From IMG/VR virus record IMGVR_UViG_3300035698_011830, positions 1-51,339 of that record: a DNA stretch of 51,339 nt. One strand, 5' to 3'. The notes under the pieces were generated by a model that worked only from the letters and a program-made list of their open reading frames with translations, was not told the DNA's origin and searched no databases. The translations under genes and the position numbers were made by a program. This document shows positions 1 to 51,339 of this stretch, one piece after another; the first letter of the stretch is position 1; each line of letters begins with the position of its first letter. Source of the stretch: a virus.

Positions 1-1
1 C

Positions 2-940
2 GCCAAGTGCGCTGAGGCGTTGGCGCTTCGGAAGGCGTTCCCGAACGACCTGTCCGGGGTCTACACGACCGAGGAGATGGACCAGGCGAACGCCCCGCTC
101 GACGTCCACGGCCAGGACTCGGCGGGTATCCCTGCCCGGGATTTCGATGAGCTGGTCGCCGCATCAACCGAGCTGACCGAGGGGCAGCTGGCGGAGGTGA
201 AGGCGTGGTGTGTCCACGAGGGGATCGAGCTGGCCCGCCGTTCGTTGACGTCGGAGACGGCGCATCGGGTGATGGCCCGGATCCTCGAGGCGCGTAGGTC
301 TGGTGGGGGAGGCGTTCCGTCCGAGGGGTCGACCGATGCTCCTTCCCAGCCGGCTTCGTCCGGTGGCGGTGCTGCGGATTCGCCCCCCGGGCCCGCCGCC
401 GACGATTCGCTGGTCGACGAGGACACCCCTGCGGGGGTTCCAGACGGCGATGGGCGGAAGCCCGACGTCGTGCCCTCGTCGGCAGCGACGATCGAGCCCG
501 GAGGGGAACCCGACGAGAGCGTGCCGCCACCAGTGGCCCCCGTCGACGCACCGCACAGACCAGCCGCACCCTCCGGGCTCGTCACCGACATCGAAGGCGA
601 TCTGCTCAAGGTCGGCGGTAAGACCATCCCCGCCGCGAAACGAGCCGTCCTCAAGCACGCCGCCGTGGAGCACGGGTTTGGTGGCACATGGGCCGACCTG
701 CTGGGCGACGAGGCCCTGTGCCGCAAGGTGTGCGCCGAGTTGGACCCTGACCCCCGCCGGGCGGCCCGGAAGTGGATGCACGCCACATGGGCGCTCAACG
801 GCGGCACCGACGCCCGAAAGACCGCCATCAGCCTCGCTACCAGCGGGGCCACGGACTCGTCGAACGACCTGGACGACGCCGCATGGCGCGAGTTCATGGA
901 CACCACCGGCGCTTTGCCGAACCAACTGGAGGCACGATGA
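2..940 (+). CDS. recT: RecT/Bet-family single-strand annealing protein, 5' truncated
   Basis: The frame is open from base 2 and begins with AKCAEALALRKAF followed by PNDLSGVYTTEEMDQA. This is the conserved C-terminal end of the RecT/Bet annealing core, so the N-terminal two thirds lies outside the window. RecT/Bet proteins coat single-stranded DNA and anneal complementary strands in phage recombination. After the core there is a low-complexity Gly/Ser/Pro/Asp linker (about residues 95-190) and then a distinct C-terminal block with ALNGGTDARKTAISLA. The tail is long for the family. The stop overlaps the next start (ATGA at 937). Base use is GC-rich with CTG, GTG and GCC codons, unlike the phage body after about 2.1 kb. 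Family call is strong; the role of the tail is unknown. Confidence 0.75.
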   Translation, partial: AKCAEALALRKAFPNDLSGVYTTEEMDQANAPLDVHGQDSAGIPARDFDELVAASTELTEGQLAEVKAWCVHEGIELARRSLTSETAHRVMARILEARRSGGGGVPSEGSTDAPSQPASSGGGAADSPPGPAADDSLVDEDTPAGVPDGDGRKPDVVPSSAATIEPGGEPDESVPPPVAPVDAPHRPAAPSGLVTDIEGDLLKVGGKTIPAAKRAVLKHAAVEHGFGGTWADLLGDEALCRKVCAELDPDPRRAARKWMHATWALNGGTDARKTAISLATSGATDSSNDLDDAAWREFMDTTGALPNQLEAR

Positions 941-1605
941 CCAGGTTCCTCGACCTCGACACCCTCACCCTCGCATCCGGCTCCCACGACCCCGACGACG
1001 GCGCGGGGTGCGTGATGGAGTGGGCCACCCGGATGGCCGGCGAGCCGTGGTCGGACCACCCGACATGTGTTTCCCCGGTGATCGGTGCGTTCCTCCGCTC
1101 GTGGAACGACGCCCTTCCGGGCGGCGACCGCGGCCAGTTGAAGCGCTACCTCGGTCCGGTCGCTGACGGCGGAGTGCTCGGGACCGGTCCGGCGAGCCCC
1201 GAACTGGAGAACCGTCGCTCTTGGCTCGCGGCCGACTGGTCGGTTCGGGTCCACACCCCGGCGTGGCTGCGTCTCGCCGGTCTTGAAGATCCGGCCGCCA
1301 CCCTCGAGGTGTTCTCCGAACTGCACGATCCTGCCTCTGCTGCGAGGATCCGCCCGGCGCTCGCTGCGGTCCGCAAGGACGCGGCCGCCGCATGGGCCGC
1401 CGCCAGGGACGCCGCCGGGGACGCCGCCGGGGACGCCGCCGGGGCCGCCGCCTGGGACGCCGCCTGGGCCGCCGCCTGGGACGCCGCCAGGGACGCGCAA
1501 GAGGTGGAGTTGCTCCGGCTCATCAACACGATCGGGAGTGGGGGGATACGCCCCCCCGCTACTTCCCCGGCGGGAGGCGCAGACTCGAACGGAGGTGGTC
1601 GATGA
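937..1605 (+). CDS. Hypothetical protein with Ala-rich tandem repeats
   Basis: The ATG at 937 overlaps the stop of the RecT-like gene, which sets the start. The N-terminal part (MTRFLDLDTLTLASGSHDP, then a stretch with MEWATRMAGEPWSD and VSPVIGAFLRSWNDALPG) resembles hypothetical proteins common in actinobacterial genomes and their phages; this is memory of the family, not a search result. Residues about 149-187 are a short-period repeat of DAAGDAAG and DAAWAAAW type, likely a helical low-complexity segment. The repeat is also visible in the DNA as GCCGCCGGGGAC units. Function is unknown. Confidence 0.6.
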   Translation: MTRFLDLDTLTLASGSHDPDDGAGCVMEWATRMAGEPWSDHPTCVSPVIGAFLRSWNDALPGGDRGQLKRYLGPVADGGVLGTGPASPELENRRSWLAADWSVRVHTPAWLRLAGLEDPAATLEVFSELHDPASAARIRPALAAVRKDAAAAWAAARDAAGDAAGDAAGAAAWDAAWAAAWDAARDAQEVELLRLINTIGSGGIRPPATSPAGGADSNGGGR

Positions 1606-1703
1606 TCGTCCACACCAAGCTTCGGGGCGGGCGCATTACGATGCGTGCTGCCTCCGCGCCCTCGCTGGGGGAGGTTGCCCCCGCGCCTTCCCTGCCCCGA
1701 TGA
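1602..1703 (+). CDS. Short hypothetical ORF (33 aa)
   Basis: An ATG at 1602 overlaps the stop of the preceding gene (ATGA) and opens a 33-residue frame starting MIVHTKLRGGRITMRAAS. The coupling is the only support. It may be a truncated gene or a chance frame close to the composition change downstream. Confidence 0.3.
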   Translation: MIVHTKLRGGRITMRAASAPSLGEVAPAPSLPR

Positions 1704-1768
1704 GCGCAATTCAAGCGTGGCACTTGGGTCAACCGGGCAATTCTGGACGCACTGAAGAGGAGGAAGAG

Positions 1769-2098
1769 ATGAAGGTAGACCAGACCCATATCAGGGCACT
1801 CATCCGCGAGATGGGCGAGGCTCAGGAGATCCACGGAGCCTACGCTACCGCCCACGAACTCTATGCCGTACTCCAAGAAGAGGTTGACGAATTCTGGGAT
1901 TCGGTGAAGCAGGACCGGGCCGACCCTGCGGAACTGCTGCAGGTGGCAGCCGTTGCCCTGCGTGGTATGGATATGCTCAATCGGTTCTTCAAGAACGAAC
2001 AGAACAACTCGGCCACCGGCCGGAGCTATGGGAATCGTACCACTCGAACGCCTCCCCTAGCATCCTCGTCGGAGCGTCCTCGGTCGGACATCTGTTGA
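1769..2098 (+). CDS. MazG-like protein with aberrant C-terminus
   Basis: The start at ATG 1769 follows a purine-rich GAAGAGGAGGAAGAG ribosome binding site. Residues about 26-70 (AHELYAVLQEEVDEFWDSV, then AELLQVAAVALRGMDML) look like the helical core of MazG-like or phosphoribosyl-ATP-pyrophosphohydrolase-like phage proteins, with the EEVDE acidic patch that would bind metal. Such proteins hydrolyse nucleoside triphosphates or their products. After about residue 75 the sequence turns into a Ser/Arg/Pro-rich tail (NSATGRSYGNRTTRTPP) that does not look like the family and overlaps a convergent frame on the minus strand. I infer that the gene has lost its natural end at a joint near 2010-2030. 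Confidence 0.55.
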   Translation: MKVDQTHIRALIREMGEAQEIHGAYATAHELYAVLQEEVDEFWDSVKQDRADPAELLQVAAVALRGMDMLNRFFKNEQNNSATGRSYGNRTTRTPPLASSSERPRSDIC

Positions 2099-2156
2099 CC
2101 GCAAGGAACCGCCGGTTGAGTTTCGGGACGCATATATGGATCTCTCCCGGCTTCAC
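1989..2156 (-). CDS. Possible minus-strand small gene (55 aa)
   Basis: On the minus strand a GTG at 2156 overlaps the stop of the next minus frame (GTGA, 2156-2153). It opens VKPGEIHICVPKLNRRFLA with codon use like the phage body up to about GEAFEWYDSHSS. The last ten residues (GRWPSCSVRS) lie over the MazG-like gene and look out of place, so this gene too may be broken at the same joint. No family recognised. Confidence 0.3.
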   Translation of the reverse strand: MKPGEIHICVPKLNRRFLAVNRCPTEDAPTRMLGEAFEWYDSHSSGRWPSCSVRS

Positions 2157-2401
2157 TTCTCGACCTTCTCGGTCTGGGAGATGTCGAACGCTGTCTCGAT
2201 CCTCCGCTTCCCGTCCGATCGGATGGTGATGAAAGAGAATCCCTCCGAGAACAACGTGGACTTGTCTCGGATGCGGGGACAGATGGTCGGACGGAGAGAG
2301 ACTCCCGAGACCGTTCTCCCCGGGTTGGAGAGCCAGAGAGATCCAGCAAGCGAAGCTCCGACACGATCGCGGATTGCAAGGCGCGCAACGGCGGTTTGCA
2401 A
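2153..2401 (-). CDS. Possible minus-strand hypothetical protein
   Basis: This minus-strand frame ends with FITIRSDGKRRIETAFDISQ and TEKVEK, and its codons (ACG, TTC, ATC, GAC, GGG, CGG, GTC) match those of the phage body. A GTGA overlap couples it to the frame at 1989-2156. The TTG start at 2401 is uncertain, because the same bases belong to an element conserved upstream of four promoters, so the true start may lie further in. The plus strand here has no convincing gene. No family recognised. Confidence 0.3.
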   Translation of the reverse strand: MQTAVARLAIRDRVGASLAGSLWLSNPGRTVSGVSLRPTICPRIRDKSTLFSEGFSFITIRSDGKRRIETAFDISQTEKVEK

Positions 2402-2490
2402 CGGAGATCAGCGGAAACAGATGACTCCGCTCGAAATCTCGTTGCTATTGCACGACTTACACTCCCTCCGGTTTTGGCACGCTTCATGCT
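2372..2490 (+). promoter_or_regulatory. Composite promoter P1 (sigma-54-like)
   Basis: GATTGCAAGGCGCGCAACGG (2372-2391) is a far-upstream element, ACGACTTA is at 2452-2459, and TTGGCACG begins at 2474. The GG (2476-2477) and GC (2488-2489) are separated by exactly 10 bases, as in -24/-12 promoters of sigma-54. An alternative reading is TTGGCA with TATACC 16 bases later. The same layout recurs at 3787-3901, 48636-48772 and 50032-50136. It precedes the gene at 2532. Confidence 0.55.
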
Positions 2491-2531
2491 CCATCTATAC
2501 CAGAGCGGCGAGACACGAAAGGAGCCAGATC

Positions 2532-3095
2532 ATGAGATTCGGAGAAGAGACAACCCCGGCAATCCTGGAATGCGGCGGAGACTGGAAGGTCTCTCCCAAC
2601 GGACCGGACGACCCGGACACCGATTGTTTTTGGGTCGACACCAAGGCGGAAGCGGTCGAGGAATGCTCCCGGCTCCTCCGCTCTTCGATGGCGGCTAAGG
2701 TCGCGGAATGCGACCGGCTCCGGGCGGCGGCGCTCGAACTCCTCACGAGCGAGACAGGAATCCAGCGGGAACCATCCTCGGATTCGGCGGGACCGCCGCG
2801 GCAAGACCACCGACTTGACCCGGGAAGGTTGGACCAAGAAGGTCCCGACGCCATGAAGCCGGGAGACAAGGTGACACTCACGCAACGGAACCCGAGAGGT
2901 CAGATCCTCTACGAACTCCCGGGCGTCGTCACGGGAACGGGGAAGCGGATCCGGGTTGCGGTCGTCCTCACGGCGGAAGACGGGTCGGACTTCCTCTCAT
3001 TCAAGATCGTTGGTTCCGAGATCCTCCGGAAGCGGACCGGGAAAAAGTACGTGGACAAGGTCTATCGACCGGGAATGAAGGCGGGTCCGATATGA
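2532..3095 (+). CDS. Hypothetical protein (187 aa)
   Basis: ATG 2532 is preceded by AAAGGAGCCAGATC, the ribosome binding site type used across this phage, and by promoter P1. The N-terminal half (MRFGEETTPAILECGGDWKV) is followed by a helical part ending ALELLTSETG. A Pro/Arg/Asp-rich middle leads to a basic C-terminal part that starts at an internal Met (2851, MKPGDKVTLTQRNPRGQ) and looks like a small beta-barrel domain. The middle is poor in normal protein character, so this may be two genes (2532 and 2851) or contain a frameshift. No family recognised. The stop overlaps the next ATG. Confidence 0.6.
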   Translation: MRFGEETTPAILECGGDWKVSPNGPDDPDTDCFWVDTKAEAVEECSRLLRSSMAAKVAECDRLRAAALELLTSETGIQREPSSDSAGPPRQDHRLDPGRLDQEGPDAMKPGDKVTLTQRNPRGQILYELPGVVTGTGKRIRVAVVLTAEDGSDFLSFKIVGSEILRKRTGKKYVDKVYRPGMKAGPI

Positions 3096-3808
3096 TCGAT
3101 CAAGCGATCCTCGAAAAGATCCGGAAGCTCCTCGCGGTCGCGGCGGACCAAGCCGGGAAGCCAGAAGCGGAGACCGCGGCGGCGCTCGCTCAAGACATCA
3201 TGCTCCGACATAGCATCTCCAAGCGGGACGTTGGACAGACCAACGAGGAGCCACTTGAGCTTGGAGCCGCGGTCGAGTCCGGATCCCGGATCCCGTCTTG
3301 GACCAAGATTCTTCTCGGAGGAATTGCCCAAGCGAACAATTGTCTTGCGCATATCTCCCGAACCGGGAACGGGATGAGTCTCAAGCTCCTCGGGACCTCG
3401 GAAGGGATCGAGACGACGACGTTCCTATATCACTCCCTCCGGGCGGTCGTCGAAAGCGTCACGGTTCGTCACGCGGCGGGTAGGGGGCGTTCCTATGCGA
3501 ACGCCTTCCGGTGTGGGATGGCCGAATCGATTGGGCTCCGGGTCGTCCTCGAAGCGGAGGAGGCTATCCGGAGAGCCAAGGCGGACGCGGCGGGTCCCTC
3601 AAGTGAGGTCGGACTCGTCCGAATGGAGGATTGGATTTCCGCGCGGGAGAGGGTCAAGGAGCGTCTCGACGAGAAGGTCCGAGGGATGCGGAAAGAGACT
3701 CCGAGTTGGGGTTCCGACTATGGCGCGCGGTCGGATGGTTGGGCGGCGGGAAACTCGATCGACATCGAGAGAGCCGGTCAACGGTCGATTGCGGACGGCA
3801 ACGGTTGA
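3092..3808 (+). CDS. DUF2786 family protein
   Basis: ATG 3092 overlaps the stop of the preceding gene. Residues 5-40 (AILEKIRKLLAVAADQAGK, then AAALAQDIMLRHSIS) match the helical N-terminal DUF2786 signature of a KIRKLLALA-like start and an ALA..IM..H pattern. The middle part (LLGTSEGIETTTFLYHSLRA) resembles the second conserved region seen in DUF2786 proteins of phages and bacteria. The molecular role of the family is not established to my knowledge. The position in an early operon under promoter P1 suggests an early function. Confidence 0.75.
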   Translation: MIDQAILEKIRKLLAVAADQAGKPEAETAAALAQDIMLRHSISKRDVGQTNEEPLELGAAVESGSRIPSWTKILLGGIAQANNCLAHISRTGNGMSLKLLGTSEGIETTTFLYHSLRAVVESVTVRHAAGRGRSYANAFRCGMAESIGLRVVLEAEEAIRRAKADAAGPSSEVGLVRMEDWISARERVKERLDEKVRGMRKETPSWGSDYGARSDGWAAGNSIDIERAGQRSIADGNG

Positions 3809-3901
3809 GATTGCAGGGTGCAACGCGGGAGGCTCACGGCTCCGAGTCTCCCGCGTCACTGCAACGACTTAGAGGGATATCCCGGTTGGCACGCTTCTAG
3901 C
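3787..3901 (+). promoter_or_regulatory. Composite promoter P2 (sigma-54-like)
   Basis: There are two upstream elements, GATTGCGGACGGCAACGG (3787) and GATTGCAGGGTGCAACGCG (3809). ACGACTTA lies at 3864-3871, exactly 15 bases before TGGCACG (TTGGCACG 3886-3893). GG (3888-3889) and GC (3900-3901) are 10 bases apart. It drives the gene at 3940. Confidence 0.55.
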
Positions 3902-3939
3902 TCTATCATTCTTAGAACCGCAACCAAGGGAGCCAGACG

Positions 3940-4203
3940 ATGAAGACCAGAGACAAGCAGATTCGGAGACTTCGGGCGGCGGCGCGGGCGTATCTCGCGG
4001 AGTACATGAAGGGAAACCGGAAGCGGGTCTCGGAGTTCCAGGAAGACAAGTTCGCGGGTTTTGACGCGGATCTCGAAGAGATCACTTGGTTGGTTGGTGA
4101 GTTCTGGAACCGCTATGACATCCCCACCGTCCTCGAAGCTCTCGTTGAGGGAGACCTCGTCGAGGCGCGCGCGTGGCTTGGGGAATTCCAGTCGACGAGA
4201 TAG
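3940..4203 (+). CDS. Hypothetical protein (87 aa)
   Basis: ATG 3940 follows AAGGGAGCCAGACG and lies about 50 bases after promoter P2. The protein is charged and mostly helical (MKTRDKQIRRLRAAARAYLA, later ITWLVGEFWNRYDIP). No family recognised. It is the first gene of a short run of small genes before 4831. Confidence 0.65.
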   Translation: MKTRDKQIRRLRAAARAYLAEYMKGNRKRVSEFQEDKFAGFDADLEEITWLVGEFWNRYDIPTVLEALVEGDLVEARAWLGEFQSTR

Positions 4204-4217
4204 AAAGGAGCCGAGGA

Positions 4218-4286
4218 ATGAAACCTTCGGGAACAGACTCCCGACCCTTCGGAATGGTAGCAAAAGAGACTTGCGGGATACTGTAG
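4218..4286 (+). CDS. Very short ORF (22 aa)
   Basis: An ATG at 4218 sits 14 bases after the previous stop behind a strong AAAGGAGCC site and encodes MKPSGTDSRPFGMVAKETC plus three residues. The ribosome binding site is the main support; it could be a leader peptide or a chance start. Confidence 0.35.
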   Translation: MKPSGTDSRPFGMVAKETCGIL

Positions 4287-4300
4287 CGCGGCGCTATAGT
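4271..4300 (+). promoter_or_regulatory. Possible sigma-70-type promoter
   Basis: TTGCGG (4271-4276) and TATAGT (4295-4300) are 18 bases apart and precede the gene at 4410. TATAGT also occurs at 7076-7081 upstream of another operon. Confidence 0.35.
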
Positions 4301-4331
4301 TTTCTCGGGAGTCGCCGAGATGCAACCTCTC

Positions 4332-4383
4332 CTCTCCTCTCCGGTCTGATGTCGTTGACCTCTCAGAGGGTCGGAGGGGAGAG
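4332..4383 (+). repeat. Inverted repeat / hairpin in leader
   Basis: CTCTCCTCTCCG (4332-4343) pairs with CGGAGGGGAGAG (4372-4383) with one G-U pair, and an inner CCTCTCAGAGG is itself palindromic. No T-run follows. It lies between the TATAGT promoter and the ribosome binding site of the gene at 4410, so a leader structure or operator fits better than a terminator. Confidence 0.4.
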
Positions 4384-4409
4384 GGACTTCCACAACAAGG
4401 AGAACAAGG

Positions 4410-4595
4410 ATGAGACCTCGAATCGTTCCGATCGGATCGGAATACGAGCGCAGTATGGCGCGATTGATGGAGAGAGACCGGGAGGCGGGGCGTCTCGCTC
4501 TCGCTCGATTTCTGGATGGAGACGGAGAGTCCAACGGTCGGACCATCAACGGAGACGGCGAGTCGAACGGGAACTCGGATCGAGCGGCGGCGTGA
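4410..4595 (+). CDS. Small hypothetical protein with internal repeat
   Basis: ATG 4410 follows CAAGGAGAACAAGG. The 61-residue product has a helical, charged N-terminal half (EYERSMARLMERDREAGRLA) and a tail with the repeat FLDGDGESNGR / TINGDGESNGN, an Asp/Gly/Asn-rich pattern. No family recognised. Confidence 0.5.
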   Translation: MRPRIVPIGSEYERSMARLMERDREAGRLALARFLDGDGESNGRTINGDGESNGNSDRAAA

Positions 4596-4615
4596 GTCGC
4601 GGACGTCGTCGAAGC

Positions 4616-4831
4616 ATGTTCTTCCGTCCTCCGTCCGGAGGGTCCATCCCGGTCGAAAAAGTTGCAATGGCGATCAAGGTCGACGATTGCGTCGACTTCG
4701 GTAGCGGACGATACGAGCGCGTCACGTGGACGAACTTCGATGGATTCGGAGTCGTTGCATTCATGACCGACGTCCGCCCGGAAGGTTTCGAGGTCGAGGC
4801 TATCCAGATCGTTCAACGGTTGGGAGTGTAG
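4616..4831 (+). CDS. Small hypothetical protein (71 or 54 aa)
   Basis: The convincing part starts at Met 4667 (MAIKVDDCVDFGSGRYERVT), with an SH3-like beta pattern up to EAIQIVQRLGV. An in-frame upstream ATG at 4616 would add 17 residues. Neither start has a strong ribosome binding site. No family recognised. Confidence 0.5.
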   Translation: MFFRPPSGGSIPVEKVAMAIKVDDCVDFGSGRYERVTWTNFDGFGVVAFMTDVRPEGFEVEAIQIVQRLGV

Positions 4832-4899
4832 GGAAGCGGGAGAGTTGCGGCTTCCGTTGGTGGAAGATCAAACGAGGTCCTCTCTTCGATCGAAGCCAA

Positions 4900-4956
4900 G
4901 GAGCGGATTCTTGTTTTCGTGGATTCTGGGAGTCCGCTCCGTTTCCCTCTATTTTT
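4900..4956 (+). terminator. Possible rho-independent terminator
   Basis: GGAGCGGA (4900-4907) pairs with TCCGCTCC (4933-4940) across a 25-base loop and is followed by GTTTCCCTCTATTTTT. The loop is long, so the call is moderate. It falls in the 200-base space between 4831 and 5032, which holds no other convincing feature. Confidence 0.4.
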
Positions 4957-5031
4957 CCGGCGGCGAAGGACATTCGGGACGAGGGACCCTCCAAGCCCGT
5001 GAAGTACGAAAGAAGCCAAGGACGGCGACCG

Positions 5032-5196
5032 ATGAAAAAAACACCGGGAGACTGGATCCAAGTCAACCCTCACCGAGTCACCGAAGAGATGAAGCGGCGG
5101 ATTGAGAAAGACCAGAAGAGGACGGGTCTTTCGTTCGCGGAGTGGGCGAGGAGAGCATATGAGCGTCAACTCAAAATCGGAGAGCGTTCCAAGTAG
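5032..5196 (+). CDS. Small basic protein, possible ribbon-helix-helix
   Basis: ATG 5032 starts MKKTPGDWIQVNPHRVTEEM and continues with a charged helix and LSFAEWARRAYERQ. A short strand followed by two helices, with an SFAEWARRA second helix, is reminiscent of ribbon-helix-helix DNA-binding proteins. The similarity is loose. It overlaps the nuclease gene by 38 bases, which suggests coupled translation. Confidence 0.5.
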   Translation: MKKTPGDWIQVNPHRVTEEMKRRIEKDQKRTGLSFAEWARRAYERQLKIGERSK

Positions 5197-5998
5197 GTTC
5201 GACCCGTCCGAGTGGGTTCACGTCTCGTATTCTCAAATGGATGCATTCCTCCGGTGTGGGGAAGCGTATCGCCTCGACAGAATTGAGCGGATCAAGTATC
5301 CGGCTCCGCTCCGGGTCGCGATCGGTTGGGCCGGTCACGGCGGAGCCGAGAAGGGACTCCGGTTCCTCGTCGACTCAAAGAAGGTCCCGAGCCTCGATTT
5401 GATCGTCGAGGAAGGGACAGAGAAGCTCCTTGAGCTTTGGGACAAGGGGATTCGACTGGACCCGGACGAACTTCTCCGGGATCCTCGGAACGTCAAGGCG
5501 GACGCAATCCGTAGACTGCAAGCGTGCATCGAGGTATTCCATGAGTCCGTCCTCCCAACGCTCCGACCGGCGAAGGTGGAACAGAACCTCGCGGTCCCAA
5601 TCGCCGAAGGCGTCCTCCTCGTCGGGAAGCTCGATGTTATCGACGCTTGGGGAGGAGTGGACGATTTCAAGTTCGGGCGTCCGAGGACTCTCGTCGAAGT
5701 CGAGAACTCGATCCAACGGCGAGTCTATCAACATTGCTACGCAAGCGAGTTCGGAGAGCTTCCGCGGGAGTTCCGGTTCTACTCGATCGAGCCGAACGGG
5801 TTCTCGAAGGTCGGTCAATCGCCTCTCCCGGATGACAGCGAAGTTCTCGGGAACCAAATCAACGCGTATCTCGACGCGGTCAACGGAGGAGTATTTCTCC
5901 CTCCCGCTCCCGGCGCGTTCAATTGCTCTCCGGATTGGTGTCCGCATTATGGCGGCGGGAACTGTCGATTCACTGCGCGCAAGAACGGAGGGACTTGA
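5159..5998 (+). CDS. RecB/AddB-like PD-(D/E)XK nuclease with four cysteines
   Basis: ATG 5159 follows GGCGAGGAGAGCAT. SYSQMDAFLRCGEAYRLDRI (residues 23-42) is the usual opening of the PDDEXK_1 exonuclease family. The catalytic region is GKLDVIDAW (D159) followed by DDFK (D169, K171), with a QRRVYQHCYA motif at 186-195. C33 together with C256, C261 and C269 gives the one-plus-three cysteine pattern that holds a 4Fe-4S cluster in AddB and Cas4-type nucleases. The enzyme would resect DNA ends for recombination, a natural partner of a RecT-type annealing protein. The cluster is inferred from the pattern only. Confidence 0.8.
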   Translation: MSVNSKSESVPSRFDPSEWVHVSYSQMDAFLRCGEAYRLDRIERIKYPAPLRVAIGWAGHGGAEKGLRFLVDSKKVPSLDLIVEEGTEKLLELWDKGIRLDPDELLRDPRNVKADAIRRLQACIEVFHESVLPTLRPAKVEQNLAVPIAEGVLLVGKLDVIDAWGGVDDFKFGRPRTLVEVENSIQRRVYQHCYASEFGELPREFRFYSIEPNGFSKVGQSPLPDDSEVLGNQINAYLDAVNGGVFLPPAPGAFNCSPDWCPHYGGGNCRFTARKNGGT

Positions 5999-6082
5999 GA
6001 TGTCACCGAGACCCGAGCCGGTATAGAGACCGGCATCCCGTCATGACTTGACAATGAGACGGCTCAACGACAAGGAAGAAAC

Positions 6083-6574
6083 ATGATATCTCCGTTCCTC
6101 TTACTCGCTCTCGCGGTCACGCTTGTCGGTCCCGGTATGACAATCGAGGTCAAGCCGATCCCGATGGATCGGATCCAGACTTTCGATGACGGCTCCGACG
6201 TGCGCGCGGCGGCGGCGCTCGCCCGAGACGGTTACTATCGGAAGATTCGAGACGAGCAAGACCGGTGTGAGTGGCACGCTCTGAGACTTTCCGTTTCCGG
6301 TGACGAGATCGCATGGAATGAATCATGGATTCTCACGGTCGAGAGCGAGTTCGAAGAATGGACTCAAGTCGAAGGGTCTGACATCGTCCTCGCGGAGTGT
6401 CGCGGGTTCGATCGTCACGAGATCCCGTTCGCAAATTGTAACTCGGTGACTCTCGAACGGAACCGGACGTACTCGGTGGAACCTCTCGATTGGGGAGGGA
6501 AGATCATGGGCGCGGTTCGTCTTCCGATTGGATTCGGTGAGATCAAGAGTCTCCGGTTGGAGGTTGTACGATGA
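6083..6574 (+). CDS. Hypothetical exported protein (163 aa)
   Basis: ATG 6083 follows GACAAGGAAGAAAC. Residues 1-20 (MISPFLLLALAVTLVGPGMT) form a hydrophobic signal or anchor segment, and the rest is soluble, acidic and likely beta-rich with two cysteines (RCEWHALRLS, LAECRGFDR). No family recognised. It is coupled by ATGA to the next secreted peptide, so the two products may act together in the envelope. Confidence 0.6.
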   Translation: MISPFLLLALAVTLVGPGMTIEVKPIPMDRIQTFDDGSDVRAAAALARDGYYRKIRDEQDRCEWHALRLSVSGDEIAWNESWILTVESEFEEWTQVEGSDIVLAECRGFDRHEIPFANCNSVTLERNRTYSVEPLDWGGKIMGAVRLPIGFGEIKSLRLEVVR

Positions 6575-6768
6575 AGACGATTCTTTCTCTCCTCGCGGTC
6601 CTCGCTCTCCTCTCGGTGAGTGTCGGAACAGTCCAAGCGAGGGAGGGGACTCTCGACCAGAGTCCCGATGAGTACTACTACTGCTGCTACTATGGACACC
6701 ATCCGGTCTGCTGCTACAAATACAGCGGCGGTTGGGAGAACGGCGGCGACTGGCCGGATTGGGAATAG
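6571..6768 (+). CDS. Secreted Cys/Tyr-rich peptide (65 aa)
   Basis: ATG 6571 overlaps the upstream stop. Residues 1-23 (MKTILSLLAVLALLSVSVGT plus VQA) are a textbook signal peptide with an AXA-like cleavage site. The mature peptide of about 42 residues contains DEYYYCCYYGHHPVCCYKYS and a Gly/Trp/Asp tail. The two Cys pairs could form disulfides or bind metal with the His pair. No family recognised. Confidence 0.6.
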   Translation: MKTILSLLAVLALLSVSVGTVQAREGTLDQSPDEYYYCCYYGHHPVCCYKYSGGWENGGDWPDWE

Positions 6769-6778
6769 AGGAAGCGCA

Positions 6779-6931
6779 ATGAGTGGAGTCTTGGGAGTCG
6801 TGGCGGTTTCCGTCTCGTCATTCGCGGGCGGAGTTATCGCCATGAAATTCGGACTGGCCGAGGGTCTCCTCGTTGCGGTCCTTGGGTTCTTCGTCTCAAT
6901 CTACGGAATGGCGCTCAAGTCCAAGCGTTGA
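6779..6931 (+). CDS. Small two-helix membrane protein (50 aa)
   Basis: ATG 6779 follows AGAGGAAGCGCA. The product has two hydrophobic segments (LGVVAVSVSSFAGGVIAMKF and LLVAVLGFFVSIYGMAL) and a basic KSKR end, so it is an inner-membrane hairpin. It could be a holin or an exclusion protein; the early location away from the lysozyme argues weakly against a holin. Confidence 0.55.
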   Translation: MSGVLGVVAVSVSSFAGGVIAMKFGLAEGLLVAVLGFFVSIYGMALKSKR

Positions 6932-7070
6932 CGATGTTCGGGGACGGCGGTCGGAGATAGAAGACAATCAACGTCTCGGGAAACTCTGTCCCGTTCGCCC
7001 CAAACAAACGGATAGGCTCCTCGGTCACCTAACGGGATCGGGGAGTTTTCCGTTTCCTCTCCCGTGCGGT

Positions 7071-7092
7071 CGTGTTATAGTTCTGTAACACG
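7071..7092 (+). promoter_or_regulatory. Operator palindrome over a TATAGT box
   Basis: CGTGTTA (7071-7077) and TAACACG (7086-7092) form a perfect 7-base inverted repeat spaced by 8 bases. TATAGT (7076-7081) lies inside it. This is the usual geometry of a repressor operator that covers a -10 box. It precedes the operon starting at 7120. No clear -35 was found. Confidence 0.5.
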
Positions 7093-7119
7093 TTGGACAC
7101 CAAGTCGGAGGTTCCCCCC

Positions 7120-8448
7120 ATGAATGAAGGCGTCGGAGAAGTGAGGCTCCCCGGGATCTCTCCCGAGGTTCTGGACATCATCGGTCAAGGCGGAGTTCTC
7201 AGTCTTCAGAGAACCGCAAACCAAATGACGTTGGCGATGAACCGTCCGCGCGATAAGAAGAAATTCGAGGAACAGCTTCTCGCGGTCGCGGCGGAAGCGG
7301 GCGAGGATTTCTACTACTCGATTCCCTACAAGAACCACCGTCAAGGATGCGACCGGAGGCGCGGTTGCAACTGTCCGACCCGACCGGTCGAGGGACCCGG
7401 CGTCGGTCTTGCGCGTGAGGGTGTGCGGTTGTTCGAGAACTGTAGCATCACGGTCGAGATCGAGAACCGTCCGGAGGAATACCTCATAACGGCTACTTTC
7501 ACCGACCTCCAAACGAACTTCTCCAAGTCGGAGCCGCGGCTCTTTCCGAAGAGGAACGGAACTCGGCTCATCACCGGGAAGGAGTTGGACCGAGACCTCC
7601 AAGCGGCGAAGTCGAAAGCGGAGCGGGACGTCATCATCCGGAGCCTTCCGCGGCATATCATCGACCGGGCGTTTTCAATCGCAAAGGCGGCGGCGCTCCA
7701 AGCGGAAGCTCCGGTTGCGCAGCAGATACAACGGATCCTCTCGAAGTTCGCGGAGGAGGGGATTTACGATGACCAGATCGAGCGATACGTTGGGAGCCGG
7801 TTCGACGAGAAGTCTCTTCGGGAGAACGGGGTTGATCCGGTCAAGGCGTGCGCGCATCTCCGCGGGGTTTTGACCGCGATTCGTGGGGGAGAGGAGGGGG
7901 CGGCGGACATCTTCTCGGAGAGTGTCCCGTCAAGACGGTCGACGATGGAGGTCCCGTCGTCTCCTCCTTCTCCGAGCGAGAAGTTCTACGATTCGGGCGG
8001 GAAGCCTCTCACGGCGGCTCCGAAGCCGGGAACGGTCCCAACCTCAAAGGTGAGTCTTGAGGCTCCGAAGGCGGCGGAGAAGATTCCGGTAAGGGAACCG
8101 GAGCCGGAGACCGATACCAAAGAAAGACCGGGGGAGAGTTCCTCGGATTTCGCGCGGCAGTTCTGGGAGGTCGTCTATGAGAAGGCAAAGGAACAGAACC
8201 GCGGCAAGTACGATACGGCGGAGGTCCAGAGGGTAGCGAAAGGAGTCCTTGGGGAGTTCGGTTTCGAGCGGCTCTCTGAGGTCCCTCCCGGGAGTCGGAA
8301 GAGCATCCTCACCGGGTTGGACGATGCGGACTTCAGTCGGTTGGAGGGGTTGGACGGCGGCGCGTCGGATGTCGATTCGAGTCCCGTTGGGAAATCCCTC
8401 CCGTTGGAAGGTCTCCGTCTGGTAACGCCAGAGAACGACAACGATTGA
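7120..8448 (+). CDS. Phage recombination/replication-associated protein
   Basis: ATG 7120 is chosen because GGAGG lies 10 bases upstream; a TTG at 7093 is in frame. The N-terminal half carries AMNRPRDKKKFEEQLLA, FYYSIPYKN and VEGPGVGLAREGVRLF. These resemble a widespread phage protein with a YYSIPYK motif followed by GPS..LA, usually found near recombination genes. Inserted after YYSIPYK is GCDRRRGCNCP, a Cys-rich loop that may bind zinc. The C-terminal half is a Pro/Ser/Glu-rich linker and a small helical domain (FARQFWEVVYEKAKEQNRGK). Biochemical role is not established; context supports DNA recombination or replication. Confidence 0.65.
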   Translation: MNEGVGEVRLPGISPEVLDIIGQGGVLSLQRTANQMTLAMNRPRDKKKFEEQLLAVAAEAGEDFYYSIPYKNHRQGCDRRRGCNCPTRPVEGPGVGLAREGVRLFENCSITVEIENRPEEYLITATFTDLQTNFSKSEPRLFPKRNGTRLITGKELDRDLQAAKSKAERDVIIRSLPRHIIDRAFSIAKAAALQAEAPVAQQIQRILSKFAEEGIYDDQIERYVGSRFDEKSLRENGVDPVKACAHLRGVLTAIRGGEEGAADIFSESVPSRRSTMEVPSSPPSPSEKFYDSGGKPLTAAPKPGTVPTSKVSLEAPKAAEKIPVREPEPETDTKERPGESSSDFARQFWEVVYEKAKEQNRGKYDTAEVQRVAKGVLGEFGFERLSEVPPGSRKSILTGLDDADFSRLEGLDGGASDVDSSPVGKSLPLEGLRLVTPENDND

Positions 8449-8462
8449 AAAGGAGCCACAAG

Positions 8463-9203
8463 ATGACGACCGAGTTTGAGAGCGCAGATAGGGAGACCAG
8501 CAAGATCGATCGGGAACTCGTCGAGATCGTCCGGAGCCTCCCTCAAGAGATCCAGACCGTCTCCGATCTGGAGAGGGTCGGGAAGGCGCTGAAGGGTCTC
8601 TCCGACATGGAGAAGGCGGCGGTCGAGACTCGGATGAGTTTGACCCGTCCTCTCGACGACTCGAAAAAGCGCATCATCGCGCTCTTCGCTCCGGCTCTCC
8701 AAGAGATCCAGCAACTCAAAGCGCGATACCTCCGGGAGTCCGACGCGTTCCAGCGTCGGGAGACTGAGAAGAGGCGGCGCGCGGAAGAGGACGCGCGGCG
8801 TGAGGCTCACCGGAAGGCGGAGGAGGAAGCGCGGATCCGGGCGGAGAAGGCGGCAAGGGACGAGGAGGAGAGGCGCTCTCGGGAGATCGAGGCGGCTCTC
8901 GAAGAGGGTGACCTTGCCAAGGTCGACGCTCTCAACGGGATTGAGCCGGTCGAGGTCAAGCCGGTCGAAGTGGACCCGGCGGACGTCATCCCTCCTCCCA
9001 AGGCGGAGCCGGTCAAGGTCAAGGGGTTGACGCTCAAGAAGACGTGGAAGTTCGACGTCGAGGACTTCGACGCGATTCCGCGTGAATTCCTCATGGTCAA
9101 CGAAAAAGCTCTCCAGAAGATGGTCGAGACGATGAAGGACAAGACCCGGATTGCGGGCGTCCGGGTCTACTTCGAAGAGAAGACCGTTCGGACCCGGCTC
9201 TAA
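8463..9203 (+). CDS. Coiled-coil phage protein next to recombination genes
   Basis: ATG 8463 follows AAAAGGAGCCACAAG. Residues about 85-150 are a long charged coiled coil rich in RRAEEDARREAHRKAEEEAR-type sequence. The C-terminal part LTLKKTWKFDVEDFDAIPRE and TRIAGVRVYFEEKT is a conserved beta/alpha module seen in phage proteins that accompany RecT or exonuclease genes. The order with the preceding gene fits a DNA-metabolism operon. The role is inferred from context. Confidence 0.6.
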   Translation: MTTEFESADRETSKIDRELVEIVRSLPQEIQTVSDLERVGKALKGLSDMEKAAVETRMSLTRPLDDSKKRIIALFAPALQEIQQLKARYLRESDAFQRRETEKRRRAEEDARREAHRKAEEEARIRAEKAARDEEERRSREIEAALEEGDLAKVDALNGIEPVEVKPVEVDPADVIPPPKAEPVKVKGLTLKKTWKFDVEDFDAIPREFLMVNEKALQKMVETMKDKTRIAGVRVYFEEKTVRTRL

Positions 9204-9206
9204 GTC

Positions 9207-9692
9207 ATGGGAGTCGACCCAAGAGACCGACATCTTCTCCCGCCAGAGTGGGGAGGATCCGTAGTCGAGGAGAAGGTCGACACCAAGAAAGAGGCAAACC
9301 GGCGTTCCATCGAGGAGCTAGGGAAGCGACCTTCAAAGGGAATGAACGTCTGGGAACGTCGGTTTGCTCTCTGGCTCGATTCGGAGATCCTCGCGAACCG
9401 GGTTGTCTGGTATCAGTTCGAGCCGGTCTCTCTCCGTCTCACGGGTTCTCGCCACTTCTATCGACCGGACTTCCTCGTCCTCTTCAACGAGAGAGACCGA
9501 CCTCCATGCGTGTTTGAGGTCAAAGGGTATCTCCGGGAAAAGGCGCGCTCGAAGATGAAGATTGCAGCAACGTCCCATCCTTGGGCGGACTTCTATATCT
9601 GTTTCATGGGAGAACATCCAACCCATCCGTCCGGGTTCGAGGTCTTGCGGATCGAGCCAGACCGAGACCGGGAAGCGAGGAGGAGCCTTTGA
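9207..9692 (+). CDS. PD-(D/E)XK endonuclease-like protein
   Basis: The core reads ERRFALWLDSEI (E50), YRPDFLVLF (D88) and FEVKGYLREKA (E104, K106), the E-PD-ExK arrangement of PD-(D/E)XK nucleases such as DUF1064 phage endonucleases. The WYQFEPVSLRL strand before it also fits. Size (161 aa) suits a small Holliday-junction or structure-specific nuclease. Located between recombination and replication genes. The exact subfamily is not certain. Confidence 0.65.
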   Translation: MGVDPRDRHLLPPEWGGSVVEEKVDTKKEANRRSIEELGKRPSKGMNVWERRFALWLDSEILANRVVWYQFEPVSLRLTGSRHFYRPDFLVLFNERDRPPCVFEVKGYLREKARSKMKIAATSHPWADFYICFMGEHPTHPSGFEVLRIEPDRDREARRSL

Positions 9693-10102
9693 CATCGTCG
9701 AACCAAGTTGGCGGTCTTTCAAGATACAGCGTCAAGGCGGAGAATGTCGCGGGACACTTCTTTCCGAGGTCTGGGAAGGAGCTTGGATCCGTTCTCCGAA
9801 CAGATGCCAATTTCGGATATGAAGCGGTCAGAGCCAACCCTCTCGGGTACATAGAACACAAGCCAAAACCCGAGGAAGACACCATCGAGATAGAGTTCGA
9901 GGGAACTCCCATCAAGCTCCCGAAGGGTCCGTTTCGTCTCGTCTTTTTCTACAAGCGGGAGCACGTGATCAAGCGAAGGAGGATCGTGGAGTTAATTGTC
10001 CGTCACGTGGAGATAATAGAGATCAAGGCGGACCTTTCGACCGGAATCAACTCGTGGACCTTCATGGCGGACGTTGTCAACGCGCGAGAACTGAAAGGGT
10101 AG
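9689..10102 (+). CDS. Hypothetical protein (TTG start)
   Basis: TTG 9689 overlaps the upstream stop (TTGA) and has GAGGAGGAGCC just upstream, so the start is well supported. The product (137 aa) is likely beta-rich, with KPKPEEDTIEIEFEGTPIKL and a basic KREHVIKRRRIVELI. No family recognised. Confidence 0.55.
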   Translation: MTSSNQVGGLSRYSVKAENVAGHFFPRSGKELGSVLRTDANFGYEAVRANPLGYIEHKPKPEEDTIEIEFEGTPIKLPKGPFRLVFFYKREHVIKRRRIVELIVRHVEIIEIKADLSTGINSWTFMADVVNARELKG

Positions 10103-10105
10103 GAC

Positions 10106-10366
10106 ATGCCAAGGCGGATCAACTCATTGATGGAACTCGAAGAGTTCGCGCGGCAGATAGCCTCGCTCCTCCATCTGGCCGTCATCGAAGAGACCAACGG
10201 AGAAGTTGGGTTCACCGTGTTCTTGACGGAGGTACGATCGGAGGGTTGGGCAACGTACATTTCCTCGTTTGAAAGAGAGGGAATGATTGGGTCGATCGAA
10301 GAGATGATCGAGCGGCTCAAGTCGGACCCGAGTTCCGTCGAGGTCGAACTTCCGTCCGATCGCTAG
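10106..10366 (+). CDS. Hypothetical protein (86 aa)
   Basis: ATG 10106 lies three bases after the previous stop, with GAAAGGGTAGGAC upstream. The product is acidic and alpha/beta (MELEEFARQIASLLHLAVIE). No family recognised; operon position suggests an accessory DNA-metabolism role. Confidence 0.55.
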   Translation: MPRRINSLMELEEFARQIASLLHLAVIEETNGEVGFTVFLTEVRSEGWATYISSFEREGMIGSIEEMIERLKSDPSSVEVELPSDR

Positions 10367-10410
10367 GTGTACTGTGGGCGGCAACCAATCGTCGAACGGA
10401 AGGAAAGAGA

Positions 10411-11448
10411 ATGGCGGACAAGACGGGGATTGAGTGGACGGATGCGACATGGAATCCGGTCACCGGTTGCGACAAGGTCTCCCAAGGTTGCAAGAATTGC
10501 TACGCGGAGAAGGTCGCTCATCGATTCGCGGGGATGAACGGCTATCCGGAAGATGATCCGTTCTCGGTCACTCTACATCCGGAGCGACTTGACCAACCGC
10601 TCCGTTGGTCCCGTCCGCGGAAGATCTTCGTCAACTCGATGTCCGACCTCTTCCACGAGGACATTCCGGACAGCTTCATCCTCGACGTCTTCGCTCGAAT
10701 GGCGGTCACTCCGGGGCATACGTACCAGATCCTCACGAAGAGACCAGAGCGCGCGTTCGAACTCCTGAAATGGATAGGTGAGTGTCGTTCTCCCGGCGGT
10801 CGCCGGATCTGGGAAGCGGCTCAGGGAGTCGAGATACCAAACACGATACCATACTTCCAGAACCACGGCGGAGGGGGCGTCTGGCCGTTACGGAACGTCT
10901 GGATTGGCGTCTCGGTCGAAGATCAGCCTACAGCGGTCAAGCGGATTGGTTGGCTCCTTGCCTGTCCCGCGGCTCTCCGGTTCTTGTCGTGTGAGCCTCT
11001 CCTCGGTCCTCTCGATCTGACCCGGCTCAAAGTCGTCGCCCCGAAACCTCCCAACGGTCCGGGCGTATGGTATGACGGTCTCCGCGGTCACGTCATCGGA
11101 CCGGATGACACCGGACAACCGAAGATCGATTGGGTCATTGTTGGAGGCGAGAGCGGGCAAGGCGCGCGTCCTATGCATCCCGGATGGGTCCGCCAGATCT
11201 GGTACCACTGCATCGAGGCGGGGACTCCGTTTTTCTTCAAACAATGGGGCGAGTGGGCTCCGGACGATGTCCCGATCGAAGAGCACGTTCCAACGGAGAT
11301 TCATCGAGTTATCGAGTCCAGGCCGGGCGGAGAACTCGTTGCTATGAAGCGGGTCGGGAAGAAACAAGCGGGAAGGTTGATCGACGGAGTGGATTGGATC
11401 TGTTTCCCAGATGACCAGATAGAGAGGTTGAACTTTGACGATCTATGA
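10411..11448 (+). CDS. Phage Gp37/Gp68 family protein (DUF5131)
   Basis: ATG 10411 follows GGAAGGAAAGAGA. Residues 1-35 (KTGIEWTDATWNPVTGC, then SQGCKNCYAE) are the diagnostic start of the Gp37/Gp68 family. Cysteines C20, C27 and C30 form a three-Cys motif like that of a radical SAM iron-sulfur cluster. Further family marks are RKIFVNSMSDLFHEDIPD, ILTKRPER, WIGVSVEDQ, FLSCEPLLGP and VIVGGESGQGARPM. Length (345 aa) is normal to slightly long, with an extra loop near residues 125-150. The family is common in phages and mobile elements; its substrate is not established to my knowledge. Confidence 0.85.
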   Translation: MADKTGIEWTDATWNPVTGCDKVSQGCKNCYAEKVAHRFAGMNGYPEDDPFSVTLHPERLDQPLRWSRPRKIFVNSMSDLFHEDIPDSFILDVFARMAVTPGHTYQILTKRPERAFELLKWIGECRSPGGRRIWEAAQGVEIPNTIPYFQNHGGGGVWPLRNVWIGVSVEDQPTAVKRIGWLLACPAALRFLSCEPLLGPLDLTRLKVVAPKPPNGPGVWYDGLRGHVIGPDDTGQPKIDWVIVGGESGQGARPMHPGWVRQIWYHCIEAGTPFFFKQWGEWAPDDVPIEEHVPTEIHRVIESRPGGELVAMKRVGKKQAGRLIDGVDWICFPDDQIERLNFDDL

Positions 11449-11812
11449 GAAGACAACGGAGGAGGAGCGCGGAATCTTCCTCGCGGCCTTGGAGAGGTAT
11501 GGGGCGCGGGTCCAGTTCTCGAAAGCCGTGGAAGAGATGGCGGAGCTTACCGCGGAACTCTCGCGGAACGGGGCGCTCTCCGGAGAAGGTCGCTTTCCAC
11601 CGATCGATGGACGATCGGACCTCGTCGGAGAGATCGTCGATGTCCAGATCATGATCGATCAACTCGAACTCATGTTCCACGACAACACCGACCCGGGGAA
11701 GTTCGACAGGCTCCGGCGGTCCAAGCTCGATCGGCTGCGGATCCGGTTGGAGGAGGAGGAGAAGAGGACGAGGGGCAATCCCTATCCCGACTCCAACCGT
11801 GGTCCGTTCTGA
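11435..11812 (+). CDS. MazG-like nucleotide pyrophosphohydrolase
   Basis: TTG 11435 lies inside the end of the upstream gene with AGAGAGG before it. VEEMAELTAELSR (residues 32-44) and LVGEIVDVQIMIDQLEL (63-79) give the ExxE and ExxD metal-binding pairs of the all-alpha NTP pyrophosphohydrolases. The role would be removal of (d)NTPs or their derivatives. This is a second MazG-like gene besides the one at 1769, and unlike that one it looks intact. Confidence 0.75.
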   Translation: MTIYEKTTEEERGIFLAALERYGARVQFSKAVEEMAELTAELSRNGALSGEGRFPPIDGRSDLVGEIVDVQIMIDQLELMFHDNTDPGKFDRLRRSKLDRLRIRLEEEEKRTRGNPYPDSNRGPF

Positions 11813-11842
11813 AGAAACTCCCAAGTCATGATGACGGAACAG

Positions 11843-11880
11843 GTTAGGCGGAACGTCCGCGCGTTTGGAGTCCGCCTAAC
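11843..11880 (+). repeat. Perfect 10-bp inverted repeat
   Basis: GTTAGGCGGA (11843-11852) and TCCGCCTAAC (11871-11880) are perfect inverted arms separated by 18 bases. No T-run follows. The element lies in the 200-base gap between the MazG-like gene and the replication initiator, so an operator or a factor-dependent terminator are both possible. Confidence 0.5.
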
Positions 11881-12016
11881 TCGTTGAACCTCAAGCGTCC
11901 CTTGAAGTTGCCAAAATGCCGAACGTCCGACCTCTCTTGATCCTCCCTCCTTCCGCTCTCTATCCTCGATCCTCAAGCGCGCGCCAGATCCCTATCAGAC
12001 TCCCAAGGGGGGACCC

Positions 12017-13075
12017 ATGCCGAACCGCGTCATCAAGGACAGCGTCCGAACCTCACGATCCCTTGCGCGGCTCACGGACCGAGCGGAGAGGCTCTTCCAC
12101 CGTCTCCGTCTCACGGCGGACGACTTCGGGCGGTTCGAGGCGGACCTTGACCTCGTCCTAGCGGCTTGTTTCCCGCGGCACGCAACCGGCGGGGAGGGAG
12201 TGGAGCGTTGGTCGACCGGGGACATCGAGGGGGAGATGAGGGAACTCCAAGCGGAGAAGATGGTCGAGATCTATACCGGAGAAGAGGGTCGACTTTATGG
12301 CGTCTTCGTGAATTGGGAGCGTTACGAGAGGCGGCGGGCGAAGTTCTCGAAGTATCCGGACCCTCCAAAGTTATCCACATTGGGCGGCACTTATCCACAT
12401 TCTGAGACTGACCGTCTCAACTCTATCCACACTCCGACAAGCGGAGACGACATGACCGGCAAGCGACAACAATTGACAACAGATGACAGCACTTGCCAGC
12501 ACGTGACAACAGATGACAGCACGTGTTGGCAGATGCCAGCAGATGACAGCGGGCAACCGTTACCTTTTAATACCGAACAGGCTAAGTTGTTGGGGGACTT
12601 GTCTGCCAACATATGCCAGCAGATGCCAGCAGATGCCAGCACGTGCGGACAAATGTCGTCGAGAAGCGAGAAGCGAGAAGCGAGAAGCGAGAATCGGAAT
12701 CGAGAAGCGAGAATTGAGAAGCGAGACGCGCGCGAAACCTTCGGAGAGGGAGCCGAGCGCATTCTCCGCAATCTTGAGGCGGCGGACTCTGTCCGAGCGG
12801 AGTCACTCGTTCCGGGCGTCATGGCGGTTCGGGCGGGAGGCGGAGTCGCGGCAGACTATCCGGAGCCGATCCGGCTCAAGGCGGTCTTCTCCGTCCTCTC
12901 TAGCCTCTGGACCCGGAAAGGGACCGCGGAGCATTGGGGTTCATACTTTGCGCGCGCGATCGAAACGGAGCTTACCGCTCAGACGATCAAGGCACGGGAG
13001 GATGAGGAGGAGGAGCGAAAGCGGGCGGACCGGGTCGATGCGTTGCGAGATCGAGCGGAGAGAGCCGATAATTGA
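12017..13075 (+). CDS. Phage replication initiation protein
   Basis: ATG 12017 follows AAGGGGGGACCC. The N-terminal part, MPNRVIKDSVRTSRSLARLT followed by ERLFHRLRLTADDFGRFEAD, is the typical winged-helix start of phage replisome organiser proteins. The middle (about residues 119-215) is low complexity, with repeated TTDDSTC and QMPAD units followed by a run of SEKREAR repeats. It is encoded by DNA that carries DnaA boxes and iterons. The C-terminal domain (LKAVFSVLSSLWTRKGTAEH) is helical. As in lambda O, the protein probably binds the iterons within its own gene and loads the host helicase; that step is inference. Confidence 0.75.
   Translation: MPNRVIKDSVRTSRSLARLTDRAERLFHRLRLTADDFGRFEADLDLVLAACFPRHATGGEGVERWSTGDIEGEMRELQAEKMVEIYTGEEGRLYGVFVNWERYERRRAKFSKYPDPPKLSTLGGTYPHSETDRLNSIHTPTSGDDMTGKRQQLTTDDSTCQHVTTDDSTCWQMPADDSGQPLPFNTEQAKLLGDLSANICQQMPADASTCGQMSSRSEKREARSENRNREARIEKRDARETFGEGAERILRNLEAADSVRAESLVPGVMAVRAGGGVAADYPEPIRLKAVFSVLSSLWTRKGTAEHWGSYFARAIETELTAQTIKAREDEEEERKRADRVDALRDRAERADN
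12371..12640 (+). other. Putative replication origin inside the initiator gene
   Basis: Two perfect DnaA boxes TTATCCACA start at 12371 and 12391, and a one-mismatch box CTATCCACA at 12423. TGAGAC and GTCTCA form a small inverted repeat at 12403-12419. Then come 10-base units AGATG(A/C)CAGC at 12481, 12511, 12531, 12541, 12621 and 12631, with a variant at 12611. The first two sit in a 30-base direct repeat. An AT-rich CCTTTTAATACC (12562-12573) between the iteron groups could be the unwinding element. Confidence 0.65.
12658..12727 (+). repeat. GAGAAGC 7-bp tandem repeat
   Basis: GAGAAGC recurs every 7 bases from 12661 and then in degenerate form to about 12725. Because 7 is not a multiple of three, the repeat cycles through codons and yields the SEKREAR pattern in the protein. 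It directly follows the iterons and may be part of the origin or simple expansion of the linker. Confidence 0.6.
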
Positions 13076-13131
13076 GCGGAGAGGAGAGATCGTCCCGTCT
13101 CTCAAGCTCTCGGGCGAGCGGGCGGGGAAAG

Positions 13132-13152
13132 GCTCTGAGAGCGTCTCAGAGC
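13132..13152 (+). repeat. 9-bp inverted repeat before the gene at 13178
   Basis: GCTCTGAGA (13132-13140) and TCTCAGAGC (13144-13152) are perfect arms around GCG. The hairpin has no T-run behind it and lies 26 bases before the ATG at 13178. An operator or attenuator is possible. Confidence 0.45.
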
Positions 13153-13177
13153 GTCTAAACACGAAAGGAGTCAGATC

Positions 13178-13456
13178 ATGAGGGGAGCGGATTACGTTCT
13201 AGGATTCGTCGATGGCGTGAAGTGGTGGGTCGAAAAACCTATCTCGAACACTGTGAGCGGTTTCCGACCGGTTGGGGAGTCGCTTGGATTGAGGTATTCC
13301 CGGGCGGGATACCGGATCGCTCCGATCCCGCTCAACTGGCTCCTTCGGATCCTCCGGGAAGCTCATTGGAGAGCGATCATCGGTCCGAGGTCCTCTCGTT
13401 GTCCATGCTGCGGGAAGAGATATCGGGAGGGGTCGTCGAATGACTTCAAGTTGTAG
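13178..13456 (+). CDS. Hypothetical protein with C-terminal zinc ribbon
   Basis: ATG 13178 follows AAAGGAGTCAGATC. The first 75 residues contain aromatic and hydrophobic stretches (YVLGFVDGVKWWVEKP and PLNWLLRILREAHWRA). The C-terminus has SRCPCCGKRY, half of a zinc-ribbon motif. No family recognised. Confidence 0.55.
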   Translation: MRGADYVLGFVDGVKWWVEKPISNTVSGFRPVGESLGLRYSRAGYRIAPIPLNWLLRILREAHWRAIIGPRSSRCPCCGKRYREGSSNDFKL

Positions 13457-13643
13457 ACCTCCGGACTTCCGGAAGATGACCGGCTCCCGACTGCGGAAGC
13501 TGGATCGATCCGAAGTCCTACGGATTCGAGAACTCGCGAAAGAGGGAAAGTCTCCGCGGGAGATTGCCGATCTCATGGGGGGGAAGGTCGCACGATCGAC
13601 CATCTCCGGAATTGTCAACGGTCGGAGCTATTCCGACATCTGA
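13440..13643 (+). CDS. Small helix-turn-helix protein
   Basis: ATG 13440 overlaps the preceding gene by 17 bases. LDRSEVLRIRELAKEGKSPR followed by EIADLMGGKVARSTISGIVN reads as a helix-turn-helix of the Hin/terminase-small type, where the recognition helix is RSTISGIVNG. At 67 aa it may be a regulator or DNA-binding accessory protein. Confidence 0.6.
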   Translation: MTSSCRPPDFRKMTGSRLRKLDRSEVLRIRELAKEGKSPREIADLMGGKVARSTISGIVNGRSYSDI

Positions 13644-13656
13644 AAGGAGCTTGATT

Positions 13657-14181
13657 GTGACACGTGACGAGGTTCGTTCTTTGGTTGAGGCTCTGACAGA
13701 TATCCAGCTCCGTAACAACGAGTTGCTCCTTGAATTCGTCAAGCGGATCGAGGCGAAGGAGGAGACGGAACCGGCGCTCCCGGAAGAGGTGGAGGAGTTC
13801 GAGGGTTGGACGAAGGTCGGGGAGAACGAATACACGCGGGACGTGGACGGCGCGCGGGTCATGCTCGAAACCGATGGAACTTGGAGGGGGATTGTTCGGG
13901 GACTCTCGATCTATCGGGGAGAGACCTCCGCGCGGACCGCGGTTGAGGTCGTGGACCTTCACCTTCCGCCACATTCCAAACCGCTTCCGCTCCCGGAGGG
14001 TTGGGAAAGGTGGGAGCACGTTGACGCGGAGCCAGAGTTCCGGAGGCGGGACGGCGCGCGAGTCATCCGCAAGAACTACGCTTGGACGTGTTACGGACCG
14101 GGAGCCGAGGTCTCTCCGTTCGCGTCTCAGTCATCGGAGCGGGCAATGTCTTGGTTGAACCGGAACTTCCCACGTCAATGA
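13657..14181 (+). CDS. Hypothetical protein (174 aa)
   Basis: GTG 13657 follows AAAGGAGCTTGATT. The N-terminal 45 residues are a coiled-coil-like helix (VRSLVEALTDIQLRNNELLL). Two similar Trp-containing modules follow, EGWTKVGENEYTRDVDGARV and EGWERWEHVDAEPEFRRRDG, each ending in GARV(M/I), which suggests an internal duplication. No family recognised. Confidence 0.55.
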   Translation: MTRDEVRSLVEALTDIQLRNNELLLEFVKRIEAKEETEPALPEEVEEFEGWTKVGENEYTRDVDGARVMLETDGTWRGIVRGLSIYRGETSARTAVEVVDLHLPPHSKPLPLPEGWERWEHVDAEPEFRRRDGARVIRKNYAWTCYGPGAEVSPFASQSSERAMSWLNRNFPRQ

Positions 14182-14416
14182 TCATCTCTTCTATCGAGAA
14201 GCAGACAACGCGGTTGTTGTCTCCGTCGGAGGAGGTCAATGGGCGGGGATGGTTCCGGACCAAGCCGAACCGGGTTTCCCTTGGGCCTTCCACTCCTCAA
14301 AGCCGGATCTAGTGTCCGCGATTCAGGCAATCGACGAGGAGTTCCCGCCCGATGTTTCACGGGAAACGCGGCAAGAACGACCCGAGGACGGCAAGAACTT
14401 CCCGGGGTCGGAATGA
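14177..14416 (+). CDS. Hypothetical gene with missing start or -1 shift
   Basis: The frame from 14177 reads NDHLFYREADNAVVVSVGGG and QWAGMVPDQAEPGFPWAFHS and ends at a TGA that overlaps the next ATG (14413). Good protein character and stop-start coupling support a real gene. It has no ATG, GTG or TTG near its beginning; the first ATG is at 14249. The ATG at 14178 overlaps the upstream stop but is in another frame. Either a -1 frameshift, a sequence error or a non-standard start is needed. The intact product would have about 79 residues. Confidence 0.45.
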   Translation, partial: NDHLFYREADNAVVVSVGGGQWAGMVPDQAEPGFPWAFHSSKPDLVSAIQAIDEEFPPDVSRETRQERPEDGKNFPGSE

Positions 14417-14649
14417 GGTTCGAGGCAATCGCGGAGATCATCCAAAAGGCGAAGGACGCGGTCCAGTCGACCGGCTCCGGAACCTCGGTCCCTTGCGTCC
14501 GGATCCATCCCATCGACTTCCTCGAACTCCTCGAAGATCTCGACCGGAGATCTCTCACGGACGTTGACGTTCCGGAGGTTTGGGACGGCTCCAAACTTGA
14601 GCTAAGGCTAAGGGAGGTCCTCATATTAGAGGATTGGGGAATCAAGTGA
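14413..14649 (+). CDS. Hypothetical protein (78 aa)
   Basis: ATG 14413 overlaps the preceding stop (ATGA). The acidic, helical product starts MRFEAIAEIIQKAKDAVQST and contains IHPIDFLELLEDLDRRSLTD. No family recognised. An ATG further upstream at 14239 has a good GGAGGAGGT site, but the added residues lack protein character. Confidence 0.55.
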   Translation: MRFEAIAEIIQKAKDAVQSTGSGTSVPCVRIHPIDFLELLEDLDRRSLTDVDVPEVWDGSKLELRLREVLILEDWGIK

Positions 14650-14921
14650 GAGAACTCCAACATGCGTACCGACCCGGGGGACCGATGACCAAAGACCGGA
14701 AGAGGGATCACTTCGAAGCTCTCATCGAGGCGAACCGATGTCTTGCCAACGCTCAATTCTTGATCCTCGTCAGAATCGAGGCAGTAGCGAGGACTCCCAA
14801 GAAGGACCTCGTCGAGGATGCAAACGCCAAAGCCGAGGAGATCAAGGAACTCTCTCGCGATCTCCTCAACCGGGTCAAGGACCCAACCGTGCGGAAAAAC
14901 GACAAGGAATCCGCGGGTTAG
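14646..14921 (+). CDS. Hypothetical helical protein (78-91 aa)
   Basis: GTG 14646 overlaps the upstream stop (GTGA); an internal ATG at 14685 behind GGGGGACC is an alternative start. The product is highly charged and helical (KRDHFEALIEANRCLANAQF and NAKAEEIKELSRDLLNRVKD). No family recognised. Confidence 0.5.
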   Translation: MRELQHAYRPGGPMTKDRKRDHFEALIEANRCLANAQFLILVRIEAVARTPKKDLVEDANAKAEEIKELSRDLLNRVKDPTVRKNDKESAG

Positions 14922-14997
14922 GTGCTAGGCTTGACGGAGAACGACAGGGAATCCGGCGAAAACGACTAGGCCGAAGAACCCAAACGGAGTAGAAACG

Positions 14998-15444
14998 ATG
15001 GCAGAACCGGACATTGAGAAGCGGAGAACCCTAGTTTCCGGGTTCCTCATCCGGAGGCTATCGATCGACGACATCTGCAAGGCGATGGAGGATCTCGGAG
15101 AGGTCAATCCTCGGACCTTGCGTCCGTGGGGTTACGGAACCATCGATCGAGATTGCAGGGTCCTCCGGGCGGACTGGCTCGAAGCGGCGGCGGAGAACGT
15201 GGCGGAGATGAAGGCGAGGGACCTTCAGGAACTCGAAGAGATCGCTCAAGCGGCTTGGAAGCTAGATGGTAAGGACGGATACGATATCCTCCTGAAGTGC
15301 CAGCAGAGGCGAGCGAGGCTCCTTGGGATGGACGCTCCGGCGAAGCATCGACACGAGGGACATGATGGGGGACCGATTATCCCTCTGACCTATCATCTAC
15401 CAGAGAACGGACGAACGGTCCACGTTGAGAAGGCGGAAAAATGA
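14998..15444 (+). CDS. terS: Putative terminase small subunit
   Basis: ATG 14998 follows ACGGAGTAGAAACG. Residues 8-30 (KRRTLVSGFLIRRLSIDDIC) and the PRTLRPWGYGTIDRDCRVLR stretch form a helix-turn-helix start. It is followed by RDLQELEEIAQAAWKLDGKD and QQRRARLLGMDAPAKH, a pattern typical of small-terminase-like proteins whose C-terminus ends in LLG.DAP. The subunit would recognise the packaging site and load the large subunit. It lies 1.1 kb before terL with four small genes between. Confidence 0.65.
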   Translation: MAEPDIEKRRTLVSGFLIRRLSIDDICKAMEDLGEVNPRTLRPWGYGTIDRDCRVLRADWLEAAAENVAEMKARDLQELEEIAQAAWKLDGKDGYDILLKCQQRRARLLGMDAPAKHRHEGHDGGPIIPLTYHLPENGRTVHVEKAEK

Positions 15445-15695
15445 GAATACAAGTCGAAGCCGAACTTCAAGAGTTCAGTCACAGAGGCGGCGAGGAGCCG
15501 ACTTGGCGGCTCCGGATTCGGTCAAACGTCAACGGCGTTATGGTTGCTGGATACTCGAAGGAGTACCCCAAGGCGTTCTTTCGAACGGCGTTCGACTATG
15601 TCATGAGGGGGGCAGTCGATCGGCTCAAAGAAGCCGGAGCCGAGTATCTGAGGGAGGATAATCCGCCATCCCGAACCGTAGAGGAGGGGTCATGA
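15441..15695 (+). CDS. Hypothetical protein (84 aa)
   Basis: ATG 15441 overlaps the terS stop (ATGA). The product is alpha/beta, with MRIQVEAELQEFSHRGGEEP and YPKAFFRTAFDYVMRGAVDR. No family recognised. Confidence 0.5.
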   Translation: MRIQVEAELQEFSHRGGEEPTWRLRIRSNVNGVMVAGYSKEYPKAFFRTAFDYVMRGAVDRLKEAGAEYLREDNPPSRTVEEGS

Positions 15696-15793
15696 CCTCG
15701 GTTCCGCTCCCGCTTTGGTTCTGGGTTCTTCTCGGAATCTGGCTCTTCGAGGAGTTCCTCTCCGGCGGCGGCGTGAGGAGGGACGAAGATTGA
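15692..15793 (+). CDS. Tiny membrane protein (33 aa)
   Basis: ATG 15692 overlaps the upstream stop and is preceded by GAGGAGGGG. The peptide LPLWFWVLLGIWLFEEFLSG is one hydrophobic helix, followed by a Gly-rich turn and a charged end. A small inner-membrane peptide of unknown role. Confidence 0.5.
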   Translation: MTSVPLPLWFWVLLGIWLFEEFLSGGGVRRDED

Positions 15794-16161
15794 ACCCGAT
15801 CGAGAACTCTATCTTCGCCTCTCTGAGGGAAGTCTTTTGTGAAGCGTTCTCGCGCGCCAAGGTCGATCGGTTGGATTGGGACGATCCGAGATCCGATCCG
15901 ATCGGGGACATCCGTCTTCAGCTTGCGGCGATGACACCGGAACCGTATTGGATGCGGGAGCTATCGAAGGCGACTCCGTTCGATCTCGACGATGTCCGGC
16001 GGATCTCCTGTCATTCGGTTCCGAATGTCTGTCTCCTTCAGGAGGGAACTCTCTTTGCAATCGAGGCGGGCGTCATGATGGGAGGCGGCGAGGCGGTCGA
16101 ATCCGCGGCGCGGAACTTCATCCTCGCGACCCGTTCCGGCGTCTCTCTCCGGTTGTCTTGA
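15790..16161 (+). CDS. Hypothetical protein (TTG start)
   Basis: TTG 15790 overlaps the previous stop (TTGA) behind GAGGAGGGACG. The product (123 aa) includes SIFASLREVFCEAFSRAKVD and MTPEPYWMRELSKATPFDLD. No family recognised. Confidence 0.5.
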   Translation: MNPIENSIFASLREVFCEAFSRAKVDRLDWDDPRSDPIGDIRLQLAAMTPEPYWMRELSKATPFDLDDVRRISCHSVPNVCLLQEGTLFAIEAGVMMGGGEAVESAARNFILATRSGVSLRLS

Positions 16162-16173
16162 GAGGGAGCCAGA

Positions 16174-16554
16174 ATGACGACGATCCAGAAAGTGAAACTC
16201 GACTTCGAAGGTGGAATGATCTCGCTCAAGAGGAGCGTCGATTCCGTCTCGATCGCAATCCGAGAAGTCCTGAGTCCAAGGACGACAGCGTATGAGTCTC
16301 TGGACCCGGCGGAAGCACGCGCGGCGATCGAGGCGGTCAACGCATGGGCGCGCGGGACGGTCGCGAATCATTGGACATTCACCTTCGGGGACTCGGAGGG
16401 ATTCGGTTTCTTTCGCGGGTCACGGGAAGAGCCGTCGGAAGGTTTCGTTCTCTTCTATGACGGCGTTGCAGACGAGACGATCGAAACGACTCCAGATGAT
16501 CGAGCACTCATCGTCGCGGCATTCGAGGCGGTCTTTGATTCAGTTGAAGGATGA
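16174..16554 (+). CDS. Hypothetical protein (126 aa)
   Basis: ATG 16174 follows GAGAGGGAGCCAGA. The acidic product includes KVKLDFEGGMISLKRSVDSV and GTVANHWTFTFGDSEGFGFF. No family recognised. The stop overlaps the terL start (ATGA at 16551). Confidence 0.55.
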   Translation: MTTIQKVKLDFEGGMISLKRSVDSVSIAIREVLSPRTTAYESLDPAEARAAIEAVNAWARGTVANHWTFTFGDSEGFGFFRGSREEPSEGFVLFYDGVADETIETTPDDRALIVAAFEAVFDSVEG

Positions 16555-17981
16555 GTCTAACGGAGACCGAAAGGAGTAGGGGACTCCGTCCGCAACCCGG
16601 ACCGCAAGAGGCTTTCCTATCCTGTACCGCGGACATCTGTATATATGGCGGGCAAGCGGGCGGAGGAAAGACGTTCGCTCTCCATATGGAAGGTGGACGG
16701 AACGTTCACGTCCCAGACTATAGCGCGGTCATCTTCCGGCGGACGTTTCCGCAGATCCGTTCCGAAGGCGGTCTTTGGGATTCCTCATTCCAAGTCTTTC
16801 CCCATCTGAACGGTGACCCAATCGAGGGGGAGGTTGAGTGGCGTTTCCCCTCTGGCGCAACGGTTCGCTTTGCGCATATGCAGCATGAAAAAGACCGCTA
16901 CGCTTGGGACTCCTCCCAAATCCCAATGATCGGGTTCGACCAGCTTGAGAGCTTCGCCTCTCGTCAGTTCTGGTACATGCTCTCCCGGAACCGGTCGACG
17001 TGCGGCGTCCGTCCGTACATCCGCGCGAGTTGCAACCCTTCCCCTCCCAACCATTGGCTCCGGAAGCTCCTCGATTGGTGGATCGGGGAACAAGGGTTTC
17101 CCATCCCGGAACGTTCCGGAGTCCTCCGCTATTTCTTCCGTGACTCGAAGGACAAACTCCATTGGTCGGAGGACCGAGCGGAGTTGGTCGAGTCGTTTTT
17201 TCATGAAGATTTCGGAGTCACGCGGGAGGAGTTCGGTCGGGACAACATCCTCTCTTTCACCTTCATAGGTGCATCGATCTTCGACAACAAGATCCTCCTT
17301 GAGAAGGACCCTCTCTATCTCGCCAAACTCCGGGCGCTCCCGAAGATCGACAGGGAGAGGCTCCTTGGAGGGAACTGGAACGTTACGGAGGAAGGCGGGG
17401 AATACTTCGATCGGTCTTGGTTCAAGATCGAGCCAGTTCACAAGATGCTCAAGCGGCAAATTCGCTATTGGGACCGAGCATCGACCGAGCGGAAGCGGAA
17501 GGAGTGGCGGCGAGCGGGGGAGAAGAAAAAGGGACCGAGCGCAACCGCGGGCGTCCGGATGGGGATCGACTCATTCGGGGATATCTGGATTACGGACGTT
17601 CGGCGGTTCTTCAAGGGTCACGCGGAGGTTGGGACGTCGATCGTCAATACGGCGAGTCAAGACGGTCTCCAAGTGGAGATCGGTCTCGAACAAGACCCGG
17701 CGCAAGCCGGAGTTGTTGAGGTCCAAAAGCACGTCCAGAACCTCATGGGATACATCGTCCACGTCAACCGGGTCCGGGAGTCAAAGGGGACGCGTGCTAA
17801 GATGCTCTCGAGCTACGCGGAGAAGGGGCGGGTCCATCTTGTTGAAGGGGACTGGAATGAGGACTTCCTCTCCGAGATGCACCAATTCGACGGGACGGAT
17901 GACACGGCGTCGGATCAAGTGGACGGAGCCTCGGGAGCGTTCTACCTTCTGACCGGGATTTCGATGGCGCGGGGATTCTAA
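16551..17981 (+). CDS. terL: Terminase large subunit
   Basis: ATG 16551 overlaps the previous stop. The N-terminal ATPase carries Walker A GGQAGGGKT (residues 33-41), followed by the IFRRTFPQIRSEGG segment and Walker B MIGFDQLE (126-133). The C-terminal RNase-H-like nuclease shows RYWDRAST (first Asp), the GIDSFGDIWITDVRRF strand and DDTASDQVDG (third acidic site). The enzyme pumps phage DNA into proheads and cuts concatemers. Length (476 aa) is normal for the Terminase_6 type. Confidence 0.95.
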   Translation: MSLTETERSRGLRPQPGPQEAFLSCTADICIYGGQAGGGKTFALHMEGGRNVHVPDYSAVIFRRTFPQIRSEGGLWDSSFQVFPHLNGDPIEGEVEWRFPSGATVRFAHMQHEKDRYAWDSSQIPMIGFDQLESFASRQFWYMLSRNRSTCGVRPYIRASCNPSPPNHWLRKLLDWWIGEQGFPIPERSGVLRYFFRDSKDKLHWSEDRAELVESFFHEDFGVTREEFGRDNILSFTFIGASIFDNKILLEKDPLYLAKLRALPKIDRERLLGGNWNVTEEGGEYFDRSWFKIEPVHKMLKRQIRYWDRASTERKRKEWRRAGEKKKGPSATAGVRMGIDSFGDIWITDVRRFFKGHAEVGTSIVNTASQDGLQVEIGLEQDPAQAGVVEVQKHVQNLMGYIVHVNRVRESKGTRAKMLSSYAEKGRVHLVEGDWNEDFLSEMHQFDGTDDTASDQVDGASGAFYLLTGISMARGF

Positions 17982-18001
17982 GGCGGCGGAGGCTCCAAAG
18001 T

Positions 18002-19474
18002 ATGGCGCGGAATCAATCTAAGCTGAAGGCGCAAAACGAGATAATTCGGAACCAAGAAGTCATACTTCAGGCTCTTTCCTCCATAAGTTCGACGGACAGA
18101 GCCTCGACCTTGGCGCGTCTCGGGTATCAATACGGCGGAGATCGGGACCTTTACGGCGCTCTCGGGTACGTCAAGAGTCCTCGGTTCGAGGACTATCTCG
18201 GACTCTACGAGCGCGGCGACATCTCCCGGGTCATCGTCGACAAGTCTCCCGAGGAATGTTGGTCCGGAGAGATCAAGCTCTTCGAATCCAGCGATCCCAA
18301 CGACACTCCGTTCGAAAAGGCGTGGACCGACCTCGACGAGGAGCATTCGCTTCTTGAGAATCTCCAAGCGGCGGATTCTCTATGCCGGATCGGTCGTTAC
18401 GGAATCATCTATCTTGGATTCAGCGGCGAAGAGGACCCGGAGAAGCCGGTCACGGGGACCAACCGGAAGCTCCTCTATGTCCGTCCGCTCTCTCAGGCAA
18501 GCGCGCAGTTCTCGGAGAGCATCGTCCAGAACGTCAAGGATCCGCGGTATGGACTCCCGGAGTTCTATACCCTCACCTTCGACGGCGAGTCCGGAGCGTC
18601 CTTCCGGGCGCATTGGACGCGGGTCATCCACATTGTGGAAAAGCCGATGGATCAACGGAGCTATGGAAAGCCCGCTCTCCGCGCGGTCTTCAACCGGGTC
18701 AAGGATCTGGAGAAGATCCTCGGAGGATCGGCGGAGATGTTCTGGAGAGGCGCATTCCAAGGCGTCTCCCTCGTCGTGGACAAAGACGCGGCGGTTGGGG
18801 AACAGAGTCTCGCCTCTCTCCGGAAGACCTATGAGGAATACACTCATGGGCTCTCCCGGGGAATGCGGCTCGTCGGAGCCACTCCTCACGATCATTCCTC
18901 GGTTGTGGCGGACCCGAGCGGCAACGTTCAAACGCAACTCCAGATGATTTCCGGGGAGACGGAGATTCCTATCCGGATCCTCATTGGCTCCGAGCGCGGG
19001 GAACTCTCGTCGTCTCAGGACGAGGAAGGTTGGATCCGGCTCAACTCGAAGAGGCGGCGGCGTCATTGCGAACCGCGGATCCTCCGTCCTTTCGTCGATC
19101 GGCTCATTGGGTTCGGCGCTCTCCCGAAGCCGAGAACCGAGAAGTGGAATGTCGAATGGCCGGATCTGCGGTCAGAGTCGGACGACAAACGCGCGGGAAT
19201 CGGATCCCAAAAGATGGCGTCGCTCAAGGCGTACCTCTCCACACCGGGCGCGCGGGAACTGTTTCCGGAAGAGATGTTCCTCCGGGAGATCATCGGGTTC
19301 TCGGAAGATCAGATCGAGCTTGCAAAGAAGCTCATTGATGAGCGGGAACGGGAACTCGAAGCGGAGATGAGGCGCGCGCGGGATGATGCCGCGGCGATCC
19401 CGGAAGAGACCATTCCTCCAATCGAAGGAGAAGGAGCCATTCCAGATGGAACCCAAGTCGTTCCCGGAAATTGA
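18002..19474 (+). CDS. Portal protein (DUF1073 type)
   Basis: ATG 18002 starts a 490-residue protein directly after terL, the usual place of the portal. Family marks are TLARLGYQYGGDRDLYGALG, GDISRVIVDKSPEECW, RYGIIYLGFSG, RAHWTRVIHIVEKP, and GETEIPIRILIGSERGELSS followed by SSQDEEGW. This belongs to the DUF1073 portal group, which some databases name anti-CBASS Acb1-like; the portal reading fits the context here. The C-terminus is an acidic helix with a Pro-rich tail. It forms the dodecameric ring at the packaging vertex. Confidence 0.85.
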   Translation: MARNQSKLKAQNEIIRNQEVILQALSSISSTDRASTLARLGYQYGGDRDLYGALGYVKSPRFEDYLGLYERGDISRVIVDKSPEECWSGEIKLFESSDPNDTPFEKAWTDLDEEHSLLENLQAADSLCRIGRYGIIYLGFSGEEDPEKPVTGTNRKLLYVRPLSQASAQFSESIVQNVKDPRYGLPEFYTLTFDGESGASFRAHWTRVIHIVEKPMDQRSYGKPALRAVFNRVKDLEKILGGSAEMFWRGAFQGVSLVVDKDAAVGEQSLASLRKTYEEYTHGLSRGMRLVGATPHDHSSVVADPSGNVQTQLQMISGETEIPIRILIGSERGELSSSQDEEGWIRLNSKRRRRHCEPRILRPFVDRLIGFGALPKPRTEKWNVEWPDLRSESDDKRAGIGSQKMASLKAYLSTPGARELFPEEMFLREIIGFSEDQIELAKKLIDERERELEAEMRRARDDAAAIPEETIPPIEGEGAIPDGTQVVPGN

Positions 19475-19910
19475 CAGAAACGAGATCGTAGCAACCCGGC
19501 GGCGGTTGGCAATGCTCTTCATGGTCCGCGCGATGTCCGCCAAGGCGATCCGCGAGGGACAGGAAGACGGGGACGAGCGTTGGAAGAACGGACTCCCCTA
19601 TCTCCGACAGGTCAACGAGTCGATCGGCATTGACTCGAAGCGGCTCCGACAGTTGACCGGAGAGCCGGAGCCGGAACCTACGATCGTCGGACTCGAACAG
19701 ACACGGATGACCTCCGAACGATTGCCACTAGAACCGACTCCAGAAACCCGTAGAATCGCAGTATTGAAGACGGTTGTTCTTGAGATCAGCGAGAGAGTCC
19801 GGCATATGCCAGAGTCCGAGGAGAAGGATCTTCTCATATCACGTCAACGAGAAGCCAACCGTGAGTTGGTAGCGTTGCGAAGGGGAGGGAGTCCCGATGG
19901 CCGAAGGTGA
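19446..19910 (+). CDS. Hypothetical helical protein (154 aa)
   Basis: ATG 19446 lies within the end of the portal gene behind GAAGGAGAAGGAGCC. The product is helical and charged (LAMLFMVRAMSAKAIREGQE and HMPESEEKDLLISRQREANR). No family recognised. Position between portal and head genes suggests a small structural or assembly factor. Confidence 0.55.
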   Translation: MEPKSFPEIDRNEIVATRRRLAMLFMVRAMSAKAIREGQEDGDERWKNGLPYLRQVNESIGIDSKRLRQLTGEPEPEPTIVGLEQTRMTSERLPLEPTPETRRIAVLKTVVLEISERVRHMPESEEKDLLISRQREANRELVALRRGGSPDGRR

Positions 19911-20325
19911 CGGAACAGTCTACAACAATTTCAAGGAACAGCTTTTCCTTGGAGAACTCGACCTCGGATCCGGAGCGGACACTCTCCGGGTTGTTCTTGT
20001 AACGGCGCATACACTCGACATCGACACGGACGCGAGCTACTCCGATGTCTCCGGGGACGAGGTTTCGGGGACGGGATATACCGCGGCGGGCGAGGCGTTG
20101 ACGTCTCAAGTCGTGGCTCAGGACAACACGAACAACAGAGCTTCACTCGATGCGGCGGACGTGACATGGACAGGTCTCGACGCGGGGACTCCGAACTACG
20201 CCATTCTCTACGACGATACGCACGTATCGAACTATTTGATTGCAGCGTGGGAGATCGCAACGGCGAGCAATGGTGGAGACTATACGTTGCAGTGGAACGC
20301 GAACGGCATTTTGCTGTTGACCTAA
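19897..20325 (+). CDS. Phage structural protein, head decoration-like
   Basis: ATG 19897 overlaps the preceding gene by 14 bases. The pattern YNNFKEQLFLGELDLGSGAD, LRVVLVTAHTLDID, EVSGTGYTAAGEAL and ADVTWTGLDAGTPNYAILYD is that of a widespread small phage structural protein (about 140 aa, beta-rich), often found near head or fibre genes. The precise position in the virion is not known to me. Confidence 0.7.
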   Translation: MAEGDGTVYNNFKEQLFLGELDLGSGADTLRVVLVTAHTLDIDTDASYSDVSGDEVSGTGYTAAGEALTSQVVAQDNTNNRASLDAADVTWTGLDAGTPNYAILYDDTHVSNYLIAAWEIATASNGGDYTLQWNANGILLLT

Positions 20326-20339
20326 GGAGTCTCCCGATC

Positions 20340-20831
20340 ATGAATAAAGCGCAACTTCTCGCGGACCTTTCCGGTCGATCGTACATCAACTGGGTTGGGA
20401 CTCCCGTCCTAGAAGATCCCAACGTTGGAGACGAGACACTCGACGGGAAACTCTACCGCGTTCCGACCGGACAAGTCGTCGGTCTCGCGGGCGGGATCAC
20501 CAAGGTCGATTTCTACGTTTTCAACGAGGGACTCGGCGGAGAACTCGCGATCTATGCGGAGCGTCCTCCGGAACAGCGCGCGCGTCCGTCCGCTCTACGG
20601 GATTGGTTCATCGAACAGAAGGACAACAATCCGGAGAGCATGAAGGCGGCGTCTATCGTCTGGCTCTCGGAACGGTGGGAACAGGTGGTCTATATGATCC
20701 TCGACGGATCTCCACTCATCCCGAAGTATTTCTACATCCACAAGGGGACGGCTCCGGTTGAGATCAGCGGGACGGCGGCGGAGATCCAACTCATGTTGGC
20801 ATTCCTCGCGGCAAACCGGTTCTCGGTTTAA
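20340..20831 (+). CDS. Hypothetical structural-region protein (163 aa)
   Basis: ATG 20340 follows TAAGGAGTCTCCCGATC. It includes LADLSGRSYINWVGTPVLED, an RPSALRDWFIEQKDNNPESM helix and SERWEQVVYMILDGSPLIPK. Small proteins of this kind accompany the preceding structural gene in many phages. Function is unknown. Confidence 0.55.
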   Translation: MNKAQLLADLSGRSYINWVGTPVLEDPNVGDETLDGKLYRVPTGQVVGLAGGITKVDFYVFNEGLGGELAIYAERPPEQRARPSALRDWFIEQKDNNPESMKAASIVWLSERWEQVVYMILDGSPLIPKYFYIHKGTAPVEISGTAAEIQLMLAFLAANRFSV

Positions 20832-21190
20832 TGCCTTGTCGAGGTTGGATGAAGGTCGAGTCTCCGGTTGAAGAGCCGGGATCGATGGAGTGGGCTCCGG
20901 GGAAGTTCGTCTCGTTTCGAGATACCGGGGTCCACTTCGGACCGCATATCGAAGGGTCGATGATTCGCGAGCGTCGAGGTCTTGTCTTTACGGTGGTAGA
21001 TCGAGAAGCGGAAGAGATGCGTGAGCATTTCACCAACGCGGCGAGGGACGATTCCGTTTTCGAGGACATCCTCCGGACGGTGACGATTGATCTCGACAAG
21101 CTACCGTTTGGAGTTCGAATTTCCCTTGGCGTATCCGGGGAGTGCGAAGTCACGTCCGCTCAACTCTGGGCTGCAAGAGTCGAGGGATAG
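20831..21190 (+). CDS. Hypothetical protein (119 aa)
   Basis: The ATG at 20831 shares its A with the preceding TAA stop. The product has MEWAPGKFVSFRDTGVHFGP and DREAEEMREHFTNAARDDSV. No family recognised. Confidence 0.5.
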   Translation: MPCRGWMKVESPVEEPGSMEWAPGKFVSFRDTGVHFGPHIEGSMIRERRGLVFTVVDREAEEMREHFTNAARDDSVFEDILRTVTIDLDKLPFGVRISLGVSGECEVTSAQLWAARVEG

Positions 21191-21194
21191 TCCG

Positions 21195-23522
21195 ATGGCG
21201 ACTGCTGAAACCGAGTTCGACATAGATCCTGGCGGAGCTACGGGATACGACTACCTATCGCTTGAAGATTGGGACGCCGCCGAAGCTACGAACGCGATGA
21301 TAGCGGACGACAAACGGTACAAATGCATCTGTCGGTCGTCAGACGGATCCGAAGATTTCACTACGTGGAACGTAAGCGCAACTTGGACGACTAGCGGCGG
21401 ATCGGGCAAGTATGACGGGAACCGGCTCATCATCACTTGCGAGGAAGACCACGGCGATACGTACAACTCGTCGAACTATCGGTTGGAGTTGGCAAATCAT
21501 GGGATCTTCATGAGCCGGTTTTCGACCGGGATCCATTGTACCGTGGAAAACATACAAGTATACATGAATGGCACTGCCACCTACAAGGTGGGCATGTATA
21601 TCAACGGTGATAATGATTGGTACGTTGAAAGATGCAGAATCCGAGGAACCGCGGCAAATGACGGGACGAAGGGATTCTATATTGGTAACGCTTCCGCTGA
21701 TATAAAAGCGTCCGCGAACTTCATCTATGACATGGCAGGCACGAACGGCTACGGGATATTCCTAGCGAAAGGTGTTCTCCGAGCGAACAACAACACGGTT
21801 CAAAACTGCTACATTGGGATTGAGAAGGTTGGGTCAAGCGGGACAGATATCCATCTTCAAAACAATCTTGTCCAGTCCTCCGCTACGAACTACGCGAACG
21901 TTGGCGCGTTGTGGGAAACGGCGGACTACAACGGCGGAGATGATGGAACGACTCCGGGGACGAACACGGTAGACACTTCCTCCGGAACTGTTTTCATCGA
22001 CGAATCGGGGGACGATTTCCACATTGACCCGACCGGACCCGCATTCGGCGCGGGGACGGATCTCAGCTCTGATACCTATCCTGTTACGCTCGATGTCGAC
22101 GGAGATACATTCTCGAATTGGTCGATTGGCGCGGATGACGGAGCTTCGTCCGCGGTTAGCGTGACGATGGGGAGCGCAAGCGCGGCGACATCTGCGCAAG
22201 CTCTCGCGGTCGGAGCCGGGTCGGTGAGCGTCACGGCATCGAGCGCGTCAATTGCGTCCGCGGCTCAGACTCTCTCCGTTTCCGTGGCTCAAGTGTCGGT
22301 TTCAATGTCTCCCGCTACCCTCGTATCATCGGCTCAAACTCTCGCAATCGTCGAAGGGGCGTTAGCGGTCCAGATGTCTCCCGCGGTCGTCGTCTCCTCC
22401 GCGGAGACTTTGGCGGTTGCGGTCGGAACGTTGCTTCTCCAGATGAGTCCCGCGGCGTTGGCTTCGTCCGGGGAGGCTCTCGCGGTTGTCGGCGGGACTA
22501 CCGCGGTTCCGATGTCTCCGGCGGAGGTCGCTTCGTCCGCGGAAGCTCTCGCGGTCTCGGTCGGGGCGTTGCTCCTTCAGATGAGCACAGTCGAGGCGGC
22601 ATCTTCCGCGGAGACCCTCACTATTGGTCCCGGAGGCGCGTCTCTTTTGATGTCGTCGGCGGATGTCGCATCGTCCGCGGAGGCGTTGGCAGTAAGTATC
22701 GGCGGATTGATTCTCCAGATGTCTCCCGCGGAGGCGGAGTCTTCCGCGGAGGCGTTGGCCGTCGGTCTGGGAGCGTTGGTCCTTCAGATGGGATCCATCG
22801 ACGTGACGTCCTCGGGGGAGGCTCTCACGGTCGGAGCCGGGGCGGTCTCCATCTTAGCGGCGGCGGCAGAGATCGCATCGAGCGCGGGGACGTTGGCCGT
22901 CCTCATCGGCGGGACAAGTATCGGACTCTCCTCCGCGGTCATCCTCACGAGCGCGGAATCTCTCGGAGTGGGAATCGGGGGGACCTCGGTCGTTGCCGGA
23001 GTCGCTCAACTCGTCGCTCTCGCGGAAGCTCTCACGATCGACGCTCCGGGTCCCGGGGAGACCATCGTCATCATGGGCGCGGCGGAACTCGCCTCGTCCG
23101 CTCTCGCGGTTGGCGTCGTCGGAGGTTCGACCTCGGTCGGAGTCTCCGCGGCAGAACTTTCCTCGTCCGCGGGCGGCGTCGTCGTCGGGAGGGGAGAGGT
23201 CGTCGTCCTCAACGGCGCGGCTTCATTGGCGGTCGACCCTCTTAGTCTATCGATCATCTCTTCCGGGGAAGTGGCAATCCTCCTCGGTGCGGCAGAACTT
23301 TCCCTCTCTCTCCCAATCGTCACGCGGCGTGGGGGAGTGATCGTCCTTCCGGACGGAAGATCGGCAATCGTTGTCGGGGACTCCCGGTGTACTGTCGTCC
23401 TCGGAGAGAGCCGGATTGAGGCGGTCCCGGGCGAGAGCCGGGAGATCGACTCTCAGGAGGAAGACCGGACGACAACGGTCCCGGGCGTCGACAGAGAGCC
23501 AACCGTTGACGAAGGAGCGTGA
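21195..23522 (+). CDS. Beta-helix protein with about 18 tandem Ala/Ser repeats
   Basis: ATG 21195 is chosen because the earlier part of the frame overlaps the previous gene; only weak Shine-Dalgarno sequence precedes it. Residues 1-320 look like a right-handed parallel beta-helix, with YDYLSLEDWDAAEA, NIQVYMNGTATYKVGMYING and RANNNTVQNCYIGIEKVGSS as stacked rungs and a DFHIDPTGPAFGAGTD end. From about residue 328 to 720 there are roughly 20-residue repeats of the type SSAEALAVSVGALLLQMSPA. The C-terminus is charged (GESRIEAVPGESREIDSQEE). The first part resembles phage fibre or decoration proteins; the repeat region is probably a solenoid on the virion surface. Role is inferred. Confidence 0.65.
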   Translation: MATAETEFDIDPGGATGYDYLSLEDWDAAEATNAMIADDKRYKCICRSSDGSEDFTTWNVSATWTTSGGSGKYDGNRLIITCEEDHGDTYNSSNYRLELANHGIFMSRFSTGIHCTVENIQVYMNGTATYKVGMYINGDNDWYVERCRIRGTAANDGTKGFYIGNASADIKASANFIYDMAGTNGYGIFLAKGVLRANNNTVQNCYIGIEKVGSSGTDIHLQNNLVQSSATNYANVGALWETADYNGGDDGTTPGTNTVDTSSGTVFIDESGDDFHIDPTGPAFGAGTDLSSDTYPVTLDVDGDTFSNWSIGADDGASSAVSVTMGSASAATSAQALAVGAGSVSVTASSASIASAAQTLSVSVAQVSVSMSPATLVSSAQTLAIVEGALAVQMSPAVVVSSAETLAVAVGTLLLQMSPAALASSGEALAVVGGTTAVPMSPAEVASSAEALAVSVGALLLQMSTVEAASSAETLTIGPGGASLLMSSADVASSAEALAVSIGGLILQMSPAEAESSAEALAVGLGALVLQMGSIDVTSSGEALTVGAGAVSILAAAAEIASSAGTLAVLIGGTSIGLSSAVILTSAESLGVGIGGTSVVAGVAQLVALAEALTIDAPGPGETIVIMGAAELASSALAVGVVGGSTSVGVSAAELSSSAGGVVVGRGEVVVLNGAASLAVDPLSLSIISSGEVAILLGAAELSLSLPIVTRRGGVIVLPDGRSAIVVGDSRCTVVLGESRIEAVPGESREIDSQEEDRTTTVPGVDREPTVDEGA

Positions 23523-23525
23523 AGC

Positions 23526-23810
23526 GTGGCGACATTTGACAAAGACCCGAATGAGGTCTTGGATTACGGTTTCGATTGGGACGATTCCGAGAAGCCTTGG
23601 CTTGTCTCTGGGGACGTCATCGATTCCTCGACGTGGACGGCGGACTCCTCGAACCTAACCATTGATTCCAGTTCCACGACCGATACGGTAACCAAGGTTT
23701 GGGTTTCCGGGGGCGTCGTCGGGGAAACCTACAAGCTCACGAACAACATTGTCACCACGGGCGGAAGAACCGGGGAGCGTTCTCATTGTGTCGTCATGAG
23801 AGATCTGTAG
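23526..23810 (+). CDS. Small phage structural protein, fibre/cement adaptor-like
   Basis: GTG 23526 starts VATFDKDPNEVLDYGFDWDD. VSGDVIDSSTWTADSS, KVWVSGGVVGETYKLTNNIV and TTGGRTGERS are the marks of a well-spread 90-100-residue phage protein with an Ig-like fold. Databases call it a fibre-tail adaptor or head protein. Its place directly after a repeat-rich surface protein fits an attachment role. Confidence 0.65.
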   Translation: MATFDKDPNEVLDYGFDWDDSEKPWLVSGDVIDSSTWTADSSNLTIDSSSTTDTVTKVWVSGGVVGETYKLTNNIVTTGGRTGERSHCVVMRDL

Positions 23811-24865
23811 AGGAGAGGCGCTCTCTCCGGGTCCTCACGGCGAAGAGGCAAGCGCGGACCCTTCATCCTCTGACCCGACAGAGCCAGAGAGATCCCACTC
23901 TCACGGCGGGTCTCCGGCTCCGTTTCGTCCGCGAAATGAACCGGAAATGGGCGACGATCTCCGCGGAGATGGCGGAATCGATCGTCCAGAACGATTGCTT
24001 TGGGGTCGCTCTCGAAGCGGCGCGGGAAGCCGGGGAGAGCGGGCTCTCGATCGCAAATACTCCGGTCCGTCCTAACGGATTCGCGTTCGAGTCGACCGGG
24101 GAGAAGGTTCGCCTCTTCATGGAGTGGCTCGAAGCTCTCCAAGTCGAAGTCCTCGGAGCGGGTCTCCCGGTGGCGTCCTATCCGGTCTCCTTCATCGGCA
24201 CACCGGGGAGCAACATCCGCCATTGGACAGACCAGTTCATCGCGGAGGGGTACGTCCAAGGCGTCGAGACGGCGCGGGACCGGCTCATCTCGGCGGGTTG
24301 GGACCCGGCTCAAGTTCTCTCTCTCCCGGGCGCGATCGAGGGAGCCGGAGCCTATCTGAACCAAGCGCATCTGGAGAGGTTGGAGATTCTCTTCTCCCGG
24401 ACGTTCGAGGATCTCAAGACGGTCCAAGCGGCGGCGAACGGAGCCATCAGGAGAGAATTGACCGACCAATTGACCTCTCGATTGACCGAGGGTCTCGCGG
24501 CGGGCAAGAATCCGCGGGTCATTGCGCGCGGCATCTATCGGGACCTCAACGCGGCGGGTCTTCAGAAGATCGCTCTTCCGCGGTCTCGGATGATCGCGCG
24601 AACGGAAGTCATCCGGGCGCATCATCTCGCCAACATCCAAGAATATGCTCTCGCGGGAGTGGACGGCGTCGAGATCGTCGCGGAGTGGGGACTCGGTCCC
24701 GCTCCTTGCGCAATCTGTGAGGAACTCGCGAGTCTCGGTCCGTACTCTATCCGGATGGCTCAGAGCATGATTCCGGCTCATCCGAATTGTGTCTGTACCG
24801 TCTATCCGGTCATCAGGAATCTCGGGGACGTGACGTCCCGCGGTTTGGGCGACTTCGCAGCCTAG
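23786..24865 (+). CDS. Mu gpF-like head morphogenesis protein
   Basis: No ATG is available for the conserved N-terminus; TTG 23786 behind CGGGGAGCG is the likely start, overlapping the previous gene by 25 bases. AKRQARTLHPLTRQSQRDPT and RLRFVREMNRKWATISAEMA are typical of this family's start. The C-terminal domain has RTEVIRAHHLANIQEYALAG, GPAPCAICEELASLGPYSI and IPAHPNCVCTVYPV, the Cys/His pattern of the Mu F-like minor head domain. The protein sits inside the head near the portal and assists assembly. Confidence 0.75.
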   Translation: MCRHERSVEERRSLRVLTAKRQARTLHPLTRQSQRDPTLTAGLRLRFVREMNRKWATISAEMAESIVQNDCFGVALEAAREAGESGLSIANTPVRPNGFAFESTGEKVRLFMEWLEALQVEVLGAGLPVASYPVSFIGTPGSNIRHWTDQFIAEGYVQGVETARDRLISAGWDPAQVLSLPGAIEGAGAYLNQAHLERLEILFSRTFEDLKTVQAAANGAIRRELTDQLTSRLTEGLAAGKNPRVIARGIYRDLNAAGLQKIALPRSRMIARTEVIRAHHLANIQEYALAGVDGVEIVAEWGLGPAPCAICEELASLGPYSIRMAQSMIPAHPNCVCTVYPVIRNLGDVTSRGLGDFAA

Positions 24866-24939
24866 TAGACTCTGGACTCCGAACGGCGGAACGTGCATTC
24901 TCCAGTTGAATCGGCACGGATGCCGATCCGGGAGACGAG

Positions 24940-26478
24940 ATGTCGACAAGGACGTCGATTCGACTGAGGATCCAGAACGGCGCAACGGTCAGAAATGACA
25001 CGTTGGAGGGTCGGTCGGTCATCGTTGTCCTGGTGACTATTCTCGTCGAGGGAGTTCACTCCGGGTCCCGGGGACCTTGGTTCTATTCCGCGGACTCCCT
25101 CCAAGAATCCGTTGAGTTCTGGAACGGATTCCCGGTTCCGATCCGACATCCGGAGAGAGACGGTCAGTTCGTCTCAGCGAACTCCCCGGAAATCCTTTCC
25201 CAGTATAATGTTGGGAGAATCTTCAACGTCCACTTTGACGGAGCCAAGAGATCCCTCGTCGGGGAGTTCTGGCTCGAAGTCGACCGACTGGACGAGATCT
25301 GTCCCGGACTCCGGGCGCGGATCGAAGCCGGGGAGACGGTCGAGATCTCGACGGGTCTCCTCTCGATCGATGATCCGACTCCGGGGACGTGGAACGGGGA
25401 GGACTACCTCGGGAGCGTGACGGAGATCCGACCGGATCACGTGGCAATCCTCCCGGATCAAGTCGGAGCATGTTCCCGCGCGGACGGCTGCGGTCTTGGC
25501 GTCAACCAACAAGGAGCGGCGAAAATGCCCAACGGATTCTGGACGCGTCTACTTCAGTTCGACAAAGGCCAGAGAATCTCTACTAACGAGGTTGGAGCCA
25601 ACGACTTACACTCGCAACTTCAGAGGTTGGCTGACAGGATGGACGGCGGCGGTTGGTATCATTCAGTCTATGACTTCTTCCCGGCGGAACAGACCGTGGT
25701 ATTCTTTGCGTGGGGCGATGAGCCAGCGGGGAACTCTCGTCAAGAGAGGCTCTTCCGACAGTCCTACGAGATCGACGGGAACGACAAGATCTCTCTTTCC
25801 GGGTCTCCGGTCGAGGTCTCGGAGCGAAGGGAATTCGTTCCGGTGGAAGCGGGGGCGAACAGTGGCGGAACTCCTGTCACGAACGCTCCCGAAACTCCTC
25901 CAACGGGGGGAAAGGATATCGACATGAAGCGAACCGAAGTGATTCGGTGCCTCGTCGGGAACAAGTCAGTCCCGTTCGAGGAGGCGGATCTCTCCAAGAT
26001 GACGGATTGCCAGCTTTCGGCTATGGCGGACGCGTTCAAGGAGGAAGAGGAGACGCCTCCGGCTCCCGAGACTCCGGAAACGCCTCCGGCTCCCGAGACT
26101 CCGGAAACGCCTCCGGCGGCTCCCGAGACTCCCGCTCCCGCTCCGGCTCAGAATGCGACTCCGTCGCTCACGGGCGAACAGTGGCTCGCCGCGGCTCCTC
26201 CCTCGATCAAGCGTCAACTCGACCGGGCGATTGCCAACGAGAAGCGTCAGAAGGAGAGTCTCGTCAAGGCGCTCTCCGACTCCGGGCGTTGTCCGTTCGA
26301 AGGCTCCGTTCTCATGGCAAGGGACGTGGAAGAACTCGAAGGTCTCGTCAAGCTGGCGGGAATCGCAAACTCCAACGGTGACGGCGGCGATTTCCGCTTC
26401 CTCGCTGAAGTCGTCCACAACGCGGGCGGCGCGGATGAGATCGGGGACCCGGGCTCGATCTGGGATGACGAGAAGTAA
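24940..26478 (+). CDS. Prohead protease (DUF2213) fused to scaffold
   Basis: ATG 24940 is the start. Residues about 30-190 (LVEGVHSGSRGPWFYSADSL, FPVPIRHPERDGQFVSA, NVGRIFNVHFD, AGETVEISTGLLS, RPDHVAILPDQVGACS) match DUF2213, a Mu-type head maturation protease related to prohead proteases. A poorly conserved middle (to about residue 300) follows. The C-terminal part is a helical scaffold with a linker of PETPETPPA repeats (residues about 370-400). It is expected to shape the prohead and be cut out before packaging. Confidence 0.75.
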   Translation: MSTRTSIRLRIQNGATVRNDTLEGRSVIVVLVTILVEGVHSGSRGPWFYSADSLQESVEFWNGFPVPIRHPERDGQFVSANSPEILSQYNVGRIFNVHFDGAKRSLVGEFWLEVDRLDEICPGLRARIEAGETVEISTGLLSIDDPTPGTWNGEDYLGSVTEIRPDHVAILPDQVGACSRADGCGLGVNQQGAAKMPNGFWTRLLQFDKGQRISTNEVGANDLHSQLQRLADRMDGGGWYHSVYDFFPAEQTVVFFAWGDEPAGNSRQERLFRQSYEIDGNDKISLSGSPVEVSERREFVPVEAGANSGGTPVTNAPETPPTGGKDIDMKRTEVIRCLVGNKSVPFEEADLSKMTDCQLSAMADAFKEEEETPPAPETPETPPAPETPETPPAAPETPAPAPAQNATPSLTGEQWLAAAPPSIKRQLDRAIANEKRQKESLVKALSDSGRCPFEGSVLMARDVEELEGLVKLAGIANSNGDGGDFRFLAEVVHNAGGADEIGDPGSIWDDEK

Positions 26479-26561
26479 GAGGATTCCGGAGCTTCCGGGT
26501 CGCGGTTGATCCTCGACCCTTCGACCTTTGACAAGCCAAGAGAACATGGAGGTTCTAGGAA

Positions 26562-27026
26562 ATGGCTTATAACACGGTGACGGTTCACTCGAACCAGCCT
26601 TCGAAGGAAGGGACCACCTCCGGGGCGATCACTCCGGGGATGCTCATCAACTGGACGACTACTGCGGGAACTTATCTCGCTCACGGGGACGCGGGCGGAG
26701 CGAACGCGGCGGCAATGTTCGCGGTCGAGGACGACCATCAGGGGAACGACCTCAACGACGCATACGCAACGGCTACGCGGTTCCTCTTCAAACACTATCT
26801 CCCGGGCGACAAGGTCAATGCTCTTCTCGCGGATGGGGAGACGGCGGTTGTCGGCTCTCGTCTGGAGAGCAACGGTGACGGCTACCTTCGGGTTGTCGAC
26901 GCGGACACGTCCGCGGGGACGATCGCTCTCGGTGCGTGCAAGTTCGTGGCGCTGGAAGCTCTGGACATGTCCGGGTCTTCTCTCGTCGATCCGGCGTCTC
27001 AGCGTCTCTTGATCGAGGTCATCTAA
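26562..27026 (+). CDS. Capsid cement protein (DUF2190)
   Basis: ATG 26562 follows GGAGGTTCTAGGAA. ITPGMLINWTTTAGTYLAHG, AAAMFAVEDDHQGNDLNDAY and LPGDKVNALLADGETAVVGS fit the DUF2190 beta-barrel family, small proteins that bind the outside of capsids. Its location between the protease-scaffold and the major capsid gene is standard. Confidence 0.75.
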   Translation: MAYNTVTVHSNQPSKEGTTSGAITPGMLINWTTTAGTYLAHGDAGGANAAAMFAVEDDHQGNDLNDAYATATRFLFKHYLPGDKVNALLADGETAVVGSRLESNGDGYLRVVDADTSAGTIALGACKFVALEALDMSGSSLVDPASQRLLIEVI

Positions 27027-27072
27027 CCAATCCCCGGCGGAAGTCGGTTTCTTCAGGGAGGAAGATTCCAAA

Positions 27073-28086
27073 ATGGCGATTCCCATGAAACTGGATGACA
27101 GCCCGATGGGGTTGGAGACCATCCAGAACGGAAAGATCATTCAGGGAGGTTCGGTCGCGCAGCGTCTCGCTAGGGGCGGATTCGCGGTCAACTCTCTCCG
27201 GACGAATGCCACTCTCCGCAAGGACGAGTGGAAGCGGATGGACGAGCGGGTTAAGGCGGTTGCGCGGAAGCGACTCCGCGCGGTCGGTAATCTCGTCCAG
27301 CGCGGTCTCACTGTCCAGTTGGACAACCCGCTTGCGACGACCGTCTACGAACACGAATCGGTCTCGGACCTCTCCGGAGCCGAAGTCGACATGAACGCGG
27401 CGGCGCGGGGCAACCGTGACCGGCTCCTCTATGACATCTCTTATCTCCCTATTCCGATCATCCACAAGGGTTTCCAGTTGGATATCAGGGTTCTGGAAGC
27501 GGGGCGTCGTCGGGGAGAGGCGGTCTCGGTCACTACCGCGGGCGTTGCTACCACGGTTGTCGCGGAGAAGGCGGAGCAAATCCTTCTCAACGGGATTACG
27601 TTTAGCTACGGCGGCGGCTCGATCTACGGATACACTACTTTCCCGAGTCGGAACACGGTTACCAAGAACGCGGCTTGGGACGCGTCCGCGGCTACCGGTG
27701 CGACGATTCTGGACGACGTCATCCGGATGATCCAGGAACAGCATGATGCGGAGCACTACGGTCCGGGCGTTCTCTACGTTCCGACTCAGTGGGGCGTTGC
27801 TCTCTCCGAGGACTACAAGGCGGAATCGGACAAAACGATCCGTCAGCGGATCCTCGAAGTCGAGGGAATCGAAGACGTTGTTGTTGCGGACCATCTCACG
27901 GCGGACAATGCGGTCCTTGTCGAGATGGACAACATGAACGTCGAGATGGTCATGGGGTTCGAACCGCGCGTCGTCGAGTGGGACGTCGAGGGTGGGATGC
28001 TCACGAACTACAAGGTTATGTCCATCATGGTTCCGCTCCTCCGGGCTGACCAGAACGGGAACTCCGGGATCACGCATCTCAGCTAG
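27073..28086 (+). CDS. Major capsid protein (HK97 fold)
   Basis: ATG 27073 follows CAGGGAGGAAGATTCCAAA. The 337-residue protein has DEWKRMDERVKAVARKRLRA, the P-domain-like LLYDISYLPIPIIHKGFQLD and VLEAGRRRGEAVSVTTAGVA, plus an A-domain-like end with VLVEMDNMNVEMVMGFEPRV. This is the encapsulin-like type of HK97-fold capsid proteins. It is followed by a strong terminator, as expected for a highly expressed gene. Confidence 0.85.
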   Translation: MAIPMKLDDSPMGLETIQNGKIIQGGSVAQRLARGGFAVNSLRTNATLRKDEWKRMDERVKAVARKRLRAVGNLVQRGLTVQLDNPLATTVYEHESVSDLSGAEVDMNAAARGNRDRLLYDISYLPIPIIHKGFQLDIRVLEAGRRRGEAVSVTTAGVATTVVAEKAEQILLNGITFSYGGGSIYGYTTFPSRNTVTKNAAWDASAATGATILDDVIRMIQEQHDAEHYGPGVLYVPTQWGVALSEDYKAESDKTIRQRILEVEGIEDVVVADHLTADNAVLVEMDNMNVEMVMGFEPRVVEWDVEGGMLTNYKVMSIMVPLLRADQNGNSGITHLS

Positions 28087-28124
28087 GACGAACGGTCCGA
28101 CATGAAGCGAGGTTGATACGATAG

Positions 28125-28166
28125 AAACGCGGTTCGTCTTTGTGGCGGATCGCGTTTTCTTTTCTT
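28125..28166 (+). terminator. Rho-independent terminator after the major capsid gene
   Basis: AAACGCGGTTCG (28125-28136) pairs with CGGATCGCGTTT (28146-28157) over 12 pairs, two of them G-U, with a 9-base loop. It is followed by TTCTTTTCTT. The position 38 bases after the capsid stop is ideal. Confidence 0.8.
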
Positions 28167-28189
28167 CGGAAACAACGAGGAGGCATTCG

Positions 28190-28702
28190 ATGAGATTCAG
28201 GATGAAAGCGAAGATGGGGCGACACCATATGAAGGCGTTTCCCGGGTTCAAGATGAACGGGAAACTAGTTGAGAGCGGGAAGGTCCGGGTCGTCTCCGGG
28301 GATGTCATCGAGGTCTCGGGTCCGCTCGAACTCGGTGGCGCAATCGACAAGTTCGAGAGTCTCGACGGAGAACCGGTTCTCGCGTTCGGGAACGGACCTC
28401 TGAGGATCCGTTCCGCGGGTCTCGGACTCTTCGACGTCTTCACGCCGGACGGTCGGAAGATCAATGATGAACCCGTTCCGGCGGAGGACGCATTCTCTAC
28501 CGGGGGCGTTCAGGATGAGGACGACGAGACCGAGACCAATGATACCTATCAGGGTACGGAGGTCATCCCGGATCTCTCGAAGTCGGCTCCGGACGAGAAC
28601 TCCGAGGTTGCTCCCAAGAAGTCGGACGCAACGAAGGTTGCGACTCCGAAGGACGCCAAGAAGTCGGAGCATGTCGTCAAGTCGCGGCTCTCCCTCGATT
28701 GA
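28190..28702 (+). CDS. Hypothetical protein with acidic/Lys-rich tail
   Basis: ATG 28190 is preceded by GAGGAGGCATTCG; an in-frame GTG at 28142 lies within the terminator and is rejected. The first 90 residues are a compact basic and beta part (MGRHHMKAFPGFKMNGKLVE and GDVIEVSGPLELGGAIDKFE). The rest is a disordered acidic then Lys-rich tail. It is the first gene after the terminator, so it needs readthrough or its own promoter. No family recognised. Confidence 0.55.
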   Translation: MRFRMKAKMGRHHMKAFPGFKMNGKLVESGKVRVVSGDVIEVSGPLELGGAIDKFESLDGEPVLAFGNGPLRIRSAGLGLFDVFTPDGRKINDEPVPAEDAFSTGGVQDEDDETETNDTYQGTEVIPDLSKSAPDENSEVAPKKSDATKVATPKDAKKSEHVVKSRLSLD

Positions 28703-28711
28703 GGGAGATCG

Positions 28712-28852
28712 ATGAGAAGAGAGCCGGTTACCGGCGGGACCGGAGGCTATCGGGCGGGATCGATTCCCGCCCGAAGCCGGGTCCCGGACGTCATCCAGGG
28801 AGAGCGGGGAGCAAGGGGACTCCCGCTCCCGGACGGAGGGTCGAAGCCGTGA
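28712..28852 (+). CDS. Small ORF coupled to the modification cassette (46 aa)
   Basis: ATG 28712 follows GAGGGAGATCG. The frame reads MRREPVTGGTGGYRAGSIPA and ends in a TGA that overlaps the GTG at 28849. It is Gly/Arg/Pro-rich. The coupling suggests that it is translated; function is unknown. Confidence 0.4.
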   Translation: MRREPVTGGTGGYRAGSIPARSRVPDVIQGERGARGLPLPDGGSKP

Positions 28853-29538
28853 CGGGCAGAATGACGGGCGGAGTCTCGGTCGGGAACAAACACCGGACCG
28901 CGGTCCCGCGGCTCTGGCCGGGCGCTACGGTCTACATCCTTGGCGGAGGTCCATCCCTCAAGCCTTGGTGGATCGATCGTCTGGGGTCGAGTATGGACTC
29001 CCTGAGACATACGATCGCTTGCAACCAAGCCTATGAGTTCGCTCCTTGGGCTCCGGTTCTCCTCTACAACGACCCGGAATGGCTTAAAGTCCAAAGGGAC
29101 AAGATCAACGACTTTCCGGGGATTATCTTCACGACTTGTGCCAGTCACGAGAAGTTCAAGGGGATAACTCATATCTCGAAGGACAACCGCGGCGGCATCT
29201 CCAAGGATCCTCGGAAAGTACATTGGAACAAGTCGACTGGAGCGGTCGCGGTCAATTTGGCGGTGCATCTGGGAGCGAAGCGGATCATTCTCTTCGGGTA
29301 CGATATGAGACGGATCGAGGTTGACGGAGTGGATCTGGCAAACTTTCATGACGCCTACTTCTGGGAGAAAGAACCCAAAGCGGCGTATAAGGACCCGTAT
29401 CACTACATGCTTCCTCCGTTCCGCGAAATCGCTTCCGCGGTCAAGGCGCTCGGGATAGAGTTACTGAACGCGTCTCCGGGTTCTGCGATTCCTCACGAGT
29501 GGATTCCGCACGTTGACCCGGAGGACGTCATACCCTAA
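28849..29538 (+). CDS. MptE-like / DUF115-type Rossmann protein
   Basis: GTG 28849 overlaps the previous stop and has GGACGGAGGG nine bases upstream; ATG 28861 is an alternative. WPGATVYILGGGPSLKPW (residues 23-40) is the nucleotide-binding start of the 6-hydroxymethylpterin pyrophosphokinase MptE-like group. It is followed by HTIACNQAYEF, VLLYNDPEWLK and AVNLAVHLGAKRIILFGYDM. Members occur in phage and surface-glycan clusters, including motility-accessory-factor proteins. It opens a run of six enzyme genes. Substrate is unknown. Confidence 0.7.
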   Translation: MTGRMTGGVSVGNKHRTAVPRLWPGATVYILGGGPSLKPWWIDRLGSSMDSLRHTIACNQAYEFAPWAPVLLYNDPEWLKVQRDKINDFPGIIFTTCASHEKFKGITHISKDNRGGISKDPRKVHWNKSTGAVAVNLAVHLGAKRIILFGYDMRRIEVDGVDLANFHDAYFWEKEPKAAYKDPYHYMLPPFREIASAVKALGIELLNASPGSAIPHEWIPHVDPEDVIP

Positions 29539-29554
29539 CCAAGGGGAGGAACCA

Positions 29555-30286
29555 TTGACGGTTCAGATCGTTTCCGTTCTCCGATCCGGCGGAGACTTCA
29601 ATCCAGGTCATTTCTTCGACCTCCGGTCCTCGATCAAGCGGACGAATCCAACGGCGTTGGACCCGATCTTGCTAACGGATTGCGCCATCCCGGGGAATGC
29701 GTTGGTCCACGACTGGCCGGGTTGGTGGTCCAAGTTCGAGGTCTTCGCTCTCCCGGGGAACGTCCTCTTCCTCGATCTGGACACGGTCGTTTGCGGAGAC
29801 CTCTCGCCTCTCCTGAACTTCATTGAGTTCGAACTCCCTCCGCGGGTCCTCCTCATGTTGGAAGACTTCTATCGTCCCGGGCGCGCGGCGTCGGGAATCA
29901 TGGGATGGAACTCCGGCGCTCTCGGTTTCCCGTTCTATGAGAAGTTCCTCGGGATGGACATCAACGGCGGTCGATTCTCTCTCCCGATGGGAGGGAAAGA
30001 ACAGTTCACTCCCGGACGAACGTCGAAGGTCTTCCGAGGAGATCAGAACCTAATTCCGGAGATTGCGCGGTCGGTCGGTTGGGAGATCTATCAGGCGAGA
30101 CCCGGTGACAAGTTCGGGATCTATTCCTACAAAAAGCACGTCCTCAGTCAATCAAAGCACGCGATTGGACCTCCTCCCGGAGCGGCGGTCGTTTGCTTTC
30201 ACGGACAACCCAGACCTTGGGACGTCGATCCCCTCCCGGATTGGATCCGGGAAGCGTGGGGACGTCTCCCGCTTGGGGAGGTTTGA
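29555..30286 (+). CDS. Glycosyltransferase, GT8-like (GT-A fold)
   Basis: TTG 29555 follows GGGGAGGAACCA. VQIVSVLRSGGDFNPGHFFD starts a GT-A fold, and GNVLFLDLDTVVCGDLSPLL holds the DxD metal site (D74, D76). Later GWNSGALGFPFYEKFLG and VVCFHGQPRPWD match the acceptor-side and metal-binding His regions of such enzymes. It would transfer a sugar from a nucleotide sugar; the target may be a virion protein or a cell glycan. Confidence 0.75.
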   Translation: MTVQIVSVLRSGGDFNPGHFFDLRSSIKRTNPTALDPILLTDCAIPGNALVHDWPGWWSKFEVFALPGNVLFLDLDTVVCGDLSPLLNFIEFELPPRVLLMLEDFYRPGRAASGIMGWNSGALGFPFYEKFLGMDINGGRFSLPMGGKEQFTPGRTSKVFRGDQNLIPEIARSVGWEIYQARPGDKFGIYSYKKHVLSQSKHAIGPPPGAAVVCFHGQPRPWDVDPLPDWIREAWGRLPLGEV

Positions 30287-30294
30287 GATGGGCT

Positions 30295-30366
30295 ATGCGG
30301 GCGCGGATTGGGATCGAGGAACAGATTGAGTGGATCCGGGGAAAATACGGGGAGCCGTTACCATGA
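30295..30366 (+). CDS. Very short ORF (23 aa)
   Basis: ATG 30295 encodes MRARIGIEEQIEWIRGKYGE plus three residues, and its TGA overlaps the ATG of the radical SAM gene (30363). Another ATG at 30288 gives 13 residues in a different frame and has the better-placed GGGGAGG. The coupling is the support for a translated leader peptide. Confidence 0.35.
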   Translation: MRARIGIEEQIEWIRGKYGEPLP

Positions 30367-31241
30367 AGGCACCAACGGACAAGCGGAATGACACTATCCA
30401 GATCATCGTCACGCGGGCTTGTTCTCTCTTCACTTGTTCAAATTGTACGCAACTCCTCCCGTTCAGGAAGGACGCTCTCCATATGGGCGTTGACGTCTTC
30501 CGGGCGGCGGTTCGGTCCGTCAAGGACTGGCCGGGAGTCGTGGCGATGTTCGGCGGGAATCCATGCAACCATCCGAAGTTTCCGGAGCTTTGCGCGATCC
30601 TCGAAGAGGAGATCCCTCAACAGAAGAGGCGCGGACTCTGGTCCAACGATCTCCGGGGACACGGGGAGACGGTCCGTCGGGTCTTCTATCCATCCGGTCG
30701 GTTCAATCTCAACGCTCACGCGGAAGCGGGCGCGGCGGATGAGATCGAGAGACACCTTCCGGGGAAGCTCCTCCGGGAGAGCCGTTCGAAGCTCTCCCAA
30801 CATTCTCCAATCCTCGTCCATTGGAAAGATTTGGGGATGACCGAGGAAGATTGGATAGCGGTCCGTGAGGATTGCGACATCAACAAGAATTGGTCCGCGG
30901 CGATCGTCGAGAGGGACGGGGAACCGTTCGCTTATTTCTGCGAAGTGGGCGCGGCAATCGATGGAATCCGCGGAGAGAACAACGGGATCCCGGCGGTCCC
31001 GGGTTGGTGGCGGCTCAAGATGTCGTCTTTCGAGCATCAAGTCCGAAACTGTTGCGATGCGGGTTGCGGAGTTCCTCTCCGTCTCCGTGGTCATCTGGAC
31101 AGGGAAGACACTTATGACGTCTCGGAGAGTTGGGGCGCGGTCGCGGTTCCGAAGTCGGAGAAGTCCGTCAAGGTGGTTCTCCCGGTGGAAGGCAAGGCGG
31201 CGGAGGCGACCGACTATCTCCGGAGGAGGACGAAGGATTGA
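30363..31241 (+). CDS. Radical SAM protein
   Basis: ATG 30363 overlaps the preceding small frame. TIQIIVTRACSLFTCSNCTQ (residues 11-30) carries C20, C25 and C28, a CX4CX2C variant of the radical SAM cluster motif. AMFGGNPCNHPKF (61-73) matches the GGEP-type SAM-binding motif and its usual follow-up HP. GLWSNDLRGHG (91-101) and FNLNAHAE (114-121) look like later barrel strands. C193 and the group C230, C231, C235 near the end could hold an auxiliary cluster. The enzyme would use S-adenosylmethionine to start radical chemistry; with glycosyltransferases around it a sugar or peptide modification is a reasonable inference. Confidence 0.75.
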   Translation: MKAPTDKRNDTIQIIVTRACSLFTCSNCTQLLPFRKDALHMGVDVFRAAVRSVKDWPGVVAMFGGNPCNHPKFPELCAILEEEIPQQKRRGLWSNDLRGHGETVRRVFYPSGRFNLNAHAEAGAADEIERHLPGKLLRESRSKLSQHSPILVHWKDLGMTEEDWIAVREDCDINKNWSAAIVERDGEPFAYFCEVGAAIDGIRGENNGIPAVPGWWRLKMSSFEHQVRNCCDAGCGVPLRLRGHLDREDTYDVSESWGAVAVPKSEKSVKVVLPVEGKAAEATDYLRRRTKD

Positions 31242-31957
31242 GAGTTCACGGTCTGACCGTATCGGTCAATTTCTCGGACCATCTTGCAAAGGGAATCGGT
31301 CGTTGGATGGACGGTCTCTCTTCATTGACGGTCGTCTCCGATCCGGAGGACATCGGGACGGAGTCGGTCGTCGAGAACTGTCCCGGACAAACGACACTCC
31401 TCAAGACCCGGGTCTTCTATGCGGATGGCGCGGCGTTCAACAAAGGCGCGGCGCTCGAAGAGGGACGGCGCGCTATGCCGTTCGAAGATTGGATCCTCGT
31501 CTTCGATTCCGACATCGTCCCTCCCGTCGGTTGGAAGGAGAAGGTCGAGGAGAACGACATCGAGCCGGGTTGGTTGTATGGCGCGATCCGGAAGCAATGG
31601 CATGAGAAGAACCGGCTTTCGATCGATGACCCAAAGCTCCCGATTGTTCGCGGGGACGGCGTCGGAGTTGGGTTCTTTCAGCTCTTCCACTCCGGCGACC
31701 CGGCGGTTCAGACCTCGCTCGGTCAGACTCTTTTCGAGACGTGTTGGAGTCACGCGGGAAACTACGATAACGATTTGATGAACCGTTGGCGGAACCGCGG
31801 GCGGCGTCCTCGTCTTCTCGATGGATTCACAGTCACTCATGTCGGACGCGGGAAGGATTGGTTGGGGCGCGGGAAGACTGCCAAGTTCGAAGAGATGATG
31901 GGAGAGCGAAAGAGAAGAGGCGGGAAATGGGATCACGAGAGGATTCGGAGGCAATAG
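31238..31957 (+). CDS. Glycosyltransferase, GT2-like (TTG start)
   Basis: TTG 31238 overlaps the preceding stop (TTGA) behind CGGAGGAGGACGAA. DWILVFDSDIVPPVGWKEKV (residues 84-103) holds the DxD site (D90, D92) of a GT-A fold. Later GVGVGFFQLFHSG and CWSHAGNYDNDLMNRWRNRG fit this type of enzyme, where the ND/D-type loop contacts the acceptor. The C-terminus is basic. Second glycosyltransferase of the cassette. Confidence 0.65.
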   Translation: MRVHGLTVSVNFSDHLAKGIGRWMDGLSSLTVVSDPEDIGTESVVENCPGQTTLLKTRVFYADGAAFNKGAALEEGRRAMPFEDWILVFDSDIVPPVGWKEKVEENDIEPGWLYGAIRKQWHEKNRLSIDDPKLPIVRGDGVGVGFFQLFHSGDPAVQTSLGQTLFETCWSHAGNYDNDLMNRWRNRGRRPRLLDGFTVTHVGRGKDWLGRGKTAKFEEMMGERKRRGGKWDHERIRRQ

Positions 31958-32580
31958 ACCGATCGATCATCGGTTGGAAGTGGCGTCATCGGGACGGCTA
32001 CTTCGGGAAGCATCGACTCCACCAAGGTTTTCCAGTCTACGATCATCTTCCGGAGTGTCTCGTCCGGGGGATGGGATGCGTGAGCGGCGATCTCTTTCCG
32101 GTAGAGGCGGCGCTCGAACTCGGTTGCGGTTACGGCGCGTGGATGAGGGAAGTTGCTCCCTACTGCGGATTCCTCACGGGGATAGATATCGACCCGGGAG
32201 CCATCTCGGAAGGGATACCGGAGTCCAACACCGAGTTCCGGGTCTATGACGGAAAGTGGATCCCGTTCGAGGACGGAACTCTCGATCTGGTGTATTCCGT
32301 CTCGGTCTTCCAGCACCTTCCGCGCGTCCTCGTCAAGGCTCTCTGGAAGGAGTCGGTCCGGGTCCTCTGTCCGGGTGGCGTCTTCATCTTCCAGATCCGA
32401 GACGCGGCGGGGAAGTCATGGGTCAAGGACATCGGTCCGACCCGGTCGGAACAGTCCGTCGGATGGACAAAGGAGGAGATCCTTGAGGCGTGGGAAAGTC
32501 TCGATCTCCCGGAGAGACAATCGATTCAAGTCCTCCATGATCCGGAGCGGCTCTCATGGATCGGAGTCGTTGAGAACTGA
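31927..32580 (+). CDS. Class I SAM-dependent methyltransferase
   Basis: ATG 31927 overlaps the end of the glycosyltransferase gene by 31 bases. Motif I is AALELGCGYGAWM (61-73), motif II GIDIDPGAI (85-93), and DGTLDLVYSVSVFQHLPR and VLCPGGVFIFQIRDA mark motifs IV and VI of the Methyltransf_11 type. Such enzymes methylate small molecules or sugars. The gene order suggests action on the product of the glycosyltransferases. Confidence 0.85.
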   Translation: MGSREDSEAIDRSIIGWKWRHRDGYFGKHRLHQGFPVYDHLPECLVRGMGCVSGDLFPVEAALELGCGYGAWMREVAPYCGFLTGIDIDPGAISEGIPESNTEFRVYDGKWIPFEDGTLDLVYSVSVFQHLPRVLVKALWKESVRVLCPGGVFIFQIRDAAGKSWVKDIGPTRSEQSVGWTKEEILEAWESLDLPERQSIQVLHDPERLSWIGVVEN

Positions 32581-32597
32581 GAAGAGGGAGAACTCAG

Positions 32598-33275
32598 ATG
32601 AGGCGGAGAGAGATCATCCTCGTCCTCGGACCTCCGCGGTCCGCGGTCCAAAAGGTCGGCGCGGTGTGCGCGGCGAGTCCGGGCGTATCGACGGCGCGGG
32701 TCCAAGTCTGCCGGGGCGCGTTGAGGGAGCATGACGCTCTCAAGCGGAAGGTTCATTGGGCGGCGCTCCATGACGCGGGGATAGATCCTCGGACGTTCGC
32801 GAGTCCGCTTCCGGAATCCCATACCGGAACTTGGATCAACCAATGGGCGGCGCGGCTCCGGGAGGTCGTTCAACAGAAGTTCGACCGATTCCCCTTGGTC
32901 GCGGTTTGCGAGATCCCGGGTCTATGGCCGATCTGGGAAGCGGCGTTCGGTCCCGATGAGGCGTCTCCGTTCCGCGTCCGGTTCCTCCTCGTCTGGAGAG
33001 AGCCGGGGGAGGTCGCTCGGGGTCTCGATCATACGCGGTACATCTCCGAGGTCGACCCGATGGAGTGGGCGCGGAATCATTGTGACCAAGTCGAGGCGTG
33101 CCAGAGAGCGACAGGAGCGCCGATCCTCGATGCAACGGACTGGCTCCTCCGGGGTCGGACGGAGTCGCTTGAGGCGGCTCTCGGAGCCGTAGGCTTGACG
33201 TGGAACCCTTCCGGGGTCGATTCTCTGAGTAAGCGCGGCGGACACGGGAGAGAGAACGGAGGGCGGTCGAGATGA
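32598..33275 (+). CDS. Sulfotransferase-like protein
   Basis: ATG 32598 follows GAAGAGGGAGAACTCAG. REIILVLGPPRSAVQKVGAV (4-20 and on) resembles the 5'-phosphosulfate loop of PAPS-dependent sulfotransferases, where the usual form is GxPRSGTS. The change of GT to AV is unusual. FRVRFLLVWREPGEVARGLD (126-143) matches the 3'-phosphate binding strand and helix. It would add sulfate from PAPS to a sugar or other acceptor, closing the cassette. A related P-loop kinase is an alternative. Confidence 0.55.
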   Translation: MRRREIILVLGPPRSAVQKVGAVCAASPGVSTARVQVCRGALREHDALKRKVHWAALHDAGIDPRTFASPLPESHTGTWINQWAARLREVVQQKFDRFPLVAVCEIPGLWPIWEAAFGPDEASPFRVRFLLVWREPGEVARGLDHTRYISEVDPMEWARNHCDQVEACQRATGAPILDATDWLLRGRTESLEAALGAVGLTWNPSGVDSLSKRGGHGRENGGRSR

Positions 33276-33655
33276 CTTGCAGAGCGACCGAAGCGCAAAT
33301 CAAAGGCGTCATGACCGGAACGACCATGACGACTTCCCAACTGACTCCGTTCCTCGAAGCGGCGAACGCTCTCGTCAACGACATCCCCTCCGGTTGCTAC
33401 GGTGACGACCGACTCCGCCAGATCGAGATATGGCTCTCCGCTCATCTCGCAACCGTCGGAGGGACGGAGCGGGAGGCGGTCGAGGTCAAAGTTGGGGACG
33501 CAACCGAGAAGTATTCCATCGGATCTTCTACCGACCCAAGAGGTCTTGGCTCAACGCGTTACGGCCAACAGGTAAAGCTATTTGACAGCAAAGGGATGCT
33601 CTCGAAGACAACCCAATTCTCCGCGGAGTGGCTCGGGACCACGGACGTAACATGA
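33272..33655 (+). CDS. Head-tail connector protein
   Basis: ATG 33272 overlaps the sulfotransferase stop. TEAQIKGVMTGTTMTTSQLT, PFLEAANALVNDIPSGCYGD and RQIEIWLSAHLATV are a helical pattern typical of gp6-like adaptor proteins; the end GSTRYGQQVKLFDSKG is also typical. It would form the ring below the portal. Confidence 0.7.
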   Translation: MTCRATEAQIKGVMTGTTMTTSQLTPFLEAANALVNDIPSGCYGDDRLRQIEIWLSAHLATVGGTEREAVEVKVGDATEKYSIGSSTDPRGLGSTRYGQQVKLFDSKGMLSKTTQFSAEWLGTTDVT

Positions 33656-34005
33656 GCGCGTTCTGGGTGAAATTCCTCAAGAATGACGCGGTCTATTGGG
33701 CGTCTCCGGTTCCGAACGGTCTTGGAGGTCACACTTTCGCGGCTCCGGTTGAGATCAAGGTTCGATGGGAAGACAAGTCGGTGAACTTCACGGACGAGAA
33801 CGGGGACGAGAAGCGTTCCGAGTCGGTCATCTATTCCAACCGGAATTTCGTCGTCGGAGGCTATCTCTATCAAGGGACTCTTGCGGACCTCTCGTCCGCG
33901 GAAGAGGCGGACCCTCAAACGGTCGCGGGCGCGCGTCCAGTCCAAGCGGTTGAGAAGACTCCAAGCCTACGGGCAAACGAGTATATCCGGAAGGTCATGC
34001 TATAA
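33652..34005 (+). CDS. Putative head-tail joining protein
   Basis: ATG 33652 overlaps the previous stop (ATGA). The 117-residue product includes DAVYWASPVPNGLGGHTFAA and VEIKVRWEDKSVNF, a beta-rich pattern of phage head-closure or stopper proteins. The assignment leans on gene order. Confidence 0.55.
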   Translation: MSAFWVKFLKNDAVYWASPVPNGLGGHTFAAPVEIKVRWEDKSVNFTDENGDEKRSESVIYSNRNFVVGGYLYQGTLADLSSAEEADPQTVAGARPVQAVEKTPSLRANEYIRKVML

Positions 34006-34409
34006 TGGCAGTTACGTGGACGGTCGACGGGATCGCGTTGGTCAATACCAATATCGAGAAGAGTCTCCGCGGCATGGTCAACCGGTCTCGTCCCGCTATG
34101 CGTCTCGCCGGTCTCGCGATGGAGGCGGAAGCCGGGAAGCTCACTCCGGTCGATACGGGGAACCTCCGCGGGTCCCGATATTCCAGGGTCGTGAAATCGG
34201 GCGGATCGATCAGGGCTCCGAATGGACGATTTCTCGGAGCGCCCTATGGCGTCGAGGTCGGATACGGGGCGAACTACGCGGTCAAGGTCCACGAGACGAA
34301 CGCGAACTATCGGGTTGGACAGTGGAAGTTCCTCGAAATGGGTGTCAGAGCCGCAACGCCTCAAGTGATCCAGATCCTTGGTGCTGAAATGCAAGTGAGG
34401 CGCGCGTGA
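34005..34409 (+). CDS. HK97 gp10-like tail completion protein
   Basis: The ATG at 34005 shares its A with the preceding TAA stop. AMRLAGLAMEAEAGKLTPVD, TGNLRGSRYSRV and YGVEVGYGANYAVKVHETN match the HK97 gp10 group (TP.dTG.Lr.S and VGY...YA..vhe). Confidence 0.75.
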   Translation: MAVTWTVDGIALVNTNIEKSLRGMVNRSRPAMRLAGLAMEAEAGKLTPVDTGNLRGSRYSRVVKSGGSIRAPNGRFLGAPYGVEVGYGANYAVKVHETNANYRVGQWKFLEMGVRAATPQVIQILGAEMQVRRA

Positions 34410-34819
34410 CGATCAATTCCGCGGCTTACGATCTGGCTCAGATCGTCGACGGGGACTCCTCCTTCTCGCTCTCGATCGGGACCAACCTCTTCGTTGGTGT
34501 CATGCCAAAAGAGCCGGAAGGTCTGTTGGTCCTCTTCCAGGATGCTCCCTCGGAGCCTCCGGAGGCGCTCCTCGACTCCTCGACGAACTATGAGCGGCCA
34601 GCGGTCCAAATGATGGTCCGGAGCGCGGTCGGCGGGTATGTCGCGGCTCAGGTTCTCGCGGGAGACCTCAAGAGGTCGCTCCACAATCTGTCCGATGTTA
34701 CAATTTCGACAACGCGATATATCGGGATTTGGGCGACGAGCGAACCGTTTCCGATCGGACAGGACGAAAGGGAACGGACTCTTTTCGTCGTCAACTTCCG
34801 GATTCATCGGACGAGTTGA
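34406..34819 (+). CDS. Putative tail terminator / minor capsid protein
   Basis: GTG 34406 overlaps the previous stop (GTGA). The 137-residue protein has LLVLFQDAPSEPPEALLDSS and YERPAVQMMVRSAVGGYVAA and ends in RERTLFVVNFRIHR, like small phage proteins of the minor-capsid/tail-terminator group. The order gp10-like, terminator, tube is standard. Confidence 0.6.
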   Translation: MTINSAAYDLAQIVDGDSSFSLSIGTNLFVGVMPKEPEGLLVLFQDAPSEPPEALLDSSTNYERPAVQMMVRSAVGGYVAAQVLAGDLKRSLHNLSDVTISTTRYIGIWATSEPFPIGQDERERTLFVVNFRIHRTS

Positions 34820-34882
34820 CAGAGATCCCGCGGAAAGGATCCCGCGGGGCGATGGGGACAACGAACAAGGAGGTTCGTTCCA

Positions 34883-35305
34883 ATGGCATCGAACGCTTTT
34901 GCGGGCGTAGGAACTCAATTCAAGCGGGAGAGTTCGACCTCTTCCGGCGTCTTCGTCGCTCTCGCGGAGATCATGACGATTGACGGCGTCTCGATGTCCC
35001 GGGATGACATCGACGTAACCAACCTCGATTCGACCGGCGGCTATCGGGAGTACATCCCGGGTTTCCGTGACGGCGGAACGGTCGATCTCGATATGAACTT
35101 TACTTTCGACGCGTATCAGACCGTCCTTGCGGACTTCGAATCGTCGACGGTCCAGACGTATCAGATTGCTTTGTCGGATGCGTCGGGGACAACCCTCACC
35201 TTCGACGGGTATTTCAACGCTCTCTCCGCCAGCGTTGCGGCGGATACTCAAGTTATGGCGAAGGCAACCGTCAAGGTTACCGGCGCGGTCACTCTCGCCA
35301 GCTAA
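34883..35305 (+). CDS. Major tail tube protein
   Basis: ATG 34883 follows ACAAGGAGGTTCGTTCCA. GVSMSRDDIDVTNLDSTGGY, REYIPGFRDGGTVDLDMNF and TLTFDGYFNALSASVAAD show the beta-sandwich pattern of the lambda gpV-like tail tube family. A strong ribosome binding site fits an abundant structural protein. Confidence 0.8.
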   Translation: MASNAFAGVGTQFKRESSTSSGVFVALAEIMTIDGVSMSRDDIDVTNLDSTGGYREYIPGFRDGGTVDLDMNFTFDAYQTVLADFESSTVQTYQIALSDASGTTLTFDGYFNALSASVAADTQVMAKATVKVTGAVTLAS

Positions 35306-35336
35306 CCAACCGACAGAACCGACAAGGGGAAGACTT

Positions 35337-35738
35337 GTGGAAGATCGGCATTTCCTAACCAAGGAAGAGATTGAGAACGCGAAGGACTGGGAGCCGGAAG
35401 CGATCGAGGTTCCGGAGTGGGGCGGTTGGGTTCTCATCCGTCCGATGTCCGGGTTCGATCGTGACAGGATCGAAGTCCTCGCGAGCGAAAAGAAGGACAT
35501 GACGAATCTCCGCGCGGAGATGGTCGTTGCTTCTATCTGCGACTCGAAGGGGAAAAAGGTCTTCACGCGGCGAGAGGTCGGAGCGTTGGGGAACAAGTCC
35601 GGGGTTGCTCTGGATAGAGTCTTCGCTCGGGCGCTCATCCTGTCCGGGCTCAAGAAAGAGGTCGTAGAGGACATTGCAAAAAACTCCGAAGGCGAGACGG
35701 ACGAAGAGTCCTTTTTCGACTCTGTCTCGCCGGAGTAG
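35337..35738 (+). CDS. Tail assembly chaperone, gpG-like
   Basis: GTG 35337 follows AAGGGGAAGACTT. The 133-residue acidic protein includes FLTKEEIENAKDWEPEAIEV and WGGWVLIRPMSGFDRDRIEV, typical of the first tail chaperone located between tube and tape measure genes. Near its end lies A AAA AAC (35678-35684) in the right phase for a -1 slip, and CTTTTTC (35711-35717). A -1 shift at either would fuse it to the next frame, as in lambda G-GT. Confidence 0.7.
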   Translation: MEDRHFLTKEEIENAKDWEPEAIEVPEWGGWVLIRPMSGFDRDRIEVLASEKKDMTNLRAEMVVASICDSKGKKVFTRREVGALGNKSGVALDRVFARALILSGLKKEVVEDIAKNSEGETDEESFFDSVSPE

Positions 35739-35764
35739 GGGGAGCGGCTCATCCGGACGAACTC

Positions 35765-36031
35765 TTGTCCCGGTTGGACTCACGACAGATCGCGGAATGG
35801 TACGCGTTCAGTCTGCTGGAACCTTTCGGGCCGGAGTACGATTGGCAACGATACGCAAACCTCGCTTGCATCATTGGGAACGCGTTCAAGGCTAAAAAGT
35901 CCAAGACGTTCGACGTGGACGACTTCCGTCCGAAGATCGTCACGGATGAGGAGAGGGTCATCGAGGGACAACGGAAAGTCCTTCACAACCTCTACGCTTG
36001 GGCGGTGACTGAGGGGAAAACGAGAGACTAG
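35765..36031 (+). CDS. Tail assembly chaperone, T-like part
   Basis: This frame (-1 relative to the upstream gene) is open across the upstream stop and contains AGVGGAAHPDELLSRLDSRQ, then IAEWYAFSLLEPFGPEYDW. The TTG at 35765 is the only independent start and has no clear ribosome binding site, so the part is probably made by frameshifting from the gpG-like gene. The C-terminal RQIAEWYAF and GP.YD.QRYANLACII patterns are typical of tail chaperone second parts. Confidence 0.65.
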   Translation: MSRLDSRQIAEWYAFSLLEPFGPEYDWQRYANLACIIGNAFKAKKSKTFDVDDFRPKIVTDEERVIEGQRKVLHNLYAWAVTEGKTRD

Positions 36032-36052
36032 CCAAAGGATGGGAGCCAAGGA

Positions 36053-38344
36053 ATGGCGAACGTCGTTGAAGCGGGAAAGCTCATCGCAAGGCTCGGTCTT
36101 GACGTTGCGGGACTCAAGCGCGGCGCGGCTCAGGCGCGGCGGCAACTCGGTGGGCTCCGGGGTAGCTTCTCCAACTTCGGGAAGTCGTTGGGAGGTCTCA
36201 ACGGTCTTCTCGCCGGAGTCGGGGTCGGTCTCGGAGTCGCGGGTCTCGCCGGGGCGCTAAAGTCCGTAGTCTCCGCGGGAGCGAAGTTCCAGAAGACAAT
36301 GCTCACGGTGGGAGCCGTGACGAGCGCAACTCCGGATCTCTTCGCGGCAATGACCGCAGAGGCGCGGAGGATGGGCGAGACAACCGAGTTTACAGCAACC
36401 CAAGCGGCGGAGTCTCTCCTAATGCTAGGGCGAGCCGGGTTCTCCGCAATGGAGTCGACCAAGGCTCTCCCGGGAACGCTCGATCTTGCAACCGCGGGAA
36501 ACCTCGACCTCGGAAGCGCGGCGGACATTGCAACGAACGTCCTCGCGGGAATGCGTCTCGAAGTTGAAGACCTCTCCCGGGTCAATGACGTCCTTGTTGC
36601 AACGGCCAACTCCTCCAACTCGACAGTCGGAGAACTCGGAGAGGCGTTCAAGTTCGCGGCTCCGGCGGCGGCGGCGCTCGGGTATTCCGTCGAGGAGACC
36701 GCGGGTCTCATTGGGAAGATGCATGATGCCGGAATCAAAGGAGGTCTCGCGGGGCGGAACCTTCAGATCATGCTATCGGGCGCGGGCAAGGCGGCCAAGT
36801 CTCTCGGGATCGAGTCTACGGACCTCGTCGACGTCCTCGCGGAGATGGAGAAGCGCGGCGCAATCTGGGACGACTACAAGGAGTTCTTTGGAGAGGCGGC
36901 CAAGGGAGCGGCCAACATTGCGGCGGTTTCCGGAGCAACGGTCGAGATGCAAAACAAACTCGCGGATGCCGGGGGAACGGCGAAGCGAGTAGCGGACGAG
37001 ATTCGATCCTCCTTCCAGGGTCGCATGGACGAACTCAAGTCGACGATGGAATCTCTCAAGATCGACATTTTCGACAAGCTGGAACCGGAACTCGCGGCGT
37101 CGACGGGCGCTCTCATCGACTGGCTCCGATCGAATAAAGACTCGATCATTGAGATGGGTTCCGCGGTCCTCGGTGGCATCATCGAGGTCGTCAAGGGAGT
37201 CGGGAAGCTCCTCAACGGGTTGTATCAAGGGTTCCGTGAGACTTGGGAGATCGTCGGAGGGGACGCGTCTCAGTCCTTCGGAGAGATGAAGACGTTTGCT
37301 CTCGACTTCCTCTCCGTCATGACATTCGTCTTCAAGACGATCGGGACAACGGTTGCGGTCGTCATCGGAGCAATTGTTACTTGGTGGAACGCTCTCGTCA
37401 AGGGTATGAGCGCGGGAGCCAAGGGGTTCGGGCATCTCTTCAAGGGAGAATGGTCGGAGGCTAAGGACGCATTCGGGCAAGGCTTCAAGGATCTCGGAGA
37501 TGGACTCAAGAAGTCTATCGAGATTGGCGTCAAGGGAATCAAACAAATCGGCGCTAACTGGAACGGGATGTTAGATGACATGGCCGAACGTCGATTTCCA
37601 ACGGAACTTCTCGTCGAGGATGTCACCAACGCTCTCGACGAGGCGACCAAAGGCGTCGGTCATACCTCCAAAGCGGCCAAGGAATCCGGTCTCGGTGGCA
37701 CCAAGACCAAGGTCAAGGACGACGCGGCGGAGGTCGGAACGATCCTCGGTCGTGAGCTTGGGAAGGGGATCGAGTACGCGGGAGGGAAGTTCGACGACCT
37801 CGCGGCGGATATGGAGTCCAACTTCCGGACCCTCTTCGGTGACACTCTGAGGGGAGAGGTCGACGCTTTTGCCAACTTCTTTGGAAGCATCTTTAATCAG
37901 GTTCTCGACGCTATAGCGAACAACGCAACGAGCGAACTCGGGAACATCCTTGCGAGTATGTCCGGCGGATCGGCTCCGGGAGAAGGTGGGTTCGGTTCGT
38001 TCTTCAACAACATCTTCTCCAAGATCGGCGGAGGCAAGTCCAACGCGGATCAATTCTCGCTCGGAATGGACATGATCAACCAGCTTCCGAGGTTCGGTTC
38101 CGGCGGCTTCGTCTCCAAGCCAACCCTAGCGTTGGTCGGGGAGAAGGGTCCGGAAATGATGGTCCCGATGGATCGGATCGGAGAACTCCTCGGAGCGGGG
38201 AGAGGAGATACCTTCCGTCAAGATGTCGTGATTCAGACTCCGAATCCGCAGTCGTTCCAGCGCAGTGAATCCCAGATCATGCAACGGCTCGGAGTCGCGG
38301 CGCATAGTCTCAGGAACCGCGGTCGCGTGAGCGGGAGAAGGTAG
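36053..38344 (+). CDS. Tail tape measure protein
   Basis: ATG 36053 follows GGGAGCCAAGGA. Residues 1-75 are a basic helical start with a Gly-rich hydrophobic stretch. FQKTMLTVGAVTSATPDLFA, MTAEARRMGETTEFTATQAA and GELGEAFKFAAPAAAALGYS mark the TP901-type tape measure domain. Hydrophobic segments near residues 365-385 and 420-450 (MTFVFKTIGTTVAVVIGAIV) are usual. The C-terminus RFGSGGFVSKPTLALVGEKG is the typical end of this family. With 763 residues a tail of roughly 0.1 micrometre is expected from the general length rule. Confidence 0.9.
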   Translation: MANVVEAGKLIARLGLDVAGLKRGAAQARRQLGGLRGSFSNFGKSLGGLNGLLAGVGVGLGVAGLAGALKSVVSAGAKFQKTMLTVGAVTSATPDLFAAMTAEARRMGETTEFTATQAAESLLMLGRAGFSAMESTKALPGTLDLATAGNLDLGSAADIATNVLAGMRLEVEDLSRVNDVLVATANSSNSTVGELGEAFKFAAPAAAALGYSVEETAGLIGKMHDAGIKGGLAGRNLQIMLSGAGKAAKSLGIESTDLVDVLAEMEKRGAIWDDYKEFFGEAAKGAANIAAVSGATVEMQNKLADAGGTAKRVADEIRSSFQGRMDELKSTMESLKIDIFDKLEPELAASTGALIDWLRSNKDSIIEMGSAVLGGIIEVVKGVGKLLNGLYQGFRETWEIVGGDASQSFGEMKTFALDFLSVMTFVFKTIGTTVAVVIGAIVTWWNALVKGMSAGAKGFGHLFKGEWSEAKDAFGQGFKDLGDGLKKSIEIGVKGIKQIGANWNGMLDDMAERRFPTELLVEDVTNALDEATKGVGHTSKAAKESGLGGTKTKVKDDAAEVGTILGRELGKGIEYAGGKFDDLAADMESNFRTLFGDTLRGEVDAFANFFGSIFNQVLDAIANNATSELGNILASMSGGSAPGEGGFGSFFNNIFSKIGGGKSNADQFSLGMDMINQLPRFGSGGFVSKPTLALVGEKGPEMMVPMDRIGELLGAGRGDTFRQDVVIQTPNPQSFQRSESQIMQRLGVAAHSLRNRGRVSGRR

Positions 38345-38349
38345 ATCCA

Positions 38350-38958
38350 ATGGCGTTCGATGAGAGTCCGAGGTTCCCAACCGATATTTCCTACGGGTCC
38401 CAAGGCGGACCGCAGTTCATGACGTCGATCGTCCAACTGAAGAGCGGGGAGGAGCAACGCTATCAGGAGTGGACCTATCCGCTCGAACTCTGGAACGTGG
38501 CCTATGGCGTCAAGACGAAGGCGCTCCTCACGTCTCTACATTCGTTCTTCATGGCGCGTCGAGGGATGGCGCGCGGGTTCCGCTTCAAAAACCATGACGA
38601 CTTCGAAGCGGACTCTCAGACGCTCGGAGTAGGGGACGCGTCAACCGCGGGGTTCCAACTCGTCAAAGTCTATGAGCCAAGCGGACCGGCTCCGTTGACG
38701 CGGAAGATAACCAAGCCGGTTTCTGGGACGGTCGACGTCTATCTTGACGCGGTTCTCCAGACGATAACAACCGATTACACCATCGACACAACAACCGGGA
38801 TTGTGACGTTCAACGCTCCTCCCGGAAGCGGGGAAGTCGTGACGGCGTCCTTCGATTTCGACATCCCGGCGCGGTTCGATACGGATCATTTCTCGTTGGA
38901 GCTATCCAACTATGAGGCTCGGAGCGTTGCAATCCCAGTCCGGGAGCTTCGTCGATGA
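38350..38958 (+). CDS. GTA-type distal tail protein (DUF2460)
   Basis: ATG 38350 follows GAGAAGGTAGATCCA. FDESPRFPTDISYGSQGGPQ, RYQEWTYPLELWNVAYGVKT and FMARRGMARGFRFKNHDDFE are the DUF2460 signature. The C-terminal YTIDTTTGIVTFNAPPGSGE and FDFDIPARFDTDHFSLEL complete it. It is homologous to the distal tail protein of the Rhodobacter gene transfer agent and starts a four-gene tail-tip set. Confidence 0.85.
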   Translation: MAFDESPRFPTDISYGSQGGPQFMTSIVQLKSGEEQRYQEWTYPLELWNVAYGVKTKALLTSLHSFFMARRGMARGFRFKNHDDFEADSQTLGVGDASTAGFQLVKVYEPSGPAPLTRKITKPVSGTVDVYLDAVLQTITTDYTIDTTTGIVTFNAPPGSGEVVTASFDFDIPARFDTDHFSLELSNYEARSVAIPVRELRR

Positions 38959-39857
38959 GGACGATTTCCTCCGCTCTCCAAGCTCACTTCGAAGGTGAGC
39001 TTGCAACTCTCGCTCTCTGTTGGGAGATCCGGCGTCTCGACGGACAGGCGTTCTATTTCACCGACCATGACGTTGACGTCTCCTTCGGAGGCGAGACCTT
39101 CCAAGCGGCAAACGGGACGGTCACAACGGCGATCTCTCAAGCGCGCGGATTGGATGTCGACAATCTGGAAGCGACGACGTTCCTTGACGGAACGACCTTC
39201 ACTCTCGGGGACATCGTCGCGGGGCGCTATGACGGAGCGGCAGTCGATATTTTCTTCGTCAACTATGAGGACACGTCTCAAGGCGCGGTCTACATCTGCA
39301 AGGGTTGGAGCGTCGGGAACGTCGAGGTCACGAACGGAGAAACGTTCAAGGTCGAGATTCGCGGAATCGTCGACAAGCTCAACCAATCGATAACGGCTCT
39401 ATATTCTGTCTCCTGTCGTGCGGAGCTTGGGGACGCGCGTTGCGGCGTCGACCTCGGAGGGACCAACGAGATATGGAGCCAGTCCGGAGCGGTCACGGCG
39501 GTAACGGGGACGCGGCACACCTTCAACGTCTCGGGGTTGGTGACCCATACCAACGATACGGGTTTGTTCGATGGCGGAATCCTCACGTGGACATCGGGCG
39601 AGAACAACGGACTACAAATGGAAGTGAAGCAATATATCGAGGCGTTTGGGACGATCCTCCTCCTCCTCCCTATGCCGTTCGATGTTGCAGAAACGGATAC
39701 TTTCGATATTACGGCGGGATGTCCGAAGGACTATCGGGTTTGCGATTCTCGCTTTTCTAACATCCTGAACTTCCGCGGGGAACCGGTCGTCCCTGTTGAC
39801 GGGCAAGTTCCAGTTGATCGAGGCGTCTCGCGCCAGAGACATCCGCACCAACGATGA
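38955..39857 (+). CDS. GTA-type tail hub protein (DUF2163)
   Basis: ATG 38955 overlaps the previous stop. LATLALCWEIRRLDGQAFYF (residues 15-34), TDHDVDVSFGGETFQAANG and FFVNYEDTSQGAVYICKGWS fit the DUF2163 N-terminal part. YSVSCRAELGDARCGVDLG and AGCPKDYRVCDSRFSNILNF match the Cys-containing C-terminal part. The last 20 residues (DGQVPVDRGVSRQRHPHQR) deviate from the usual end; a late frameshift is possible. Confidence 0.8.
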   Translation: MRTISSALQAHFEGELATLALCWEIRRLDGQAFYFTDHDVDVSFGGETFQAANGTVTTAISQARGLDVDNLEATTFLDGTTFTLGDIVAGRYDGAAVDIFFVNYEDTSQGAVYICKGWSVGNVEVTNGETFKVEIRGIVDKLNQSITALYSVSCRAELGDARCGVDLGGTNEIWSQSGAVTAVTGTRHTFNVSGLVTHTNDTGLFDGGILTWTSGENNGLQMEVKQYIEAFGTILLLLPMPFDVAETDTFDITAGCPKDYRVCDSRFSNILNFRGEPVVPVDGQVPVDRGVSRQRHPHQR

Positions 39858-40282
39858 GCCGGATCGAAGCGACAAGAGACCGGATCGTATCAACGGCGCT
39901 CGATTGGCTTGGAGTCCCATTCCTTCATCGAGGAAGGGACCGGACGGGTGTCGATTGCGCGGGTCTTGTCCTAGTGGCTAGAAACGCGGCTCTCTCTCCT
40001 TCAGTCGAGGAGACCGACTATCCCCGGATCATGGCGAAACCGAGGATTCGGGAAATGCTCTGTCTTCACGCGAAAGAGATCATGCTCCGAGAGTTGGAGC
40101 GCGGAGACGTCGTCATCATGTCCCAAGGTGGGGAGACCTTGCGGAAGGGATGGAATCATCTTGGAGTTTGGACCGGGAGCGGCGTCGTCAATGCGACATA
40201 TTCCCGCGGTGTGATCTATGAGGCGGCTCCGATCGCGTTTCCGAGGGTTTGCAACGTCTATCGGTGGAAGGGTCTTGAATGA
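39854..40282 (+). CDS. NlpC/P60 tail-tip peptidase (GTA type)
   Basis: ATG 39854 overlaps the previous stop. LDWLGVPFLHRGRDRTGVDC places the catalytic Cys at residue 35, and KGWNHLGVWTGSG puts the His at 102. At 142 aa it matches the GTA-family cell-wall peptidase that opens peptidoglycan during DNA entry. Confidence 0.85.
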   Translation: MSRIEATRDRIVSTALDWLGVPFLHRGRDRTGVDCAGLVLVARNAALSPSVEETDYPRIMAKPRIREMLCLHAKEIMLRELERGDVVIMSQGGETLRKGWNHLGVWTGSGVVNATYSRGVIYEAAPIAFPRVCNVYRWKGLE

Positions 40283-43200
40283 GCGGGAATGCCGGTAGGG
40301 TAGTCGGTGGCGCTATGGGCGCTGCGGTTGGGTTCTCGGTCGGGAACCCTTGGCTTGGTGCGCAAATCGGAATGTCCCTCGGTGGCTACATCGACGGCGC
40401 TCATCGGAAGAACCAAGCGGGTCAATATCCTCCCGGACCAACGCTTGACTTCGTCGATCTCCAGACCGTGGAATGGGGAACTCCAATCCCTACGCTCTTC
40501 GGGACGTTCGCTCTCGGTGGTCAAGTCATTTGGGCGAAGCCGGTCACCGGAGACGGGGCATACAATCCCTATGAGTCGAGTTTCGCGATCGCGTTTTGTG
40601 CCGGAGAGATGCAATCTGTTGTTCGGATTTGGGCAGACGAGCGCGTAGTCTACAACCGCGGAGTTCCGTCCCAAGGCGGATCAAACGCGACCTATCGGTA
40701 TCAGTACGCGGAAGACATTCGTCCATACGTTGGCTCCGAGTCCCAACTCCCAGATCCCTATATTGACGAGTGGGAGACCGACAAGGGTAGACCCTCTCCG
40801 GCGTATCGCGGACTCTGCTATGTCGTCTTCCAGAACTTGATTCTCAACGAGACCTTCGGATACCGGGTTCCGCGGATCCGTGCGGAGGTCACTTCCGCAT
40901 TTGCGGAACTCGTCCCGGCGGAAGTCGTTCCGATCTATCCTACGAAACTTTACGAGGAGGATCCGGGAGCGGGGACCGCTCTCGTCCGACAGTTCACCGG
41001 TTTCGACTCTCCTTGGGAAAGCCTGTCGAATGGCGGATTCACCAATGATGGGCGAGTTTCGAACTACGGTGTATTTTCGCTCCATGAACCCTATTCGGCA
41101 TCGACGACATCGATGAACGGGTCTCTCTCTGTCACGGTCCTCTACGGATCGTGCATGGTCCAGAGTCTCGCTGGTCCATTCTCCGGATTCGGTCAGTTCT
41201 TCTCTCTGTCGACTGGTAGCGGGAGCCAGCGCGGAAATCTGTTGGTCAATGCGGATGGGCGTCTCCGGGTCGTCGATTCCGTCGGTAGTACCGTTGCGGA
41301 GTCCTCAGATGGGGCGATAACGGGCGCTCTATCGCGGGTCGATTTCGGGATCATCGGAAACGGGTGCATCGTCCGGGTCAACGGGGTCGAGGTAATTAAC
41401 GTTACCTCCGGCGGGTTCTTCTCAACCGGTATCGGTGCTTTTGTTGTCGGCCATAATTCTGGGTTCACTGGTGGGCTCTGCGAAGGTGGGCGGCTCTACG
41501 CGGCTTGCATATCCACGGTCGCGTTCATCCCCGGCGGGTTCTTCAGTGTTAACCATACCGCAACAACGAATCCGAATAATGCCGGAGATTGGCGAGCGTA
41601 TACAGCTTGCAGCCCAGTAACTAACGGTTGGTCTGGTCTCGCGGACCCTGTTTTTTTCGGGGACTATCCGGAAGACGGAATCAAGTCGACCTATACCAGA
41701 CCTCTCGCGGACGCGGACGGCGGGTCCGGTGGATCTCACGAGATCTCCGCAAGCGTCCCGGGAACCGACTATGTCCGAAAGTTGGCCGTCAAGACGTGGG
41801 TTGCAGGGGAACAGATCTTCACCGGTGGTGGTCTCTCGGGTTGTAGTGTTTGGCAAACCGGTGGGACGTCGATGGGTGTGGCGATTACCGTTGACGGAAC
41901 TCCGACCTCACGCGTTGCGTCTGGATTCCCGGGTTCTGGACTTCCCGGAAGTCTCGGGATGTTCCAAGCGGCTAATGGGGCCGGATCGATCTCCGTTGTC
42001 TGGGAAAACGGGACATCTTCGGGTCCTATCTGCGGGCATATGTCCGTGTCGATCCTTTCTGTTGGAGCGGAGTTCGAAGTCGATCAACCGGACATCGAGA
42101 CGGCGATTGAGCCGGGAGATAATATCGTCTTTTCTCCGGACTTCCTCCATCTCGTCTTCGAATCCGGGGGACATTGGGCGCGGGTCAACTCCGAAAACAA
42201 CGCGGTAACTCTCACGCGGAACTATCAGATTGCTTCCGACGATGGAGCCTCTCGGATTCCTTACCTCGATTGCGATTTCGACATTGGCCTAGATTTCAAA
42301 ATCTACACTACGCAAAAGGCGAGCGACGACCCGGATTCCGAGACCGCTTGGATTGTCCGCTTGCAGCAAGACACGTTCGAGGTCCAGTTCTCGACGTATG
42401 AGACGATCCTATCTCCGTCGTTCGTGAGAGTCTGTCGGAGTACCAGCTTCCCATACATGGCGATAATTGGGGACAGCGGGTCAAAGATCTATTGGGTCCG
42501 GTCGGATACCTTGCGTTTCTACAATCTCAGTTCATACCCGATCGATGCAATCGTCGGGTTCGAGTTCGTTTGTCTCGACTTCGACGATGACACCGGCGTT
42601 CTCTATGCGGCGATGAACGGTAACACGAGTTCGACGGATGGTCAGAGTTGGCTTTACAAGATACAGGCTCGGACCGGTGACGACGTGCCGGAGATCCTCG
42701 ACATCGTCGACATGACCGCATATATCGCGGGGACGGTTAGCGTCATCAAGTTTGCGGAGACGATCGGTCTCATAGTCGGATCGTCGACGACGGACGAGAT
42801 ACTTTGGTCCAACGGGACGTTTTCCAATGCTCTCGTCGGTCCGGAGGTAACGACTTCGACGAACCTTGTTCCGACGTATTCCAAAAGTTCTTGGCGTCAT
42901 CCGGTGCAAGGCGGATTCCCTGTCATGTTCTTCCGCCAGACGACGGAACGGGTCGCGCGTCTGGATCTCATCGTGCGGGAGATTGCGGAAATCTGGGACG
43001 TCGACGACGACGCTCCGAAGCCATCTCTTGAGTACGGGTCTTGTTGGGATCGGCGCGGGTTCTCTCTCTACTGCGGCGCTACGTGGCCGTCTCCCGAGGA
43101 CGCGCGATACGCTCGGGTCTTCCTCGGTCGAGGGAATCCGAAGGTCATCACACTCGGAGGGATCGTCGGTCAGATCTGCGAACTCTGCGGTTTGTCCGCA

Positions 43201-44805
43201 TCTCAATATGACGTTACCGAATTGACCCGAGAGATTTGGGGATACTTGATCGACAACCGGATGGACGGTGCGGAAGCGATCGAGCCTCTCCGATTGGCGT
43301 ATTTCTTCGATCCGGTCGAGTCCTCAGATGGAGTCATCCAGTTCCCTCTGAGGGGAGGGACGACGATAGCGGCGGAGATCCCGGAGGATGACCTAGCGGC
43401 GTTCGAGTACGGCGGGAGTCCTCCGGACGAGTTCGTCCTCACGCATCTTCAAGAGATCGAACTTCCGTATGGAGTGGAAGTCTCCTTCCCGAATCGCCAA
43501 CGATCCTATCAGTGGAGCTTGCAGCGAGCGACGAGACCGACAGCGTCGACGACTCAAGACCTCAACGCGGTCTTTGTCCCGGTGGCAATGACGGAAGAGG
43601 AGGGGTCTCAGATCGCGGAGAAGATCCTCGGTTCAGTTTGGGTCAACCGTGACCAATGCCGGTTCATTGTCTCCTTCCGCTATATCCATCTCGAACCGGC
43701 GGACCTCGTCGAGGTCACTCATTCGGGCGTCACCTATACCGTGAGGATTGACACTCTCTCAGTAGTCGGGAAGACGATTGAGATCGAAGCGTCTGTTGAG
43801 TCCTCCTCGTCCTATTCCTCGTCGAGTACCGGGGTTGGTGGAGAAGTACCAGAGGATCCGGTAGCTCCGGGGAGTTCTCAGGCGGTCCTATTGGATCTCC
43901 CACCGATTGCAGGGACTACGGCTCTCGATCCTGGAATCTATGTCGCGGCGTTCGGATTCTTGGAGAACTGGCCGGGATGCCAAATCGATATCTCCAAGAA
44001 CGGCGGTTCGACTTGGGAGCCTCTCGCGGGCGTTCGTCAGATTGGGTTAGTCGGGAAGACAAAGAACGCTCTCCCGGACTGCGGGTCTCCTTGGGTCCGA
44101 GACGCGGCGAACTACGTTGACGTCTATCTCATCACTCCAGACGAGACCCTCGACACCATCACGGAAGAGGAGTTCCTCACGACTCACGGGAACCTTTGTG
44201 CAATTGGGGAGGAGATCGTCCAGTTCCGTTCTGCGGTCCTACAGACTAGCGGCGCGTGGAGGTTGAGCAACTTCCGGAGAGGTCGTCGCGGAACCGAGTT
44301 CGCAACCGGCGGACATGAGATCGGAGAGGACTTCGTCCTCCTCGACCTTTCCCGGGCTCAGTTCGCGACCTATGCGGTCGAGGATGCAAACCGGGATATC
44401 CTCTTCCGGGCTGTTACGGTTGGGAACTTCGACGACGACGGAGAATATTTGACGTTCTCCTCAGAGATCCGAAACATGAAGCCTTGGTCTTTGCAGCATG
44501 TTGGGTCCTATCGGAACGGATCGGACGATATCACTTTGACCTGGAAGCGGCGTGCGCGTTACTCAAACGGATGGATTGACGGAACGGGTCCGCCACTTTG
44601 CGAGACAACCGAATCCTATGAAATCGACGTAGTCCAAGGGTCGACGGTAATCCGGACCATCACGGCCACAACGGCGACTTGCCAATATACGGCGGCTCAA
44701 CAGACTTTGGACTCTCTCACTCCGGGCGATCCGGTAGCCTTCAAGCTCTATCAACTCTCTTCGGTCATCGGTCGCGGGTTCGTCACGGCGTACACTGCGA
44801 ACTAA
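40279..44805 (+). CDS. GTA-type tail baseplate/host-specificity protein
   Basis: ATG 40279 overlaps the peptidase stop. The 1508-residue protein starts with a Gly-rich membrane-like stretch (VVGGAMGAAVGFSVGNPWLG) and FVDLQTVEWGTPIPTLFGTF, the typical start of GTA gp15-like hub proteins. Residues about 220-640 are a beta-rich insertion (SLSVTVLYGSCMVQSLAGPF). A conserved part with LGGIVGQICELCGLSASQYD and FDPVESSDGVIQFPLRGGTT follows near residues 960-1035. A Ser-rich SSSYSSSSTG linker lies near 1180, and RLSNFRRGRRGTEFATGGHE is a late signature. It forms the tail tip and probably contacts the receptor. Confidence 0.85.
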   Translation: MSGNAGRVVGGAMGAAVGFSVGNPWLGAQIGMSLGGYIDGAHRKNQAGQYPPGPTLDFVDLQTVEWGTPIPTLFGTFALGGQVIWAKPVTGDGAYNPYESSFAIAFCAGEMQSVVRIWADERVVYNRGVPSQGGSNATYRYQYAEDIRPYVGSESQLPDPYIDEWETDKGRPSPAYRGLCYVVFQNLILNETFGYRVPRIRAEVTSAFAELVPAEVVPIYPTKLYEEDPGAGTALVRQFTGFDSPWESLSNGGFTNDGRVSNYGVFSLHEPYSASTTSMNGSLSVTVLYGSCMVQSLAGPFSGFGQFFSLSTGSGSQRGNLLVNADGRLRVVDSVGSTVAESSDGAITGALSRVDFGIIGNGCIVRVNGVEVINVTSGGFFSTGIGAFVVGHNSGFTGGLCEGGRLYAACISTVAFIPGGFFSVNHTATTNPNNAGDWRAYTACSPVTNGWSGLADPVFFGDYPEDGIKSTYTRPLADADGGSGGSHEISASVPGTDYVRKLAVKTWVAGEQIFTGGGLSGCSVWQTGGTSMGVAITVDGTPTSRVASGFPGSGLPGSLGMFQAANGAGSISVVWENGTSSGPICGHMSVSILSVGAEFEVDQPDIETAIEPGDNIVFSPDFLHLVFESGGHWARVNSENNAVTLTRNYQIASDDGASRIPYLDCDFDIGLDFKIYTTQKASDDPDSETAWIVRLQQDTFEVQFSTYETILSPSFVRVCRSTSFPYMAIIGDSGSKIYWVRSDTLRFYNLSSYPIDAIVGFEFVCLDFDDDTGVLYAAMNGNTSSTDGQSWLYKIQARTGDDVPEILDIVDMTAYIAGTVSVIKFAETIGLIVGSSTTDEILWSNGTFSNALVGPEVTTSTNLVPTYSKSSWRHPVQGGFPVMFFRQTTERVARLDLIVREIAEIWDVDDDAPKPSLEYGSCWDRRGFSLYCGATWPSPEDARYARVFLGRGNPKVITLGGIVGQICELCGLSASQYDVTELTREIWGYLIDNRMDGAEAIEPLRLAYFFDPVESSDGVIQFPLRGGTTIAAEIPEDDLAAFEYGGSPPDEFVLTHLQEIELPYGVEVSFPNRQRSYQWSLQRATRPTASTTQDLNAVFVPVAMTEEEGSQIAEKILGSVWVNRDQCRFIVSFRYIHLEPADLVEVTHSGVTYTVRIDTLSVVGKTIEIEASVESSSSYSSSSTGVGGEVPEDPVAPGSSQAVLLDLPPIAGTTALDPGIYVAAFGFLENWPGCQIDISKNGGSTWEPLAGVRQIGLVGKTKNALPDCGSPWVRDAANYVDVYLITPDETLDTITEEEFLTTHGNLCAIGEEIVQFRSAVLQTSGAWRLSNFRRGRRGTEFATGGHEIGEDFVLLDLSRAQFATYAVEDANRDILFRAVTVGNFDDDGEYLTFSSEIRNMKPWSLQHVGSYRNGSDDITLTWKRRARYSNGWIDGTGPPLCETTESYEIDVVQGSTVIRTITATTATCQYTAAQQTLDSLTPGDPVAFKLYQLSSVIGRGFVTAYTAN

Positions 44806-44820
44806 GGAGCCAAGAAAAAC

Positions 44821-45609
44821 ATGACGACAACTCCGAGACTCCAAGTCTCCGAAATGACCGAGGGACAGATTGACAAGGAAGGGACGTTCAACGAGGCGAT
44901 CCGGCGCGCGGAGATCATGGGAATGTCCGGGATCGTCCAGGACCGGACTGGAACTCCTCCGGGATCTCCTTCGGACGGAGACGCGGTCCTCGTCACGACG
45001 GGAACCGGTGACTTCGCCTCTCAGGACGACGGAATTGCTTTTGCAATGTCGTCGGTCTGGTATTTCATCGATCCATATCCGGGGATGCGCGTCTTTGTCA
45101 CGGACGAGGCTAGGGAGTATCGATACGTTGACTCCTCTCAAGGTTGGATAGCGTCCAACTCTCTCCTCAGTCTCCCGGACATTTCTTCAACGACTCTCGC
45201 GGGCGGAAGCGGTTACGTCCTCACGATCGCGGACGATGAGTCTTCCGCGTTCTTCACCGAGAACCCGTTCGACGTCGAGGTTGGATTCGAGGGACTCCCG
45301 GGGAATGCAGAGGTGGTCAAGCGGATCATAATGGCGCGTCCATGCCGGTTTGATCCGGACTTCATCGGGTCCGTCGGAGATACAGAAATTGCCTCGACCG
45401 GATCCGTGGACTTCTCAGTCCAAGTGGACGGCGTCGAGATCGGGACGGTCAACGTCAACTCCTCAACATTCACCTTCAATACAACGGCGTCTGTAACTCA
45501 GACGGTCGACGCGGGAGAGGTCATCACCGTTGTTGCTCCGTCGACGGCGGACGCGACCCTTGCAGATTTCTGTTTCACTTTGAAGGGTTGGTACTACCTC
45601 GCAAGTTAG
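44821..45609 (+). CDS. DUF2793-like tail fibre protein
   Basis: ATG 44821 follows TAAGGAGCCAAGAAAAAC. TTTPRLQVSEMTEGQIDKEG, TFNEAIRRAEIM, PPGSPSDGDAVLVTTGTGDF and WYFIDPYPGMRVFVTDEARE fit the DUF2793 domain common after tail-tip genes. The second half (VDFSVQVDGVEIGTVNVNSS) is a beta-sandwich-like part. It is likely an accessory fibre or receptor-binding protein. Confidence 0.75.
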   Translation: MTTTPRLQVSEMTEGQIDKEGTFNEAIRRAEIMGMSGIVQDRTGTPPGSPSDGDAVLVTTGTGDFASQDDGIAFAMSSVWYFIDPYPGMRVFVTDEAREYRYVDSSQGWIASNSLLSLPDISSTTLAGGSGYVLTIADDESSAFFTENPFDVEVGFEGLPGNAEVVKRIIMARPCRFDPDFIGSVGDTEIASTGSVDFSVQVDGVEIGTVNVNSSTFTFNTTASVTQTVDAGEVITVVAPSTADATLADFCFTLKGWYYLAS

Positions 45610-45622
45610 AAAAGGAGCCAGG

Positions 45623-46582
45623 ATGAGATCACTTGTCTTTGCGGCGGGAGGGATGAAGATCTTTCGGACTGCGGGTTGGGCGTCGATGGTCCTCCCTGAG
45701 ATCGAGTTCGATTCCGTTGTGGGCGTCTCCGCGGGCGCAATCTATGGGGCGAAGCTCCTCTCAGAGATGGGCGCGGGAAAGAGCCAGGGGGACGCAACGC
45801 GGGAGGTCGAGACCTTCCTTCTCGATCGTCTCGTCGAGTTCGAGGACATCGGTTCCAAGCGGTCACTCCTGAAGGTTGGTTGGGACGAGATCCGGCGGAA
45901 GCCATTCCGCGGACTCTCGGACATGACTCGGATGAGTCGTCTCCTCGAAACCGAGATCTCCCATGCGGATATTATCCAATCCGGAAAAGGAATCTGGGTT
46001 GGATATGTCGATGTCGAGACGCGTTCGTTCGTCTCGATCAAGGCGGAGAACCTAATCTATCCTTTCTGGGAGCGGGTCCGGGCGAGCGCATCGATTCCGA
46101 TCCTCATGGATCCTATGAACTTCAGGGATGGGCATTCCGCGGTCGATGGTGGTTTGATCGAGTCGGCTCCTCTCGGTCCCGCGATCGACTCCGGAGCAAC
46201 GGAGATCATCGGCGTTCTTTCCCACCCCAAGAGGGATAGCTCTCCCAGACCGAAACCGGTCACTCTCCGGAATTGGGTCGAATGGACGTCTGACGTTGCG
46301 GCCTCGACAATCCTTCACGGGGATTTGAGAGAGGCGGACATGAGGACGCGTCTCGTCCGTGCGGGTCAACCGTTCAAGGCGTCCGATGTCGCGGTCGATC
46401 TCTACATAGACTATCCGGTGAGACCGGTCGAGATCGGGTTCGATTGGAACGTCGATGATGCGGCGCGCGCGGTAGCACAAGGGCGCGCGGAGGGTGCTCT
46501 CTTCTTGACCAAATGGAGAGCGTTGGAAGCAACCAAAAGAAAGGGACCGGTCGAGATCGGGTTCGATTGGGAACGTCGATGA
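45623..46582 (+). CDS. Patatin-like phospholipase, C-terminus disturbed
   Basis: ATG 45623 follows AAAAGGAGCCAGG. LVFAAGGMKIF (residues 4-14) is the Gly-rich oxyanion region, GVSAGA (34-39) carries the nucleophile Ser36, and DGGLIESAPL (175-184) carries the Asp of the dyad. The enzyme would cleave acyl ester bonds of membrane lipids. After residue 265 the gene enters a 123-base tandem duplication. The second copy has one extra G, so the frame ends at GPVEIGFDWERR instead of running to the ancestral end KRKATT. The catalytic part is intact. Confidence 0.8.
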   Translation: MRSLVFAAGGMKIFRTAGWASMVLPEIEFDSVVGVSAGAIYGAKLLSEMGAGKSQGDATREVETFLLDRLVEFEDIGSKRSLLKVGWDEIRRKPFRGLSDMTRMSRLLETEISHADIIQSGKGIWVGYVDVETRSFVSIKAENLIYPFWERVRASASIPILMDPMNFRDGHSAVDGGLIESAPLGPAIDSGATEIIGVLSHPKRDSSPRPKPVTLRNWVEWTSDVAASTILHGDLREADMRTRLVRAGQPFKASDVAVDLYIDYPVRPVEIGFDWNVDDAARAVAQGRAEGALFLTKWRALEATKRKGPVEIGFDWERR

Positions 46583-46668
46583 TGCGGCGCGCGCGGTAGC
46601 ACAAGGGCGCGCGGAGGGTGCTCTCTTCTTGACCAAATGGAGAGCGTTGGAAGCAACCAAAAGAAAGG
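46422..46668 (+). repeat. 123-bp perfect tandem duplication with 1-base insertion
   Basis: Copy one is 46422-46544 and copy two 46545-46668. The copies appear identical except for one added G in copy two (GATTGGAACG against GATTGGGAACG). The unit is 41 codons long. The ATG of the following lysozyme gene lies in copy two and has an out-of-register partner in copy one (46513). Confidence 0.9.
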
Positions 46669-47140
46669 CAACGACTTGATCGACATCAACCAACTTCGGG
46701 ACCTCGTCAAGTCGGAGCTTTCTCGTTGGCAACCGGAAAAGGGTCAACACTTCGCCTCTCCTTGGGCGGTCAATCTCCTCCTCGGGACGATCGCTCAAGA
46801 GAGCCATCTTGGAACGTACCTCCGACAGCTTGGAGGCGGACCGGCTCTCGGGATCTGTCAGATGGAACCCTCGACCTTCCGATGGTTGCGGACGAAGTAT
46901 GGACAACGCTTCCCGGGGCGTGAACTCTGGGAACGGGAAGTTTCCGAGTTGGTTTGGGACAACCGTCTTGCGATCCTCACTTGTCGTCTCCGCTACGTTG
47001 CCGATCCGAAGCCGATTCCGGAAGACCTCGACGGTATAGCGCGATACTATAAGAGGGTCTATAATACGGAACTCGGGGCGGCAACTCCGGAACAGTTCGT
47101 CCGGAACTATCGATCCCTTGTCTTGAGAGAAGACAACTGA
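46637..47140 (+). CDS. Lytic transglycosylase-like endolysin
   Basis: ATG 46637 lies within the tandem duplication. LLLGTIAQESHLGTYLRQLG and GGPALGICQMEPSTFRWLRT contain the catalytic Glu (QES) and the GICQM motif of the lysozyme/SLT superfamily. ILTCRLRYVADPKPIPEDLD and YYKRVYNTELGAATPEQFV are later family parts. At 167 aa with no signal peptide it is the best endolysin candidate. Confidence 0.7.
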   Translation: MESVGSNQKKGNDLIDINQLRDLVKSELSRWQPEKGQHFASPWAVNLLLGTIAQESHLGTYLRQLGGGPALGICQMEPSTFRWLRTKYGQRFPGRELWEREVSELVWDNRLAILTCRLRYVADPKPIPEDLDGIARYYKRVYNTELGAATPEQFVRNYRSLVLREDN

Positions 47141-47149
47141 GGAGGTCTC

Positions 47150-47614
47150 ATGAACTGTAGGACGGGACTCATCGGAGCGGCGCTTGCGTTGCTCCTTTCT
47201 ACCGGCGGATCGGTCGAGGCGGAAGCGGATGACCTCTGCGGGCGCGTTACGATCGAGTACGGGCAACCGGACACTCTCCGTCTCGAATGCACACTCCCGG
47301 GGAGAGTCGTCGAGATCATTATTTCCTACGCGGAAGATGATTCCGTGGTTGTCATGCCGGACGGAACGCGGGTCCCGTGGCCGCCGGACACCGGCGCTCT
47401 CCCTCCCGAGGAAGATTGGATCCCATACTTCTCCCTACCGGGTCACCGGACGGGAGTCTATCTCCTCACGTGGAACGGAGTCCCGTTCGACATGAAGGAG
47501 ACGTCTCCCTCCGGGTCCTTCACGGCGACCGTTCCACCGACACCGGTCGGGTCCGGAGGAGCGGCGGTCCGTGCTATCTGGATCGGAGACGATCGGAGCC
47601 TTTCCGGAGGTTGA
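47150..47614 (+). CDS. Exported hypothetical protein (154 aa)
   Basis: ATG 47150 follows GAGGAGGTCTC. Residues 1-26 (LIGAALALLLSTGGSVEAEA) are a signal peptide with cleavage near AEA. The mature part is beta-rich with two cysteines (DLCGRV, RLECTL) and Pro-rich loops. No family recognised. It lies next to the endolysin, so a spanin-like or envelope role is possible but unproven. Confidence 0.6.
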   Translation: MNCRTGLIGAALALLLSTGGSVEAEADDLCGRVTIEYGQPDTLRLECTLPGRVVEIIISYAEDDSVVVMPDGTRVPWPPDTGALPPEEDWIPYFSLPGHRTGVYLLTWNGVPFDMKETSPSGSFTATVPPTPVGSGGAAVRAIWIGDDRSLSGG

Positions 47615-47697
47615 TATCTTCCCGCGCGGACGGGCGATCGTCTGTCCCAATCCCTTCCTCTCTCTGGTGTTGTCAGAACCGACTAAGAGCAAAGACT

Positions 47698-47730
47698 GGA
47701 GAGGTCTCCCCGACCTCTCCTCTCTTTTCC
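47698..47730 (+). terminator. Rho-independent terminator
   Basis: GGAGAGGTC (47698-47706) and GACCTCTCC (47712-47720) form a perfect 9-base stem with a TCCCC loop, followed by TCTCTTTTCC. It ends the late operon upstream of the gene at 47754. Confidence 0.75.
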
Positions 47731-47753
47731 ACCTCCTTCGAAAGGAGCCTCGA

Positions 47754-48251
47754 TTGCTCAACAAGGAACAGATTTTCGGGATGTTGGCGACACTTGGGTC
47801 GAATGCCCCATCCTGTCCGCATCACCCCTATACTTCGGTCGCGATTGTCGACGGATACGGAATCGTTCACGTCGTCGCGGGCGCTCTCCCGGACGAGAGA
47901 GACTCCCGGGATTCGTGCGTCTGTCGGACGGCGCTCGCTATGACGATGAAGGAGGGACCGGGGATTGGAGGAGTAGTTCCGGACCGGCGGACGATCTGTC
48001 TGAACTATCGGAGCGCGCCAGAGATCGCAATCCGGACGGCGGCGGCGCTCGGGAGACCGATTCGCGGGACGGTCGCTTTCCTCTACATCGGGACAGAGGA
48101 CAAGTTCGATCGGGATCGATTCCGGTTGGAGATAGACACTCTCTGCGGCGCTCTCGTCTCGGTCATCTTCGTTCAGAACCGGAGCGCGGAGGTCTGGGAG
48201 ATCAACCCGTCTCAGTCGGGTCAACCTCCCTTCCCGGGTCTCTCAGCCTAG
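47754..48251 (+). CDS. Hypothetical protein (165 aa, TTG start)
   Basis: TTG 47754 follows GAAAGGAGCCTCGA, which decides the start. The product includes MLATLGSNAPSCPHHPYTSV, DSRDSCVCRTALAMTMKEGP and a C-terminal VSVIFVQNRSAEVWEINPS. No family recognised. It lies just after a terminator, so it may be transcribed by readthrough. Confidence 0.5.
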   Translation: MLNKEQIFGMLATLGSNAPSCPHHPYTSVAIVDGYGIVHVVAGALPDERDSRDSCVCRTALAMTMKEGPGIGGVVPDRRTICLNYRSAPEIAIRTAAALGRPIRGTVAFLYIGTEDKFDRDRFRLEIDTLCGALVSVIFVQNRSAEVWEINPSQSGQPPFPGLSA

Positions 48252-48533
48252 ATACCAGAGATCCGCGGCGCGGTCCGCCTTCCATCCGCTCATGGTCGAC
48301 GCCCTGGTCGAGGGAGCCGTCGAGCGCTCGAGCTACGACGCGGGCCTGCGAACACTACGGCGCGCCAGGCGAAGAAGAAGGACACGGGCAAGCTCCGGAA
48401 CTCGATCACGATCATCGGCAAAGACGAAACCGGGAAAGTAGTCATCGAACGCGGGCAGTTGACGAAGCTTCGAGAAGCTCATCGTCGCGCATCTTATGGG
48501 CCGCCCTGGACCGCTCCGCGTCCTTCCGGATGA
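48252..48533 (+). pseudogene. Frameshifted remnant of foreign composition
   Basis: Two fragments in different frames look coding: MVDALVEGAVERSSYDAGLR (from 48292) and, in another frame ending at the TGA 48531-48533, KKKDTGKLRNSITIIGKDET followed by GKVVIERGQLTKLREAH. Neither has a ribosome binding site. Codons (CTG, GGC, GCC) differ from the phage body. I read it as a decayed or chimeric gene piece. It fills the first half of the 550-base space before 48802. Confidence 0.4.
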
Positions 48534-48594
48534 GCGCATACATCGATTTGTTCTTCCAATCCTCCATCTCTCGGAACGGTTGGTCATATACCAT
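48442..48594 (-). CDS. Possible minus-strand small gene (50 aa)
   Basis: A minus-strand ATG at 48594 opens MVYDQPFREMEDWKNKSMYA, then LIRKDAERSRAAHKMRDDEL, ending at 48442. The codon use is like the phage body and the sequence is helical and charged. It overlaps the tail of the remnant on the plus strand. No clear ribosome binding site. Confidence 0.35.
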   Translation of the reverse strand: MVYDQPFREMEDWKNKSMYALIRKDAERSRAAHKMRDDELLEASSTARVR

Positions 48595-48635
48595 CCCAAG
48601 CTCGACCGGACCATCAACGGGACGGAGAATTGAGA

Positions 48636-48772
48636 GATTGCGGGATGCGACCGTTCAACGTGCGGAATGCATTCGCGCGGACTGGGACCTCCAGACTCGT
48701 ATCCCGCAATTTACTGATACAGAATGACTTGCACAAAAGCAACCGGTTGGCACGCTTCGTTCAACTATAGAT
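48636..48772 (+). promoter_or_regulatory. Composite promoter P3 with inverted repeat
   Basis: GATTGCGGGATGCGACCG (48636-48653) resembles the upstream elements of P1 and P2, and TTGGCACG is at 48747-48754. ATTGCGGGAT (48637-48646) has a perfect inverted partner ATCCCGCAAT (48701-48710), and GAATGCATTC (48665-48674) is a palindrome between them. The ACGACTTA box is degenerate (TGACTTG) and the -12 GC is replaced by TC, while TATAGA follows, so this copy differs. It precedes the gene at 48802. Confidence 0.45.
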
Positions 48773-48801
48773 CCGAAGCCAGCAACCAAAGGAGCCACAA
48801 G

Positions 48802-48915
48802 ATGAAGAACAACGCCTCCAATCTCGTCGCACTGACCGCCGCTCTCGGGACTCTCGCCTTTGCGGTTCTCCTCGTCGTCGAACTCGGTCCGCTCCTCTCC
48901 CGTCTTGCTGGATAG
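48802..48915 (+). CDS. Single-helix membrane protein (37 aa)
   Basis: ATG 48802 follows CCAAAGGAGCCACAAG and promoter P3. ASNLVALTAALGTLAFAVLL forms one membrane helix. A small holin-like or regulatory membrane peptide; the downstream partner is also a membrane protein. Confidence 0.55.
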   Translation: MKNNASNLVALTAALGTLAFAVLLVVELGPLLSRLAG

Positions 48916-48948
48916 CGGTCCTTGTTGCGGAGGAGTATTCTTAGCGTC

Positions 48949-49443
48949 ATGCATGAATATAAACCAAAGAGTCGGGTCTCCGTATGGATCGACGACTTCG
49001 CCCCGAAGATGGTCCTCCTTGTCTTGTTGGGAACAATCGGGCTCTGGTTCAGGATAGAACAGCACATGGCTTCCTTGGATATTCACCAGACCAAGGCGGA
49101 AAAGGCCATTGATCGGGCAGATCAGATCCAAATTGAGGTAGCTCGTCAGATTAAGACCTCGGTGGAGTATCCATTGACTCCCACGCTCCGAGACCTACTC
49201 ATCGCGCTCCCCGTGCAAATGGACGCGATCGAGGCACTTGTGGAGAAGAACGGCGAAGACATCCGAGAGAATCGGCGACTGGTTTTGAATAACAAGTCTC
49301 TTTGGTTCGGGATTCATCCGATGAACGTCAAAAGCTCGGAAGGGAATCATGTTGAGAAAGAGAATGAGAGCGGCGATCGAGAGAGAATCCCTCAATCCCT
49401 CGACGATGACAGAAGCGGAGTTCCTCGCCACTCTAAGAGATGA
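48949..49443 (+). CDS. Membrane-anchored coiled-coil protein
   Basis: ATG 48949 follows GCGGAGGAGTATTCTTAG. FAPKMVLLVLLGTIGLWFRI (residues 18-37) is one membrane helix. It is followed by a helical region (DIHQTKAEKAIDRADQIQIE) that could form a coiled coil, as in some phage lysis accessory proteins. The last 40 residues are polar and overlap the next gene by 95 bases. The role as a lysis protein is only a suggestion. Confidence 0.55.
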   Translation: MHEYKPKSRVSVWIDDFAPKMVLLVLLGTIGLWFRIEQHMASLDIHQTKAEKAIDRADQIQIEVARQIKTSVEYPLTPTLRDLLIALPVQMDAIEALVEKNGEDIRENRRLVLNNKSLWFGIHPMNVKSSEGNHVEKENESGDRERIPQSLDDDRSGVPRHSKR

Positions 49444-49771
49444 AGCCGGACGGTTGTCTCCGGTGCTAGAAGTCTGGACAGTCTCGGAGTTGAACGCGTT
49501 GATCCTTGCCCAAGGTCCGAGACTCTCCTGTTGGTCCGTCGGTGCGTTGTCACGCATCCAAGAAGGAGTCCGCGTGGCGCGCGATATGGGACGTCTCAAG
49601 GGGTCTCTCGTCGCGGTCGTCGAGTCGTCCGGGGATGAGTCCTCGAAGGTCCGTTGGGGACGAGCCAAGGCGGAGATTGTCGAGGTCCGCGGGTCCTTCG
49701 CTCCGGGCGTCTCCGGGATGCTCAAGAGAGCCGGGGAGTCTTGGGACTTCCTTCCGAACGTGATAGGCTAG
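49349..49771 (+). CDS. Hypothetical protein (140 aa)
   Basis: ATG 49349 follows GGAAGGGAATC. The product has MTEAEFLATLRDEAGRLSPV and LSCWSVGALSRIQEGVRVAR, then VESSGDESSKVRWGRAKAEI, and looks like a folded alpha/beta protein. No family recognised. Confidence 0.5.
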   Translation: MLRKRMRAAIERESLNPSTMTEAEFLATLRDEAGRLSPVLEVWTVSELNALILAQGPRLSCWSVGALSRIQEGVRVARDMGRLKGSLVAVVESSGDESSKVRWGRAKAEIVEVRGSFAPGVSGMLKRAGESWDFLPNVIG

Positions 49772-50000
49772 AACCTCCTTGGTGTGAGTTGCGGCGCGCG
49801 GGAACGGTTTGGGGGGAGGAGTTTGGATGGCTCCTTTCGCCTCTCCCTGAACCCTCCCCATCGGGGAGACCATGACCGGGAGCCGGAGCCGGGAGAATTC
49901 ATCCGCTCTCGTCCTCCGCTCTCGGTCGCTCCCCAATCCTCCCCCCCCCTATTGCTCCCCCTCGCTCTATGGATCGGCACCTTTCGCGCGAACTTGAGTC

Positions 50001-50014
50001 TTTTCTTAAGAAAA
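50001..50014 (+). repeat. 14-bp perfect palindrome TTTTCTTAAGAAAA
   Basis: The palindrome lies in the 412-base gene-free space 49772-50183, which also holds a C-rich run (near 49940) and promoter P4. It may be an operator or a weak bidirectional terminator; no gene on the plus strand could be supported in this space. Confidence 0.5.
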
Positions 50015-50031
50015 TCGCGGTAGTAGCAAAA

Positions 50032-50136
50032 AGCGAGACGTGCAACGGCGTCTTGCAATGTCGGTCCCTCACTCTCCCGATCCCCCTACTGTAGGACAAC
50101 GACTTACGGCGGTTTCCGACTTGGCACGGTTCATGC
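50032..50136 (+). promoter_or_regulatory. Composite promoter P4 (sigma-54-like)
   Basis: AGCGAGACGTGCAACGGCG (50032-50050) resembles GCAAGGCGCGCAACGGCG of P1. ACGACTTA (50099-50106) lies exactly 15 bases before TGGCACG (TTGGCACG 50121-50128). GG (50123-50124) and GC (50135-50136) are 10 bases apart. TATACC 16 bases after TTGGCA is the alternative -10. It precedes the gene at 50184. Confidence 0.55.
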
Positions 50137-50183
50137 TCCTTCTATACCAGAAGCGAGAGACACCAACCCAAAGGAGCCACACC

Positions 50184-50525
50184 ATGACGACCAACCTCCC
50201 GACCGCCCACCCGACCAAGCTCAACGACGGATCTTGGGGCGTTACCGTTGACGGCGTCGTCTCCGTTGGAACCAAGATCATGATCGAGACGCGCGCGGGC
50301 AAGACGTGGACGGCGTTCGTTGGTGCGGTCACCTATGCGGGTCCTTCGAAGTACTCGACGGGTTGGGTAACGGTCGCGGCGACGACAAAGACCGCTCCTC
50401 GCTTCGTCCCGCCGTATGAGACCGAGGAAGAGGACGAAGGCAACCGCGCGGAGCGGGAGCTTGCGGAATACGAGTGCGGCGGATACATGAGCGACGAGCC
50501 GCGCGCATTCCCCGAGGAGATCTAA
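50184..50525 (+). CDS. Hypothetical protein (113 aa)
   Basis: ATG 50184 follows CCAAAGGAGCCACACC and promoter P4. LNDGSWGVTVDGVVSVGTKI and MIETRAGKTWTAFVGAVTYA suggest a small beta-barrel, followed by an acidic tail (YETEEEDEGNRAERELAEYE). No family recognised. Confidence 0.6.
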   Translation: MTTNLPTAHPTKLNDGSWGVTVDGVVSVGTKIMIETRAGKTWTAFVGAVTYAGPSKYSTGWVTVAATTKTAPRFVPPYETEEEDEGNRAERELAEYECGGYMSDEPRAFPEEI

Positions 50526-50528
50526 GAG

Positions 50529-50738
50529 ATGAAGACCAAAGCGGAACAGATCGTCGAGGCGAAGCGGGAACTCTCCCGCGCGCAAGACGCGGCTTGGAAG
50601 CCGGGTCTCTCTGTCCGGATGAAGCAAAAGCATATCGGATCGATGCGGATGATCCGGGCGCGGATCGAGGAACTTTCTCGCGAACTGAACGAAGAAAGTT
50701 CTCAAGTCTCCGAGGATTCGCCCGATAACTCTAAGTGA
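50529..50738 (+). CDS. Hypothetical helical protein (69 aa)
   Basis: ATG 50529 is three bases after the previous stop, with GAGGAGATCTAAGAG upstream. The product is helical and basic, with KAEQIVEAKRELSRAQDAAW and MRMIRARIEELSRELNEESS. No family recognised. Confidence 0.5.
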   Translation: MKTKAEQIVEAKRELSRAQDAAWKPGLSVRMKQKHIGSMRMIRARIEELSRELNEESSQVSEDSPDNSK

Positions 50739-50767
50739 GAGCCGGAACCAACCAAAGGAGCCAGACG

Positions 50768-51049
50768 ATGAGCAACGACCGCGAGACCCTGAACCTTCTC
50801 CAGATCGAGCGGACTCGGAGCATCGTCGAGGCGGTCAACGACCCGTCTCCCTGGAAGGTCTATGACGCGTCGGGAGTCCTCGTCGCCTCTGCGGATTGCG
50901 TCCTCGACGCTTGTTCCGCGGTCTCCTCCTCTGGGACCCTCTCCGAGATCCGCTACGCAAACCGCGTAGTCTGGACCGAAGGTTGGGACGGTCGCGCGGA
51001 TCGTTGCCCCACGGCTCTCGAAGAGATCACGGGAAAGGCTGCGGCATGA
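50768..51049 (+). CDS. Hypothetical protein (93 aa)
   Basis: ATG 50768 follows CCAAAGGAGCCAGACG. The product includes LNLLQIERTRSIVEAVNDPS and WKVYDASGVLVASADCVLDA. No family recognised. The stop overlaps the next start. Confidence 0.55.
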   Translation: MSNDRETLNLLQIERTRSIVEAVNDPSPWKVYDASGVLVASADCVLDACSAVSSSGTLSEIRYANRVVWTEGWDGRADRCPTALEEITGKAAA

Positions 51050-51339
51050 TCTACGCAAACGTCGAGGCGGCTCGAAAAGCGGCTCAGAGACGCTCTAAGT
51101 CCGAGGGTCTGAAGATATCGATCTATCGCCAGAAGTTCGAGAGGGAGGACGGGACGCGGGACTTCGTCTTTCTCGTCACCGGATCGGAGAACCTCCGTCC
51201 GGACCTCTGGGAGACGGACCGCGAGTGGACGCGATACGAGGGGCTCGCCCGGACCGACGAAGACGGGGATTTGCACGCCCGGCTGGTGGAGATCGAAACG
51301 TACCTGTCATGTCTCACGGCTGCACAGGTCGATGAGGTA
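51046..51339 (+). CDS. Hypothetical protein, 3' truncated by window end
   Basis: ATG 51046 overlaps the previous stop (ATGA), and the frame is open to the last base (98 codons). It starts MIYANVEAARKAAQRRSKSE and contains ISIYRQKFEREDGTRDFVFL. The last 100 bases use CTG, GTG and GCC codons more than the body of the phage. No family recognised. Confidence 0.5.
   Translation, partial: MIYANVEAARKAAQRRSKSEGLKISIYRQKFEREDGTRDFVFLVTGSENLRPDLWETDREWTRYEGLARTDEDGDLHARLVEIETYLSCLTAAQVDEV

Follow-up and report, generated by a model that had tools for sequence, protein, structure and literature searches.

A putative glycan cassette with a radical-SAM enzyme inside the head-tail gene block of an uncultured phage

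The mycobacteriophages Che8, Corndog and Myrna encode glycosyltransferases and bear glycans on the capsid and tail tube proteins (as cited in PMC12363180 and PMC12619734). Maf proteins glycosylate flagellin before its export (PMC4065374). Among radical-SAM enzymes, BtrN oxidises an aminocyclitol, and its auxiliary cluster on four cysteines is thought to accept an electron (PMC9012708).

The locus described here lies in an IMG/VR virus record from an uncultured phage, 51,339 bases long; this whole stretch of DNA was analysed and is called the window. Six genes, A to F, are located between its capsid and connector genes, in the following arrangement:

16551: terminase
18002: portal-type gene, with a homologue in contig L002
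23936: head morphogenesis gene
26562: decoration protein
27073-28086, plus strand: major capsid protein (DUF6260 / encapsulin-like HK97 fold), left flank
28124-28158, plus strand: terminator-like hairpin of 15 pairs with a T-rich tail, 3' of the capsid gene (consensus scan)
28229-28702, plus strand: small ORF between capsid and cassette, 157 aa (157-186 aa, given an alternative GTG start at 28142)
28703-28848, plus strand: 146-nt gap with two strong G+C hairpins and no T-run (RNA fold)
28849-29538, plus strand: gene A, GTG start
29555-30286, plus strand: gene B, TTG start
30363-31241, plus strand: gene C, ATG start
31238-31957, plus strand: gene D, whose TTG start overlaps the C stop codon
31927-32580, plus strand: gene E, ATG start
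32598-33275, plus strand: gene F, ATG start
33272-33655, plus strand: head-tail connector-like gene (DUF4054 / PHROG 37884), right flank, ATGA overlap with F
33652-35305, plus strand: more structural genes; homologues of the ones at 33652 and 34883 occur in contig L120
36053: tape-measure-like gene (read from sequence)

As an earlier note on this DNA had it, all six ORFs are present, open and tightly packed between the capsid block and the connector gene. They run in the same direction on the plus strand; their codon use resembles that of coding sequence, and their starts are Shine-Dalgarno-like. The stop-start overlaps claimed for the whole set are confined to C/D (4 nt), D/E (31 nt) and the ATGA shared by F and the connector gene, and gaps separate A from B (16 nt), B from C (76 nt) and E from F (17 nt). 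The set was also said to follow directly on the capsid terminator; the hairpin is indeed there, in a region where terminator-like sites are no more numerous than in shuffles, but the small ORF and the 146-nt gap intervene. The product of this ORF ends in an acidic, Ser/Thr-rich tail and gave no match in a family search, and the RNA fold of 28700-28850 reaches -75.6 kcal/mol (z -2.84). The capsid gene matches Pfam DUF6260 (2.7e-19), Linocin_M18 (3.4e-12) and a PHROG head protein (1.4e-18). The connector-like gene matches PHROG 37884 (2.9e-5), PHROG 302 (head and packaging, 0.0026) and, under the cut-off, Pfam DUF4054 (0.0087). A scan for promoter-like sites gave none on the plus strand of 27900-34500, and the end of F runs into the connector gene, which makes co-expression with the structural genes likely. 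In G+C and GC3, A-E do not differ from the phage structural genes, so that they show no sign of recent transfer; the G+C of gene F is 65%, against 59% in the structural genes. A-F are free of strongly hydrophobic stretches that resemble membrane spans.

In kind, this putative glycosylation set resembles the mycobacteriophage systems, which also depend on phage-encoded glycosyltransferases. It differs from them in its radical-SAM enzyme, of which the accessible text of PMC12363180 and PMC12619734 makes no mention, and in being a multi-enzyme set at a recurrent site inside the head-tail block. The six-gene set gp527-gp522 of Caulobacter phage CcrBL9 likewise begins with an A-type gene, includes a methyltransferase and a GT9-like gene, and stands beside tail genes, but no homologue of C or D was found in it. 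Citrobacter phage phiNP has a homologue of B, of the P1 PmgQ family, adjoined by an A-type gene; this pair precedes the terminase genes and, unlike the window set, has no radical-SAM gene annotated next to it. The window set is richer than a pair of glycosyltransferases, as first proposed, and brings together two such enzymes, an MptE/'sialyltransferase'-like protein, a radical-SAM enzyme and a methyltransferase.

The families to which the earlier note had assigned A to E (MptE-like, GT8-like, radical SAM, GT2-like and methyltransferase) all withstand profile and structure searches. Judged from its sequence, gene A encodes a putative glycosyltransferase and probable member of the MptE-like / phage 'alpha-2,3-sialyltransferase' family. 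It matches PHROG 4603 at 4.1e-23 and Pfam MptE-like at 1.9e-6 (28.2 bits, under the curated cut-off of 34.6), and its homologues occur in Caulobacter, Brevundimonas and Pseudomonas phages. G34, P35, N59 and G150-Y151-D152 are invariant in the family, whose profile gave noise only against solved structures. The product of gene B is a GT8-like glycosyltransferase that belongs to PHROG 1962 (3e-27), the family of P1 PmgQ. Its profile matches the Skp1 galactosyltransferase AgtA (6mw5, E 2.5e-6), which is of GT8 type, and glycogenin (E about 2e-4), and its DxD motif, D74/D76, is invariant; against Pfam GT8 alone it falls under the cut-off.

Gene C encodes the radical-SAM protein. Across 44 sequences (alignment A1) the three cysteines of the first loop, C20, C25 and C28, are invariant, as are four more, C171, C193, C231 and C235. 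Of these 44 members, 37 match PF04055 at E 0.01, and the window protein does so at E 0.006, under the curated cut-off. Its cysteines are spaced CX4CX2C, as in most members of its clade, and 49 of 61 family rows have CX3CX2C. The latter spacing is typical of the radical SAM superfamily but not universal, and C is therefore placed there by its barrel fold and its three cysteines. The AlphaFold model (pLDDT 90.2, pTM 0.89) comes closest among solved folds to SpeY (Foldseek 7.5e-7, Z 17.2, rmsd 3.5 over 249 residues), followed by BtrN (Z 12.7); no other radical-SAM enzyme exceeds Z 10.4. Both SpeY and BtrN are twitch dehydrogenases that act on sugar-like rings. Like SpeY and BtrN, C has this overall fold over most of its length, with the three-cysteine site and four further invariant cysteines, but it shares only 12-14% identity with either, and its clade has the CX4CX2C spacing. 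A viral structure library returned distant radical-SAM proteins only (best TM 0.50). On the strength of the model, C is predicted to be a twitch radical-SAM enzyme of the SpeY/BtrN fold with an auxiliary cluster on the four cysteines.

This family is large in viruses and very rare in cells. It was reached through the motif pattern FGGNPxxHPxF only, since single-sequence look-ups, including one in viral contigs, found nothing; the pattern leads to 83 viral contigs, 82 of which hold C homologues. The window protein is 50-65% identical to its nearest group. In a tree it belongs, with full support, to a group of 14 viral rows, to which the more distant L108 is sister. Neither the window sequence nor one from the other clade found a homologue in 50,697 deposited phage records. 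Among 84,980 species genomes there are five loci only, at least two of which look viral as read from their sequence, and a census of 398 genomes of one phylum added one genome beyond the seed. No paper describing the family was found in the open-licence literature, though one may exist elsewhere.

Gene D encodes a GT-A glycosyltransferase, GT2-like, with an invariant DxD (D90/D92, alignment A2). Its AlphaFold model (pLDDT 90.6) matches chondroitin polymerase K4CP (Z 17.6) and more than 900 chains at Z of at least 8, many of them GT-A enzymes. Deposited phages gave no match to D. The pairing of C and D, and their order, are conserved: once near-copies are removed, and with sequence long enough to judge, D stands at most 3.5 kb downstream of C, and on its strand, at 30 of 34 loci and upstream at none. 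It is also present in the longer contig stretches of L101 and L066. The distance matrices of the two proteins correlate, with an r of 0.58 (the maximum in 2000 permutations is 0.29).

Gene E encodes a class-I SAM methyltransferase, which matches Methyltransf_11 well above the cut-off (5.9e-17, 62.5 bits against 21.2) and the NodS model under its cut-off (6e-9); a homologue with 35% identity is found in the L101 cassette. Gene F had been called sulfotransferase-like, with sulfation as a possible outcome. This assignment has been dropped as unsupported: searches of Pfam and NCBIfam and of viral contigs and cultured phages returned nothing for F, its PHROG match (E 0.3) is no better than chance, and hhalign gives a probability of 0.2% for a link with the P-loop-like family that lies near C and D in other loci. 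F is an orphan ORF, which may have an accessory role.

Independent viral contigs have homologues of A-E in the same cassette setting, and the cassette is thus more than a chance assembly. A search for the same gene order, which the earlier note had suggested, found versions of the set at the equivalent place in related uncultured viruses; within the clade of C, the set recurs in the head-tail connector block. In L113, L119, L101/L128, L066/L129, L064/L130 and L120 it is located between the capsid, adaptor or connector gene and the head-closure or tail genes. The adaptor lies 5' of the set in L119 and L113, and head closure, tail completion and tail tube lie 3' of it; the orders in L128, L129 and L130 are similar, some gene names having been read from sequence. 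In L120 the order is A, methyltransferase, B, C, methyltransferase, an unassigned gene, GT2 and D, directly followed by homologues of the window genes at 33652 (45% identity) and 34883 (42%). Related cassettes additionally include TylF- and RMNT_CmcI-like O-methyltransferases, Caps_synth, LicD and extra GT2 genes. In the other clade of C, tape-measure and head proteins lie upstream, together with glycosyl- and methyltransferases. The supposed rarity of such a set at this place therefore holds for deposited phages, in which C and D are unmatched, but not for uncultured viruses. The nearest cultured relatives by TerL have no such genes annotated at the equivalent place. L002 and L003, whose capsid genes are the closest relatives of that of the window, do not have the set at this site, the distance from capsid to connector being about 0.8 kb, as compared with 5.2 kb in the window, and the set is accordingly accessory. 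In L002, another glycan-type set is found between the terminase and portal genes; the L002 connector gave no direct BLASTP match to that of the window, yet both match PHROG 37884.

With A-E in glycan-type families and variants recurring in relatives, the notion of a set that builds and decorates a glycan from within the structural operon is upheld. The set is probably a modular cassette for glycan assembly and decoration, whose expression would fall late, together with that of the head and tail genes, and can with moderate confidence be assigned to glycosylation of the virion as its most likely task. In the cytoplasm, before or during assembly, A (as an MptE/Maf-like or sialyltransferase-like enzyme) and/or D and B would attach a sugar chain to its target, most likely a structural protein of the virion, and lengthen that chain. 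C would abstract a hydrogen atom from one of the carbons of the sugar; the likelier outcome, by comparison with SpeY and BtrN, would be oxidation of an alcohol to the ketone, and the less likely one its epimerisation. E might then methylate a sugar hydroxyl or amine as a cap, with F as a possible accessory. No genes for the synthesis of activated sugars were recognised in the cassette, and the donors have to be supplied by the host or by genes that escaped recognition.

The same enzymes might instead remodel the capsule, O-antigen or flagellar glycan of the host late in infection, either blocking superinfection or releasing progeny from receptors. This is unlikely, albeit the strongest of the alternatives. 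In related cassettes, matches to capsular-synthesis and LicD families occur among the neighbouring genes, and two cellular homologues of C lie in surface-glycan-type loci, but A-F include no membrane protein, flippase or lipid-linked step. Moreover, the set is found inside the head-tail block and not in a moron or lysogeny region, and in relatives it tracks the structural genes. As far as sequence can tell, placement in the late operon and absence of membrane proteins favour the virion over a host polymer. It is decidedly improbable that C, in the manner of RiPP maturases and epimerases, modifies a side chain of a peptide or protein directly, with the transferases working at the same place: the peptide epimerase YydG/EpeE leads its weak sequence-profile matches (E 0.011), but by fold SpeY and BtrN (Z 17.2 and 12.7) rank above SuiB (10.2) and EpeE (8.8), and no precursor-like peptide gene was noted.

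Glycosylation of the phage DNA, yielding hypermodified bases, has slightly less in its favour still. DNA modification by phage glycosyltransferases is well known (discussed in PMC12619734), but the set occupies a late structural position, and the cytosine-C5 methyltransferase PF00145 is absent from the window and 15 related contigs, where the controls were live and the records may be fragments. The search for Tet_JBP (PF12851), in records that may be fragments, was also empty, and its control was silent. Finally, that the genes are mere passengers of a variable region of the structural operon, with no common pathway, is very hard to credit: content does differ among relatives, with the different glycan set of L002 at TerL-portal, and F is an orphan with a different G+C, but the order of C and D is conserved, their distances are correlated, and A, B, C, D and methyltransferases recur together.

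Glycosylation of the virion, the preferred reading, leads to a wider and more tentative proposal. A twitch radical-SAM sugar dehydrogenase or epimerase and its GT-A partner may form a widespread viral system, which gives virion proteins a keto- or epimerised, often methylated glycan and is carried by uncultured tailed phages at the head-tail junction, in the form of a module open to exchange. If so, radical chemistry on sugars would help many uncultured viruses to finish their particles, and the C-D pair would serve as a sequence handle for finding such chemistry and new enzymes for carbohydrate chemistry. Phage protein glycosylation would then extend from simple transferases to dedicated multi-step pathways, and would be linked to the glycosylation of bacterial flagellin. 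The proposal also offers a testable reason why glycan genes recur inside structural operons.

In L124, from a Chromatiaceae MAG, a cellular C homologue lies near two flagellins, FliD, a Maf-type MptE-like protein, NeuB and a cytidylyltransferase, in a locus that also holds a GT2 and a methyltransferase. The profile of gene A matches this Maf-type protein at 1.4e-6. Loci for Maf-dependent flagellin glycosylation share with the window an A-type MptE-like transferase, and L124 shares C, GT2 and methyltransferase as well; it differs in being cellular and in having NeuB and the cytidylyltransferase, whereas sugar-nucleotide synthesis genes are not recognised in the window cassette. By analogy, A and C would fit glycosylation of protein in the cytoplasm. 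The C homologue of L124 falls in the other large clade of the family, not in that of the window.

Two protein families occur alongside the cassette's radical-SAM enzyme (C) and GT-A glycosyltransferase (D) in related loci:

L098:2-973, L120:3870-4895 and related loci, cluster 1 protein with a 'RHMTDEGWQ'-type motif
L052, L069, L076, L093, L108 and L115, cluster 22 family with a V-x-G-T/S-G-R-C-G-S/T motif

The cluster 1 protein is a frequent companion of C and D, is missing from the window cassette, and is found at up to 44 loci, though some cluster members may be out-of-frame ORFs; a Pfam search with this protein gave no match. The cluster 22 family adjoins C, in many cases being placed between C and D, and, judged by eye alone, appears sulfotransferase-like. 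In a Beijerinckiaceae MAG, a C-type radical-SAM domain and an exostosin GT47 domain are joined in a single protein (L121:8963-10876). The related phage contig L002 carries a glycan-type set unlike that of the window, located in the terminase-portal interval:

L002:1275-4957, GT8-like, DegT-type aminotransferase and MptE-like genes

Immediately 5' of the cassette, window 28703-28848 contains two strong G+C hairpins (z -2.84) without a T-run, a possible attenuator or processing site.

Window genes outside the cassette include:

10411-11448, PHROG 2045 protein (match E 4e-111)
16551-17981, terminase
45623-46582, patatin-like candidate ORF with a GVSAG motif

The first contains the motif G-C-x-x-V-S-x-G-C-x-x-C-Y-A-E and looks like phage Gp37/Gp68 of the DUF5131 type. 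The last is patatin-looking from its sequence, and a PHROG search with it returned no match. The nearest deposited-phage relatives of the terminase are those of Methanoculleus (archaeal) viruses and Rhizobium phages, at 42-46% identity.
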